DNA from: Spiroplasma chinense
GTDB lineage: Bacteria; Bacillota_I; Bacilli_A; Mycoplasmatales; Mycoplasmataceae
NCBI RefSeq assembly: GCF_008086545.1
Contig: NZ_CP043026.1
Location: forward strand, 1,302,001-1,366,000
Reading direction: 5' to 3'
DNA: 64,000 nucleotides
The notes below the pieces were generated by a model, which saw only the letters and a program-made list of their open reading frames with translations, ran no database searches and had not been told where the DNA came from. Position 1 is the first letter of the stretch, and every line of letters starts with the position of its first letter. Positions 1 through 64,000 of the stretch are shown in pieces. The position numbers and the translations under genes are program-made.

Positions 1-247
1 CTCCTGGAATATAAGCTGTAACTTCCATTCCGTTTGTTAATCTAACCCTTGCATATTTACGTAGCGCAGAGTTAGGTTTTTTAGGTGTCATAGTTGCAAC
101 CCTTGTACAAACTCCTCTTTTTTGAGGTGAAGAAATTTTAGTAACTTTTTTTAATAAAGTGTTAACTCCTCTGTTTAAAGCGGGTGCTTTAGTTTTTCAA
201 GTTTTTGCTTTTCTTGGTTTTCTAACCAATTGGTTAATTGTTGCCAT
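1..247 (-). CDS. rpsL: 30S ribosomal protein S12, 5' part (cut by window edge)
   Basis: Small-subunit protein of the decoding centre. The minus-strand translation begins [13 protein letters not shown] and runs through the conserved KKPNSALRK block to VTAYIPG, the family's usual order, then leaves the window. One in-frame UGA near residue 17 (AKTWKTK) must be Trp. The ATG at 247-245 is preceded by a strong AAAGGAGGAAAC ribosome-binding site. It is normally the first gene of the str operon (S12, S7, EF-G), whose remainder would lie beyond position 1. The leader carries two competing inverted repeats, described separately. Identification is secure. Confidence 0.97.
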
Positions 248-264
248 GTCAGTTTCCTCCTTTC

Positions 265-295
265 CACAATACCGAGTGTATTGTGTTCACACAAT
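265..295 (-). repeat. Two overlapping hairpins in the rpsL leader
   Basis: Arms CACAATAC (265-272) and GTATTGTG (278-285) form a perfect 8-bp stem. The same ATTGTG (280-285) can instead pair with CACAAT (290-295). The two stems are mutually exclusive and the first lies just upstream of the ribosome-binding site. The predicted transcription start is near 293, so the second stem may be only partly transcribed. Confidence 0.55.
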
Positions 296-299
296 ATAT

Positions 300-329
300 A
301 TTATATAGAATTAGTGCAAAAAAAATCAA
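300..329 (-). promoter_or_regulatory. Probable rpsL promoter
   Basis: On the minus strand, TTGATT (329-324) and TATAAT (305-300) are spaced by 18 bases, about 50 bases upstream of the rpsL start. The -35 element lies inside the stem of the terminator of the convergent upstream gene. Confidence 0.6.
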
Positions 330-352
330 TATTTTTTAAAAATATTGATTTT
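322..352 (-). terminator. Intrinsic terminator of the ATPase gene at 367
   Basis: AAAATCAATATTTTT (322-336) pairs with AAAAATATTGATTTT (338-352). On the minus strand the stem is followed by a run of about eight T. It ends the ATPase/permease unit before rpsL. Confidence 0.7.
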
Positions 353-366
353 ATTGTATTTGTAAA

Positions 367-1104
367 TTAACTAGAAAATACATCTAATATATTTTTCATA
401 CCCTTTTGCTCACCATTTGCTTTTGTAAATTTCTTATAAATATCTAGAATATTGTCATTTTGAGCAAGATATTGCCCAAAAACCAATTCTCCTTCTTTTA
501 TAATAATCAATTTATTAATTAAACCTTGTAGTTCGTTAATGATATGACTAGTTATCAAAATTATTTTATCTTGTCTTGCAAGTTTTTTGATCAACTCCAT
601 AAATTCAACTCGTGTAGAAACATCTAAATTTGCAGTAGGTTCATCAAAAATTATAATATTTGGGTCTGAAACCATAGTAATTGCAAGCAAAGCTCTCTTT
701 TGCATACCTGCAGATAATTTTTTAAATGTCTTATTTCTATATTCAACCAATCCTAGGTATTTTAACAATTGATCTGTTCTTACTTTTGATTCTTTATTTT
801 TTAAACCAGAAAGAATACCAGAATATAGACAAAAATTTTTAACAGTTATATTGTTTGGATACAAACTTTGATCCGGGAAGAAAGACGCTTCTTTAAAAAG
901 AGTTTTTTTCATTGGTACACCATCATAAAATAATTCACCTGAGTCTTTTTTATATTCATTGAATATTGATTTAATAATGGTTGATTTTCCAGCTCCATTA
1001 TCTCCAACCATCCCAACAATATCTCCTCTTTTTATTGTAAAAGAAATATTTCGTACACCATTCCCGTTAAAAAATGTCTTTGTGAGTTTCTTTACTTCTA
1101 TCAT
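367..1104 (-). CDS. ABC transporter ATP-binding protein (ABC-2-like)
   Basis: 245-aa nucleotide-binding subunit. Visible motifs are Walker A GDNGAGKS (34-41), a variant signature LSAGMQKR (130-137), Walker B IIIFDEPT (150-157) followed by the D-loop ANLD, and switch His in ITSH. The ATG at 1104 is preceded by GGAGGG. It lies 18 bases after the membrane protein ending at 1123, which is evidently its permease partner. The closest relative in the window is the ATPase at 26857-27615, which sits beside a similar permease. The signature has Ala in place of the first Gly of LSGGQ. Substrate cannot be deduced; export or lipoprotein-related work is possible. Confidence 0.9.
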   Translation of the reverse strand: MIEVKKLTKTFFNGNGVRNISFTIKRGDIVGMVGDNGAGKSTIIKSIFNEYKKDSGELFYDGVPMKKTLFKEASFFPDQSLYPNNITVKNFCLYSGILSGLKNKESKVRTDQLLKYLGLVEYRNKTFKKLSAGMQKRALLAITMVSDPNIIIFDEPTANLDVSTRVEFMELIKKLARQDKIILITSHIINELQGLINKLIIIKEGELVFGQYLAQNDNILDIYKKFTKANGEQKGMKNILDVFSS

Positions 1105-1122
1105 ACATCTTGCCCTCCATTT

Positions 1123-2862
1123 TTAAGGTCTTAACTTTCTAATATAAATCAAATACCCTATAAAGATGAAGCTAAAACCAAGGATTAAATAGCTCATGTA
1201 ATAATAAATAGGATTAAAAGCTAATTTTGTATTTTCAAAACTTTGAATTGGTAATTCATCCTTGTCTTTAAAGGATCATTTATCTCTTTCAATATAATCT
1301 TCATTTTCAAACATAGCCAGGTCTTGAATTGCAGGTCCCGGCATCAAAGTTTCCATCAAGGCATTGTTTACTTCGGGTTTTTTTGAAATCTTTGTAAACA
1401 AATACATATATGGAAGGCTAAGAACGGGATTGGTTAGAAATATTTGTCTTCTTTTCTTTCAATCGTTATAAACAAAATTATATGCAAAATCTTTTTTAAC
1501 GTTTTCTCCAGTATTGGGAACTAAAACACTTGTTTGAAATATAAAGTTAGACATAAGTATTATAAAAAGTTGATTTCCATCTTTAAGTCCATAATCATCA
1601 TTTATTGAACTAAAAAAATAGTTAGCAAATTCTGACACATCATAAAAATCAAAACTTTTTTCAAAGTAACCAACATTATAAACTCTAGAACCTGATTCAG
1701 CTTTTATTCCAAATCTTTGATAGTTTCAATAATCAAGAAATAAATCTTTTAAAGTTTTAATTTCTGTTTTTAGATTTTTTATAGAATAATTGTCCTCTAA
1801 ATTTTTAATCATACTTTCTGTAGTTAAAAAATCCATATAGTCGAACAGTTGATTTTTACCCTTCAATTGTTCCATACTTTTATCTGAAATAAAAATATTG
1901 TTAGGTTTAAATTCTTCTTGTTCAATTTTTGTATCATTAAAAAAATTAAACAAGTCACTATTTTTATAATTGTCGGTAATAGAGAATTTTAAATATTTAT
2001 TGTAATTTGAATTTGAATTTAAATAATTATCCACATCTATAGGTTGTCCAACAGATGTGTAATATATTAAAATTCTTTCTAATAAATTATTGTCATTCAA
2101 CTTTAGTTTTACTTGCTCATACGTTTCTATTTCTTGAGAATCAGCATCTTCCATTAAAGAAATTTCAATATTATTTTTTTCATTTAAAGTTAAAAGATTT
2201 TTATATAAGAAACTAACAAGACCATTTTGGTTTTTTCTAGCCATTTTTTGTATTTCTAAAGGTACCCTATTCAAGGTTTGTTCTTGAATGAACAATTCTT
2301 TTATTGTAATTGTTTGTAAGACACCAATAAGCGGAGAAAAAACCAAAATAGCTGAGAAAAAAGAAATTACAAAGGACATTAGTTTGGAACTCAAACCACT
2401 ACCAAACAATAGGCATAAACCAGTCAATAAAATATCAAGCGTATAAAAGACTGTATACCCCGGAATATATCCATCCAAAAACATATCGATACGAAGCGGT
2501 TTAAAAATTAAAGTTAAACAATAAAATATTAACATGGCAAAAGCAATAGTGCTTCATATTATTACTTTTGAAATTAACAATTTTTGTCAAATTAACAAAT
2601 TTGGTTTCTTTCCTTTTCTTACTTCTAAGCCAAAGACACCATTTTTAACATCATCAATCATTATGTTTGAAATTGTATATATATCAATCGAAGTCAGTCA
2701 AATAATACAAGTTGCAAAAACTATCCAAACCATATAAATTTCTATTTTTACAAGCAGTCAAATAGTTCATAGTATAAGACTCAATAGCAAAATAGAAATT
2801 GTTGAAAAAACAAAGTATTTCGAAAATAAAATTCTTTTAAAATTAAAACTTATAAAGTTCAT
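1123..2862 (-). CDS. ABC-type permease with large extracytoplasmic domain
   Basis: 579 aa after reading several UGA codons as Trp. About six hydrophobic segments fall in residues 10-215, followed by a polar region of roughly 310 residues and a final membrane segment near the C-terminus ending in KLRP. This plan (TM cluster, large outside domain, last TM) is shared with the protein at 24995-26854. The start ATG at 2862 follows GGGTG, a weak ribosome-binding site, and an extended -10 at 2914-2907. The downstream ATPase starts 18 bases after the stop. Probably the membrane subunit of that transporter; substrate unknown. Confidence 0.75.
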
Positions 2863-2906
2863 AACTTACACCCGACTTTTAAATATAAAAATATAATTCT
2901 ATCTAA

Positions 2907-2914
2907 ATTATAAC
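2907..2914 (-). promoter_or_regulatory. Extended -10 promoter for permease/ATPase pair
   Basis: Minus strand TGTTATAAT (TG-n-TATAAT) lies 45 bases upstream of the start at 2862. No good -35 was seen, as expected for the extended -10 class. Confidence 0.5.
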
Positions 2915-2956
2915 ACCCAACAGTAGGTATTGTTTTTGTTTATGGAAATAATTTTC

Positions 2957-2985
2957 AAAAAAAACAAAATTTTTGGCAAATTTTG
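2957..2985 (-). terminator. Intrinsic terminator after FtsX-like permease
   Basis: CAAAATTT (2965-2972) and AAATTTTG (2978-2985) form a stem followed on the minus strand by eight T. It lies 27 bases beyond the stop at 3012 and separates two transporter units. Confidence 0.75.
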
Positions 2986-3011
2986 TCTTTTATATTGATT
3001 TTATTTCCTTA

Positions 3012-4304
3012 TTATTTAGTTTTTTTAATTATTAAACATATACCCACTAAAATCAAAATACCCAGTAAAGCCCCATTAACTTGACCAAACAGAATTAGAT
3101 CACTTATTGGTTTTATTGTTCAATTGTTATAGGCACAAATGATAATGTTAATAATTAAAATAAAGGGGATTGAAGTTAGAATCGCAAATAATACAGCACT
3201 AAAATATTCTAATAAAGTTGAAATTTTGACTTGTTTCTTTGTATAACCAATTTTTATTAGTGCTTCATTTTCTATATTTTTATTTGAAAAATATAGAAAA
3301 ATTAAATTAATACCGATTAGAAGGTTAAAACTTCCAACAATTAACGCTAAACTAACAGCATTTATTAGGTTATGTTTTTCTTCAACACCCATCAAAACTG
3401 TTGTTATTGAAAAATTTGAAAATAACAACAAAGACATCAATAGAGTAATTGGACCTATGATCTTTTCGATATTAAATTTTAGAGATTTAAAGGTATTTTG
3501 AAAAATAATACCTTTAAATAACTTTAGATTAAATAATACAAATCCTAAGAAAAATCATTTACCTATCAATGCAAAAGAAACCAAAAATAACATGACAGAT
3601 AATATTGAAATGTTTTGTCCTAATCCATCAATCATTGTAGCTTTATTGGAAATAAGTGCTGTAGACATTAACAATGTAATAACTCCAAAAGTAATTTTTA
3701 CTTTTTCAGCTTTTTGATTATTTTCTTTTGCTAAACTAAATTCTTTTATATTAACAAGTTTTTTTATATCAAGAGTAGATATAAATCCTATTAGGATTGT
3801 AAAACCTATAGTCATTACAATATATATTCATTGAAAACTAAAATTTCTCTTTAAATAAAATTGCTCATTTACTAACCCTTGGTTTTTAAAAATACTTATA
3901 ATTAGGTTTGCTATTGGTATTGCTAAAAATAATGAAATTAAAGTCGTAAAACAAGACATAACCAAATTTTCAACAAAAATTTGGTTTTTAATATTACCAC
4001 TTGTAAATCCAATAATTCTTAACTGTCTGTGTTGTTTTAATCTCAATTTAACTGACAGTTTTATACTCCCAAATAAACTAAAATAAGACATAAAAAATAC
4101 TATTCCACAAAGTGAAGAAAAGGTAGATAAAAGTTGTATACCTTCTAATTTATTGTTAAATTCATTGTTTGCAATGACATACAAGGTATTTATCAATAAC
4201 AAACTAAAAGTTGCAAGTAATAGTGTTGATAACATTAAAGTTATAAAAGTTATTAGATGATTTTTTCAATTAGACTTGAACTGTAGAAATATAACTTTAA
4301 ACAT
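3012..4304 (-). CDS. FtsX/MacB-type ABC transporter permease
   Basis: 430 aa, continuous when UGA is Trp. Hydrophobic segments occur near residues 17-45, 55-75, 105-135, 160-180, 220-245, 285-305, 330-350 and at the C-terminus, with a soluble segment in between. The partner ATPase at 4297 is of the LolD/MacB class, which works with FtsX-fold permeases. The start ATG overlaps the ATPase stop by 8 bases, so translation is probably coupled. The start has only a weak ribosome-binding site inside the ATPase end. Role in lipoprotein handling or peptide export is inference. Confidence 0.75.
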
Positions 4305-5022
4305 TTTTTTCTAATTCTAAAATATTTCTCATAACTTCTTCAACTCTTGGTCTTTCAACAACTTTTTTGACTTGACCATCAACTAAAAAAATTACTTCAT
4401 CTGCTTGACTTGCAACAAAAGGGTCATGAGTTACAACAAATAATGTTTTACCAAACTCTTTTGCATTTGTTTTTAATAATTCTATAACTTCATTTCTTGT
4501 TTTTATATCTAATGCTCCTGTTGGTTCATCAGCAAAAATAATTTTACTATGACTTGCCAAAGCTCTTGCTACTGCAACTCTTTGTTTTTGACCTCCTGAA
4601 AGTTTTTCTACATTAATTTTTTCAAAATCTTTCAGTCCTACTTTTTCAATAATTTTAAACACTTGTTGTTCATCTATCTTTTGCTTTGAAAGTTTATTAA
4701 CAATAGTTATGTTATCTCATACATTTAAATAAGGTATTAAATTATAATCTTGAAAAATATAACTAATATTTTTTCTTCTGAATTTTGTTAATTCAGGTTC
4801 CTTTAAAAGACTCATATTTGTATTTTCTATTCAAACAGAACCTCTTGTAGGTTCTTCTAAACCAGAAGCTACATTTAGCAAAGTAGTTTTTCCGCTTCCT
4901 GATGGTCCCATGATTGCAGTAAAATTTTTGCTAAGCAAATTTATATTAATGGTTTTTAAAATTTTTTTATCATTAAAGCTCTTTTCAAGATCTTTAAACG
5001 AGATAGCTAAATTTGAATTCAT
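4297..5022 (-). CDS. ABC transporter ATP-binding protein, LolD/MacB class
   Basis: 241 aa. Walker A GPSGSGKT (39-46), signature LSGGQKQR (141-148), Walker B IIFADEPTGALD (about 161-172) and switch His in VVTHD are all intact. The DEPTGALD string is typical of the LolD/MacB/FtsE group. One UGA (Trp) falls around residue 64. It follows the ABC exporter by 21 bases and overlaps its permease by 8. Catalytic residues are complete, so it should be an active ATPase. Confidence 0.9.
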
Positions 5023-5043
5023 AATTTATAATTATTCTTTCTA

Positions 5044-6624
5044 TTAAAGTTTAATAACTTCATTAAAGTTTTGGTTATTTTCTGCACTAGTTGTGTGAGA
5101 AATGTAAAGAACTGTTTTATCTAGTTTACCCACTAGATTTTCAATAATCTCTCTATTTTCTTTATCTAAATTTGCAGTAACCTCATCTAATATCATTATC
5201 GGTTTGTCTTGGACAATTGCTCTTGCTATTGCAATTCTTTGCATTTCTCCACCCGAAACATTTTTAGATTCACTATTAATTTCTGAATCTAAATTATGTT
5301 TTTTAAACCACTCTGTTAAATTTACTTGTTCAATAGCTTTAATTATTTTGTCATCAGAAATATCTTCATTGAATAATGAAATATTATTTCTTAATGTGTC
5401 ATTAAAAATAATTGTTTCTTGAGGCAAGTAAGCCATTAGGTTTTTTAAATCTTTCGATTCAATTGATTTGTAATCAAGTTCACCGTTAATTTTTAAATCC
5501 CCTTCATAATTGTCAATCAATCCAAAGATTAGTTTAAACAGTGTAGTTTTACCTTTTCCAGATTCTCCAACAATTAAGTATTTTTTGTTTGCATCAATTT
5601 TTAAATTTAAGTTGCTAAAGATTTGTTTTTCCTCAACTGCATAGTTTACATTTTCAATTTGTAAACTTTGAAAATCTATTTGTCTTGGTTGAGAATCTAG
5701 ATCTATTTTTGCAAATTCAAATTTTTTAAATATTACAGATCCTGCTTTAATAGTAAATGCAGATCCAAATAATCCATTTACACCATTAAAGAAAGTTCCT
5801 GCAATGTTGGTTACTGCCAACATTGCTCCCATTTCTGTCTGTCCATTTAAAGATAAAAAGATAGAAACAAATAACATTATCATTTGACTAGATATGAATA
5901 AACCATAAAGTACAAACTCTTGTAATGCTGAAGCTTTTCCGTAAGATGCAACAGCTTTTTGTTCTCTTACGTTTGCAACTTTAATAAGTTTTTCAAATAT
6001 TCTTTTTTCATTACTGTATGAAAAAATTCTATATCCGTTAAGAAGGTTTTCAATTCTTTGTGAAAACTCTTCATTTTGTTTGGACATGTTCTTCACTTTC
6101 TTTGAAACATAACCTTGAAATAAAGAAGGTAAAATTATCATTAATAAAGTGATTCCAAACATTGATAGACCAATTATTCAATGGAAAGTAAATACAGCAT
6201 AAGTTGCTAAAACTACAGCTGATAAACTTTTAGTTACATTAAATAAACTTGAGAAACAAAGATTTCCAATTGTATCTACATCTTTTGTTAATCAAGAAAT
6301 AAAGTCTCCTTTTTTATATTCATCATATTCTTTATCTGTTAAAGAATTAATTTTTGCACATATTAGCATTTTTAATTCAATTGTTAATTTTTTAGTTGTT
6401 ACTACTTGCACTAAGCTTGCAATATAGTGAGTGAAAAAAGATATTATAAAAGAACACCCAATAATAATTGTGTCTCTTGTAACAGCTTTGATATCACTTT
6501 CAAAAACTCCTTGTAGTACGCTAGATAACCTATATCCACCGTAAACCATTCCTGCATTTGAAACTGCAGAAATTAATGCAAATATTAATATTAAATATCA
6601 ATATTTATTCGTTAATTTTGTCAT
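5044..6624 (-). CDS. ABC exporter, fused membrane and ATPase domains
   Basis: 526 aa. The N-terminal about 300 residues carry the hydrophobic segments expected of an exporter-type transmembrane domain. The C-terminal ATPase has Walker A GESGKGKT (about 353-360), signature VSGGEMQR (about 456) and Walker B PIMILDEVTANLD (about 475-487). The ATG at 6624 follows AAAGGAAATT. Two UGA-rich stretches near residues 120-155 need Trp decoding. It heads a unit with the LolD/FtsX pair. The family exports lipids, peptides or drugs as dimers; no adjacent bacteriocin or peptidase gene was seen, so the substrate is open. Confidence 0.88.
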
Positions 6625-6770
6625 AATTTCCTTTCATTTGATTGATATATTATTAAATTATATTTCTTTACTTAACACGCCATGCCATTAATACACTCAA
6701 TTATTTTACACTCATTATGGGTAATACCAATAAATCTAAAACTAGTTTTATCAAATAAAAATTGTTTGAT

Positions 6771-6796
6771 AAAAAAAATCTTGCTTTAGCAAGATT
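6771..6796 (-). terminator. Intrinsic terminator
   Basis: AATCTTGC (6777-6784) pairs with GCAAGATT (6789-6796), followed on the minus strand by a T run. It immediately follows the stop of the gene at 6799. Confidence 0.8.
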
Positions 6797-6798
6797 TA

Positions 6799-7557
6799 TT
6801 ACTTATAAAGTTTGATATTGGGTACTATATTTTCATATGCTTGTTGTTCAATCAAACCTTCTTGGTATGGATATACTAATGTTAATTTTAATAATATTAC
6901 TAAAAGGTAATATGCATTCATGTATTCCATAAACATTTGTATTCTATTTTGACTAAACTCATCTTCTTTAACTTGAGATAATTTTTCATAAGTATTTCTA
7001 TATGAAGTTATGAATTCTAAAACGTTTTGCATAAATAAACTAAAAGCTTGTTCTGCTTCAAGGTTTTTTATTGCTATAAAATGTTTGTTTAATTGTTCAA
7101 AGACAATTAAAGGATCGTTTTTAAGTTTTAATTCATCAAACAGTTCTGTTAATTCGTTTGCTTTAACTCCAAGAGCTTGTACACCAGTTGCTATTAAAAT
7201 ATCTACTCCGCCCATCTCAACTATTTTTTCGTTTTCTAATTTTTCACTTTCAAGATTTTTATCAATTGACATTAAAACGATAATTGAGTTTTGTAAAATT
7301 GCTAATAAGTGATTTATAACTATCATTCTGTCCATGTTTTCATCTAATGGTTTTCAATCACCAAATGTTTTATCTAATTCTATACCAAAGTTTTCGATGT
7401 CTTTTCTTACATCTAATGACTTGTTATTTTTAAAGAACTCTTCAATGTTTTCTGGAGCTTTGAAATCAATTTTGTGATTTTTTGCAAAGTTTTCATAAAC
7501 TTCATTAATCATTGAAACAACTATTCTTTCATATTCTATTGGCTTAATTTGTTTCAT
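6799..7557 (-). CDS. Hypothetical helical cytosolic protein
   Basis: 252 aa, one UGA (Trp) near residue 69. No signal peptide. Predicted almost wholly alpha-helical, with amphipathic stretches around residues 75-100 and 210-235 and no clear membrane segment. I recognise no catalytic motif. ATG at 7557 with AAGGAAA just upstream, preceded by GAGG. It has its own terminator and is divergent from the membrane protein at 7705; the 147-base gap holds both promoters. A single-gene unit of unknown function. Confidence 0.75.
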
Positions 7558-7670
7558 TTTCCTTAACCTCTATCTAAAATAATAATACCTAATTTTTAAC
7601 AAGATTAGTCATTTTATACCAATATTTCCTTAATTAATACTATAAGTTATTAAATAGACAATATTTTTAT

Positions 7671-7676
7671 TATAAT
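7671..7676 (+). promoter_or_regulatory. Candidate -10 for gene at 7705
   Basis: TATAAT 29 bases upstream of the start codon; no convincing -35. Confidence 0.4.
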
Positions 7677-7704
7677 AAGAGAAGTATTGAAAAGGAGTGG
7701 AAAT

Positions 7705-8835
7705 ATGGTTTGAGGAGAATCAAACTCTCGTGAGTTTTTAGATTGAGCAGATTTTTGTAGAAATAAAGCAATGCAATCAAGAGGTATAACTAGAAGTGGT
7801 GGACCTAATTTTTCTGCTGATAAAAGTAGTGCAGAATATAGAATGGTAAAAGAACAAGTTTTAAATCACATTCAAAAAAGCAGAACAATTAGCGTTCAAC
7901 AACTTTACAACACACTTCCAAGTAACTTAGTTGAAAACCCAACTCTAAAAAATGTACTTTTACAATTGTATTATGAAGATAATTTACAAATACAATCACA
8001 ATCTTCAAATACAAGTGATAGAGAAACTAACTTTGTTCTTGTATTTGTAAAAAAAGCTTCACCTCCACCTCAAAGAGCACCAAGACCTGATGCGCCAAGT
8101 AGAAAGCAATCAAATATAGAAGACTTGATTGATAATGATTGAAGAGCTACAGGTAGACGCTTAGATTTCGACAAAAAAGAACCTCCAAAAAGAGATAATT
8201 TAAATATAAACCTAAAAAGAAATCCACAACCAACTATTAATAAACCTGCTGTTAAACCAGTAATTGATGTCAGACAAAAAATTGAAATACCAAAAATTGA
8301 ACCAATTACCGTAACAACACCAAGTAAACCAATCAAAGAAATGATTAACGAAAACTTAACTTACATTCAAATCCCAAAACCAGAACCTGTAATTGAAGAA
8401 AAAATTGTTGAACAACCAACAATGACTTTAAACTTAGAGTTCCGTCCAGAACCTTCAAGAGTTGAAGTAGAAATTGAAGAGAAAGTATTTTATGGATTGA
8501 GTGCATATGATCTTTATTACTTGGAAGCATTCTTGAGAGATGCTTCACATAAAGAAACTCAAGATGTTGAAAAAATTACAATTACAAGAGATATTGTTAA
8601 GGTAAGAGCAGATATTATTTATATTAAAAATAAAGATTCTATGAATATAGGATTAAAAATTTTATTTGGATTAAGTTGTTTATTGGTTGTAGGTCTATTA
8701 TTTATTGGAGCAGTAACCAAAAACAAAGTTAGAAAAAAAGCTTTCAAAGATTATAACTCCAGATTGAAAAGTATTGGATATGACGTCATGAAAACAGAGT
8801 TAAAAGATCGTCACCCAAGAATTGTAGAATTTTAA
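7705..8835 (+). CDS. Hypothetical protein with C-terminal membrane anchor
   Basis: 376 aa. It starts MVWGESNSREFLDWADF (two UGA codons as Trp) after AAAGGAGTGG at good spacing. Residues about 45-105 look like a small folded helical domain (a winged-helix-like fold is possible but unproven). Residues about 115-250 are Pro-, Lys- and Arg-rich and probably disordered. A segment rich in Glu follows, then a single strong membrane helix at about 315-338 and a short basic tail. Probably a tail-anchored cytoplasmic protein. A 13-bp terminator follows. No homologue recognised. Confidence 0.75.
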
Positions 8836-8840
8836 TAAAT

Positions 8841-8869
8841 AAAAACACCTCTAATTTAGAGGTGTTTTT
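8841..8869 (+). terminator. Bidirectional intrinsic terminator
   Basis: Perfect 13-bp stem AAAAACACCTCTA / TAGAGGTGTTTTT with loop ATT, 5 bases after the stop at 8835. Confidence 0.85.
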
Positions 8870-9140
8870 CATCACTTATTTTGTTTATCAAGAAGAATAC
8901 GTCTTTTATAAAATTTCTTTCTTTCCCTTCCTTCTTTCATTCATTCATTTTTTTGTAATTTGGAGATGTGATAGGTATGCAAACGTGCAAATCAATTGTA
9001 ATCTGAAGTTTATCGGATTTTAACAACACTTTTTAAAATGACATTTTCGGAAGAACACTATAATTCAAAATTGTTGTATATTTTTGCTATAACTTATCAC
9101 ATATGAATATGCTATATCTTTTCCAGATAGCTCCAATTTA

Positions 9141-9171
9141 GTTATTTAAATAATCTAATTATTTAAATAAC
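9141..9171 (-). repeat. Perfect inverted repeat after a nine-codon ORF
   Basis: Arms GTTATTTAAATAA and TTATTTAAATAAC, 13 bp each, loop TCTAA. Each arm also contains an internal palindrome. It begins at the stop codon of the short ORF MNKSLQHPW. Confidence 0.75.
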
Positions 9172-9200
9172 TATCATGGATGTTGTAAGCTTTTATTCAT
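9171..9200 (-). CDS. Possible nine-residue leader ORF
   Basis: ATG at 9200 preceded by AAGGAGG at ideal spacing encodes MNKSLQHPW and stops with TAG (UGA read as Trp). The quality of the ribosome-binding site contrasts with the absence of any long frame. It may be a leader peptide or the remnant 5' end of a lost gene; several stops follow in the same frame, which favours decay. Confidence 0.3.
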
Positions 9201-9285
9201 TGCTTTCGCCTCCTTAAATTAATAGTAGCATTGAAACTAGTAAAAGGATTTTTATAAACTAAAAGTAGTTTTCATTTTAAAGGAC

Positions 9286-9330
9286 AAAAAAATCATTATA
9301 TATAAACTGTAAAGATTATATATAATGATT
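9286..9330 (-). terminator. Terminator of the 64-aa ORF
   Basis: 15-bp stem (9291-9305 with 9316-9330) of AATCATTATATATAA type, loop 10, followed on the minus strand by seven T. Confidence 0.8.
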
Positions 9331-9335
9331 AAATT

Positions 9336-9530
9336 CTACATTTCTTGTTTTTTTCATTGGCTTTTTAAAATTTTGAATTCACCAACAATAATTTTAATTT
9401 CACTTTTTTTGTTTTTTAGATCAATTTTAGCTGATTTGATTGTTTCTTTTGCTTTTTCAATTTCAACTTCTTTTTCAACTTTTTTTGTTTTAAGTTGAGC
9501 AACTTTTTCTTTGTATTCTTCTTTTGTCAT
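9336..9530 (-). CDS. Small charged helical protein
   Basis: 64 aa, beginning MTKEEYKEKVAQLK and ending KKQEM. Almost half the residues are Lys or Glu; it is probably one long helix or coiled coil. AAGGAGAAAACT precedes the ATG. A terminator follows the stop, so it is a real transcription unit despite its size. One UGA near the end is Trp. No family recognised. Confidence 0.65.
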
Positions 9531-9632
9531 AGTTTTCTCCTTATAGGTTTCCTATACATATAAGTTTAAACATTTTTCATTTTTAGTCAAGTTAATTATT
9601 TGGTTGAAAGTTTTTTAAAAATAAGACTTTTT

Positions 9633-9911
9633 TTAATCTACTGGACAAAGGTTTGCAAAGGGTCTGAACAATTGTTCTGAACCTACGAAGTTGAAAATAA
9701 AAGCAAATAGTAAAATAAAAACTGAGCCAAAAAACAAAGTTATTATAGCTGTTGGTCATAAAATTTTTTTCAACTTGTTTCTTTTTTTTCTGTCGACTAA
9801 ATTGTTTCAACTCTTAATTAAGAAATATTGTGTAGGTCACATAAAAATTGTTATACCCAAGCAAATTAAAAAAACTATAAATGTTATTTCATAAGGTCCT
9901 AAATGGCTCAT
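9633..9911 (-). CDS. Small two-TM membrane protein
   Basis: 92 aa starting MSHLGPYEITF. Membrane segments at about 8-25 and 54-74, with a basic linker (RKKRNKLKK) that should face the cytoplasm. Three UGA codons encode Trp at 25, 35 and 52. Only a weak ribosome-binding site. It starts 32 bases after the nuclease-like gene and is probably cotranscribed with it. No family recognised. Confidence 0.6.
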
Positions 9912-9943
9912 TTCTATCTTTTCACTTTCATATTTCTATCATT

Positions 9944-10642
9944 TTATCAATAATGTCTTGCACTTTGCAATAAAGTGAATTGTTCTTTTTTACTCAATTC
10001 AGTTGATGCTAAAAAAACTTGTTGTTCTCTAATATTAAGTATAAAAGACTCTTTAATTTTTATATCTTTGTTAACTTCAATTAGTTTTTTATTCAAGTAT
10101 AATTGAGCATTATACTTCTCAACATAGTTAATTCGACTAGTTTTTATCTCTACTTGTATATATCCTTGATTTGTTTTTACAAGTACATCAATATGACCAA
10201 TAAAACTATAATTATTGTCAGAATAAATTAATACTCGATTACAATAAATATCACTCACTTTATATTTGTAAATTAAATTGTTAAATTCTTTTACATATCT
10301 TTTAGCTAAATTTATGTGATTAATGTTTTCACATTCATTTTCTACAAAGTTTATTTTAAATCCATTTCTATTTTCAATGCTTTTAAATACCATATCTTTA
10401 ATACACTCTGATTGTTTGATAGACTGTTTTATAACATTGTCACCAACTGTGTTTATGTGGGGATATTGCTCTAAAGTGATATCAAAAGTATTTTTTAATA
10501 ACAATTTATCATCGACAATGTTATTTTCAAGTATTTCTGTATAAATATTCTTTTCCTTTATTTGTTTTTTTACTATATATTCAAGATTTTCAAAATCTCA
10601 TTCCAGATATTTTGATATATCATTTATTCCAATTTGTTTCAT
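9944..10642 (-). CDS. PD-(D/E)XK nuclease-like protein
   Basis: 232 aa with one internal UGA (Trp15) and another as the last sense codon. The second half shows the RecB/Cas4-like nuclease pattern: GHIDVLV (motif II Asp), QVEIKTSR (motif III E-x-K) and AQLYLNKKLIEV (the Q-x2-Y-like motif IV of RecB-type nucleases). The N-terminal about 85 residues are unassigned. No Cys cluster of the Cas4 type and no cas, recB or addAB gene is nearby. Likely a stand-alone DNA-processing or defence nuclease; the assignment rests on the motifs and spacing only. Confidence 0.6.
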
Positions 10643-10656
10643 AACTATATATTAAA

Positions 10657-10687
10657 CAAAAAAAAATAATAGTCTAACTATTATTTT
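10657..10687 (-). terminator. Terminator overlapping stop of the repeat protein
   Basis: AAAATAATAGT (10663-10673) pairs with ACTATTATTTT (10677-10687), loop CTA, T run on the minus strand. Confidence 0.8.
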
Positions 10688-13600
10688 TGATTATAAGCAT
10701 GTCTTCTAGTTAAAGAATCAATTATTGACATTGGATCACTTGTTTTCATTGATTCAATGTTTTTTGAAACAACTTCAAGTTGATTTTTAATCATTGTAAA
10801 TTGTTCTTGAATCATTCTTAATTGATCTCCTTCAAATGAACTCAATGCAGCTTCTAGTCTTGCCATTCTTTGTTCTATTTCTCCAACTTTGTTATCACTA
10901 ATTGCACTAACTGTTGGTGTTGTAGGTTGAGCAAAACTTGGTGCTGGTGCACTTGGTTGAGAAGGTTCAAAGCTTGGTGCTGGTGCACTTGGTTGAGAAG
11001 GTTCAAAGCTTGGTGCTGGTGCACTTGGTTGAACATCGTCCATTGATCCAAACATTGGTGGTGCTGAAATAGTACCTGTTGTTGTACCATTTGCAGCAGC
11101 TCTTTCTTCAAGAGCTTTGATTTTTGCAGCTTCTTTTGCAACAACTTGGAACATTAAGTCAGGTTGTTTGAAGTCTAATTCCACCATAATTGATTTTTCA
11201 TCAGCATTTGGTTTTTCACCTGAAACAGGTAATTGATTTAAATCCATGTTAATAGCGTAAGCCATTTTAGCTTTCATTAATGCTTCAATTTCTGCTTTAG
11301 AATTATTTGCTCCATGAACTTTTGTTTGGGGAGCGACAAATGTTCCTATTTGTTCAGTTCCTGGTGCTACAAAAGCAGCTGGTTCTTCACTTCCAAAGTC
11401 TTCAATAGTTCCAAACATTGGTGGTGCAGTAATTGTACCAGTTGCTGTTGTACCATTTGCAGCAGCTCTTTCTTCAAGAGCTTTAATTTTTGCAGCTTCT
11501 TTTGCAACAACTTGGAACATTAAGTCAGGTTGTTTGAAGTTTAGATCTTCCATAACTGATTTTTCATCAGCATTTGGTTTTTCATTTGAAACTGGTATTT
11601 GAGTCATATTCATGTTTACAGCATATGCCATTCTAGCTTTCATTAATGCTTCAAGTTCAGCTTTAGATTGGCCTACTCCATGAGTTTTGGTTTGAGGAGC
11701 AACAAATGTTCCTAATTGTTCAGTTCCTGGTGCTACAAAAGCAGCTGGTTCTTCACTTCCAAAGTCTTCAATAGTTCCAAACATTGGTGGTGCAGTAATT
11801 GTACCAGTTGCTGTTGTACCATTTGCAGCAGCTCTTTCTTCAAGAGCTTTAATTTTTGCAGCTTCTTTTGCTACAACCTGGAACATTAAGTCAGGTTGTT
11901 TGAAGTTAAAGTCTTCCATAATTGATTTTTCATCAGCATTTGGATTCTCTTTTGAAACTGGTATTTGAGTCATATTCATGTTTACAGCATATGCCATTCT
12001 AGCTTTCATTAATGCTTCAAGTTCAGCTTTAGATTGGCCTACTCCATGAGTTTTGGTTTGAGGAGCAACAAATGTTCCTAATTGTTCAGTTCCTGGTGCT
12101 ACAAATGCAGCTGGCTCTTCACTTCCAAAGTCTTCAATAGTTCCAAACATTGGTGGTGCAGTAATTGTACCAGTTGCTGTTGTACCATTTGCAGCAGCTC
12201 TTTCTTCAAGAGCTTTAATTTTTGCAGCTTCTTTTGCAACAACTTGGAACATTAAGTCAGGTTGTTTGAAGTTAAAGTCTTCCATAATTGATTTTTCATC
12301 AGCATTTGGATTCTCTTTTGAAACTGGTATTTGAGTCATATTCATGTTTACAGCATATGCCATTCTAGCTTTCATTAATGCTTCAAGTTCAGCTTTAGAT
12401 TGGCCTACTCCATGAACTGTTGTTTGTGGTAATACAAATGTTTCTGGTTTAGAACCTGCAGAATATTTTGTATGTAAATCTTCAATATTTGGATCAATAG
12501 CTGTTGATGAAATACCACCAAATGCAGCAGTTGCTTCATCTATTGAACCTGTTTGGAAGTTTGCATTTTGAACAAAACCAGATTCTTTTGGAGCACTTTT
12601 TGGTAAAGGTGCTCCATTTGGTTGTGATAAATTAGGTTGTTCAAAACTTTGAGTTGAAGGTGCGCTTGTTGGTGCGCTTTCAAATCTTGAAGCTTCTCCA
12701 TTTAGAGTTGCTGTTTGTCCTGAACCATCCAATACAAGGAAAGGAATTTGATATTCATCTGGTAATTTTAATTTTTTACCCAATGCATTTACTCTCATAA
12801 CTTTTCCGTTGAATTTTTTACTTATTTTATCTTTTTCACCAGCAGACATTGATGGAGCTTTTTGCATAACTCCAGCTCTCATCATTTCTAGTTTTTGTCT
12901 ATATTCTTTTCACTGTTCATAAGCTTTTCTGTGTTTTGGATTTTCTACAACAGTGGTATTTAGTTTTTCCACTTTTTCTTCTTCAACATAGTTTGCTCAT
13001 TTAAGAGGTTCAACAACTGTTGAGATCCCTCCTGCAGTTTTTGCATAAAAGTTAAGGTTTCTAATTTTTTTGTCAAAGTCTGCCTTTAGTCTTTTTTTGT
13101 CTTTGTCTTCCAACTCAGACTCTTTTGCTAAAAGTTCTTCTCTTAACTTAGCTAATTCTTCTCTATGCGCTAAGTATTTTGCTTGTTTTTCTTTATTTGG
13201 TTTCTTTGGCAACGCAGAATTATCATTTGCTTTTGCTTTCCCATTTTGGTCCAGCATATTTTTTTGATTTTCCTGATTTAAAATTTCCAAATCTACGTTG
13301 CCAGTTAACTTTCCCTCTTTATTTACCTCTCTTTCGAATTTTCTTTCTTCTTTGTAAATAGAGATTAAGTTTCTTTCTTCAGCGTAGTTGTTTAGAGCTT
13401 CAGAATCAAATAGAACTGCTTCTAATAATAATCAAGCTTCTAATAAACAAACAGCTGCAATAATTGTAACCATTTGTCCGTAAATTAATAATAATACTGG
13501 TAAAACAACTAAGATTGCTTTAACGTAAGGTCTTGATATTTTTTGTCTTTTTTTCAATCTAATTAGTTCAATTACTGAAATTGTAATCATTCCAATAGCA

Positions 13601-13977
13601 GTTGATAATAATAAACCTGCCATTAAGATCACTTTTCATTGGTGGAATCCGAAAGCTCCTTCAGCTCCACCACCATTTTTAAGAGCCATTAAAGCTCCTG
13701 GATTAATGATTCATGGGTTGATTCCTCCAGTGAAAAGTCCACCAGAAGTTGCTGTTGCTAATGATTCATTTCCCATTTTAAAAATAGGTGTACGAATTGG
13801 GTTGTTTGATAAGAATAAGAATAATTTATATAAGAAATTACCCTTACCAGCAGTGGATGCAAACATTGTAGTTGTCATTCACATTGATGCTGTTAATGTT
13901 AATACTGAGAATGTTAATAAGAATATTGCTCCAACAATTACTGTTGATCAAGCTAGAGCTATAAGTAGTATAAACAT
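10681..13977 (-). CDS. Large membrane protein with four tandem 122-aa repeats
   Basis: 1098 aa in one frame when UGA is Trp. GGAGGAATAGTT precedes the ATG at 13977. Membrane segments lie at about 2-40, 116-137 and 150-185. A charged Lys/Glu-rich region follows (about 230-330). Residues about 516-1000 hold four copies of a 122-residue repeat (366-bp DNA period), each with cores AELEALMKA, QPDLMFQVVAKEAAKIKALEERAA and APPMFG. Copies one and two are identical over most of their length. Three 12-residue PSAPAPSFEPSQ units follow, then a short coiled coil. It lies 21 bases behind the FG-repeat gene. No signal peptide; the long tail is probably cytoplasmic. A scaffold or cytoskeletal linker role is inference. 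Confidence 0.8.
10935..11040 (-). repeat. Three 36-bp tandem repeats
   Basis: Encode the 12-residue unit PSAPAPSFEPSQ, nearly three times, just after the large repeats. Confidence 0.85.
11040..12430 (-). repeat. Four tandem 366-bp coding repeats
   Basis: A marker sequence ATTAAGTCAG recurs at 11153, 11519, 11885 and 12251, giving an exact 366-base period (122 codons). The copies nearest 12.4 and 12.0 kb are almost identical at DNA level, the copy at about 11.15 kb is the most diverged. Confidence 0.95.
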
Positions 13978-13998
13978 AACTATTCCTCCTTGTTCTTT

Positions 13999-16440
13999 CT
14001 ATTTGTTAAGGTCTTTTCAGTTACCTGTTACTTTAATCAGGTTTTCACCTGTTTTTTTTCTTGCTTCATTAGCTGTTGCTTCTGCAATGCTAATGTTTGG
14101 TCTATTTTCAAAAGCATTTGCCATACCTTGCAATTGTGCATGTACAGCATCATATCCTCTCGGATCTTCAACTCTTGTAGACTCTAATGAATTGTTTGAG
14201 TGCATACTCATATTTTCAAAGACTTTTTGACCCGGTGCATTTGATTGCACTGGTGCATTTGATTTTGCAAGTATTGCCGGATTAAATCCGGCCTGTCCAG
14301 TCCTTTCAAGTCGAGCTTGCTCTTCTTGTCTTTCGCGCTCAAGAGCTTCTTCAGCTCTTCTTTGTAAATTCAAGTCAACGCGAATTCTAATATTCCCATC
14401 CAAACCAGGGTCATATTCTTCTTCGGGTTCTTCCTCTTCTTGTATTAAACTACTTGGAAGTCCGAACCCCACACTTGATGGTGTGCTGTTTGAAGGGGAT
14501 GTAAAGCCCCCAGGTGCTTCAAATGAAGCAGACGATACTGGGCCTTCCCCAAATGTTTGTTGCGGCATTTGGCCCGTACTTTGTGGCGGAGGTGCGTTCT
14601 CCGACATTGGTACATTAAAATTATTCATTTCTTGTGGCTGTTGCGGCGTTAATGGTGCCTCAAAACTAGGTTGAGTTGCCACTTCTTGAAAATTTGAAGG
14701 CATACCTCCAAACTGTGGTGCTCCCGTTTGATCCATTGGTGAACCAAAACTTGGTGTGCTACCCATGTCAGGTGCTCCAAAGTTTGGTGCTACAGGTGCC
14801 GTTTCTTGCATCGGTGAACCAAATCCAGGTCCCCCACCCATGTCAGGTGCTTCAAAATTTTGAGCTTGAGGTGTTTGATTTTGCATTTGATTATTATTAG
14901 TTATAGGAACATCTCCCGCTACTATATAACTATCAATTAATCCAACGATTTGAGCAACTGTATCAGTTGTTTGCGCAAGTGACATAAATGATTCACTAAA
15001 TTCAAATACAAATTTAAATTCATGCATATCGTGGAAAATAGTATTAATAAATTGAACTGTTTTAGTTGATTGAGTTATTTCTAACTGATTAAATCCTGTT
15101 AAAACCATTAAACTTGTTGTTTGGTCTAAATTATAATCAAATGATAATTGCTTAAATTCGCTTCTTATATTTTCTATTGGGTCTGCTAATCCTAAACCAT
15201 CCATTATTAAATCAACTTCAGAACCCGTTTTACCATATTCTGTTGCAGCCAATAATAATGAAGTTCTTTCTCATAGAGCTCTCTTATCATCTAATGAAAC
15301 TAGCGGAACATTGTTTACTATTTGTTTCAATAAAAATAAGAAAGGAGCTGCATACATATGAACTTCTTTCATTTCGATTTCCACTTTTTTATTTTGTGGC
15401 AATAGATTAATGAATTGTTTTGTTAATTCATTTAGGTGAGTGTCACCACCAACAAGGGCAAATATTTGTCCTTGTTGTGAATTGTTATTTATTTCATTAA
15501 TAAAATTATTAATACCAATCTTTTGACCTCTAGGTTGGTTCATTACAACATTATTCTGTTGTGATCCCATACCCATATTTTGTGTCATTGAAACTTGTTG
15601 TTCCATTGGTGAACCAAAACTTGGTGCCATATTATTTGCTGGCATTGAACCAAAACTTGGTGTGCTGCCCATGTCAGGTGCTCCAAAGCTTGGTGCAGCT
15701 GTAGTTTGTTGTTCCATTGGTGAACCAAAACTTGGTGCAGCTGTAGTTTGTTGTTCCATTGGTGAACCAAAACTTGGTGCAGCTGGAGTTTGTTGTTCCA
15801 TTGGTGAACCAAAGCTTGGTGTGCTACCCATGTCAGGTGCTCCAAAGCTTGGTGCAGCTGGAGTTTGTTGTTCCATTGGTGAACCAAAGCTTGGTGCAGC
15901 AGGTGCTGTTTCTTGCATTGGTGCTCCAAAGCTTGGTGTGCTACCCATGTCAGGTGCTCCAAAGCTTGGTGCTATTGTTGAGGTTTGTTCCATTGGTGAG
16001 CCAAAACTTGGTGCCATATTATTTGCTGGCATTGAACCAAAACTTGGTGAGCCACCCATATCAGGTGCTCCAAAGCTTGGTGTTATTGTTGAGGTTTGTT
16101 CCATTGGTGAACCAAAACTTGGTGAGCCACCCATATCAGGTGAGCCAAAACTTGGTGTGCTACCCATGTCAGGTGCTCCAAAACTTGGAGTTGATGAAGG
16201 CATAAATGCAGGTCCACTAGAATCAGGAGATCCAGCTCCCATTCCGAACGGAGGTACATTAGTTTGGTTTGTTTCACCTATCAAACTCTTAATAAAAGAA
16301 GGCATTACGCCCTTATCTTGAGTGAAACCCATTTGTGCACCTAGTCTTGCATATTTTTCACGCTCTTTTTCAGCTTCTTGTTTTAATTTCTCAGCCTCTT
16401 CACGTTTCTTTTTCATACGTTCGAACGGATTTACATACAT
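13999..16440 (-). CDS. FG-repeat, low-complexity scaffold-like protein
   Basis: 813 aa, one frame with UGA as Trp. ATG at 16440 after AAAGGGGTG. Order: charged helix (residues 1-45, FERMKKKREEAEKLKQ), FG array one (about 57-285) built from PSFGSPMEQ, PSFGAPDMGST and similar units with 17 FG dipeptides, a folded helical domain (about 290-505) without recognised motif, FG array two (about 517-657), an acidic patch EEEEPEEEYD, then a helical C-terminus. No signal peptide or membrane segment, so cytoplasmic. First gene of a two-gene operon with the membrane repeat protein. I recognise no family; the composition resembles disordered assembly proteins. Confidence 0.8.
14470..14890 (-). repeat. Second FG-rich coding repeat array
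   Basis: Degenerate repeats encoding NFGAPDMGST and SFGSPM units plus Pro/Gln-rich spacers; six FG dipeptides. Confidence 0.75.
15595..16215 (-). repeat. First FG-rich coding repeat array
   Basis: Tandem units of about 33-48 bases encoding PSFGSPMEQQTPAA and PSFGAPDMGST; many units are near identical, so copy number is likely to vary by slippage or recombination. Confidence 0.9.
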
Positions 16441-16467
16441 TTTGTTTCACCCCTTTAATACATACTT

Positions 16468-16476
16468 ATTATACCA
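16468..16476 (-). promoter_or_regulatory. Extended -10 promoter of the FG-repeat operon
   Basis: Minus strand TGGTATAAT, 28 bases upstream of the start at 16440. Confidence 0.6.
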
Positions 16477-16539
16477 TAAAAATTTGAAAAATATCTCATT
16501 TATTGTTGCATTGACAAATGTTCTTTGGTAATATATATG

Positions 16540-17052
16540 CTACCTTTTTTTCTCGTTAGTAGTTAAATCCACAATATTTGATGGGTTTTTTGACAATTCT
16601 CCCGATCAAAATATGCCATCTTGGTTTAAAAATTTCTTGAATTCATCTAACGAACTCAAGAAATTTTGACCTGTTTTGTTTACGCTTGTTGAGAAAATTG
16701 GTCCAGTTTGATTTATAACTTCAACCAAATCTTCTCTCTTAACAAGCCTTACAGCATTTTTTTTTGTTTTTTCTTTGTTATATTCAATAACTGTAGTGGG
16801 ATAAGTTTTATTTAGAAATTCAATAGCTTTATCTGAAAGTTCAATAAACTTTTCAGCTTGCTCTAAACTTGAAACTAGAATAATTAATGGTTTATCCAAT
16901 TCGCTTTCTTTTAAGCGATTGATCTTTAACCTATTTTCTTCAGACACTTTTGCACTGATACCATAAATCGTATCAGTTGGTAATATAACAATTTCATTGT
17001 TATTTATTAACTCTATTGCCCTTTTTGTTTCAAGATTAGTCATGTATTTCAT
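16540..17052 (-). CDS. tsaC: YrdC/Sua5-type threonylcarbamoyl-AMP synthase
   Basis: 170 aa, first step of tRNA t6A37 synthesis (Thr, bicarbonate, ATP). The N-terminal part contains the conserved VILPTDTIYGISAK and NRLKESELDKPLIIL blocks, and S-T-S-V-N-K-T-G lies near residue 120. It has only the YrdC domain, without the C-terminal Sua5 domain. UGA encodes Trp150. ATG at 17052 after GAGGGG. It neighbours prmC/prfA, a usual arrangement in Firmicutes and their relatives. It has its own extended -10. Confidence 0.88.
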
Positions 17053-17075
17053 AAGTACCCCTCTAACACATAACT

Positions 17076-17084
17076 ATTATAACA
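17076..17084 (-). promoter_or_regulatory. Extended -10 promoter of tsaC
   Basis: Minus strand TGTTATAAT, 24 bases upstream of the start at 17052. Confidence 0.55.
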
Positions 17085-17150
17085 CAAAAAAGTAATATAT
17101 AATACACTAGTTGTTATTACAATGCAACTTTTTTTAAAATTTAGACAAAC

Positions 17151-17175
17151 AAAAAACCCCTATTTTATGGGGTTT
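17151..17175 (-). terminator. Terminator overlapping the stop of the gene at 17160
   Basis: AAACCCC (17154-17160) pairs with GGGGTTT (17169-17175), T run on the minus strand. Confidence 0.8.
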
Positions 17176-18500
17176 AAAGGAAATTTATATAATTTTTTCA
17201 TTTTACTTCCTAAAATTGTATAAGTAACAATTACAAAAGTTACTGAAATTAATACTTGTGAGACGTATTGTTGTCCTCTTAATCAAGGATATTTAACAAC
17301 TTCTTGTTCAAAAATGTTGTTTCTAACATCTTCAATGTTTGCAAAATTATCTTGATATTTACTTAGTTTTTCAATTAAACCATTATCATTTCAAAATTTA
17401 ACTATTGAATTTATTTCATACATTACATAAGTGTTTACACTTATAACACATATTAATTCAATAAATAGAATTACGAACTGAGTTATAAAGAATCCTTTTG
17501 TAGCTTTGATCCCTTTAAAATATACGAGACCAAAGATGCACATTGTAGCCAACAAGAACCCTGTAGCTATAATTGGTAAGTGAGAAACTGTAAATCTAAG
17601 ACTTTTAAATCTATCAAATTCATTTAAATCTTCAACTTGTAATAAGTAAGGTGCTTTAAAAGTTCAATCAAGTAACGAATGAATATACGAGTTCTGCATT
17701 GATAGTTTAATCACAAATATGAATTGTGGAATAAAAACTATCATGGTTGAAATAATTAATCAAATACTTACATTCTTATTGTTATTTATTGATAATCTTC
17801 CAATTAATTTTGCAACTTTACTTTGATCTAAATTCTTTTTAACACTTGCAAGAGACTCAATTTCATCATCTTGTTTTCTGTCCAAGTTACTATAGAATGC
17901 AGAGAAGTAAATTATAACCATTAATATTTGGAATAAACATACTCATCAAGTTAAATTTTCATCACTTCATTTAAAGTTTTTAGTCTTTGCAAAATTAACA
18001 CTAAACTTTTGAGCAATTTGAGCCATTTTTTCATTATCTAAAACATGGTCTCCTTGACTTACATTTGCTAAATATACGTATAGATCATAAAACAGTGAGT
18101 AAGAATAAGCTGCAAAAGCAAAACAAATACTTGCACAAACCAATAAAGTTACAATTAATACGAAGTGCACATTTTTTCAAAATATACTTTTATCAATTAA
18201 AACAAGTAATTGTTTTGTAAAGATAATTATTATAAGAGCTAACAATACCAAACCAAGTCCTACTCAAATTAATGTGAAAATTAGGTTTTTACTTGGCACA
18301 ATACTTTTATCAAAGACTTCTCTAAAAGTTGAAAAGTTATTTACATACAGTTTAAAGTTTGGGTTTGCATAAACTATTCCAATGAAAGCAATTGAAGGAA
18401 TAAAAATGAAAGCAAAAATAAGACAAGCTTTAATTGACTTAGATAATATTGATACCCTTATGCTTTTAATCGCTTTGAAAGATGAATTTTTAAGTTTCAT
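17160..18500 (-). CDS. Multi-TM membrane protein, unknown
   Basis: 446 aa with about eight hydrophobic segments (near residues 22-45, 77-97, 107-130, 170-190, 222-245, 285-305, 315-345 and 405-425) separated by polar loops, many UGA-coded Trp. The ATG at 18500 follows AAGGAG by 8 bases; an in-frame GTG three codons upstream overlaps the ribosome-binding site and is less likely. It is the last gene of the tdk-prfA-prmC run and starts 12 bases after prmC. No transporter signature recognised. Confidence 0.7.
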
Positions 18501-18512
18501 TTCTTGCACTCC

Positions 18513-19328
18513 TTAATTGCTTATTACAAAATACCTTCAATTATTAAAATAATCTTTTTTAAAATCTATTTTATATTTTACTCCTAAATTTTTAAATTGT
18601 CTTTCTAGAATATCTTTTTGTTCAAAACCAAATTCACAAACTATTTTTAAATCATCGTTTAGATTAAACAAATATTCTAATTTAGAAAATAAAGTTTCGT
18701 AAAAATATAGGCCTTTATTTTCTGCAAACAAAGCCAAATGTGGTTCATTTTTTAAGGTTTGCATGTCAACATTTTCATCTTCCTTGTCAATATAGGGAGG
18801 GTTAATTGTTATAATGTCAGGTTTTTGATTTGATTTATCAAAAACCTCTAAATAATCTGCTTGAAAAATTTGTGCTTCTAGACCAAATGATTTTAAGTTT
18901 CTTTTACAAACTTCTAAACTTTCGTTTGAAATGTCTGACAAGATTAAGTTTAAAGTTGATTCTTTCAACTTTAAACTAATTCCAATGCAACCCGATCCTG
19001 TACAAATATCAAATAGGGTTTTATTTTTTAAATCTAAATTCAATACTTCTTCTACAATTAGTTCAGTCTCAAGTCTAGGAATTAAAACATTTTCATTAAC
19101 ATAAAAAGTATTTTCAAAAAAGTATTTTGAATTAATTACATAAGCCAAGGGTAATCCTTGTTCTAATTTATTAACTATATTAAAAAAACAATCTACCTCT
19201 TCATCCGTTAAATTAATTTCTAACGGAAATAAATTGGTAGATGTTTTTTTTATATGATAAATTATTTCGTTAAAAGTATTTACATCAATTATTGTTTTAA
19301 ACTTATCAAATAAATCTCTAGATTTCAT
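18513..19328 (-). CDS. prmC: Release factor glutamine methyltransferase
   Basis: 271 aa. Methylates the Gln of the GGQ loop of RF1 using S-adenosylmethionine. SAM-binding DICTGSGCIG at 107-116 and the catalytic NPPY at 176-179 are intact. UGA encodes Trp264. The start ATG overlaps the prfA stop (TAATG), so the enzyme is translationally coupled to its substrate. Confidence 0.93.
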
Positions 19329-20419
19329 TATGAGTTACTTTCAATTTGTTGTGCAATTAATTCTTTTTGTTCATTATTTACAAGTTCTGTAAGAATTTCA
19401 TCAATGTTTCCATCCATAACTTGGTCTAACTTGTTTAAAGTTAAATTAACTCTGTGGTCTGTTACCCTATTTTGTGCATAGTTGTAAGTTCTAATTTTTT
19501 CACTTCTAGCACCAGTACCTACAGCAGACTTTCTCATACTTGCAGATTCTGCTTGTTGTTTTTCAAGTTCAGCTTCATAAATTCTTGCCCTTAACATTGT
19601 CATTGCTTTTTCTTTGTTGTCATGTTGACTTCTACCATCTTGTGATGCCGCAACAACTCCTGTTGGGATATGTGTAATTCTTACAGCAGAATCTGTTGTA
19701 TTAACGTGTTGTCCACCAGCTCCACTTGATCTGTAAGTGTCAATTCTTAAATCTACTGATTTAATTTCAACTTCAACATCACTTACTTCTGGCAATACAG
19801 CAACAGTTGCAGTTGATGTTTGAATTCTTCCTTTTGATTCAGTTTTTGGTACACGTTGTACCCTGTGACTTCCAGATTCAAATTTCATTTTTGAATATAC
19901 TTTGTCACCTTTTAGCATAAATGATATTAAACTGAATCCACCAGCTGCAGATTCGTTTTGATCTAGAACTTCAATTTTTCATCCAGTTCTTTCTGCATAT
20001 CTTGAATACATTCTAAACAAATCACCTGCAAAGATGTTAGCTTCATCCCCACCAGCAGCTCCTCTGATTTCAAAAATAACGTTTTTGTCATCATTTGGAT
20101 CTTTTGGAAGAAGTAATAATTCAAGTTCCTCTTCAATTTTTTCTTCTTGTTCGTGACCTTCATCAAGTTGTGCTTTTGCAAGTTCTCTCATATCAGCATC
20201 TTTTTCAGCTTCTAAAATTTCTTTAGCGTCACTTATATCTGTTTGAACTCTTTTATATTCAACATACTTTAAAGCAGTTTCTTCTAATTGAGCTCTTTCT
20301 CTATTTAATTCTGTCATTAGTTTTATGTCTGTTAGGTTTTCTTCTTTTTGTAGTTCCAAATCAATTGTTTGGAAACGTTTTAAGATAACCTCTAATGCCT
20401 CTATAGTTTTTTTATTCAT
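19328..20419 (-). CDS. prfA: Peptide chain release factor 1
   Basis: 363 aa. Reads UAA and UAG. The GGQ hydrolysis loop sits at about 235-237 ([10 protein letters not shown]), and the flanking conserved blocks [15 protein letters not shown] and [11 protein letters not shown] are present. ATG at 20419 after TAGGAG. UGA codes for Trp in this genome and no RF2 gene appears in the window, which fits an RF1-only system. Confidence 0.97.
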
Positions 20420-20429
20420 AAAAAATCTC

Positions 20430-21023
20430 CTAACTTGGTTCTATATAACAATGTCTACACCTTGCTTCATACTTTTCATTTGCAGAAATTACAACTAAAG
20501 GTTCATTTAATTTTGCAGGAACTCCATCAACTATTCTTTGAGTTCTATTTGCATTTCCACCACAAGAGTGACATATTGAAGTTAACTTGTCAACATACTC
20601 TGCTTGAACTAAAAGTTTATCCACATTTCTAAAAGGGTTATTTCTGTAATCTTTGTCTAAACCGTTTGCAATAACTATTATTCCTTGGTCTGCTATTTCT
20701 GAAAGAATATCAACTATTCCTGTATCCATAAATTGCACTTCATCTACACCAATAATATCAACATGCTCTTGAGCAAAAACATATTCTCTTAACTCTTCAC
20801 TTGAAGCTACTGGGATTGATTTTATACTCATACCTGAATGTGATTGAACATCATTCTTTGAATATCTGTCATCAATTTTTGGTTTAAAGACAAGTACATC
20901 TTGTTTTGCATATTTGTATCTTTGCAACCTTCTTATAAACTCTTCAGTTTTACCTGCAAACATACAACCAGTAATTAACTCTATTCAACCTCTTTTAGAT
21001 TTTGGATTTATTCTGTAACTCAT
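20430..21023 (-). CDS. tdk: Thymidine kinase
   Basis: 197 aa. Phosphorylates thymidine in salvage. Walker [10 protein letters not shown] at about 18-26, the DEVQF segment near 95, and zinc-binding CHSC and CRHC pairs near the C-terminus. UGA encodes Trp13. ATG at 21023 follows CAGGAGAAAC. The stop overlaps the prfA ribosome-binding region; gap to prfA is 10 bases. Confidence 0.95.
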
Positions 21024-21058
21024 TTTGTTTCTCCTGTATTAATTCACTCTAAGACTTA

Positions 21059-22015
21059 TTATAGTTCATTATCGATTAATTTTTTTAAATCATTTACAAT
21101 ATTTTCAACTTCTTCAAAGTTATTTAACTTTGCACCAGATGCTAATTTGTGTCCTCCACCATTATACATCTGTGCAACTTTATTAATGTCATATGCTCTT
21201 GAACGTATTGAAACTTTAATTTTATCTGTAGTTTCACTTTCATAAGCAATAAATCAAACTAAAATCTCTTTGATTCCTGCCAAAGCATTTAGAGCTAGTT
21301 TAACTTCTTCTTCTGTCAGTTCAAATTCACTGTGGTCTGTTTTTTTAACTTTAATGTATGCCATAGGATAACCTTCAATGTAAGTTGCCATTGAAAAACC
21401 TTTGTTCATTCATTTTTTTATTTTTAAATCTTGTGTGTAAAGATCGTTATAAACTTCTTCCATTTTAGCTCCACAAGAAAATAAAATAGATGCTGTTTTA
21501 AAAGTTTCTTGATTTGTTTTTGTGTACAAGAATCTTCCAGAATCTGTAATTAAACCATAGTAAAGATAAGTTGCAGCACTGCTTGAAATTTTTAAATTTT
21601 TTTCATGAGCAAAAAGTGTAACAACTTGAGTACAAGCTATTGCACTTTCATCAACTAATTTAAAATCTCCGTAGTTGTCAACTTCAATGTGATGGTCAAC
21701 TTTGAAAATTTCTTTTACATTATCTTTTGCAATAAAATCTATTCTTTCAAAGTTTGCAACATCAACTGTAATCATTAATGAATTTGAAATTATTTCTTCT
21801 GTTAATAATTGTTCATCTTCAAAAAGTTTGTCTTCATTAAATTTATGTCCTACTACAAAAACCTTTTTATTTTCAAAGTTATCTAAAATTATTTCTTTTA
21901 AACCTAAAGCACTACCTTGTGCATCTCAATCAGGATTAATATGTTTTGCAATTATTATATTTTCATATTGTGAAATTTTTTCAATCAAATCATTTTGTTG
22001 TTCGCTAATTTTCAT
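21059..22015 (-). CDS. nrnA: DHH-family nanoRNase / pAp phosphatase
   Basis: 318 aa. Degrades short oligoribonucleotides and 3',5'-adenosine bisphosphate. Shows HINPDWDAQGS (DHH motif I), VDHH near 106-109, and the DHHA1 motif GGGHKLASGA near the C-terminus. One variant: Asp-Trp-Asp replaces the common D-x-D region (P-D-W-D-A). ATG at 22015 after TAGGAG. Starts 10 bases after the ABC-like gene. Confidence 0.88.
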
Positions 22016-22025
22016 TTCTTTTCTC

Positions 22026-23885
22026 CTAGATGGTTCTCAATATTGAGTCTTCTGACAAGTATATAGTTGTTCTTGCTTTGTGTTCAAATCTTAAAGTTGT
22101 GTAGAAGAAAATTCTTACACCACTATTTAAAATAATTTCAAAAATATTTGGATCTTTAAATTCTTCTGTCTGACGAATTTTTCCAGTTAGTTCAATATAC
22201 TTTCCTTTTAGTTCTTTTTTAGATAAATAAATTTTAAATGGATTAATTAAGAACTGTCCTTTTTCATCAAGTCTTGTGTTTTCAAGTTTAACTTTTTGAC
22301 CTAACACTTCTACAGTTTTTCCATCATAGCTGTAAGCTACTCTATTTTTATTTGCAAAAATTGAGCTCCCGTAAGTGTTTCAATTTTCTTTCATTAGTGA
22401 TTCAAAATCTGTTTCATAAGTTTTTTCTTCATCAACTACATAAATGTTTTTTGAAAGTCTATAAGAGTTTTCAATTCCTTTTTCTAAAAAGACTGCACTA
22501 AATTTTGGATTAATAGATTTTAAATTTTCTACAATATTAAATAGTTCTTCACATTCTTCTTTAGAAAGTCTTGAAAGTATATTGTAAAATACGAAGTTAT
22601 ATTTTTTTAGATAAATACTATTTAAGATTTTAAAATAAATGTTATTTGTAACACTAACTTTAAAAGTAGTTTTTACAAAGTTCATTTTCATTCCTAAATC
22701 TTCAACAGTTTTATTAATTCAATCTCATGCTTGTGCATTAATTGTTTTTATATTATCTTTGTATTCTTGTTTTGTAATTCTAAAAGTTTTTAAATCTCCT
22801 TCAAAAACTTTTCCTTCCAAAACTTCTTTATGATACTTATGCATAACCTCAACAATTTTTCCTCTGATAATTGTCGCCTCATCTGCTAGAGCTTCAAAAG
22901 CCATGTTGTCTTGTTTTTGTTTAAATTCAAATCTTTGATCTTTTGCAAGTTGTCTTCATTTAAAAAGTTCATCTATTTCTTTTAATCTTTTGAATTTTTT
23001 AGCATCAGTTTTTTTCAATTCAAAGATGATTTGTTTTGAAAGGTTCTTAATAATAAATTTGTTTTTTGAAATTTTTCTTTTAATGTTTGCTATTTTTAAA
23101 TCAATGATTTTTAATTGTTTTCTGATAACAAAGTTTTGTTGAGTAAACTTAAGTTCTTTAGCTTTTTTTCTTGTTTCTCTATTTTTAGATTTTCTTGCAT
23201 TGTATTCACAAGTACATAAAGAATTTAAGTCTATGAATGAATAAACTTTATCTCACAAACTTTGTAAAAAAGTTTGTAAAAATTCAAGGTTAGCATTTTT
23301 TTCAATAAGGTAATAATAATCTTTAACTATAATACGAATATGTTCTTCAATATTTCCATATTTTTCTTGAAGTTTATTATCGTTAAAAGTTACCATTTTA
23401 TCCAAAAACTCATCTAGTCATTGCATTTCAATAGCAACTGAACTTTCAATGAATTGTTCAACCATTGATTCCACTTTTGCTCTCATGTCTAAATCACTTT
23501 GATTATTCTTTGATGTAACAAAAGAAAGATAAGAATATTTAGAGTTAATATAATTTATTTTAGCCTCTGAGTAAAAATTCTTATTTAAAAGTAATGATCA
23601 GTATAATCAAAACTTTTCTGGTCATCTTCTAATAAGACTATTTCTTGAGTCTATTAAAGCTACCTTTCTTCTTGTTCATTGTGCATTAACTTTATCAAAA
23701 CCATCAATTTTAAAAACTCCGTTTTTAACTAAGTTTCTTCCCATTAAAATGTTCTTAAAGTGTCTTAAAGTTTTGTCTTCTGCACCAATTACAGTTGCAA
23801 CCTCACTTTTATTTACTTCAAAATTAACATTTTGAGGTGTAACCTTCTTATTTACGAATGTTGCATTCTTTATTTGAAAACTCAT
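22026..23885 (-). CDS. Degenerate ABC-ATPase-like protein
   Basis: 619 aa in one frame. The first about 75 residues align by eye with the start of an ABC ATPase (IKNATF, VNFEVNKSEVATVIGAE, FKIDGFDKVNAQW), but the Walker A is replaced (GAEDKTLRH instead of G-x4-GKT), and no LSGGQ or DEPT motif is seen later. Residues 100-400 are helical and Lys-rich with coiled-coil character. The last about 100 residues look like beta strands (KVKLENTRL, GKYIELTGKIRQ). GGAGG precedes the ATG. Probably a non-hydrolytic relative with a structural job; function unknown. Confidence 0.6.
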
Positions 23886-23931
23886 GTTATACCTCCAACT
23901 CTTATTATTGTATATGAAAATGCTAAGAAAA

Positions 23932-23952
23932 TAAAAAAACCAGTTTCCTGGT
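23932..23952 (-). terminator. Terminator of rpmE
   Basis: ACCAG / CTGGT stem (23939-23943, 23948-23952) with T run on the minus strand, 23 bases past the rpmE stop. Confidence 0.65.
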
Positions 23953-23975
23953 CGCTTATTAATATAGACTGTTTG

Positions 23976-24257
23976 TTATTTTTTTGTTTTTTTTGCATTT
24001 TCAGCTTTTTGTGCTTCACTTGCTGCTTGTTTTTCGGCAACCTTAGCATCTTTTTTAACAAATTTTTCTTTGAATTTTTCAACTCTTCCTTCTGCATTTG
24101 CAAAAGATTGTTTTCCAGTGTAGTATGGATGACAGTTTGAGCAAGTATCTACTCTTACTTCTTCTCCTTTTGTTGATCCTGACATAAATTCGTTGCTACA
24201 TGTTGTACATACAAATTTTGCTTCGAAACTTTTTGGATGGATATCTGTTTTTGGCAT
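23976..24257 (-). CDS. rpmE: 50S ribosomal protein L31
   Basis: 93 aa. MPKTDIHPKSFEAKFVCTTC and the following CSNCHPYYTGKQ show the four-Cys zinc-binding L31 type. A Lys/Ala-rich tail of about 30 residues follows, longer than in most bacteria. GGAGG precedes the ATG at 24257; upstream in-frame codons lack a ribosome-binding site. Confidence 0.93.
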   Translation of the reverse strand: MPKTDIHPKSFEAKFVCTTCSNEFMSGSTKGEEVRVDTCSNCHPYYTGKQSFANAEGRVEKFKEKFVKKDAKVAEKQAASEAQKAENAKKTKK

Positions 24258-24320
24258 AATTATTACCTCCTGATTTCTAAAAAATAACATATAGTTCAAT
24301 ACAAAACTAATAATACCATA

Positions 24321-24359
24321 TTTTTAACAAAAACAATTAATTTTTGTTTTTGTTAAAAA
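24321..24359. repeat. AT-rich inverted repeat
   Basis: TTTTTAACAAAAAC (24321-24334) pairs with GTTTTTGTTAAAAA (24346-24359). No T run follows on either strand, so it is not a standard terminator; it lies between the gene at 24375 and rpmE. Confidence 0.6.
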
Positions 24360-24374
24360 AAATATATGCCCTTT

Positions 24375-24878
24375 TTATGAACCTTTATCTGGAAATCATT
24401 GTATTTTTGGTCTTTCCCCTTCATACTGTAATAACTTATTATTAATAAGTTTATAACCTTGTTTGGCAAAATCCATCTTGATTTTTCTGTACAAATTAAA
24501 TATTAATAACACTCTAATGAGTGGTAAGAAACAAAAGAACTTTGTTACTTTAATCGATTTATTTCACTTTTCACCATTATCAAGACGTTTAACAAGTATT
24601 TGCATTAGTTCTAAATATTCTATTGAACCTTTTGTAACAAGAAAGGTTAAAAATAGAAATAAAAAACCATATGCTGCTAAAAAAATTCATCAATCCATAC
24701 TTCTAACAATAAAATACATTGCCAGAATTGCTATAGCTACTATTATTTGGGTTGTAAAGAAACTTATCATTCCTCTAAGAAAAACTGTAAATCCGTCACT
24801 GTTTAATATTTTTTTATCCAAATCAACATCTTTTCAATTGGTTGGATTATTTTGTGGCTTTCAAAATTTTGAAGCCAT
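24375..24878 (-). CDS. Small membrane protein, unknown
   Basis: 167 aa, starting MASKFWKPQNN (several UGA-coded Trp). Membrane segments at about 36-58 and 62-82, then a cytoplasmic helical part with basic residues and a short hydrophobic patch near 110-125. AAGGAGTGATGTAT precedes the ATG at 24878. Single gene. Family not recognised. Confidence 0.7.
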
Positions 24879-24951
24879 ATACATCACTCCTTCAAAATTT
24901 TTGATAATTAATACTTCTTAATTTTAACATCTTAACCCTCACAAAAAGGGT

Positions 24952-24983
24952 ATAAAAAAAGTAAACTACATCAGTTTACTTTT
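24952..24983 (-). terminator. Terminator, copy 1 of a repeated hairpin
   Basis: AAAAGTAAACT / AGTTTACTTTT with loop ACATC and T run on the minus strand. The same 32 bases recur at 27735-27766. Confidence 0.85.
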
Positions 24984-24994
24984 TGAAACATTAT

Positions 24995-26854
24995 TTAAAC
25001 CTTGCTTCTTTTTACAAATATAAAACTTGATACTAAATAAGTCAATAACGATAATATTAAATATATAGATATTAATGAACCAACACTTGAATTATTGCTA
25101 AATTTTACCTTATTGTCTTTGTAATAACTAATTTCATTATTAATATCATTCATTTTTTCAAGCTCTTTGGCATCATAGATCACATTTTCATTAGCTGGCA
25201 TTTTAATTATCCCTCATGAAAGATTTAAGATATAGAATCTTTCATTATTCAAATTACTATTAAAGATTTGATAAAAATGATTTAATAAATTGACTTTATT
25301 AAATTTATTTAATTTCTTTTGTAAATCTAAAAAATCATAAGAGTTTTTTATAATATATTTTTGTTCTCCTGAAGCATCAGGGTTTTTAACCTCTCCCTCA
25401 GTATCTAAATAATAACTTCTCACTAGTAGATTTGTTAGTATGTTATTAAAAATAGCAAGACCTGGATAATTTGTATAAATTTCTGCCAACTCTTTGTTTT
25501 TTTCTTTTAAAATTTCGGTTTTATTTGAATCTTTAAACTCTGCTTTTATTGGGTTATATTTTGATATTTGAGTATCTCAAAAACTTTTTGAGTCCCTTAA
25601 TATTTCTCTGTCAATTCCTAATTGATCTGGGACACTATAATTTGCATATGAGTTTAAAACTAAATCTGCAAATTTTTTATTTTCATTTGACAAATATTTC
25701 TTCAAAGTTTTTATATAACCTTCGAATTCATAAGGTTCGGAGTTACGTGAATATGTATAAGAATTTGGGACAAAATATTCAAGTTTATTATTTAAAGCAG
25801 GATTATCTCTATCTTTGGCATTATATTTAAATTTTACAAACTCATCTTGATGTTCGCTTGTCACTCTAATAAGTTCTGATATTATTTTTCCTAATTTTGA
25901 ATCCCCAAATATAGTTTCAAAATTTTGAGAATTTTCACCAGAAACATTAAGAAAAAATAATAAACCAATATTTAATTGTTTATAAAAACTTGGTTCATTA
26001 GAATCCACAATTTGCGCTTCAGCTGCGTTATTAGTTCAACCAAGAATGTTAATTCAATCTATTTTTTGTTCTGTATGCGATTCTATCGTTAAATCATCTC
26101 AAAAAGCACTTAAACTTTCTTCTATTACATTTTTATAATTTGTATCATCATTTAACAAATTATAAAAGTTACTTCCCATTTTGATGTCTTGTCTATATCC
26201 TTGAGATAGAACAAGATTTTTATTACTAATTAAACCGTTATCTTTATAGAATGCAGCCATACTTAATAAAGGACTTGCAACTATTATCAATGACAAGAAG
26301 CCCATTAATAATAGCGAAAATAAATCACTTAACATAGAAACTGCAAAAATAGCTAATGGTGTAAAAAATATTAAAAAGAAATATAATGATAATGTTGGTG
26401 ATAAGACAAATTCATTTCAATTATCACCTAAGTTACTTGTAAAAAAAGTTAAAAGAGTCAATAAAACCAAAATGGTATTTGCAATTATAACTATAAAGTT
26501 AATTGCCAAGACTCTTGTAAAGAATGAAGTGTATAAGTTTATTCCATTTCTTTGTTCTGTCTTAAGATATCCATTGGTTTTGTGATCTGTAAATAAATTT
26601 ATTGAAATAAATACAACAAATATAATTGATAATGCAATTATAACCATAAACTTAATTAAAACCCAAGTTGTTAAACTTGCAATTCCATCATCATTGAACT
26701 TAATTAATGAAATGAAAAGATTAAGAGCAAAAATTATCATTACAAAAAGTGCTACACAAATTCAATTTTTTACACTAATTAAAGATAATCTTGTATTAAC
26801 TTTTAAAATTACTCAAAAAACTTTTAAATTATTTATTACAGCTTGCTTTTTCAT
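24995..26854 (-). CDS. ABC-type permease with large extracytoplasmic domain
   Basis: 619 aa. About six hydrophobic segments in residues 25-245, then about 340 polar residues and a final membrane segment (ISIYLILSLLTYLVSSFIF) ending KRSKV. Same architecture as 1123-2862; the large domain probably faces outside. The start is 2 bases past the stop of its ATPase. Substrate unknown. Confidence 0.75.
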
Positions 26855-26856
26855 AA

Positions 26857-27615
26857 TTATTCCCTGCTCTCCTTGATGTTTTCATTCATTAGAGAATCAA
26901 TATCCACTTTTTTTCTTTTAGTTGTTTTTAGTGATGAATAGATTTCTAAAATATTTTCTTTTTCTTTATCAATTTTCTTGTTGTAAATTACTTTACCTTG
27001 CTCTAATAAAATTAGTTTATTTGCAACTTTTTGAAGTTCATCAATATTATGACTTGTTATAAGTATTCCTACTCCATTTTTGTTAATATCTGAAATTATT
27101 TCTAAAAACTCTATTTTTGATTCTACGTCCATGTTTGCAGTAGGTTCATCAAAGAATATATATTCAGGAGATTGCATAAGAACTCCTGCAAGAATAACTC
27201 TTTTCTTTTGTCCACCAGATAACTCTTTAATTCTTTTTGTTTTTAATTCAGAGATATCTAAGAGTTCTAAATTCTTATCAATTCTTTCATTTATATCTTT
27301 TAATTTTTGATTTTTAATTAAACCAAAATGTTGTAAATATTTATCCACTCTAATATTTAAATTTGTATTTTCAATATCTGAGAAGAATGCAATTCTACTT
27401 AGATTATTGTTTGAAAAAATATTTTCTCCATCAATTAAAATACTTCCGTTATTCAAATTTAATTCATTAAAAATAGCCTTTATTGTTGTGGTTTTACCTG
27501 CACCATTATCACCAACAAAAGCTATAATATCTTCCTTTTTAAAATCAAAACTTACATTATTCAAAGCTTCGTATTTTCTTTTATAAGTCTTTGATATATC
27601 TAATATTTCTATCAT
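26857..27615 (-). CDS. ABC transporter ATP-binding protein (ABC-2-like)
   Basis: 252 aa from ATG 27615, chosen because GGGAG sits 6 bases upstream; upstream in-frame codons lack one. Walker A GDNGAGKT, signature LSGGQKKR, Walker B YIFFDEPTANMD and switch His in ITSH are present. Strong resemblance to 367-1104 (both MIEV/MIEI starts, same motif order). Forms a two-gene unit with 24995. Confidence 0.9.
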   Translation of the reverse strand: MIEILDISKTYKRKYEALNNVSFDFKKEDIIAFVGDNGAGKTTTIKAIFNELNLNNGSILIDGENIFSNNNLSRIAFFSDIENTNLNIRVDKYLQHFGLIKNQKLKDINERIDKNLELLDISELKTKRIKELSGGQKKRVILAGVLMQSPEYIFFDEPTANMDVESKIEFLEIISDINKNGVGILITSHNIDELQKVANKLILLEQGKVIYNKKIDKEKENILEIYSSLKTTKRKKVDIDSLMNENIKESRE

Positions 27616-27734
27616 TTCATTCTCCCTAATCTGAAAAATTAAATCACACATTGTTATATGTCAATAAATTTATATTTTTCCTTATGTTACTCTTTTCATT
27701 TCTAACTATTTTAATTTTAACATTTAAAAGAGCA

Positions 27735-27766
27735 ATAAAAAAAGTAAACTACATCAGTTTACTTTT
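27735..27766 (-). terminator. Terminator, copy 2 of a repeated hairpin
   Basis: Identical over 32 bases to 24952-24983; overlaps the stop codon of the HTH ORF. Confidence 0.85.
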
Positions 27767-27932
27767 CATATTTTGTTTTTAGGGCATCCTTACCGCCCTT
27801 CTCGTACTTTTTAATTCAATTTCTTAGCGAAACAACACTAACATTTCTTGTTGGAGCAAAGTTGGTTACCGAAGCACCTGACTTTTTATACTCCTCAATT
27901 ATTTTTATCTTTTCTTCTGCAGTTAAATGCAT
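27759..27932 (-). CDS. Solitary transposase-type helix-turn-helix protein
   Basis: 57 aa starting MHLTAEEKIKIIEEYKKSG. Looks like the N-terminal HTH of IS3/IS150-type OrfA proteins (VVSLRNWIKKYEKGGKDALK). UGA encodes Trp39. No catalytic DDE part and no inverted repeats nearby. Starts 15 bases after fba without a clear ribosome-binding site. Its GGGCGG/GCCC-rich end is more GC-rich than its surroundings. Either an IS remnant or a domesticated regulator; terminator overlaps its stop. Confidence 0.6.
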
Positions 27933-27947
27933 TTTAATCCGTTCGAA

Positions 27948-28841
27948 TTACTTAGCTTTACCGTAGCATCCAAACATTTGTGTTAATTCAACAAATGTGT
28001 TTTTTAGTGCTTTAAATCCTGGTGCTAATAATTTACGTGGATCAAAACCTTTTGCTTCGTCGTCTAAATCTTTTTTAGCTTCAACATAAGTTCTTGTAGC
28101 ATCTCTAAATGCTAATTGTAACTCAGTATTAACATTGATTTTTGAAATTCCTAGTTCAATTGCTTTTTTCACTTGGTCTTGAGGAATTCCTGATCCACCA
28201 TGTAATACCATAGGCATGTTACATGCTGCTTGTAAGTCTTGTAGAGTTTCAAAAGAAAGTGTTTTTCATCATTCAGGGTATTTACCGTGAATGTTTCCGA
28301 TTCCTGCTGCTAACATTGAAATTCCAGTAGTTGACATTTCAGCTGCTTGGTTAGGGTCTCCTAATTCACCTTCTCCAACAACTCCATCTTCTTCCCCACC
28401 GATTGAACCAATTTCAGCTTCAACAGAAACTTCGTGTTCATTTGCAAAGTCCATTAATTCTTTAACTTTTGCGATATTTTCTTCGTATGGTAAGTGTGAT
28501 CCATCAAACATAACTGATGAATAACCAGCTTCTATACATTTTTTAGCCATTTCTAATGATTGACCGTGGTCTAAGTGTAATGCTACAGGAACTGTAATGT
28601 TTAGATCATCTAAAAGACCATTAACCATTCCTACGATTGTTTTTAAACCTCCCATGTATTTTATTGCTCCTTCTGATGTTGCAATAATAGTTGGTGTGTT
28701 TGATTCTTGAGCAGCTTCTAAAATTGCTTTTGCTCACTCAAGATTATTAATGTTAAAGTGCCCGATTGCATATTTTCCTTCATGTGCAGCTTTAACCATT
28801 TCTCTAGCGTTAACTAGTTTGTTATGATATATTTTTGACAT
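27948..28841 (-). CDS. fba: Fructose-bisphosphate aldolase, class II
   Basis: 297 aa. Zinc-dependent cleavage of fructose 1,6-bisphosphate in glycolysis. LHLDHGQ, HGGSGI and INVNTELQ are the class II metal- and phosphate-binding blocks. Two UGA codons encode the Trp pair after KYPE. GGAGGATTATTTT precedes the ATG at 28841. Leader with terminators described separately. Confidence 0.96.
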
Positions 28842-28862
28842 AAAATAATCCTCCTAGAAATA

Positions 28863-28868
28863 ATTATA
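28863..28868 (-). promoter_or_regulatory. Candidate -10 of fba
   Basis: Minus strand TATAAT 22 bases upstream of the fba start; no clear -35. A second candidate, TGCTATTAT at 29025-29017, would give a leader of about 170 bases. Confidence 0.35.
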
Positions 28869-28901
28869 CAACTTTATTGTGAATATTTCTTTTAAAACCA
28901 A

Positions 28902-28931
28902 AAAAATGAACCAGTACATCGGTTCATTTTT
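28902..28931 (-). terminator. Terminator between lipoprotein gene and fba
   Basis: AAAAATGAACC (28902-28912) pairs with GGTTCATTTTT (28921-28931); T run on the minus strand. Confidence 0.85.
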
Positions 28932-28943
28932 CTTGCATTAACT

Positions 28944-28967
28944 CTCTAATTTAAATTCCAATTAGAG
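28944..28967. repeat. Inverted repeat upstream of the fba terminator
   Basis: CTCTAATT / AATTAGAG, 8-bp stem, loop 8. Followed on the plus strand by eight T after a 6-base spacer, so it might end antisense transcription. Confidence 0.45.
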
Positions 28968-29080
28968 GATAGATTTTTTTTTAGTTTATCTGGGTTTATG
29001 CAACCTAGACACTTATATAATAGCATATTTTGTTGTATATTTCAGAAAAATTAAGTTAAATTTAATGAAACCAAATCAAC

Positions 29081-29959
29081 TTACACTAAATTTGGGTCTA
29101 AAACTTTAATACCTTTAAGTTTGGTAGAACTGTTTTCTGAATATATAGTAATTTTTTCACCTTCCTGTAGATGATTTCCTGTATGCTCAAATTCAATTCC
29201 ATAATCCTTACCATATTTAAAGTCTCCATTCAAAAGTTTAATTCTTCCTATAAGAATTTCTTTAATTTTTTCTTTTTCTAAACCTACCCTAAACATTCCA
29301 AGTTCAAAATCATTTAGATCATATTTTATTGTTTTCAAAGATATTGAACCGGTTATGAAATTTCTAGAATTATCAACACTTCTGATAATTATTGTTTTTT
29401 CTCCAACCAATCTTTCAGGTGCATTATCAAATTCTTGCACAAGTGTTCCTGGCTCTAAAATAAATTTATAATTATTTTCTAATATAAGTTCTCTTCTTAT
29501 TTGTCTATTTAAAAAGCTAATAATACTTTCTTTAAAAAAGGTCCAGGGCACATTCGCATGTAATGAGTAATTATCAAAATAATTCATATCTATTTTTGAA
29601 ATATCAAATTTAGAAACTATAAGACTCGCTTCTCCTTTAACATGCTTTGAACTATTTGTTGAATTAATTTTTATAATATCACCAGAATTTAAATAATCAT
29701 TTTGACCAACATAATTTATAAAAAAGACTTCGAATGAATTTTCTATTTCTTCTGAAGTAAGACCAAAAGTTCCATCTCATATTCTGGAAGTAACTTTTTC
29801 TTCCACAACTCTTGCTTCTTCGTTTGCAAATAATTCTAGATCTGATAAGTTTGAAAGATCGTAAACATTTGAATTTAGGCTACTTTGGCAAGCTTCAACC
29901 AGATTTGTTGAAACACCCAAAATTAAGGAAAGTCCAGATATTTTTAAAAATTTCTTCAT
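29081..29959 (-). CDS. Lipoprotein, paralogue of 31219-32619
   Basis: 292 aa. Lipoprotein signal peptide MKKFLKISGLSLILGVSTN with lipobox VEAC, Cys24. The mature part carries YDLSNLSDLELFANE near its start and a module with GEKTIIIRSVDNS, ITGSISLKTIKYDLND and GEKITIYS that matches the larger lipoprotein. AAAGGATAAATC precedes the ATG. Surface protein, function unknown; third gene of the cluster. Confidence 0.8.
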
Positions 29960-29985
29960 GATTTATCCTTTCATTACCCAATATT

Positions 29986-31095
29986 CTAACCAAGTCCATA
30001 TTCTGGCTTTAAGGTAAATGTTGTCATATGCATACTTGCAGAAGTTCTTGCTCATTGAGCATTTCAAGCAGTTGCATAAGCACTAATATCTATTTCATAA
30101 CCTACTCTAAATCTGTAATTATTTATTCACACTAAAACAGCACGTCCATAAACTTTTGTTCAATTTGTTCCTGTATAAACCCTGTCCATTATACTAACCT
30201 TAGTAGTGGTTGACTTTAAGTCTAATGTTATTCTTGTGTAAAGAGCCTCATCCTTTTTCCCTGATGGGTGTTCCTGATTGTGTCATCTATTTCCATTTGC
30301 ATTATTTCAAGTAAAACCTTTTCATCACAAAGACACTTCATTATACGATTTCAAAAGCGCCTCTTTTCCTAAATGTACATCATAAGTCACAAATTGAGAA
30401 ACACTTTTTTTCTGTGTTGAATTATAAGCTTCCACCAAAATTTCTTTGTTAGTAATTGTAGTTTTTTCATGCATTTTTTCAATTCCATTATAATAGTAAA
30501 CCGTAACAACTCCACTATATTTTAAAGAATGTACTTTTGCATTTCTATACCCTAAATCCTCTAAATAAAAATCTCCTTTTTTTATCTCTGAGTTTTTTTC
30601 TAAAATCGCTGCTTCTATTTGTTCTTCTGTTGGATTTCTAAAACTTCCCAAATGCCTATTAATAATTAATTCCGATAGAGGCTCGAAATTGAAATCATTA
30701 AAAATCCTTACTTTAAATGTTAAAATTCCGCTATATTCAGTTAACGAAAAAGGTGGTATCATTTTTATATTTGCTTCTATAAAGCTATGATCTTTGTCAG
30801 GCATATAAGATGGAAGCCCTCTAATAATCCAATCAGCCCCTCTTATATAACTCATATAAATTTTTTTGATAATTTCATTATCTTTATTATTTTCAAATAA
30901 ACCATCTATAATTTTTTCTTCAAAATCTTTTACACCAAACCCATACATGTTAACATCAAAACTTTCTATTTCTAATTTTGATAGGTCTTGTGCACTGTTT
31001 TGAACAGTTATTTTATTCGTATTTATATTTGTAAAAACTGTTGTTGCTGGGCTCACAACTAAACTTAGCGATCCCAAAATAGGTAATATTATCAC
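29986..31095 (-). CDS. Secreted protein lacking lipobox Cys; GTG start or frameshift
   Basis: 369 aa from GTG 31095. Hydrophobic N-terminus IILPILGSLSLVVSPATTV resembles the cluster's signal peptides but is followed by FTN instead of a lipobox Cys. Mature part contains a D-L-S-K-L-E-I-E-S-F module like the neighbouring lipoproteins and a Trp-rich C-terminus full of UGA codons. An ATG AAA ATG sits just upstream in another frame; one extra A in the AAAA run would join it in frame (M-K-N-V-I-I-L-P). So either GTG is the start or there is a 1-base slip. SD AAAGGAATG. Confidence 0.65.
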
Positions 31096-31218
31096 ATTTT
31101 CATTCCTTTCTTTATATTTATTAATAGACTTTTATACTTTTAGTTTTTTTATTATTGTTATCAATATCTTTTATATATCAAATGACCTAAGGTTACATTT
31201 TTAATATGTACTGATTTA

Positions 31219-32619
31219 CTAAGTAATATTTATTTTGAAATTACTACGTGAATCGAAAAAACGAGAGTTCTCTGTAGGGCGTACAATAAAAAGGCTTCCT
31301 TTCATAAAGTGATCACCCTGCATGTCAGCACTTCAAACATCGATATAAAAATCAATATCTATTTCTGCAATTTCTACAATTTTATGAACTCATTCAATAA
31401 CTTTCTTTTCAATTTCTTCATAAGTAAGTTTTTCTGGTAAATATCTTTGACTATCATTTGCATGAATGAATGACAAGTCAGAACTAAACGTTTTTTGACC
31501 GTACATAAATTTTGAACCCTTTATAGCATATATCTCTACTCGCTTGCCCAAGTAGTCATCTCCATAAATAGAATCATTATGACTTATTACAAAATCTATG
31601 TTTTCTATAGCATTTGGCTCACTTTCTTTTAAAAGTTCTACTAAGTATTTTCTAGCTTCATCCATTTTTTGACCTCTATAAATATATTCATGTCTAAGAA
31701 AAGGAAATAAAATCCAAGATAAATCAAATGCATATGAATCATAAGGTAGTTTTTCTCATTCAATTTCAATTATTTGCAGGCCTCTAAGTTTATAACTTTC
31801 ATTTGTGGTTACAATAGTAATTTGTTCTCTTGGGGCTAAGTATTTTCCAGATCATCCAAATTTAATTGAATAATCAACATTGTACTCAACTCCCCAATCT
31901 AAAAGTTCAATTTTCTTGATAATCTCCTTTTCTGCAACTTCTTTTTTTAAACCTGCTTTAATTTCACCAAAATCAATATCTGCTAAATTATATTTTTGTG
32001 TTTTGACTGCAAACATTCCAGTAAAAAAATTGTGATCGTTTTCAATACTATTAATTGTTATTGTTTTATCACCAGTTATTATTAATTCTCCCGTTTCTGA
32101 TTCAATTAAAGTTCCTTCTTCTTTAACTATTTCGTAGTTTACACCTAATTCAACCTCTCTTTGAAACCCTAAAGTTAGTTTATTTTTTATAGCTTTTTTT
32201 ACTGATTTTCAAGTTTTTCCTGCAAAAAAATCTGGGTCATCTTGAGAAAACCCTTCTAAATCTCTCATCTGAAACTTTGATACTTTTATCTCGCCTTTAC
32301 CTTTAATATTTTTTGTTTTTTTTGTAGATTGGATTTTAATAATTTCTTCTGCTTTTAAATAATCTTGGGCATTTCCTGTATCTTCATATGTAATTTCAAA
32401 CGCTTCTTGAACTAACTCTAAAGATAACCCTGTTAGGGCGACCAAGTTTTTATGTAAAGTAGTTTCAAGGTCGACTCTTTTTTGATTTGCAAAAAACTTA
32501 AACTTTGACACATTTGATAAATTGTAAGATGTTTGTGAACTTTCTTTGCAAGCCACTACAAAATTAGTTGTTGTACTTACAGATAAGGTCAAACCCATTA
32601 TTGTTAGGATTTTTTTCAT
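31219..32619 (-). CDS. Lipoprotein with repeated modules
   Basis: 466 aa. Signal peptide MKKILTIMGLTLSVSTTTN with lipobox VVAC, Cys24. Three related modules of roughly 100-140 residues follow, each starting around a YNLS/YNLAD/YDSYAFDLS string and ending in beta-rich G-x-K-I-T-I segments. First gene of the surface cluster. GGGGGG-type ribosome-binding site. No enzymatic motif; likely surface-exposed or adhesion-related by analogy only. Confidence 0.8.
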
Positions 32620-32936
32620 GATTTCCCCCCACCTTTAAAATCGTTATTTTAAACTGCATTAGACAGTTTTAAGATTTCTAAATAATATTTATACAAAAGT
32701 AAAAAATATTAGATTGGACTAATTTATTAATATATTTATAGTTTTATTTACAAAAAAATGATTTTATTATTATAGTTAATAAAGTTATTTGTAGTGTTTT
32801 TAATTATATTTATTAATACAATATAAATATTTCTTGCTCTACAAATCCTTTCTGTTCTTATACTTTAATTATATCTTGTCAAAAAAAAGTATTACTTTTT
32901 TTTGAAATTAACAACTTATGATATAAAAAACAAAAA
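32620..32936. other. Intergenic stretch upstream of lipoprotein cluster
   Basis: About 320 bases without an ORF. It contains a perfect AT hairpin (32881-32903: AAAAAAAAGT / ACTTTTTTTT) and a minus-strand TATAAT at 32774-32769, a possible lipoprotein promoter lacking a good -35. Nothing else recognised. Confidence 0.5.
32881..32903. repeat. A/T hairpin
   Basis: AAAAAAAAGT (32881-32890) pairs with ACTTTTTTTT (32894-32903), loop ATT. Confidence 0.6.
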
Positions 32937-32937
32937 T

Positions 32938-32962
32938 AAAAACGTCTCTTTGAGACGTTTTT
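32938..32962 (-). terminator. Terminator of pyrG
   Basis: AAAAACGTCTC / GAGACGTTTTT, loop TTT; overlaps the pyrG stop codon. Confidence 0.9.
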
Positions 32963-34556
32963 ATTTATTATCGTTAACCGCTTGAACAAATCCCATAAAT
33001 AATGGATTGGGTTTATTTGGTCTTGATGTAAATTCTGGGTGATATTGAGATGCTATAAAGAATTTATGACTTGGTATTTCAATTATTTCCACCAAATCTT
33101 CTTTATCATACATTCCTGAAAATACCATACCAGCTTTTTCAAATTGATCTTTAAATTCATTATTGAATTCATATCTATGTCTATGTCTTTCAATAGCTGT
33201 TGAAGAATTGTATAGTTTTGAAGCTAAAGTGTTTTCAACTAAACTTGTTTCATATCTTCCAAGTCTTAAAGTTCCACCAATTTTTTCTCTATCTTTTCCT
33301 TCAATAATATCAATTATTGGGTAGTTTGTTTTTGGATTTAACTCTGTTGTATGAGCATTTTCTAAACCTAAAACATTTCTTGCAAATTCAATACATGCAA
33401 TTTGCATTCCTAAACAAATTCCAAGATATGGAACATTATTAATTCTTGCATAATTTGCAGCAAGAATTTTTCCTTCAATTCCAGATTCTCCAAAACCACC
33501 AGGAACTAAAATTCCTTTAGTACCTTCTAACTCTTTTTCTAAATTATCTTTTGTTAATGTTCTTGCATTAACTCATACAATTTTTACTTTCTTTTTGATT
33601 TCATAACCTGCTATTTTTAATGATTCCATAACAGATAAATATGCATCACTTAATTCTACATATTTTCCAACCAAGTGAATTTTTATTTCTTCTTTTGATT
33701 CATCAATGTTTGATACAAATTTTTCTCATCCAGAAAGATCTAATTCTTTTAGATTTAAGTTTAAGTGATTTGCAACAATTTTGTGTAAATTAGTTTCTTT
33801 AATTATTAAAGGAACTTTGTAGATTGAATCTGAATCAGGACAAACTATTACATTTTCTTTTGCTATATTACAAAATAGTGAAATTTTTCCTTTTAGTCTA
33901 TCTTCAATTTCTCCTTCAGTACGTGCAACAATAACATCTGGTTGAATACCTAAACTCAACATTTCTTTAACAGAGTGTTGAATTGGTTTTGTTTTATATT
34001 CAGCAGAAACTCTTAAATAAGGTAATAATGCAACATGAATAAACATAACATTATCATAACCTTTTTCCATTCTTACCTGTCTAATTGCTTCTACAAATGG
34101 TTGTGATTCAATATCACCAACAGTTCCACCAATTTCTGAAATAATTACATCAGCTCCACTAACTTCTTCTGCTTTATATATTTTTTCTTTAATTAAATTT
34201 GTAATATGAGGAATAACTTGAACAGTTTTTCCTTGGTATTGCCCCATTCTTTCTTTATCTAAAGCTTCAGAATAGATTTTACCAGCACTTGTTGATGAGT
34301 TTCTAAGTAATTTTTCATCAATAAATCTTTCATAGTGTCCTAAATCTAAATCTGTTTCACCACCATCATCAGTTACAAACACTTCACCGTGTTCTATTGG
34401 GTTCATAGTTCCAGGATCAATATTTAGGTATGGGTCAAATTTTTGCATGAAAACTTTAACTCCAGATTGTTTTAAAAGTACTCCTAGAGAACTCCCTGTG
34501 ATTCCTTTACCTAAACCAGAAACGACTCCCCCTGTAATAAAAATAAATTTTGCCAT
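32961..34556 (-). CDS. pyrG: CTP synthase
   Basis: 531 aa. UTP + Gln + ATP to CTP. Synthetase domain starts [23 protein letters not shown] (P-loop-like), with the glutaminase nucleophile Cys in GICLGMQ and C-terminal His-Pro-Glu (YHPEF). UGA-coded Trp residues in the linker around 278. GAAGGGA lies 12 bases before the ATG. Full length for the family. Confidence 0.96.
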
Positions 34557-34583
34557 TATTGTAATTTCCCTTCTTTATTAAAA

Positions 34584-34612
34584 AAATAAAAAGTAGTCGT
34601 TAAAAACTACTT
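34584..34612 (-). terminator. Terminator of rpoE
   Basis: AAGTAGT (34591-34597) / ACTACTT (34606-34612), T-rich tail on the minus strand. Confidence 0.75.
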
Positions 34613-34624
34613 GATTATAAGTTA

Positions 34625-35080
34625 TTAGTCGTCAAAACTGTCATCAAGATCTAATGAAATTTCATCTGAATCTAGATCATCATCTTCGTCTTCGTCATCG
34701 TCATCCAAGTCATCTGCGTCAAGAATGTCTTTAACTTTTCCTATTTTGCTAGTAGTGTCTGAATCTCCATAAAGATCTGCACTCACATAATCTATATCTT
34801 CAAACTCTTCTGTTGTTTCAAATTTGTCAACATAGTCATATTGTTTCTTTACATCGTCAAATTTTAGATAGTCTCTTAATCCTCATTTACCATCAGCTGT
34901 TAGCGCAAATCTATTATCCAATACTAAGTCACTATACAATTCTGCTATTATGAAGTTTTTGTCTTCATTTGAACCTGCGATTTCTTTAGAAATTGCGTTT
35001 CAAATATCTTCGAAACTAGCATCGCCTTTGCTATTATGTAAAAAGTCAAAAGCCATTTCTATTGTAGGTTTATTTTCCAT
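34625..35080 (-). CDS. rpoE: RNA polymerase delta subunit
   Basis: 151 aa. N-terminal folded domain (MENKPTIEMAFDFLHNSKGDASFEDIWNAI pattern, given here as the family's usual start) and an extremely acidic disordered tail (DDLDDDDEDEDDDLDSDE). The tail displaces nucleic acid from polymerase. GGAGG precedes the ATG. Neighbouring pyrG is the usual Firmicutes context. Confidence 0.92.
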
Positions 35081-35099
35081 GATAGTTCCTCCATAAATA

Positions 35100-36293
35100 C
35101 TATTTTACATTATTGTTTATAAAAACATACAAGTTTTTTTCATTATTTTCGGGTGAAATTCTGATTATTTCAGAGATTTCAGTTATTTCCCTTAATTTAT
35201 CACCTTGTTGTAATAGTATTTTTTCATCCTTTCCACCGTTATTCTTTTTGTAAATTTTAAATCTTTCATCATTTATAGTACTAAAGAAATATTTGTGAGT
35301 TTCTTTAGCATAATTTTTTTTAAGATCTTCAAATTCTTGTTCAGAATTTAAGTGTTTTACTTTTAAAAATTTTCTATTTATTATCATTTCTGATAATGTT
35401 TTTAATATTTCATCATCTTCATACATACAAGTTTTTATGAATTCGATCATTGTGTAATCATCAAGCTTATTGTAGTTTTCTAAACTGCAAACTTTTTCTT
35501 CAAAGATTTCCTTTAAAGTTTCTGCCATAAAAATATTTTTAAAGACATAACCTTCATTGTATAGGTCTTTAGCCCTTCTAAATCAACTTGTAAATGTTCT
35601 GTCAAAACCAACAGATACCTTATGATTATATATTTGTTTAAACATATAATATCGTCCTAATAAATAATGTTCTAAAGCGTTTAAGGTTTTTGCTTTAAAA
35701 ACCATTTTATCATCAACACTATCTGCATTTCTAATTATTCAATCTATATCTAAGTTTGAATAATTAACTCCTGTATTTAGTGAATCTCTCACTAAATAAT
35801 CAAGTCTATCTGCATCTAGTTGAGATGAAACCAATTGGTTAACAAGTTTATTAGGGTGTTTTGACTCAATGATTGATGCCACTTCTTGTGGATCAATTGA
35901 GTGTTTTTTTAATACTTGATTAATCTCTGTATTTCCAACAATTATATCAACAGTATATTTTTCATGTGCTTGGCTTGATACTGACTCAAAAGTGTGAGAA
36001 AAAGGTCCATGTCCTACATCGTGAAGTAGACCTGCAATTCTTACAAGTAATTGGTCTTTTTCAGATATATTTTTTGAAATTTTTTCATTTGCTAAGAATT
36101 TTGAAACAACATGATACACACCAACACAATGCGAAAACCTTGTGTGGTTAGCTCCAGGAAACACAAATTGTCCTCCCCCAAGTTGAATTATTCTTCTTAA
36201 TCTTTGAAATTCTTTTGTATCAATTAGTTCTATAGCCACTTTATCTTTTAGATGAATGTCTCCGTGTACATTATCTCTTATATATTTATCCAT
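35100..36293 (-). CDS. HD-domain phosphohydrolase
   Basis: 397 aa. Metal-binding set: His in NHTRFSHC (50-56), LLHDVGHG (HD at 91-92), and Asp in LDADRLDYL (about 159-167). Belongs to the dGTPase-like/YwfO group that hydrolyses nucleotides. AAGGAGACTTCT before the ATG lies inside the gltX end. UGA codons encode Trp near 185 and 233. Starts 10 bases after gltX and precedes rpoE. Exact substrate unknown. Confidence 0.87.
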
Positions 36294-36303
36294 AGAAGTC
36301 TCC

Positions 36304-37740
36304 TTAGATTAAAGAGTTGATATTTCTAAGCACTTTTTCTTTACCAATAAGAGCTATAGTTTTTGCAAGCTCTGGTCCATGTTCTGAAAATGTTGAAAAA
36401 ATTCTTATAGGCATAAATAAGTCTTTTCCTTTTTTAGAAAACTCTACACCTAATTCTTTGATTACATCTTTTATAGGTTGTTCTTCAAAATTTGAAAGAC
36501 TTTCAAATTTTGATTTTAATCCACCAATTAATTCTTGGTAATCGTTTAATTCTGATAAAACTTTTTTTGTAGCTTCACTTATTTCTATTTCATTAAAGAA
36601 AATATCTAAGTGATCATTAATTTGTTGAGCAAATTCAAGTTCTTTTTTAAATAATAAAAGTACTTGGTCTAATCACTCTTGGTCTTTGTTGTCAATTGAA
36701 AATCTTTCTTTATCAATAAATGGTTTAACAAATTCAAGATATTGTTCTTCAGTTAATTTTTTCATATATTGACTGTTTATTCACTTCATTTTAACCATAT
36801 CAAAAGTACTTGGTGATTTTGAAAATCTTGTTTCATCAAAGATTTTTACAAATTCTTCTTTTGTAAAGATCTCTTTTTCTTCTTTTGGACTTCAACCCAA
36901 TAAGGCAATGTAGTTAAAAATAGCTTCTGGTAAATAACCTTGTTCTCTATATTGAGAAATAAAGAATACAGCATTTCCACTTCTTTTTGAAAGTTTCTTT
37001 TTAGTTTCATCAACAATTAATGTCATGTGACCAAATGTCGGTTCTTCTCAACCAAACGCTTCAAAAATCATACATTGTCTAGGAGTGTTTGAAATATGTT
37101 CTTCACCTCTAACAACATGAGTAATTTTCATATCATAATCGTCAATAACAACAGCAAAATTGTAAGTTGCAATTCCATTAGATTTAAGAATTACAAAATC
37201 TCCAATTTCTTTTGAGTTGAAAGTAACTTCACCTCTAACAATGTCATTAACTGTGTAATCTTTATTATCTGGTACTTTGAATCTAATATTGAAAGGTTTT
37301 CCTTCCATTTCTGCAATGTCAGTCCTATTTAAACATTTTCTTGAATATTGAGTTGCAACAATACCTCTTGCAATTTGTGCTTCTCTATCTTTTTCAAGTT
37401 CTTCTGGTGTACAAAAACATTTGTAAGCCAATCCTCTTTCAAGTAAGTCGTTTGCAAATTCTTTATATCTATCAAATTTCTTTGATTGCATATATTCACC
37501 ATAACCATCTTTTGGTTTTAAAAAAGATTCATCAGGAATAATTCCTAATCATTCCATATTACTGAATTGAGATTCAATTGCACCTTCAACGTTTCTTTCA
37601 ATATCTGTGTCTTCTATTCTTACAATAAAATCACCATCATAATGTTTTGCAAATAGATAGTTCATTAATGCAGTTCTTGTATTTCCTATATGCAAGTAAC
37701 CAGTTGGTGAAGGTGCATATCTTAATCTAATATTTTTCAT
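36304..37740 (-). CDS. gltX: Glutamyl-tRNA synthetase
   Basis: 478 aa class I synthetase. HIGN at 17-20 within [12 protein letters not shown], and KLSKR at about 249-253 are the two catalytic signatures. Trp via UGA at several positions. GGAGAATAATT before the ATG. Follows ispF by 2 bases. In the absence of a GlnRS, mollicute GluRS usually also charges tRNA-Gln; that is family knowledge, not shown here. Confidence 0.96.
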
Positions 37741-37742
37741 AA

Positions 37743-38207
37743 TTATTCTCCTTTTGAAATTAATACATTACTAAAAACATCTAAAATATTTTCATTAGTA
37801 TATTCTGATGTTGTAGCTTTGATTGAAACTTGTTCAAGTTTTAGGTTAAATAAGTTACAAACACTTTCTTTTATAGTTGATTTATACTCTTTTAGATTTG
37901 GTTTATCCAAAACTATTAGGGTATCAATATTTTCTATTTTGTACTCTTTTTCTTTTAGATTTTTCAAAACGTCTTCTACAATTTCTGTTGAACTAAAGCC
38001 TTTAGGTTTTGTATTTTTATTAAAATACGTCCCTAAATCATCCATACCCATAGCTCCATATAAAGATTCACAAATAGCGTGCAACAATACATCACCATCA
38101 CTATAAGCTTTTGCTTTAAAAACACTAGGAACATTAACAGCCCCTAATGTTAAACCTTTACCCAGAGTCAAAATGTGTCTGTCTTTTGAAAAACCTATCC
38201 TAAACAT
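37743..38207 (-). CDS. ispF: 2-C-methyl-D-erythritol 2,4-cyclodiphosphate synthase
   Basis: 154 aa, methylerythritol-phosphate pathway. Zinc ligands: Asp9 and His11 (SKDRH) and His43 (GDVLLHAI). The usual D-I-G-x-H-F-P-D block is altered to [11 protein letters not shown]-terminal KATTSE conserved. GAGGTG before the ATG. First gene of the ispF-gltX-HD-rpoE run. ispE occurs elsewhere in the window. Confidence 0.88.
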
Positions 38208-38254
38208 GATTCACCTCTAACAAAAAGATTATAACCCATTTAAATAGATAAAAG

Positions 38255-38293
38255 AAAAATTATTGACCAACACAGGTGTGTTAATCAATAATT
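38255..38293 (-). terminator. Terminator of the par/ychF operon
   Basis: Long imperfect hairpin (AATTATTGA ... TCAATAATT, inner CAACACA / TGTGTT) with T-rich tail on the minus strand. Confidence 0.7.
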
Positions 38294-38295
38294 TA

Positions 38296-39393
38296 TTAGT
38301 TATTAAATTTGAAGAAGCAAACGTCACCATCTTGAACAATGTATGCTTTTCCTTCTAATCTCATTTTTCCAGATGCTTTAAGTGCTTGTTCTGATCCTGC
38401 TTCAAAGATATCTTCACATTTGTAAACATCAGCTTTGATGAAACCTTTTTCAAAATCAGTATGAATTATTCCAGCACATTGAGGAGCTGTAAATCCTTCT
38501 TTAAATTGTCAACCTCTAGCTTCTTGTGGTCCTGCTGTGAAATAAGTTTTTAATCCTAAAGTTTTGTATGCTGCTCTAATTAAGACTTCAAGTCCTGGTT
38601 CTTCAATACCAGCATCACTTAAAAATACTTCTTTTTCTTCAGCATCAAGTTCACTTAATTCTTCTTCAATACGTGCACAAATTTTTACAACTTCACATCC
38701 GTTTTCTGCAGCGTGATTTTTTAATTTAGTTACATATTCATTGTCTGATGCTATTTCACTTTCAGACACGTTTGCTACATAAATAAATTTTTTAGTTGTA
38801 AGTAATTGGAAAGACTTAATTAATAATTTTTCATCTTCATCAAACTCAAGTTTGTTTAAAAGTTTTCCATCACTTAATTGTTCTTGACATTTTTTAAGTA
38901 GATTATATTCTGCAATAATTGTTTTATCTTTTGATGATTTAAACTTAGGTTCAACTTTTTGAAGTCTTTTTAAAATTGAAGCTTCGTCTGCCAAAATTAA
39001 TTCTAATTCAATTGTTTCAACATCTCGAATTGGATCTACACTTCCATCAACGTGTGTGATGTCTTTATCATCAAAACAACGAACTACTTCACAAATTGCA
39101 TCAGTCTCTCTGATGTTTGCAAGGAAAGCGTTTCCTAATCCTTCACCTTTACTTGCTCCAGCAATTAAACCTGCAATATCAACAAATTCTATTGTTGTAT
39201 AAATTGTTTTTTTACTTCCAAAAATTTGTGCAAGTTTATCTAATCTTTTGTCAGGTACTTCAACAACTCCAACGTTTGGTTCTATTGTTGCAAATGGGTA
39301 ATTTGCAGCTTCAACTTTTGAATTTGTTATTGCATTAAACAATGTTGATTTACCAACGTTTGGTAAACCAACTATTCCAACTTGTAATCCCAT
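38296..39393 (-). CDS. ychF: Ribosome-binding ATPase YchF
   Basis: 365 aa, an Obg-family P-loop protein that prefers [11 protein letters not shown] at 9-16, [19 protein letters not shown], and the C-terminal TGS-like segment ending [12 protein letters not shown]. The ATG at 39393 is preferred over a GTG four codons upstream, which gives the standard length. UGA encodes Trp near 304. Last gene of the operon. Confidence 0.94.
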
Positions 39394-39394
39394 A

Positions 39395-39580
39395 TTATTT
39401 TTCACTCTCTATAGCTTTGATAGCTTTGATTAAATTTTCTTTTTTAAATTCCAAAATAGTTTTTGAATCTATTGTTGATTGCAATTTATAAATTACCCCA
39501 ACCCTTATTACTTTTCATTTTTCGGTTTTACTTGGATGAGGTTTTTTTAAAATGACTATATCATTTAAATTAATCTTCAT
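39395..39580 (-). CDS. DUF951-family small protein
   Basis: 61 aa, MKINLNDIVILKKPHPSK. Matches the DUF951 pattern (DIV-x-x-K-K-P-H-P ... W-x-V-x-R-x-G), but the Cys residues normally present after HP and in the C-G-C region are replaced. UGA encodes Trp22. Start overlaps the parB stop by 11 bases and it precedes ychF by 1 base, the same context as in Firmicutes. Confidence 0.78.
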
Positions 39581-40442
39581 CAGTCAATCCTAAGATTTCT
39601 AAAATTCTATTTAAGTCAGAATCATCAGCATATCTAATTGTAAGTTTACCGTTATCTATAGAAACTTTAGTTCCTAACACTCTCATGATTTTGTTTTCTA
39701 CATAAATTGTGTTTGGTCTTTTGTTTGGTTTAGATGGTTTTTCATTTAAAGCATCTTTATTTTTTATTAATGCTTCAACTTCTCTCGCTGTTAAATCTTC
39801 ACTTAATATTCTTTCAAAAATTTGATTCAATAGAATCGGATTATTTAAAATTGTTAGTAAAGGTTTTGTTTGACCCATAGTAACTTTTTTTTCTAACATT
39901 GCTTGTTGAATATTTTCTGGTAAATTTAAAAGTCTCATTATATTTGCAACATGAGATCTTGATTTACCAACTCTAGAAGCAATTTCTTCTTGTTTCAGTT
40001 TTAAACTTGAAGCTAATTGTTTATAGGCAACAGCTTCTTCAATATCTGATAAGTCAACACGTTGGATGTTTTCAATGATTGCAAACTCTTCCATTTGCTG
40101 TTTAGATAAATTTAAAACAATAACTGGAACTTCTTTAAGTCCTGCAATTTTAGAAGCTCGTGTTCTTCTTTCACCTGCTACTATTTCGTTTTTCTCATTT
40201 ATAATGATTGGTTGAATTAGTCCGTGAATTTTAATTGATTCTGCAAGTTCTTGTAATTCTTCTTGTTCAAATATTTTTCTTGGTTGATAAGGATTTGGTT
40301 TTAATAGATTTACATCTATTGTCTTAGATAATTCAGTTGCGACTTTTTTGTCGTTTTCAATAATTCCAACAACGTCACTTACTGATTCTCCAAAGATGTC
40401 ATCTAGTCCTTTAAAATTATATTTCTTTTTAGCTGCGGCCAT
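39570..40442 (-). CDS. parB: Chromosome-partitioning protein ParB
   Basis: 290 aa. CTP-binding GERRTRA at 90-96 (usual GERRFRA), QPRK box at 53-56, and a helix-turn-helix near 148-170 (EEIASRVGKSRSHVANI). Overlaps parA by 14 bases. No parS-like palindrome TGTTTCACGTGAAACA was found in the window. Confidence 0.94.
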   Translation of the reverse strand: MAAAKKKYNFKGLDDIFGESVSDVVGIIENDKKVATELSKTIDVNLLKPNPYQPRKIFEQEELQELAESIKIHGLIQPIIINEKNEIVAGERRTRASKIAGLKEVPVIVLNLSKQQMEEFAIIENIQRVDLSDIEEAVAYKQLASSLKLKQEEIASRVGKSRSHVANIMRLLNLPENIQQAMLEKKVTMGQTKPLLTILNNPILLNQIFERILSEDLTAREVEALIKNKDALNEKPSKPNKRPNTIYVENKIMRVLGTKVSIDNGKLTIRYADDSDLNRILEILGLTDED

Positions 40443-41202
40443 TTTCTTTCAACACCTCTTTTACAAATTCAACGTATGCAATTGAACCGGGTCCATTTCT
40501 GTCATATTCAAAAATTGATTTACCCTCAATTGATGATTCAGAAACTTTAATGTTTCTAGGAATAACAGATTTGTAAACTTTTGGTCCAAAAGTTTTCATA
40601 ATTTCTTCTAACACATCATGTGCAAGTCTGGTTCTTGAGTCAAACATTGTTACAAGAACACCCTCGATAGTTAAATTGCTGTTTAAAGTTTCTTTTACTT
40701 TTTTTATTGTTCTAAGAAGTTGTGCAACCCCGTGCATTGCATAGTGCTCTGCTTGAATTGGAATTAAAACAGTGTCAGATATCGCTAAACCATTTCTGTT
40801 TATTAATCCTAAACTTGGTGGACAATCAATAACTACAAAGTCATAGCTATCTTTTATTTTGTCAATTTGTTCTTTAAGAACGTTTTGATTATTATTTTTT
40901 TGTTCTAATAAAATTAAGTCTACCGCTGCCACATCAATAGAACTTGGTGCAAGATCTACATTTGGTTTAATATCTTTTACTATTACTTCAGATAATTCTT
41001 TTTCTCCAACAAAAACATGATACATACTTAGAGTTGAATTATCTATTTCGTAACCCACTCCTGTTGTTGCATTAAATTGTGGGTCCATATCTATTAATAA
41101 AACTTTTTGATTTGCCATTGCAAGCCCACATGCTAGATTGATTGAAGTTGTTGTCTTACCAACTCCCCCTTTTTGGTTTGATACTGAAATTACTTTTGCC
41201 AT
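40429..41202 (-). CDS. parA: Chromosome-partitioning ATPase ParA/Soj
   Basis: 257 aa. Deviant Walker A KGGVGKTT at 11-18, QPxFNATTG region, and DCPPSLGL Walker B. Works with ParB in origin segregation. Starts 15 bases after rsmG. Confidence 0.95.
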   Translation of the reverse strand: MAKVISVSNQKGGVGKTTTSINLACGLAMANQKVLLIDMDPQFNATTGVGYEIDNSTLSMYHVFVGEKELSEVIVKDIKPNVDLAPSSIDVAAVDLILLEQKNNNQNVLKEQIDKIKDSYDFVVIDCPPSLGLINRNGLAISDTVLIPIQAEHYAMHGVAQLLRTIKKVKETLNSNLTIEGVLVTMFDSRTRLAHDVLEEIMKTFGPKVYKSVIPRNIKVSESSIEGKSIFEYDRNGPGSIAYVEFVKEVLKENGRS

Positions 41203-41217
41203 ATACTTTTCTCCGTC

Positions 41218-41916
41218 CTATTTTCCCAGTGGTTTCTTTTTGATTTGTGAATACATTCTTGGATAAGAATTTGGTGTATTTTTTTCTTTTAAATAAAATA
41301 AATTTATTCTTTCGCCTATATTGTCAATTGATATTTTTTGTTCTTTTAATAATTTTAATCCAATTACTGATTCTTTATTATTTAAATCTAAAATTTCATT
41401 TGTTACATTCTTTGATTTTAAGCAAATAAATTGCCCACCAACCTTAAGTCCTTGAACTCCCACTTCAAGTAATATATTTAATGGTGCCATTGCCCTAGAA
41501 ATGATGATGTCAAACTTTTCTTTCATTTCTAAACTAAAATCTTCTGCTCTCTCATTTTTTGTGAATACATTTTTTAAATTTAACTTATTTATAACAAGAT
41601 TTAAAAAACTAATTTTTTTATTATTAGATTCTACAAGATAAACTTTAGTTTCTGGAAACAAAATTTTAATGACCAAACCTGGAAATCCAGCTCCAGTTCC
41701 TATGTCCATAATACTTTGGTTTTCAATTTCTATACTCTCACTAAAGATAACTGAGTCGTAGAAATGTTTATCTATAATTTCTTGTGATTCAACGATTGCT
41801 GTTAAGTTATATTTTTTGTTCTCTTGTTGAAGTAACTCCATATAGGTTTCAAGATTCTGTCTTTTTTCTTGGTTAAAATCCTTAATTAAACTCTCTAAAT
41901 TACTTCAATTTAACAT
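41218..41916 (-). CDS. rsmG: 16S rRNA G527 N7-methyltransferase
   Basis: 232 aa. SAM-binding DIGTGAGFPG at about 71-80 and SRAMAPL near 140. ATG at 41916 follows GGAGGATACT; UGA encodes Trp4. First gene of rsmG-parA-parB-DUF951-ychF. A small hairpin with seven T lies just before its ribosome-binding site. Confidence 0.93.
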
Positions 41917-41925
41917 AGTATCCTC

Positions 41926-41949
41926 CAAACAAAAAAAGCGAGTTCGCCT
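41926..41949 (-). promoter_or_regulatory. Possible attenuator before rsmG
   Basis: Minus strand GGCGAACTCGC (4-bp GC stem GCGA/TCGC) followed by seven T, then the rsmG ribosome-binding site. Short stem; could also be incidental. Confidence 0.35.
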
Positions 41950-41964
41950 TATTTATTTTACCAA

Positions 41965-41978
41965 TTTTACTAGTAAAA
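41965..41978. repeat. 14-bp palindrome upstream of rsmG
   Basis: TTTTACTAGTAAAA, perfect palindrome, followed by a partial copy; 50 bases upstream of rsmG. Possible operator. Confidence 0.45.
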
Positions 41979-42001
41979 GTTTAGTAAAATTTATTTTAAA
42001 T

Positions 42002-42027
42002 AAAAAATAACTTGCAAAGCAAGTTAT
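42002..42027 (-). terminator. Terminator of the nine-gene operon
   Basis: ATAACTTGC / GCAAGTTAT (42007-42015, 42019-42027) with T run on the minus strand; overlaps the last stop codon. Confidence 0.85.
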
Positions 42028-43517
42028 TCACCATATTTTTGAAGTAGGCTTTTGTTAATAAAGTATCAAACAGCAATTGGTATTAGTACAACAAACGAAG
42101 AAATTGAAACTATCATTCCAGATACATTTTTTTGTATGTATACATCAATTAAACATTGATATAAAACATAAGGAATGATTACTAAAAGTAGACAAAGAGT
42201 TATTATCCCTGTTACAAATGCTCCTTTAACTTCCTTTACTTGTACTTTTTTAGTTTTCCTATTTATAACTTGTCCAAATATTAAGACAGTATAAATAACA
42301 AATGCATAAAGAACCGTTGTGCTTGAAAGTGAGTCTGCAATTATCATGTGACTCGGTTCAGCTGTAATTGACTGAATTGAAAGTGAAGCTGCTATTGTAA
42401 CGAAGAATAAAATCTGAGTTATAATAGCTCCGATTATTGACGCTTCTTTATGTGATAGGGTTTTTGATCTTTTACCAAAGTATACAAACCCTTCATGTGA
42501 AGCTGATTCAATTGTTTTTGGAATAAGTGTGGTATAACCATTTACAATTGTTAATAAGGTTGAACTTATTATAAGTTTAAATATTAAACTTAGAGCTGGA
42601 ACTTTACTAAAGACTGTATCAAATAAATTGAAAATGTCTCCGTCATTTGCTCCTATAAAAATTGAGACTGTAATAATAATATAGAATAATGTAACTGCAA
42701 TAATTGCAGCAAGCATTGCTGGTTCTACAACTTGTTTATGTTCAACATCTTTTTGTAAAGTTGTTGCATAAATGAAACCATCAAATGCAAATAAGATTGG
42801 AATAGCTGTTGAGAAAAATGTTGGAACTTTTCAATCGCTTTGAGCAGCGTCAAATGAGTTTCCATTTTTATTTCCAAGGAAGAATACTGCAAATCCCCCA
42901 ATGATAACAGCTAATAAAGGAATGAATTTTACAAATGTAAAAGTAGTTTGAATTAATTTACTTGGCTTTGAAGTGAATGTATTCATCACTTGAAAAGAAA
43001 TTAATAAAATTGATGACAATATTATTTTCAATGTTATGTATCAACCTAAATGATTTGATTTAAACATTGCCAATGAGTTATCGACTCCATAAGCTGCTCT
43101 AGCAAATGTTTGCATTCCTTGTTCGAATAAAACATCAACTAAGAACATTGCTCCCAATGATCCAAGTATTGGCATATAAAATGCCACATAGAAAATTGAA
43201 AACATTGATGCAGATTTTTTATTAATAAATTTTGCAGATCATGACTGAACTGTATTGTGATCATCTTTATCAATTGCAGATGAGATTTCTAAAAACGAAA
43301 TCATCATCAGTGTACAAATTAAACCTATAAAGATTCACACAACAATTGCTAGATAGGGGTTGTTGTTTGCAGCGTCTAAAACACCACCAGACCCAGGTTC
43401 ACTTCTATTTTTTAAATATATTCCTGAACCTACTACCAGTCCAAAAGCCATAGAAAATATTGCTAAGAATTCAAATATTCTGTTCCTCGACTTATTTTTT
43501 TTATTTACATTAATCAT
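42024..43517 (-). CDS. APC-family amino-acid permease
   Basis: 497 aa, about 12 membrane segments. N-terminal FSMAFGLVVGSGIYLKN matches the first helix G-S-G-I motif of APC transporters, and IPILFAFDGF is the usual helix 6 region. GAGGT before the ATG. Tandem paralogue of the next gene upstream. Substrate unknown. Confidence 0.85.
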
Positions 43518-43537
43518 ATTTTTTTACCTCTTAATTT

Positions 43538-45040
43538 TTATTTCACGTTTTTTATTTTATTGTTTTTTGTAATTAAATATTCATTTAATCAGTAAGTCCC
43601 ACCCATTAAAGCTCCAAAACCTATAAATAGAATTGGTATTACTAAATCGCTTGCATCTTTTGAACTGGCAAATGCTACAAACCCATCATCTATAATACTT
43701 ACATATAACATTCAAACATCCATAATTATTAGAACTGAAAGTGTTATAACTTGAATTCAATAAGTATTTTTAAATGGCTTAACGTCCACTTTTTTTGTTT
43801 TTCTATTATGTAAAACACCACCCATTATTAGTGCGTAAATAATAAATACATAAAGTATCCCAGTGTCTGCAGAGTAGTAAGTTACCAAGAAGTAATCTGG
43901 TTCTCCAGTTTTTCAAGTTAACCCTAATGATAACGCTACAAAGATTACTAATGTTATATTTGTAATCATGGCACTAACTCAGCAAGCTGTTCCATATTTA
44001 ATTTTTTCTCCAAAGTTTTTGTTATAAATATATCCTTCTTCAACAGAAGCTTGTAAAACTTTTGGATATAAAGTTGTATATGCATTAATAGTTGCAAGTA
44101 AAGTTGTAACTATTATAACATTGAAAGCCAGACCTAATCTTGGACCAACTTTACCATATTTATTAAACATTTCTAAAATATTTCCATCATCTGCTGAAAC
44201 AAAGATTGCCACAGTTACTAAAAGATAGAATACAGAAACTGAAATTATCCCAGCCAACATTGCGGGAGCAACAACGCTTTTGTGTTCAATATCTTTTTGA
44301 GCAGCAACAGAATCTACAAATCCGTCAAATGCAAATAAGATTGGAATTAAACAAGCAAACAATTGATTTACTTTGAACGGTTGTGCATCAACCATGTCAA
44401 ATGATGAGCTATCAACTTTACCAAATATTGCTAAACCAAACCCACCAAACAATACCATTAGTAATGGTACGAATTTTAGAATTGTGAAAATAATTTGAAT
44501 TCATTTTCCTGTTGTAAAATATTTTGAATTAAGAAATTGGAATGAAACTAACACAACAACTCCAATTAGAAGTTCAACTGTTATTCTAGTTTCTTGTCCT
44601 CACAACGCATTTAAAGTTGTGTCCTTTGTTCAAATTAAAAATGTGTCTATTGCGCCAAACAACGCATTAACTGTAAACAATGCTCCAATGATTGTAAGCA
44701 CTGGTAAGTAAATTACTATATAGAAGATAGAGAACACAGTTCCAAATCTTCTTCCTAAAAATTGGGCACCCATTGTTGCCATAGTATTGTGATCATCTTT
44801 TTTTGCAGCTGTTGATGCTTCAATAAAAGAAAACATCATCATACACGCGAACACTCCAACAAATAATCAAACAGCCATAGCCACTCATGGATTATTTCCT
44901 GCAGCTTTAAGAACTCCGTCGTTACTTGAATTTTTTAAATAGATTCCCGATCCTACAACAATTCCAAAGGTAAGAGAAAAGATTGTTAGAAATTCAAACG
45001 TTTTGTTTTTGAATTTATTTTTCTTATTTACCTTTACCAT
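43538..45040 (-). CDS. APC-family amino-acid permease
   Basis: 500 aa, about 12 membrane segments. FSLTFGIVVGSGIYLKN and IPILFAFDGFVDS as in its neighbour; the two share gene order, length and many blocks and look like a tandem duplication. Starts 6 bases after mnmG. Many UGA-coded Trp. Confidence 0.85.
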
Positions 45041-45046
45041 TTTTTT

Positions 45047-46918
45047 CTATACCTCGTTGTATTTCTTTTTTAAATGAAATAATAACATTTGAATATCAGC
45101 TGGATTAACTCCAGTTATTCTTGAAGCTTGACCGATTGAAACAGGTCTTACCTTTTCTAGTTTTTGTCTTGCCTCTAATGCTATATTTTCTACTGTAGAG
45201 TAATCTATGTCAGTTGGAATTTGTTTTGTTTCCAACCTCACAAATTTATTTATTGTTTCGTTTTCTTTTTTTATGTAACCTTCAAATCTGATGTTAATTA
45301 AAACATTTTGTAATTGATTGTCGGTTAAATTATTTAATTCATTAATATATTTTTTTAAAACATTTATCTCTACCTTTGGTTGTTTAAGAATCTCATAAGC
45401 ACTTAACCCTTGAGTTAAATGTGCTTGATCTAAATTATCTAATTCAATTGCAAGTTCAGTTTTTGGACTGAATCTTATTTCTTTTAAAAGTTCGATTGTT
45501 TGTTCGATTTGTTTTTTATATTCTAAAAATTCTTTGTATTCGTTTTCGTTTACCAAACCTACTTCATAACCATATTTGCGTAAACGAATTTCTGAATTAT
45601 CATTTCTTAATGTTAGCCGATTCTCTGCCCGACTTGTCAATAACCGATATGGTTCTACCACACCTTTATTAACTAAATCATCAATCATAACTCCAATGTA
45701 TGATTCATTTCTTTTAAGAATTAATGGATCTTTGTTATCAATTTTTCTTACTGCGTTTATTCCGGCAATTAATCCTTGCCCTGCAGCTTCTTCATATCCA
45801 CTTGTTCCATTAATTTGTCCAGCAGTAAACAGTCCACCAACTTTTTGAAGTTCTAATGAAAGTTTTAGTTGTTGCGGGTTTATACAATCATATTCAATTG
45901 CATACGCTCATTTGTCAACAACTACGTTTTCAAATCCTGGTAAACTTTTTAGCATTTGTTCTTGAACTTCAATTGGCATTGAAGTTGAAAAACCTTGCAC
46001 ATAAAAAGTATCAAGATGAACTGATTCAGGTTCTAAGAAAATTTGATGTGTGTCTTTCTTATTGAACCGTACAATCTTGTCCTCAAAACTTGGGCAGTAT
46101 CGTGGTCCAATACCTTCAACTTGTCCAGAGTACATTGCACTTCTGTGTAAGTTGTCTTCAATTATTTTTTTTGTTTCTACAGTTGAATGAATTAAATAAC
46201 ATGGCAATTGATCTTCAAACTTAATTGGATTTTTAGTTGAGAAAGAGAAAGCAAGTTCTCTATCTGTTCCAGGTTCCAATGCAGTTTTTGATAAATCAAT
46301 TGAATCTTTTTTAACTCTTGGAGGAGTTCCGGTTTTGAATCTTAAAGTTTCAATTCCTAATTTTTCAAAAGATTTAGAAAGTGAATTAACAGTTATCTCG
46401 TCATTTGGCCCGGCTGAATATTTTTCTTCACCTCTAAAAATTAAACTTGATAAGTATGTTCCTGTTGTAAGAACAACAGCTTCACATTCTATTTCTCTTC
46501 CATCTTCCAAGCAGACAGATTTCACATTATTTTGTTCATCCAACATTATGTCGTGAACAATTCCTATTACCAATTCCAAAAGAGATTGTTCTTTGACAAT
46601 CTTTCTCATATAGTTTTGGTATTCTAATTTATCTGTTTGTGCTCTTAAAGCTCAAACTCCAGGTCCTCTTGATGAATTTAAAAGTTTCATTTGTAAAGCT
46701 GTTGCGTCAGCTGCTTTACCCATTTCTCCACCAAGGGAATCTATTTCTCTTACAACAATTCCTTTTGCAGGTCCTCCTATTGAAGGGTTGCATGGCATTG
46801 CTGCTATTTTATCTTCATATAAATTTACAAGAATAGTTTTTTTACCAAGTCTTGCACTTGCTAGTGCAGCTTCTACTCCTGCGTGTCCAGCACCAACAAC
46901 AACGACATCCGCCTTCAT
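45047..46918 (-). CDS. mnmG: tRNA U34 carboxymethylaminomethyl synthase subunit MnmG
   Basis: 623 aa FAD enzyme of tRNA wobble-U modification. GAGHAG at 9-14, CNPSIGG and the C-terminal [10 protein letters not shown] conserved. AAGGAGG before the ATG. Full length for the family. Confidence 0.96.
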
Positions 46919-46933
46919 TATTTGAACCTCCTT

Positions 46934-48454
46934 CTATTTAATTCTTTCAAATAAAACTAGTTTATTTGTAATTTGTTTGTAATCAAAATTGTTTTCTGAA
47001 ATATTTTCAAAATTTATTTCATTATTTTCTAATCCCATTTGTCCAATCATCTTAGAATAATTTTCAGTTAAAATTGGTTTTAGTAAAAATGAAATGATAA
47101 TTATATTTTTTTGTAAGATAGACAGAACTAAATTTAATTCTTCTAGCTTACCTTCTTTTTCTAATGCTCAAGGTTTTGTATCCTCGATAAATTTATTACA
47201 CTCTTGTCCTAATTTCAAAACAGTTTGTGTAGCTTCACTAATGTTATAAACATCCATTTGTTTTTTATATTCATCAATTGTTTCTAAACCTAATTTAACC
47301 AATGGGCGGTTAAGGTCTAGATCAACTTTATTTAATTTACCATCAAAATATTTTATGATCATGTTTGATACTCTTGAAATTAAATTACCAACATTGTTAG
47401 CCAAGTTTGTATTGAATGATTCCACAAATAATTCTTCAGTTAAGTTTCCATCTTTATCTGTTGGCAAATTATTTGCCACATAAAAACGAACTGCATCACT
47501 TGAATACTTTTCAATCAGTTCAATTGGGTCCACAACGTTACCTAAAGATTTTGACATTTTATTTCCACCACTTAGAATTCAACCATGGCTTAAAAGTTTG
47601 TCTGGCATTTTTAAATCAAGTGATTTTAAAATTACAGGTCAATAAATTGAGTGGAAGCGAGTTATCTCTTTTCCAACAAATTGTAAAACTTCACTGTCTT
47701 TACTTCAGAATTTTTTTAGCAATGAATCATCTTCACTTCCTCATCCCAAAGCTGTGATGTAGTTTGAAAGTGCATCTATTCAAACATAAATAACGTGGTT
47801 AGAATTTTCAATAACTGGTATCCCTCATTTGAAACTTACTCTTGTTACAGAAAGATCTTCAAGATCGTTATTTATAAAATTATTTAACATTTCTTTTTTT
47901 CTAGCTTCAGGTTCTAAGAAATTAGTTTTGAATAAATCTACTAAGAAATCTTTGAACGCAGAAACTTTTAACATATATGTTTCTTCTTGAAAATCTTTGG
48001 CCACGTTTTTACAAACGTTATGCACAAAGTTTTCATCCATTTGTTCATAAGTTAAAAACTCTTCACAACTTACACAGTATTTCCCTTTGTACTCCGAAGG
48101 ATAAATTAATTCCTTTTCTAAAAGTAAAGAAAATATTTTTTGAACTGCTTTCATGTGATCTTCGTCTGTTGTACGAATGAACCTATCAAAGTCAATATGA
48201 AGTTTTGTTCATAAATCCTTGAAAGACTCTACAATCCCATCCACATATTCTTTAGGTGTAAGGTTTGCTTCATTTGCTTTTTGTTCAATTTTTTGTCCAT
48301 GTTCATCTGAACCTGTTAAAAAGAAAACATCATATCCATTTTCTTTTTTATATCTTGCCATAACATCAGCTAGTGTAGTTGTGTATGTGTGTCCAATATG
48401 CAATTTACCACTTGGGTAGTAAATTGGCGTTGAAACAAAAAACGATTTTTTCAT
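46934..48454 (-). CDS. metG: Methionyl-tRNA synthetase
   Basis: 506 aa class I synthetase. HIGH at 19-22 (GKLHIGHTY) and KMSKS with Met at about 300. Lacks a C-terminal tRNA-binding domain. AGAGGAAAAATAATT precedes the ATG. Starts 2 bases after the hpt-like gene. Confidence 0.95.
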
Positions 48455-48456
48455 AA

Positions 48457-48975
48457 TTATTTTTCCTCTGTTTGTAGGTGATAAATAGCTTTAAGTCCTC
48501 TATAACTTTCATTTGCTGTTAAACCATAACCAACGATGAAAATATCGTCTATTGAAAATAAAGAATCAACTTCTAATTCTGCAGATCTATCTTTATGTTT
48601 TTTTTCAATTAAAGATAAAATCTTTACATCTTTTGGTTCTTCTTCATTTACAATATCGTAAAGTTTTTTTAATGCATTTCCTTTATAGAAAATATCTGAA
48701 ACTATTAACACGTTTCTTCCTTTTAATGATGTTTCAAATCCCAAATCAATTTTTGTTGAATTTGAGTCTTTAGTTTTTGCCACAAATTGAATAGTTACAT
48801 CAATTGGCAACTCCCGAATTAAGTCCGCCACAAAAACAAATGTGCTAGATAAATCAGCAACTATTGTCAACTGTTCGTTTTCGTACATTTTTCCATATTC
48901 ATTTGCAGCTTTAATTACAGCAGCTTTAATTTCTTCTTCTGTAATTACCGTTACTAACTTCTGATTGTCTGACAT
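48457..48975 (-). CDS. Hypoxanthine-phosphoribosyltransferase-like, active site altered
   Basis: 172 aa with the HPRT outline: [10 protein letters not shown] at the PRPP-loop strand, then [24 protein letters not shown]. But the PRPP loop (normally E-D-I-x-D-T-G-x-T) reads S-D-I-F-Y-K-G-N-A, so the catalytic Asp and the Thr are gone. Placed between purB and metG, 2 bases from each. Either an inactive or binding-only paralogue, or a changed substrate. Confidence 0.7.
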
Positions 48976-48977
48976 TA

Positions 48978-50270
48978 TTACAACACCCTTCTAAAAATCT
49001 TATCTACATTCCTTATAAAGAATTTCAGGTCAAATAATTCCTCTAATTCTTTTTCATTTTCAATATAGCTTAAAATACCGTTATTTAGTAGAACTTCTTT
49101 GAATTCGCTTCCGTTACTTTGCGCTTCCAAAGTACATTTTTGTACGAAATCATAAATTTGCTCTCTAGAGTAATTATACTTCATTAAGATGTAAGTTAAT
49201 ACCCTTTGACTAAAGAAAAGTCCTTTTTGTTCATTTATGTGTTTTTCAATGTTAATTTTATTAACAACCACATTATCAATGGTATTTTTCATTCTATTTA
49301 TTATGTAAATAATTATGTTAAAAACGTCTGGTAACATAAGTCTTTCATTAGAACTGTGAGAGATGTCTCTCTCATGTCATAATAAGTTGTTTTCTAATGA
49401 CATAGTAATAAAACTTCTCACATATCTTGCAAGACCTGAGATATTTTCACTACTTATTGGATTCTTTTTGTGAGGCATTGAACTTGAACCCTTTTGTCCC
49501 TTGTCAAAACCTTCACAAATTTCACTAACTTCACTTCTTTGAAAATGTCTAATTTCAATAGCCATTTTCTCTAAAGTTGTTGCAATACTTGAGAATGCCA
49601 TTATTAAATTAGCATGGCGATCTCTTTGAGTTACTTGTGTAGAAAGATTGTCTACATTTAAATTCATTTCTTTTGCAACTATTTCTTCAACTTCTAATTC
49701 AAGGTTAGCGTAGTTACCCATTGAACCTGAAATTTTTGAAACTTCTATTTGTTTTCTTGCTAATTTTAGTCGCTCTAAATTTCTTTGCATTTCTTCAAAT
49801 CATAACAAGAATTTTAGTCCTAATGAAGTTGGTTCTCCATACATACCATGGGTTCTTCCCATTATAATTTGTTCTTTATGTTCAATTGCTTTTTCTTTTA
49901 AAACCAATAAAAGTTCATTTAAAGCTTTTTCAACTAATTCATTTGATTGTTGTATTAATTTATTTTGCGCAGTATCAACAACGTCAGTTGAAGTTAAACC
50001 CAGGTGAATTCATTTTTTTTCTTCACCCAGAGTTTCAGAAATTGCACGCGTAAAAGCTACAACGTCATGTTTTGTTTCTTTTTCAATTTCCAACATTCTT
50101 TGTCTATTTATTTTTGCATTCTTAAAAATTAATTCACAATCTTTTTCAGGCACTACCCCTAATTCCATTCATGCTTTAACAACAAATTTTTCAACATCCA
50201 ATCATGTTTCTAATTTGTTATCTTCATCTCAAATTTTTTCAATTTCTTTTATAGCATATCTATCTAACAT
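48978..50270 (-). CDS. purB: Adenylosuccinate lyase
   Basis: 430 aa. Signature [11 protein letters not shown] at about 261-271; [13 protein letters not shown] and [11 protein letters not shown] blocks conserved. Second step from IMP to AMP. AGGAG before the ATG. Adjacent to purA. Confidence 0.95.
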
Positions 50271-50294
50271 AAGTGGTTCTCCTGAATTTCTTTT

Positions 50295-51584
50295 TTAAAA
50301 TACTTGATCTAATAAAACTGTTTGTGTTCTGTCTGGACCTACTGAGAATCCCACAACATCAACTTCACAAATTTTTTCAATTAATTTAATATAATTTTTT
50401 GCAGCATCTGGTAATTCATCAAAAGATGTAACTCCAGTTATGTCTTCGCTTCAACCTGGAGTTGAAACATAAAGAGCTTCACATTGTTCATACTCTTCTG
50501 TAGTCGCTGGCATGTTTGTAATTTCACGACCGTTCAATAAATATTTATTACAAATTTTAATTTCATCTAAACCTGACAATACATCAAGCAATGTAATGAA
50601 TAGAGCATCAATTCCTGATGTTCTGATTGCATATCTTAATGCTACTGCATCAATTCAACCAACTCTTCTTGGTCTTTTTGTATTTGCTCCATATTCATTT
50701 CCGCGTTCACGGATTCCATCACCAATTTCATTTAGAAGTTCTGTTGGGAATCCCCCCGCTCCAACTCTTGTTGAATAGGCTTTTACTACTCCTAAAATTT
50801 TATTAATATATTTAAAACCAATTCCTGAACCTGTTGCAACATTACTTGCTGAACAGTTTGAACTTGTTACGAAAGGATAAGTTCCGTGATCGATGTCTAA
50901 CATAGCTCCTTGAGCTCCTTCGAACAGAACTTTTTTTCCTTCTTTTATTGCAGCTTCAATGTATTCACCTGTATCAATAACATGTTCTTTTATTTTTTCA
51001 TAGTTTACAATTAGTTCATTGTAAGTAGTTTCGAAATCTTCGATTTCGATATTATACATTTTTTTCAAGAAGTCTTTTTGATATGAATGAATTTCTTTAA
51101 ATCTTTCTTTGAAGTTTGGTATAGCTAAATCACCAAGACGTACTCCAATTCTTGAAGCTTTGTCTTGATAAGCTGGACCAATTCCTCTTTTAGTTGTCCC
51201 AATTTTTTTATCACCTTTTGCTTCTTCTTGAGCAGTATCAATTTGAATATGATATGGTAAAACAAGTTGAGCTCTATTTGAAATTAAAAGTGTTCCGTAA
51301 TCTTTTACAGATTGTTTTATTAATTCAAATTCATCAACTATTTGTTGAAGATTAATTACACATCCATTACCAATAATGTTGATAACGTTTTTATTAAAAA
51401 TTCCTGACGGTATAATTCTTACTTTATGTTTTTGTCCATTGAAATTAATTTGGTGACCAGCGTTGTCCCCACCTGAAAAACGAACTACAACATTTGTTTG
51501 TTGAGAGAAGTAATCAGTTATTTTCCCTTTTCCTTCATCCCCCCATTGTGATCCAACGACAACAAGTGTTTTAAAATTATTCAT
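50295..51584 (-). CDS. purA: Adenylosuccinate synthetase
   Basis: 429 aa. GTP-dependent IMP + Asp step. GSQWGDEGKGK at 11-21 and the catalytic Asp/His region GGDNAGH. AAGGAGAACATT before the ATG overlaps the pth stop. Full length. Confidence 0.96.
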
Positions 51585-51594
51585 AATGTTCTCC

Positions 51595-52161
51595 TTATTT
51601 ATTGTAACTGTTCATTATTTTTTTAAAGTCATCTCCGCTTGCAAAATCATTTACAAAATTGGCAACAGATACAATTTTATTTTCTATTTCACCGATTTCT
51701 TGATTAGACATTTTACTCAAGACTCAGTCTACTATTTTATAATTTTCTGCAGGTGGGTCTATACCCACTCTTACACGATTGAACTTTTCAGTTCCTAAGA
51801 GTTTGATAATATTTTTTACTCCGTTATGTCCTCCGGCGCTTCCTTGTTCTCTGAATCTTAATTTCCCAATGTTTAAATCTTTGTCATCATATATAACTAT
51901 AATATCTTCGATTTTAATTTTGTAAAAATTCATAATAGCAACTACAGCTTCGCCTGACAAGTTCATAAAAGTTTGTGGCTTAGCAAATATTATTTTTTCA
52001 CCATTAATATTTGAAAAATATAATTTTGCTTTGAAGTCTTCTTTTTCGTTTTGAATAATAAATTTATTCATGATTGCATCCAGACAAATAAAACCAGCAT
52101 TATGTCTTGTAGTTTCATACTGTCTCCCAGGATTACCTAAACCAACAATAAGTTTTGGCAT
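51595..52161 (-). CDS. pth: Peptidyl-tRNA hydrolase
   Basis: 188 aa. GLGNPGRQYETTRHNAG holds Asn10 and catalytic His20; FMNLSGEAV conserved. Starts 0 bases after the prs stop. UGA encodes Trp147. Confidence 0.95.
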
Positions 52162-53199
52162 TTATTTTTTTCTTCCTTCTAAAAAGTCATCCACTTTTTT
52201 TGTAATTGAAGATTTGAAATCTTCATAAACTTCTGTTAGCGAATGTTTTTCATAAGAACTTTTTATCATGTTGGCTAACAAGTTTGAAACCGTAACAATT
52301 TTAAGTCCTTCAAATCTTCTGTCTTCAGGAATATCAATTGTATCTGCAACAATAACTTGCTCGATAACTTTATCCTTAATTGCCTGTGACATATTCTTAA
52401 CTGCATCTCCGTTAAATAATCCGTGACAAGCTATTAAATATATTTTTTTAGCTCCTGCTTCTTTTAAAGCTTTTGCTCCATTGATAATAGTTCCACCAGT
52501 ATCAATCATATCATCTATCACAAAACAAACTTTATCTTTAATATCTCCAAGAATAAATTCAACTTCTGCTTTATTAGGTTCTGGTCTTCTTTTTGCAATA
52601 ACTGCAATACCATTTGTTGCATTTCCAGTATACTTTGCAACTCCATGAACTCTTGTAAGTCCTCCGTGATCTGGAGAAACCAAGGTACATTCCTCGGGTT
52701 CTAAGTTATCTTTAATAATTGTGTCAATAATTTCTGATGCAACAGTTTGAGCCGTTGAAAAGTTATCGGTTGGTACATTAAAGAATCCCATAGTTTGAGC
52801 TGAGTGAAGGTCAACAGTTATTACTCTGTTTGCTCCAGCTGTTTCAATTAAATTTGCAATCAATCTTGCAGTAATTGGTTGTCTTCCTTTTGCTTTTCTG
52901 TCTTGACGTGCATAACCAAAGTAAGGAATAACAACATTAATTTTTTGAGCACTTGCTCTTTTGAAAGCGTCGATTGCGATCAACAATTCCATTAAGTTAT
53001 TATTTACAGGTTGGTTAGTGGATTGAATTATATAAATTTCTTGTCCTCTAACTGAGTCCAATGATTGAACAATCATTTCTCCGTCCCTAAAAGTAGATGT
53101 CTTTGCTTCAGATTCTTTAACTCCAAGAATATCACAAACTTTTTTTGCCAAAGGTTTACTTGATGATAAACCAAATATTTTTATATTATCTTTTTCCAT
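52162..53199 (-). CDS. prs: Ribose-phosphate pyrophosphokinase
   Basis: 345 aa. Makes PRPP from ribose 5-phosphate and ATP. PRPP-binding VIDDMIDTGGT and DLHSAQ conserved. ATG at 53199 after GGAGACTT. First gene of the nine-gene unit ending at 42024. Confidence 0.96.
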   Translation of the reverse strand: MEKDNIKIFGLSSSKPLAKKVCDILGVKESEAKTSTFRDGEMIVQSLDSVRGQEIYIIQSTNQPVNNNLMELLIAIDAFKRASAQKINVVIPYFGYARQDRKAKGRQPITARLIANLIETAGANRVITVDLHSAQTMGFFNVPTDNFSTAQTVASEIIDTIIKDNLEPEECTLVSPDHGGLTRVHGVAKYTGNATNGIAVIAKRRPEPNKAEVEFILGDIKDKVCFVIDDMIDTGGTIINGAKALKEAGAKKIYLIACHGLFNGDAVKNMSQAIKDKVIEQVIVADTIDIPEDRRFEGLKIVTVSNLLANMIKSSYEKHSLTEVYEDFKSSITKKVDDFLEGRKK

Positions 53200-53389
53200 T
53201 TTTTTAAGTCTCCATATTAATAATAACAAATTTCAACTTTAATAAATAGAATAAATTTAAATGGATGTAAAAAAACATTGAATTCTGATAGGTAAGTAAA
53301 CCAACTAACCAACTTTTTTAAAAAGTTTTGCCCTTGTAGAGCACGTTTTCGTCCAAATTTTTTTTAATTTTTATTCTTGGAAAATACTA

Positions 53390-53395
53390 TATAAT
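53390..53395 (+). promoter_or_regulatory. Candidate -10 for the ABC-F gene
   Basis: TATAAT 43 bases upstream of the start; no clear -35. The divergent 238-base gap also holds a 17-base AT palindrome at about 53310-53326. Confidence 0.4.
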
Positions 53396-53437
53396 AGAAA
53401 TAGTGTCTTTTTTGGGGACTTTTTAGGAGGAGAAAAC

Positions 53438-54970
53438 ATGGGACTGGCAAATTTATATAATATCACTCATAAAAATGGAGATAAAAAACTTTATGAGGAT
53501 ACAGCAATTAAAGTAAATAAGGGAGAACATATTGCATTGATTGGACCTAACGGTGCTGGGAAGACCACCTTGTTAAACATCATTGCAGGAAAAATAATAC
53601 CTGACAAAGGTGAAGTGGAAGTTCACCCAAGAACTAAAGTTGGTTACCTTGACCAACACCAGGAAGTTGATAAAGAACAAACTGTGGATGCTTATTTAAA
53701 ATTAGCTTTCAGTAGTCTTTATGAATTAGAAGCAAGAATGAATAAAATTTATGAAGATATGGCAATTGAATATAAAGAAGACGATCTTGTTAAAGCTTTA
53801 AAATATCAAGACATCTTAAACCTAAATGATTTTGATATGATTGATAAAAAAATCGGAAACTTGGTTGATGGTTTAGGAATTGGATTAGATAAATTACAAA
53901 TGAAAATGGGAGAATTGTCTGGGGGGCAAAGAGGAAAAGTTATTTTAGCAAAACTTCTTTTAAGTGACGATGACTTTTTATTACTTGACGAACCTACAAA
54001 CTTTTTAGATATTCAACAAGTCGAATGACTTGCAAAATTCCTACAAAACTTTGAAAAAGCTTTCGTTATGGTTTCTCATGATAATGACTTTATTAATAAA
54101 ACTTGTGGAATAATTTATGCATTAGATAATTTTAAATTAACAAGATTTGTGGGTAACTATGATAAATATTTAGCTGAATCACAAATGTTAAGAGAACAAT
54201 ATGACAAAGCTTTTTCAGCTCAACAAAGAGAAATTAAAAAACTAGAAACTTATGTTGCCAAAAATAAAGCTAGAGCAAGTACTGCAAAGTCAGCACAATC
54301 TAGACAAAAAGTTTTAGAAAAAATGGATGTAATGTCTGAGAGAAGAGATTTAACAAAACCTAAATTTAGTTTTTCATACAAGAGACCTAGTAGTTCAGTT
54401 GTTTTGGAAGCAAAAGATTTAGTTATAGGATATGAATCTCCATTATTACATGAATTAAACTTTGCTTTACGTGAAGGTGAAAAATGTATTATTAGTGGTA
54501 GAAACGGTATTGGTAAAACAACATTTTTAAAAACAGCTGCCACTGAAATAAATCCCTATTCAGGGAAAGTGGATTTAGGACAAGGAGTGGACTACGCATA
54601 CTTCAAACAAATTGAAGATGTAGCAGGAATTACACCTGTTCAATATTTATTAAGACAATTTCCAGACATTACCGAATCTGAAGCTAGAGCAAAAATTGGA
54701 CAATTTGGGGTAAAAAACTCTTTAATGGTTCAATCAATGGAAAAACTATCTGGGGGTGAACAAACTAGAGTTAGATTGGCTGCCCTAAGTATGGTTCCTT
54801 GTAGTTTGTTGGTTCTTGACGAACCAACAAACCATATCGATGTTTTAGCAAAAGAAGCACTTTTAGAAGCAATACAAGCTTTTAAAGGGACTGTTCTTTT
54901 AACTACTCATGATATCAACTTTTCTACATTATGAGCCGATAGGGTTTTAGATTTCGAAACATTAGTGTAA
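53438..54970 (+). CDS. ABC-F family ribosome-associated ATPase
   Basis: 510 aa, two ATPase domains and no membrane segments. First Walker A GPNGAGKT (36-43), signature LSGGQRGK; second Walker A GRNGIGKT (about 354-361), signature LSGGEQTR and LLVLDEPTNHID. A charged linker (about 250-310) fits the P-site tRNA interaction motif. Full length when UGA is Trp. GGAGGAGAAAAC before the ATG. Uup/YdiF-like translation factor rather than a transporter. Confidence 0.9.
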
Positions 54971-54979
54971 AATTAGTTT

Positions 54980-55000
54980 AAGTAAATTTTCAATTTACTT
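54980..55000 (+). repeat. Hairpin before the small Cys-rich ORF
   Basis: AAGTAAATT / AATTTACTT, 9-bp stem, loop TTC, immediately before its GAGGAGGG ribosome-binding site. Could influence translation. Confidence 0.55.
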
Positions 55001-55014
55001 GAGGAGGGTTTTAT

Positions 55015-55173
55015 ATGACAAAAGATTTCGATTCAGGATGCTTCAAATGTGTTGAAGAAATGAAAAAAACCAATAACGGAGGAGCTGCTGCTGGCATTTT
55101 GGCTATGAAAATGCAACAAGGTATAGCTCAACAAGACTTAGATAATATACATCTATGTAAAAAACATTCTTAA
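55015..55173 (+). CDS. Small Cys-rich protein, possible zinc binder
   Basis: 52 aa starting MTKDFDSGCFKC. C-x2-C near residue 9 and an H-L-C-K-K-H pattern near the C-terminus suggest a zinc site. GAGGAGGG is a strong ribosome-binding site. Starts 44 bases after the ABC-F gene and is followed by a strong terminator. No family recognised. Confidence 0.6.
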   Translation: MTKDFDSGCFKCVEEMKKTNNGGAAAGILAMKMQQGIAQQDLDNIHLCKKHS

Positions 55174-55198
55174 TTAAATTCATAGTTATATATACTAA

Positions 55199-55230
55199 AA
55201 AAGACAGGCATTATTAAATGCCTGTCTTTT
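55199..55230 (+). terminator. Bidirectional terminator
   Basis: AAAAGACAGGCATT / AATGCCTGTCTTTT, loop ATTA, serving both the small ORF and ispE. Confidence 0.9.
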
Positions 55231-55900
55231 ATTTTTCTTTAAAAAAAGTAGATCCGCTACCGCTCATAGAATAATTTTTACTAAACTCTTTTAATTGCGG
55301 GTATAATTCAATCGCTGCCTGTGTTAATTGGTTTTTTTCTTTACTTTTTCAACCTTGTATTTCGTCAAAATGTTTATAAACTGCTTTTGTTTCACAATTT
55401 ACATCCGTAAAAATTAATTGTTCTTTTTTAATAAGTTTTAATTCGGTTTTTTTAATCTTTTGGCCAAAACCTTTTACAAAAGCACTACTATAACCCTTCA
55501 TGAAAAAAAATGTATCAAAGCCAATTGCTTTACATATTTCTCTTCTTATTTTTTTCGCCTTATTTCTGCCTAAAAAGTAATTTGCAATAGCAACAGCATC
55601 ACTGCTGCCACCACCCAATCCTGAACCGACCGGAATGTTTTTGTGCAAAACAATTTTATATTTATCATTTATATAGCCGTTTCTTTTCAAAATATCCATA
55701 ACAATTAGAATGAAATTGCTTTTTTCTAAATCTTTAATATTACATTCAAATGAATCCCTACTGCTTTTTTCAATTCTTATTTCATCAAATAGATCTTCGA
55801 CTAAAACCATATTTGATTTAATTTTGTGATATCCATTTTTAGATGGTTTGCTAACCTTTAAGTCAAGATTAACTTTTGCATACGCTTTAATTGTTTCCAT
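55229..55900 (-). CDS. ispE: 4-diphosphocytidyl-2-C-methyl-D-erythritol kinase (short)
   Basis: 223 aa, shorter than the usual about 280. GHMP-kinase ATP loop PVGSGLGGGSS at 90-100 and C-terminal MSGSGSTFF are present, with AYAKVNLDL at the start. UGA near residue 185 is Trp. Start overlaps rsmA by 14 bases. Next to rsmA and rnmV, the usual Firmicutes order. Confidence 0.88.
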
Positions 55901-56690
55901 TTTTTGTTTCCTTGTAAATATTTATGAAATCCTCAATACTTAAGTTTTCAGGTCTTTTATTATTTTCTATTTTTGTTAAAGCTAAAATTTCTGTTGCTCT
56001 TTGTTTGGTGTTAATAGTGGTACTTAAATTATTTAGTATTGTTTTTCTTTTGTTGTTAAATAATTTTCTAACGAAAGCTACAAAAGCTTTATCATCTTTA
56101 ATTTGATTTAAATATGCTTGATGAAATTTTAAACTAATTATTGCTGAATCAACCTTTGGAATAGGTCTAAACATATTTTTGTTTACTGTAAACTCATAAT
56201 TAACTTCAGAATAAAATTGTGCTGCAACCGAAAGGTTATTATAATTATTTTCATTTGCTTTAGCACATATTCTTAATGCCACTTCTTTTTGAACCATAAA
56301 AATAGCTTTATCCAAAAACTTACTTACATCTAAAGTTCTAAAAATAATTTCGCTAGTTATATAGTATGGTGTATTTGAAATTAATGAAACTTTTTTACAT
56401 GAGTTACTTTCTATTAGTTTTTTTAAATCAACGTTTAAGACATCTTCCATGATTAATTCAAAGTTTGATTCATTAATTTCAGATTTTAATAATACTTCTA
56501 AATCTGTATCAATTTCAATTGCTACAACTTTTTTGAAACGTTTACACAATTCTTTAGTTAACGCCCCTCTTCCGGGTCCAATTTCTATTATCAAATGATC
56601 TTGTTCTTGATCTAAAATATTTATTATTTTGTTGATAAGATTTTTATCACTTATAAAGTTTTGTCCGAATTTTTTCTTTGCATAATCCAC
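55887..56690 (-). CDS. rsmA: 16S rRNA dimethyladenosine transferase (KsgA)
   Basis: 267 aa. EIGPGRG at 36-42 and the catalytic N-x-P-Y motif as NTPYY at 106-110 (usual NLPYY). Starts with GTG at 56690 after GGAGG; no ATG fits. Two bases after the rnmV stop. Confidence 0.93.
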   Translation of the reverse strand: MDYAKKKFGQNFISDKNLINKIINILDQEQDHLIIEIGPGRGALTKELCKRFKKVVAIEIDTDLEVLLKSEINESNFELIMEDVLNVDLKKLIESNSCKKVSLISNTPYYITSEIIFRTLDVSKFLDKAIFMVQKEVALRICAKANENNYNNLSVAAQFYSEVNYEFTVNKNMFRPIPKVDSAIISLKFHQAYLNQIKDDKAFVAFVRKLFNNKRKTILNNLSTTINTKQRATEILALTKIENNKRPENLSIEDFINIYKETKNGNN

Positions 56691-56691
56691 T

Positions 56692-57228
56692 TTATTGTTC
56701 CTCCAGGATTTTTTCTACATCTTCAATGCTTAGTGATAAAAGATTTAATCATTTAAATAATCTTTTTGAATTAATTTTTTCATCTCAATTAAAATTATTT
56801 GCTATTTTTATTCTATTTTTTGGTAAATAAAAATCATTAACCAAGTATTGTTCCCAAGTAATAGATTCTTGTTCATCACTATTAAATGTTATCAAATTAT
56901 TGAGTGCATTTTTAATATCTTCGTCATTTGCTTCAGCAATTCCAATTTTTTTTGAATCTTTTATGCTTTTCTTATTGATAAATGCGTTAAAACATTTAAA
57001 ATTAAGATAAGAATTAATCTTGTCGCGAATCAAAAGCCCTGGACCATCAGGGTCTGTGAATACAATTATTCCTCGCTTTTGGTTTACATCTTGTATGACA
57101 TTTAAGGTTGACTCGCTCAAAGCAAGACCATTGGTTTCAATCGTCTCTACATTGTCTTTTCCAAAGATCTTTTGTAGTTTAGCTGTGTCGCTTCTTCCTT
57201 CGACAACAATTACTTGATTAATTTTCAT
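56692..57228 (-). CDS. rnmV: Ribonuclease M5
   Basis: 178 aa. Toprim domain with VEGRSD at 9-14 and DPDGPG at 59-64, needed for 5S rRNA maturation. UGA encodes Trp148. Immediately upstream of rsmA; divergent from the first mreB. Confidence 0.92.
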
Positions 57229-57283
57229 TTTTTGTCGCCTTTCTTTTTATATATTAATACTAGCATTATTAAGCAAATTAATG

Positions 57284-57289
57284 TATAAT
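57284..57289 (+). promoter_or_regulatory. Candidate -10 of the first mreB
   Basis: TATAAT 42 bases upstream of the start; no clear -35. Confidence 0.45.
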
Positions 57290-57330
57290 TATTAACGAAG
57301 GGTTTTTTTCTTATAGAGGAGGAAATAAAG

Positions 57331-58374
57331 ATGGCATCATGAGACCGTAAAAGAGAATTCGTTGCCCTAGACTTAGGTACTGCTAACGTAGTTGCATACT
57401 TAGGTGGACAAGGTATCATTTATAATGAACCTTCAACAATGGCATACGATGTACAAACAAACACAGTTATAGCAGCTGGTGAGCAAGCTTACGAAATGGT
57501 TGGGAAAACTAACGAAGACATTAGAATGGTTGTACCATTAGTTGACGGGGTTATCGCTGACTTAGACGCTGCAAAAGACTTGATCAAAATTATCTTTTCA
57601 CGTATTAAATTATCAGATATCTTAAAAAATGCTTTAGTAGTTCTTGCCTGCCCTTCAGGAGTTACTGAACTTGAAAGAGGAGCATTAAAACAAGTTGTTG
57701 CTGATATGGGAGCAAGAAATGTTCTTGTTGAAGAAGAAGTTAAATTATCAGCTATCGGAGCTGGAATTAACATCGCTATCGCAAGTGGACACTTAGTTGT
57801 TGACATTGGTGGTGGAACAACAGATATCGCTATTATTTCTGCAGGAGACATTGTTATCTCAAGATCAATTAAAACTGCTGGAAATCACTTTGACGAAGAA
57901 ATTAGAAAATATATTCGTGCAGAATACAACGTATTAATCGGAATTAAAACTGCTGAAAAAATTAAAATCGAGATCGGTTCATTAACAAAAATCGATAATG
58001 GGCGTACTTTCCGTGCATTCGGTAGAGACGTAATTTCAGGTTTACCAAGAGAAGTTGTTATTTCACCAGATGAAGTAAAAAATGCATTATTAGCACCATT
58101 TTCAAAAATTACTGACTTAATTGTTGAAGTAATGGAAAACACTCCTGCTGAATTAGCTGGAGATATTATTAGAAATGGTATTACTATTTGTGGTGGAGGA
58201 GCATTGTTAAGAGGTATTGATACATACTTCGAATCAATTTTCCAATTAAAAGTAACAAAAGCTCAAGATCCTTTATTAACAGTTATTGAAGGAACTAAAG
58301 AATACGAAAAACAAATCGAAAAATGATTAGACGTTGTTGAATTACGTGATTCAAGAGAATATAACATTAAATAA
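57331..58374 (+). CDS. mreB: MreB-family actin (first of five)
   Basis: 347 aa. LDLGTAN (phosphate 1), VVDIGGGTTDIA (phosphate 2), LVEEEVK catalytic Glu region and ICGGGALLRG adenosine motif are all present. UGA encodes Trp4 and one near the end. GAGGAGGAAATAAAG before the ATG. Pairs in sequence with the fifth copy (shared ISRS-IK-AG and EYNV-IG blocks), suggesting the MreB2/MreB5 group; MreB2 by order is a guess. Confidence 0.93.
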
Positions 58375-58375
58375 T

Positions 58376-58407
58376 AAAAAAAGAAGCAAATTAGAGCTTC
58401 TTTTTTT
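58376..58407 (+). terminator. Terminator after the first mreB
   Basis: AAGAAGC / GCTTCTT (58381-58387, 58396-58402) within A and T runs. Confidence 0.85.
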
Positions 58408-58501
58408 AGTCCCATATTTTGCAATTTTATTTAATTTGTATGTAAATAATTGGAAAAAAGCATATAAAATAATAGTAATTAGGACTTGAGAGGTAAAAAA
58501 T

Positions 58502-59536
58502 ATGGCAAAAGTTACTTTAAATCAAAGAACACATGTAGCTATAGATGTGGGTACTAGCAAAACAAGAATACATATCGAGAGACTTGGTATGGTATTTAAC
58601 GAATCAACTATTATAGCAACTGATTTTAAAACAAAAAAAGTTATTGCAATCGGAGATGCTGCAAAAAACTTTGTGGGAAAATTAAGTGGTAATTTACAAT
58701 TAAAATACCCTATGAAACGTGGGGTAATTTCTGATATGGCAATTCTGAAATTATTTTTGGCAACGATATTAAAAAAATATGAAAATGAAATTAAAGGAGC
58801 TATCGTTACATTGGCTTGTCCAACTAGCGTAACTCATTTAGAGAGAAATTCATTAGTTAAGGCAATTAAAGAATTAGGAGTATTTCATGTTCAAGTTGAA
58901 GATGACATTAAATTGGCATTGCTTGGAGCTGGAATTGATATCACAAAACCTAATGGTTATTTAGGACTTGATTTAGGAGCTGGAAAATCTACAGCTGCAA
59001 TTATTGCAACTGGAGGAACAGTTACTTCAAAATGATCAAAATCTGCTGGAAATACAACAGATCAAGAAATTGTAAAACATTTAAAAGCAAAACACCAAAT
59101 CTTAATTGGAGATATTACTGCTGAAAAAATTAAAAATTCAATTTCAACTTTAATTAAAACAAAAACTCCTTTGAAAACAATAGCTTATGGTTATGATTTA
59201 ACATCTGGAATGCCAAAAGATATTGAATTAACAGATAAAGATATTGCGAAAATATTACAATCTACTTTTGGAAATTTAACAAATTTAATTACAGGAGTTT
59301 TAGAAGACTCACCTAACGAACTTGCAGGAGACGTTATTAAAAATGGAGTTATTGTAACAGGAGGTATGGCTAACATCCCTGGTGTAAAATTCTATTTTGA
59401 AGATTTCTTTGAAATCCCAGTAACTGTTGTTAAAAATGCTGCAAACGCTACAATTGATGGAGCTATCGCTCATAAAGAATTAACAATCGAAGAATACGAG
59501 GTTACACATAGCCCAGTTGAGGAGGTCTCATACTAG
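58502..59536 (+). CDS. mreB: MreB3-class actin with substituted active site
   Basis: 344 aa, the most diverged copy. Phosphate 1 is IDVGTSK, phosphate 2 is LDLGAGKSTAA instead of DIGGGTTDIA, and the VEEEVK region reads VEDDIK. Asp135 and Lys162 thus replace the Glu and Thr used for ATP hydrolysis elsewhere. By established work on Spiroplasma eriocheiris MreB3 (recalled, not checked) the same Asp and Lys occur there. Hence probably slow or weak in ATP turnover. GAGAGGT before the ATG; terminator overlaps the stop. Confidence 0.9.
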
Positions 59537-59549
59537 ACCTCTTTTTTTT
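59522..59549 (+). terminator. Terminator overlapping the MreB3-class stop
   Basis: GAGGTCT / AGACCTC, loop CATACT, then eight T. The stop codon at 59534-59536 lies in the loop. Confidence 0.9.
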
Positions 59550-59561
59550 GCCCTATTTTTG

Positions 59562-59570
59562 TGGTATAAT
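59562..59570 (+). promoter_or_regulatory. Extended -10 promoter of the gene at 59598
   Basis: TGGTATAAT, 28 bases before the start. Confidence 0.6.
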
Positions 59571-59597
59571 AATTGAAATATTTATAGGAGGGCGACT

Positions 59598-59912
59598 ATG
59601 AAGAAAAAATTATTTGAATTGGATAAAAACCTAATTCCAAACGTTGAAAAAATTTATTACAATAATTCTTTTATAGATTGTTCTCATAAAGTTATCGGTC
59701 TAGATGTTCGTGATAACATTTGAAAATGTACAGTTTGTTTCTACTTTTTTGATTTTGATAACAAAAGACAATATAAAGCTTTCATGCACAGAATGTCAAA
59801 AGATTATTATGATTTTGAACAAATGGAAAAAGATTACAGTAAAAAAGTAGTCAAAGAAGAAGAAAGAGAAGAAATGGATCATTTTTTAAAAGAATTGTAT
59901 ATGATGTATTAA
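59598..59912 (+). CDS. Hypothetical protein inside the mreB array
   Basis: 104 aa, MKKKLFELDKN start after AGGAGGG. A Cys/Trp-containing middle (WKCTVCFYFFDFD) and a charged helical C-terminus. UGA encodes Trp. Own promoter and terminator, between the second and third mreB. No family recognised; location suggests a cytoskeleton link but nothing proves it. Confidence 0.65.
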
Positions 59913-59938
59913 AATTTGCTATAATTAAATAAATGACG

Positions 59939-59974
59939 GAAGACAATTTTCTATTGAAATTTGTCTTCTTTTTT
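59939..59974 (+). terminator. Terminator of the 104-aa gene
   Basis: GAAGACAA / TTGTCTTC (59939-59946, 59961-59968) followed by six T; the -35 of the next mreB lies within its loop. Confidence 0.75.
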
Positions 59975-59982
59975 GTTATAAT
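59954..59982 (+). promoter_or_regulatory. Promoter of the third mreB
   Basis: TTGAAA (59954-59959), 17-base spacer, TATAAT (59977-59982) with upstream TG (extended). Leader about 75 bases. The best promoter match in the window. Confidence 0.75.
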
Positions 59983-60065
59983 CTTTCTAGATTATGTACT
60001 CTACTCATAAATAGAGCCACGTAATTCTACTTAAATAAAAAATTAGAAAAAGGAGATTGGGAACA

Positions 60066-61097
60066 ATGGCAAACAAAAAACCAACATTCGTATCAATGGA
60101 CTTAGGTACTGCCAATACTCTTGTTTACATCGCTGGACAAGGTATTGTTTATAACGAACCTTCAATCGTTGCATACAGAATTAAAGAAAATAAAATCGTT
60201 GCTGTAGGGGATGAAGCTTACAAAATGATCGGTAAAGGAAACAAAACTATTAGAGTTGTAAGACCTATGGTTGACGGAGTTATTACTGACATTAGAGCTA
60301 CAGAAGCTCAATTAAGATATATTTTTACAAAATTAAGAATTACAAAACAATTAAGACACTCAATTATGTTATTAGCATGTCCATCAGTTATTACTGAATT
60401 GGAAAAAACTGCTCTTAAAAAAATTGCTGTAAACTTAGGTGCAGACCAAGTTTTCGTTGAAGAAGAAGTTAAAATGGCTGCTTTAGGTGGAGGGGTAAAT
60501 ATTTATGCTCCAACAGGAAACCTAATCGTTGATATGGGTGGGGGAACTACTGATATTGCTGTATTAGCATCAGGAGATATCGTTCTATCAAAATCAATTA
60601 AAGTTGCTGGAAACTACTTAAATGATGAATGTCAAAAATTCATTAGATCACAATACGGACTAGAAATTGGTTCAAAAACAGCGGAATCAATTAAAGTTAA
60701 CGTTGGATCATTATCAAAATACCCAGACGAAAGACGTATGAAAGTATACGGACGTGACGTTGTTTCAGGATTACCAAGAGAAATCGAAATTACTCCTGAA
60801 GAAGTAAGAGAAGTACTAAAAGTACCAGTATCAAGAATTATTGACCTAACAGTTCAAGTTTTAGAAGATACACCACCAGAATTAGCTGGAGATATCTTTA
60901 GAAATGGTATTACTATTTGTGGAGGAGGAGCCTTGATTAGAGGAATCGACAAATACTTCGCAGATACATTACAATTACCAACAAAAATTGGTGAACAACC
61001 ATTATTAGCCGTTATTAACGGAACTAAAAAATTCGAATCAGAAATCTGAGAAATTATTAAAGCTCAAAGATTACATGATGACATCATGGGTAGATAA
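60066..61097 (+). CDS. mreB: MreB-family actin (third of five)
   Basis: 343 aa. MDLGTANTL, VDMGGGTTDIA, FVEEEVK and ICGGGALIRG intact. ATG at 60066, ten bases after AAGGAG; a TTG at 60057 lies too close to that site. Shares SL-KYP-ER-M and QLPT blocks with the fourth copy (MreB1/MreB4 group). The most canonical of the five. Confidence 0.93.
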
Positions 61098-61143
61098 TTC
61101 CCTTTTGTTTAATATCAGTTAAAACAAAAAAGGAGGTTTATTT

Positions 61144-62196
61144 ATGTATGTAGAATCAACCAGACCTTTCATTTCCCTAGATCTTGGTACAGCAAACGTT
61201 TTGGCGTATGTATCGGGACAGGGAATTGTTTATAATCAGCCAAGTATTATGGCTTATGATAACAATTTAAATAAATTGATTGCTATCGGTGAAGAAGCAT
61301 ATGATATGGTCGGAAAAACAAATGACAACATCAGAATGGTTACACCATTAGTTGATGGGGTTATTGCAGACTTAGATGCTGCAAAAGACTTATTAGAACA
61401 CATTTTTGATAGATTAAAAATGATGAACTTTTGAAAAAATTCAGTAGTTGTACTGGCTTGTCCAAGTGGAGTTACTGAATTAGAGCGTGATGCTTTAAAA
61501 TTAGTTGCAAAAGACATGGGAGCAGATCTTGTTGTCGTTGAAGAAGAAGTTAAAATGTCAGCACTTGGTGCTGGTGTAAATATCGAACTTCCTTCAGGTA
61601 ACTTAATTGTTGATATTGGTGGTGGAACTACTGATATTGCCATTATTGCGTCAGGAGACATAGTTCTTTCTAGATCTGTTAAAGTTGCTGGTAATTACTT
61701 TAATGAAGAAATTCTAAAATTTGTTAGAGCAGAATATAATATTGCAATTGGTTCAACAACTGCTGAAAATATTAAAAAGAACATTGGATCTTTAGTTAAA
61801 TATCCAAACGAACGTTCAATGCAAATTTATGGAAGAGATATCGTTTCAGGATTACCAAAAGAAGCAAAAGTAAATTCAGAAGAAATAAGAAACATTTTAC
61901 TTGGAGCTTTTGGAAGAATTACAGACCTTGTAATTGAAGTATTAGAAAACACACCACCAGAATTAGCTGGGGACATCATGAAAAACGGAATGGTTCTTTG
62001 TGGTGGGGGTGCGTTAGTTAGAAATGCTGACAAATACTTCCATGATATCTTCCAATTACCTACAAGAATAGCTGCAAGTCCATTGGACTGTGTTATTGAA
62101 GGTACAAAAGCTTATGAAAAAATAATTCTAAGAAAAATCGAAGAAGGTTTCTACAAAGATTCTCAAGGAACTTACTTACAAACATTAAAAAAATAG
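61144..62196 (+). CDS. mreB: MreB-family actin (fourth of five)
   Basis: 350 aa. LDLGTANVL, VDIGGGTTDIA, VVEEEVK and LCGGGALVRN. AAAGGAGGTTTATTT before the ATG. Follows the third copy by 46 bases with an imperfect hairpin between, so they may be cotranscribed. UGA encodes Trp97. Confidence 0.93.
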
Positions 62197-62214
62197 TCTT
62201 ATGACTATTTTTTT
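62187..62214 (+). terminator. Terminator of the fourth mreB
   Basis: AAAAAAATAGTC / GACTATTTTTTT, loop TTAT; overlaps the stop codon. Confidence 0.85.
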
Positions 62215-62313
62215 AATAAACATACACCAAATAAACCTCATAAATATTGACTTTTTTTAGGGCCATAATGCCCATAAAAAGGCACTATATCGAATTTGTT
62301 TAAAGTAAAGTGT

Positions 62314-62342
62314 TTGCTTTATGATAAACAACAATGTATAAT
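62314..62342 (+). promoter_or_regulatory. Promoter of the fifth mreB
   Basis: TTGCTT (62314-62319), 17-base spacer, TATAAT (62337-62342), 36 bases before the start. A short GGGC-CATAAT-GCCC hairpin lies upstream at 62260-62273. Confidence 0.6.
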
Positions 62343-62377
62343 ATGATTACATATTAAATATGACCAGGAGGAAGATT

Positions 62378-63436
62378 ATGAAATTTGAAGATCGTACATT
62401 TATCGCCTTGGATTTAGGAACAAGCAATATTCTTGCATTTGTTGGAAGACAAGGAATCGTTTATAACGAACCATCAATTATGGCATACGACAATATCACA
62501 AACAGTCTAACAGCTTTAGGACACGAAGCTTATGACATGTTAGGTAAAACTCACGAAAACATCAGAATGGTAGTACCAATTAGAGATGGAGTTATTACAG
62601 ATTTAGAAGCTGCAAAAGACTTATTAAAACATGTTTTTTCAAAACTAAAAATGTTAAATGACTGAAAAAACTCAATTATTTTACTAGCATGTCCTAGTGA
62701 AGTTACTGAATTAGAGCGTGATGCTTTAAAACAAGTTGCTTACGACATGGGAGCAGAAATAGTTATCGTTGAAGAAGAAGTTAAAATGGCTGCATTAGGA
62801 GCTGGATTAAATATCGATGTACCAAAAGGTAATGTTGTTATTGATATCGGTGGAGGAACTACTGATATTGCTATTATTTCAGCAGGAGATATCGTTATCT
62901 CAAGATCTGTTAAAGTTGCTGGAAATGCATTTGACGAAGAAATCAAAAAATACATTCGTTCTGAATACAATGTAACAATTGGGGAAAGAACAGCTGAAAA
63001 TATCAAAATGGAATTAGGTTCTTTAGCAAAATACAAAGGTGAAAGAACTATGTCAGTATTTGGTAGAGATATCGTTTCTGGTTTACCAAAAGAAGCTATT
63101 ATTAGTTCAGAAGAAATTAGAAATGTACTTGTAAACTCATTCAGTAGAATTACTGACTTATTAATTGAATTAATGGAAAACACACCACCAGAATTAGCTG
63201 GAGATATTATCTCAAACGGATTTATGATTTGTGGTGGAGGAGCAAAAATTAGAGGAATCAAAGAATACTTTAATGGAATCTTCTCAGTACCATGTAAAAT
63301 CTCACCAAACCCATTAGCTGGAGTTGTTGAGGGAGCAAAATTATTCCAAAAAACAATTAATAAACGTATTGAAAATGATTACTATGGAAAAAACGCAAAA
63401 GACGTTAAAAAAGGTAGTCAAAGTAACTTGATCTAA
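62378..63436 (+). CDS. mreB: MreB-family actin (fifth of five)
   Basis: 352 aa from ATG 62378 after AGGAGGAAG. LDLGTSN, IDIGGGTTDIA, IVEEEVK and ICGGGAKIRG intact. The C-terminal tail (KRIENDYYGKNAKDVKKGSQ) is basic and disordered, as described for MreB5 membrane binding; assignment to MreB5 is tentative. Pairs with the first copy. Confidence 0.92.
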
Positions 63437-63452
63437 TCTGGTCTTAGTTAAT

Positions 63453-63479
63453 AAAAAAACAGCGAAAGCTGTTTTTTTT
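63453..63479 (+). terminator. Bidirectional terminator
   Basis: AAAAAAACAGC / GCTGTTTTTTT with GAAA loop, between the fifth mreB and tatD. Confidence 0.9.
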
Positions 63480-63484
63480 GTATC

Positions 63485-64000
63485 CTATTGTAGGTTAAAG
63501 ATTTTTTTGGCGTTTCTAGTTGTTATTTCTGCAACGTCGTCTTTATTTAGGTTTTTTAGTTTAGCAATTTTTTCAACTGTGTGAACAATTTCTTTAGTAG
63601 TATTTATTCTACCTCTGTGTGGTACTGGTGTTAAATAAGGTGCATCAGTTTCTACAAGAATATTGTTAATTGTTAATTTTTGTACAGCTTCGTGTAAATC
63701 TTTTGCGTTGTCAAAAGTTACAACTCCAGGTATTGAAATATAATAACCTTTGCTTACAAATTTTTGAGCTAAATCATAACCTCTTGTGTAACAATGAACA
63801 ATAGCTCTTTTAACTTCCATTTCCTCTAAAATTTCTAGAGCATCAAGATATGCTTGGTCTGAACCATCTCTATCTCTAAGGTGTAACATAACTGCAAGAT
63901 CATTGTCTAATGCAATTGCAATTTGTTTTCTAAAAATTTCTTTTTGAACTTCCACATATTCGTCTGTGTAATAATAATCTAAACCTATTTCACCAATAGC
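63485..64000 (-). CDS. tatD: TatD-family metal-dependent hydrolase, 3' part
   Basis: C-terminal 171 residues, cut by the window edge. AIGEIGLDYY at the edge, HCYTRG, and VETDAPYLTPVP are TatD motifs with metal-binding His and Asp. DNase-type hydrolase. In many Firmicutes it precedes rnmV; here the mreB array separates them. Confidence 0.93.
   Translation of the reverse strand, partial: AIGEIGLDYYYTDEYVEVQKEIFRKQIAIALDNDLAVMLHLRDRDGSDQAYLDALEILEEMEVKRAIVHCYTRGYDLAQKFVSKGYYISIPGVVTFDNAKDLHEAVQKLTINNILVETDAPYLTPVPHRGRINTTKEIVHTVEKIAKLKNLNKDDVAEITTRNAKKIFNLQ

What the first reader, a model, noticed from the sequence alone, without database searches (positions are those of the whole stretch)
10681..16440. 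Candidate scaffold system: FG protein plus membrane repeat protein
Two very large unfamiliar genes lie 21 bases apart under one promoter. One is soluble and FG-rich; the other has three or four N-terminal membrane segments and a long repeat tail that itself contains PSFEPSQ and APPMFG. Shared low-complexity style and co-transcription suggest a membrane-anchored partner pair, possibly of the cell pole or internal ribbon.
Basis: inference. Interest (0 to 1): 0.85.

Follow-up and report, generated by a model that had tools for sequence, protein, structure and literature searches.

The report
Conserved Spiroplasma membrane-scaffold gene pair
Two neighbouring genes of unknown function, one for a dead-ATPase-like soluble protein and one for its likely membrane partner, are kept together in nearly every helical, fibril-bearing Spiroplasma genome and are cleanly missing from their round, fibril-less relatives, which makes them candidates for parts that fix the bacterium's internal helical skeleton or cell pole to the membrane.

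Summary
In detail: gene A (13999-16440, minus, 813 aa, FG-rich) and gene B (10681-13977, minus, 1098 aa, N-terminal membrane segments, repeat tail) lie 21 bases apart.

FG repeats are strong in this genome and weak or absent in the orthologues counted; B's tail shrinks to almost nothing in two lineages. Conserved are a ~200-residue A core, predicted with confidence as an AAA+/STAND-type ATPase fold without a P-loop, and a B module of about four membrane segments plus a near-invariant juxtamembrane helix; the tail is probably cytoplasmic.

The pair is adjacent in 38 of the 39 A-and-B genomes read (fused in the last). A occurs in 28 of 148 genomes of the order, exactly those with full-length fibril protein, and in 40 of the 42 fibril-bearing genomes of the family. 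In the six fibril-less relatives read, the same spot is empty. Two lineages break the rule: one keeps A without the membrane module, one keeps a B-like gene without A. About 15% of shared Spiroplasma core genes were lost on that same branch, so co-loss is only modest evidence.

A membrane-anchored cytoskeletal scaffold is plausible but unproven.

The parts
13999..16440 (-). Gene A: FG-rich soluble protein, 813 aa, 87.3 kDa, pI 4.5
16261..16440 (-). A residues 1-60: conserved N-terminal segment MYxNPFERMKK...; an NPF/NPY motif is found in all 39 A proteins scanned (at the C-terminus in the three g3 genomes)
15562..16251 (-). A first disordered arm, PSFG / PDMG repeats (approx. residues 64-293); strong FG enrichment specific to this genome
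14911..15528 (-). A core domain, approx. residues 305-510: AAA+/STAND-type alpha/beta fold without Walker A at the P-loop position; found in 40 of 60 family genomes
14371..14883 (-). A second disordered P/Q/FG arm
13978..13998 (-). 21-nt A-B spacer with AAGGAGG ribosome-binding site
10681..13977 (-). Gene B: membrane protein with repeat tail, 1098 aa, 119.6 kDa
13312..13977 (-). B residues 1-222: conserved module with predicted helices 2-33, 110-142, 150-166 and 169 onward, basic TM2-TM3 loop (RLKKRQKISRPYVK), juxtamembrane ALNNYAEERNLISIYKEERKFEREVNKEGK
12730..12936 (-). B residues 348-416: 69-aa helical tail domain conserved in the g1, g38 and most g5 B proteins read (partial second copy at residues 260-315)
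10942..12399 (-). B repeat array, four ~120-aa units (tandem repeat finder: 11047-12415, period 366 bp); each unit holds an EALMKARMAYAVNMNM-like motif that recurs 1-6 times in 10 of 27 B proteins scanned, all of genus g1
10684..10893 (-). B C-terminal coiled-coil-like segment (residues 1029-1098) conserved in the g1 and g38 B proteins
16540..17052 (-). Upstream flank: Sua5/TsaC-like gene, at or near the upstream side of A in many genomes; marks one side of the empty site in the fibril-less genomes read
9944..10642 (-). Downstream flank in most g1 genomes: Cas4-like (weak) nuclease gene; directly abuts the Sua5 gene in the six fibril-less genomes read

Best explanation
A and B are one functional unit: a membrane-anchored scaffold of helical Spiroplasma. 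B sits in the membrane through a short module, most likely four crossings with both ends inside, and presents a conserved helix plus a long, fast-changing, multivalent cytoplasmic tail. A is a cytosolic adaptor whose centre is an AAA+/STAND-type ATPase fold that has lost its nucleotide site and serves as a binding platform, with disordered arms on both sides. Together they most likely tie the fibril/MreB ribbon, or the polar end it starts from, to the membrane. Shown here: conservation as a pair, the predicted fold, absence of a P-loop at the expected position, co-distribution with fibril, the empty site in fibril-less relatives. Inferred: cytoplasmic tail (about 0.8), physical partnership (about 0.65), the cytoskeletal role (about 0.45), ribbon or pole location.
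For: Pair adjacent and co-directional in 38 of 39 genomes with A and B read, gaps 2 to 127 nt where measured, and in one reading frame in G085. A core in 28 of 148 order genomes, the same 28 that hold full-length fibril protein; B module in 27 of them. In 60 family genomes A in 40, fibril in 42. Genomes with strong MreB matches but no full-length fibril (G009, G010, G022, G059) also lack A. Neighbour gene 17160-18509 is kept in 55 of 60, fibril-less ones included. In six fibril-less genomes from five genera the Sua5 gene abuts the 9944 gene with no A or B between. A core: AlphaFold pLDDT 85.1, pTM 0.81; best structural matches RdrA Z 12.2 (rmsd 3.9, 204 aligned), ORC subunits Z about 10, Sir3 AAA+ Z 8.7. 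Basic TM2-TM3 loop in all 27 B proteins examined and net-basic tail ends in the four short ones.
Against: No experiment places either protein at the ribbon or pole. Published ribbon and Triton-insoluble protein lists of S. eriocheiris name Fibril, MreBs, FtsH, SPE-1201 and others (PMC5289999; PMC9582952), and none is a Spiroplasma-only protein of the size of A (337 aa) or B (985 aa) in G109, which has that species' genome size. Co-loss with fibril is one event: 81 of 531 shared core genes, mostly metabolic, were lost on that branch (PMC6117150). G162/G163 keep fibril but no A; G132 keeps fibril and A but not the B module. MreBs and fibril alone give helicity and swimming in other mollicutes without this pair (PMC9710875, PMC9663586 abstracts; PMC13310574). 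The G085 fusion depends on one base at the stop codon, and B's start site is intact there.
Confidence: 0.45

Rival explanations
1. A-B is a membrane-anchored scaffold for another process (division, protein quality control, envelope organisation) that was lost on the same branch as fibril by coincidence of genome reduction.
For: About 15% of genes shared by the Apis and Citri clades were lost on that branch, mostly metabolic (PMC6117150); G162/G163 keep fibril without A; neither protein recognisable in published ribbon lists.
Against: Retained in every other fibril-bearing genome found, including reduced 0.89-0.98 Mb genomes (G037, G057, G100, G124); the local flanks are kept while only A and B are missing.
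Confidence: 0.37
2. B is a surface protein: three crossings put the repeat tail outside, as an adhesin or variable antigen; A is unrelated and only co-transcribed.
For: Tail is repetitive and varies greatly in length and sequence; the third hydrophobic stretch could be read as one segment.
Against: A 35-residue hydrophobic stretch in all 27 B proteins examined with a predicted helix break at 167-168, and an even longer hydrophobic stretch in the g39 B-like proteins, favour a hairpin; net-basic short tails favour inside; the pair stays together across lineages.
Confidence: 0.1
3. The pair derives from a STAND/AAA+-plus-membrane-effector defence system, and may still act so.
For: Best structural match of the A core is RdrA of the RADAR defence system; very weak profile hits to LmuA (1 of 19 A cores) and SLATT_5 (5 of 19 B modules).
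Against: No P-loop at the expected position, so no ATP-driven switch; fixed core-genome position near prmC-prfA in most genomes, not an island; near-universal in the lineage, unlike most defence systems.
Confidence: 0.06

Closest known systems
RdrA of the RADAR system, ORC/Cdc6 and Sir3 AAA+ domains (AAA+/STAND ATPase fold)
   Same: Same predicted fold over about 150-205 residues of the A core; Sir3 is, from general knowledge, another AAA+ domain used as a structural platform
   Different: No sequence-level match; no Walker A at the P-loop position and no conserved Walker B acid; flanked by disordered arms and paired with a membrane protein
Fibril protein and MreB1-5 of the Spiroplasma ribbon
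   Same: Same lineage distribution as fibril, with two exceptional lineages
   Different: No sequence match to either was seen; not reported in isolated ribbons
SPE_1229, the '7th protein' of the mreB locus (PMC10074174), and SPE-1201 (PMC9582952)
   Same: Spiroplasma-only membrane or envelope proteins discussed with the swimming machinery
   Different: The 7th protein is a predicted extracellular lipoprotein limited to the Citri clade; SPE-1201 (769 aa, two membrane segments) does not match A or B in length
Mycoplasma terminal-organelle scaffold proteins (HMW1, HMW3, P65)
   Same: Acidic, proline/glutamine-rich, low-complexity scaffold style (recalled from general knowledge)
   Different: Homology not tested directly; Pfam/NCBIfam scans found none; different lineage and motility
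Eukaryotic FG nucleoporins
   Same: FG dipeptide repeats in a disordered arm of this one protein
   Different: Below the Pfam cut-off and not conserved in orthologues; low-complexity convergence

Membership tests
AAA+/STAND ATPase superfamily | ASCE alpha/beta ATPase fold | tested here: met
   Model pLDDT 85.1, pTM 0.81; VIA-align Z 12.2 to RdrA, about 10 to ORC subunits; Foldseek best E 1.8e-3. A predicted fold, not a solved one
AAA+/STAND ATPase superfamily | Walker A P-loop GxxxxGK[ST] after strand 1 | tested here: not met
   Absent at the P-loop position (window core residues 27-33, VGGDTHL) in the 28 core sequences aligned. A GKT string matches elsewhere in 14 of 39, at the end of a predicted helix, and is missing in g5
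AAA+/STAND ATPase superfamily | Walker B acidic residue(s) | tested here: not met
   Not conserved in the core alignment; a few members (for example G132, G147) keep an Asp-Glu or Asp-Asp there
RADAR RdrA | Match to the PADLOC RdrA model | tested here: not met
   No RdrA match listed for any of 19 cores up to E 10
Nucleoporin FG repeat (PF13634) | Score over the curated cut-off | tested here: not met
   19.9 bits against 32.2; FG content not conserved in orthologues
SLATT membrane effector domains | Score over the curated cut-off | tested here: not met
   Window member 11.1 bits against 29.5; 5 of 19 members weakly match
Spiroplasma ribbon/cytoskeleton component | Co-occurrence with fibril | tested here: met
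   28 of 28 in the order sample, 40 of 42 in the family sample; rests on about one concordant loss
Spiroplasma ribbon/cytoskeleton component | Presence in isolated ribbons | tested here: inconclusive
   No band of matching size and description in PMC5289999 and PMC9582952; only the main bands were identified, and locus tags could not be mapped directly
Mycoplasma terminal-organelle proteins | Sequence or structural homology | not tested
   Only general Pfam/NCBIfam scans were run

The most novel reading that the evidence does not exclude
A and B are the membrane or tip attachment of the Spiroplasma helical ribbon, using a catalytically dead AAA+/STAND domain as a structural adaptor and a multivalent disordered membrane-protein tail as the linker.
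Probability: 0.27. Interest if true: 0.82.

Novelty: new variant of a known kind. Interest (0 to 1): 0.6.

Why it matters
Spiroplasma swims by bending an internal ribbon, and reconstitution work has concentrated on fibril and MreB. Which MreB forms the ribbon, how the kink is propagated from the tip and what breaks the symmetry there are still open in the 2026 review searched here (PMC13310574). A pair of membrane and adaptor genes kept by nearly all fibril-bearing lineages and missing from fibril-less descendants gives a short, concrete list of proteins to delete, tag and pull down. It would also add a case of a dead AAA+/STAND domain reused as a scaffold.

Tried and rejected
FG nucleoporin-like reading: strong FG enrichment is specific to the window genome. 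Pfam, NCBIfam, PHROGs and PADLOC gave no convincing family; hits to T2SS GspL, PHROG 5586 and the like fall on B's repeats with no stretch that passes on its own. PDB sequence search with the A core profile: nothing credible. PDB fold search with the B module: no match, best Z 5.3 to Ndc80:Nuf2; this does not exclude a known fold. SPE-1201 as the B orthologue: rejected on length and expected gene position; no obvious 769-aa, two-segment candidate of its own was picked out in the 54 kb before mreB2 of G109. The 565-aa gene downstream of A in G132 as a soluble B: the tail-domain profile did not match, so not claimed. Promoter scan: chance level. A scan of named genomes returned only S. poulsonii, so most species names are not established here. 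The first attempt with the full A1 alignment had no stretch conserved enough to scan.
Full report
What is there. The window lies in a 1,370,182-bp Spiroplasma-type genome that reads TGA as Trp. Gene A (13999-16440, minus, 813 aa) and gene B (10681-13977, minus, 1098 aa) are separated by 21 nt carrying AAGGAGG before B's ATG. A has 23 FG dipeptides against 4.7 expected, no evident membrane segment, and pI 4.5; B has three hydrophobic stretches near the N-terminus and a tail with a 366-bp tandem repeat. Promoter-like sites are at chance level, so the single promoter is inferred from spacing and conservation, not shown.

The pair is conserved, the style is not. In 148 genomes of the order, A was found in 28 and B in 27 (one further weak B match, G074, is judged chance). 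In the loci read, A and B are adjacent on one strand, with gaps of 2 to 127 nt where measured, in 38 of 39 genomes that have both; one of these, G152, has its A split in two frames. In the remaining one, G085, they form one 1708-aa frame. That fusion depends on one base at the stop codon and B's ribosome-binding site and ATG are intact there, so I give it little weight. Upstream, prfA, prmC, the 17160 gene and the Sua5 gene precede A in that order in many genomes, with one or more of them missing or moved in others. Strong FG enrichment is specific to the window genome: the other 27 A proteins counted have 0-8 FG. Citri-clade A proteins are 296-341 aa, little more than the core. B is only about 200-220 aa, without a repeat tail, in three g3 genomes and in G147 (g9).

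What is conserved in A. A core of about 200 residues (window residues 305-510) was recovered in all 28 A proteins of the first set and in the 12 of the second. AlphaFold gives pLDDT 85.1 and pTM 0.81. Structural comparison puts it with AAA+/STAND ATPases: RdrA Z 12.2 over 204 residues, ORC subunits about 10, Sir3 AAA+ 8.7; Foldseek alone is weak (best E 1.8e-3), and sequence profiles find nothing convincing. The P-loop position carries no GxxxxGK[ST] in the 28 aligned cores and the Walker B acid is not conserved. A GKT string matches elsewhere in 14 of 39 but lies at the end of a predicted helix and is missing in g5. I read the core as a dead ATPase used as a platform. An NPF or NPY motif is present in all 39 A proteins scanned, at the N-terminus except in the three g3 genomes, where it sits at the C-terminus.

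What is conserved in B. The first 222 residues: a first helix, a variable outer loop, a second helix, a loop with 5-7 basic residues, a 35-residue hydrophobic stretch, and ALNNYAEERNLIxIYKEERKFEKEVSKEGK. The model (pLDDT 75.9, pTM 0.67) shows helices 2-33, 110-142, 150-166 and 169 onward, with a break at 167-168 inside the hydrophobic stretch. The basic loop, that break and the net-basic short tails favour four crossings with both ends inside; this is inference, not proof. Beyond the module, a 69-aa tail domain is found in the g1, g38 and most g5 proteins, and a C-terminal coiled-coil-like segment in g1 and g38. A motif like EFMRQKMARAVNMDLNQL occurs 1-6 times in 10 of 27 B proteins scanned, all of genus g1.

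Distribution. Full-length fibril protein is found in the same 28 of 148 order genomes as A. In 60 family genomes A is in 40 and fibril in 42; the two extra are G162 and G163, with divergent fibril (42% and 35% identity). There, next to the Sua5 gene, stands a gene of B-like architecture (525 and 346 aa); profile support is weak for G162 (14.5 bits) and absent for G163, so the relation rests on position and layout. G132 has A and fibril but no B module. Four genomes with strong MreB matches and no full-length fibril lack A. In the six fibril-less genomes read, from five genera, the Sua5 gene directly abuts the 9944 gene (overlap 13 nt in five, 1 nt in one), with neither A nor B. The neighbour gene 17160 is kept in 55 of 60 family genomes.

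How much that is worth. On a tree of four flanking proteins the fibril-less genomes form one group and A presence needs two changes, so the match with fibril rests mainly on one concordant loss. The literature states that 81 of 531 genes shared by the Apis and Citri clades, mostly metabolic ones but also fib and mreB, were lost on the branch to the coccoid Mycoides-Entomoplasmataceae clade (PMC6117150). A random shared gene would therefore show this pattern about 15% of the time.

Mechanism. The best reading is a membrane-anchored scaffold unit: B in the membrane with a cytoplasmic tail, A as adaptor, serving the helical cytoskeleton or its polar end (about 0.45). Against it, isolated ribbons were reported to contain Fibril, MreBs, FtsH and SPE-1201, with no protein recognisable as A or B, and MreBs and fibril suffice for helicity and swimming in reconstituted mollicutes. 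The main rival is a scaffold for some other process lost at the same time.

Verdict. A well-conserved gene pair with a predicted dead AAA+/STAND core; I found no description of it in the papers searched, which were few. Interest 0.6.

Noticed in passing
L140:10793-12370 (-) and L141:10921-11961 (-) (G162, G163): Genomes with divergent full-length fibril but no A carry a gene of B-like layout (membrane segments, basic loop, long low-complexity tail) next to the Sua5 gene; profile support weak in G162, none in G163.
   Followed up: partly
L082:6288-7985 (-) (G132): The gene directly downstream of A encodes a 565-aa hydrophilic protein without evident membrane segments in B's place; no profile link to B was found.
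   Followed up: partly
G118:C1:424287-425815, G067:C1:366301-367833, G152:C1:895766-896441: Fibril matches lie in two frames in G118 and hold an in-frame TAA in G067; A is split in two frames in G152. Degradation or assembly error not resolved.
   Followed up: no
window 7687-8835 (+): Proline-rich 382-aa protein with a C-terminal hydrophobic segment, conserved near B in many g1 genomes and in G132.
   Followed up: no
L088, L062, L065 (g5), C-terminus of B: The three Citri-clade B tails read to the end finish in a conserved H-x3-H ... C-x2-C stretch, possibly metal-binding, absent from the window's B.
   Followed up: no
window 9944-10642 (-): Weakly Cas4-like nuclease gene, conserved downstream of B in many g1 genomes and next to the Sua5 gene in the six fibril-less genomes read.
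   Followed up: partly
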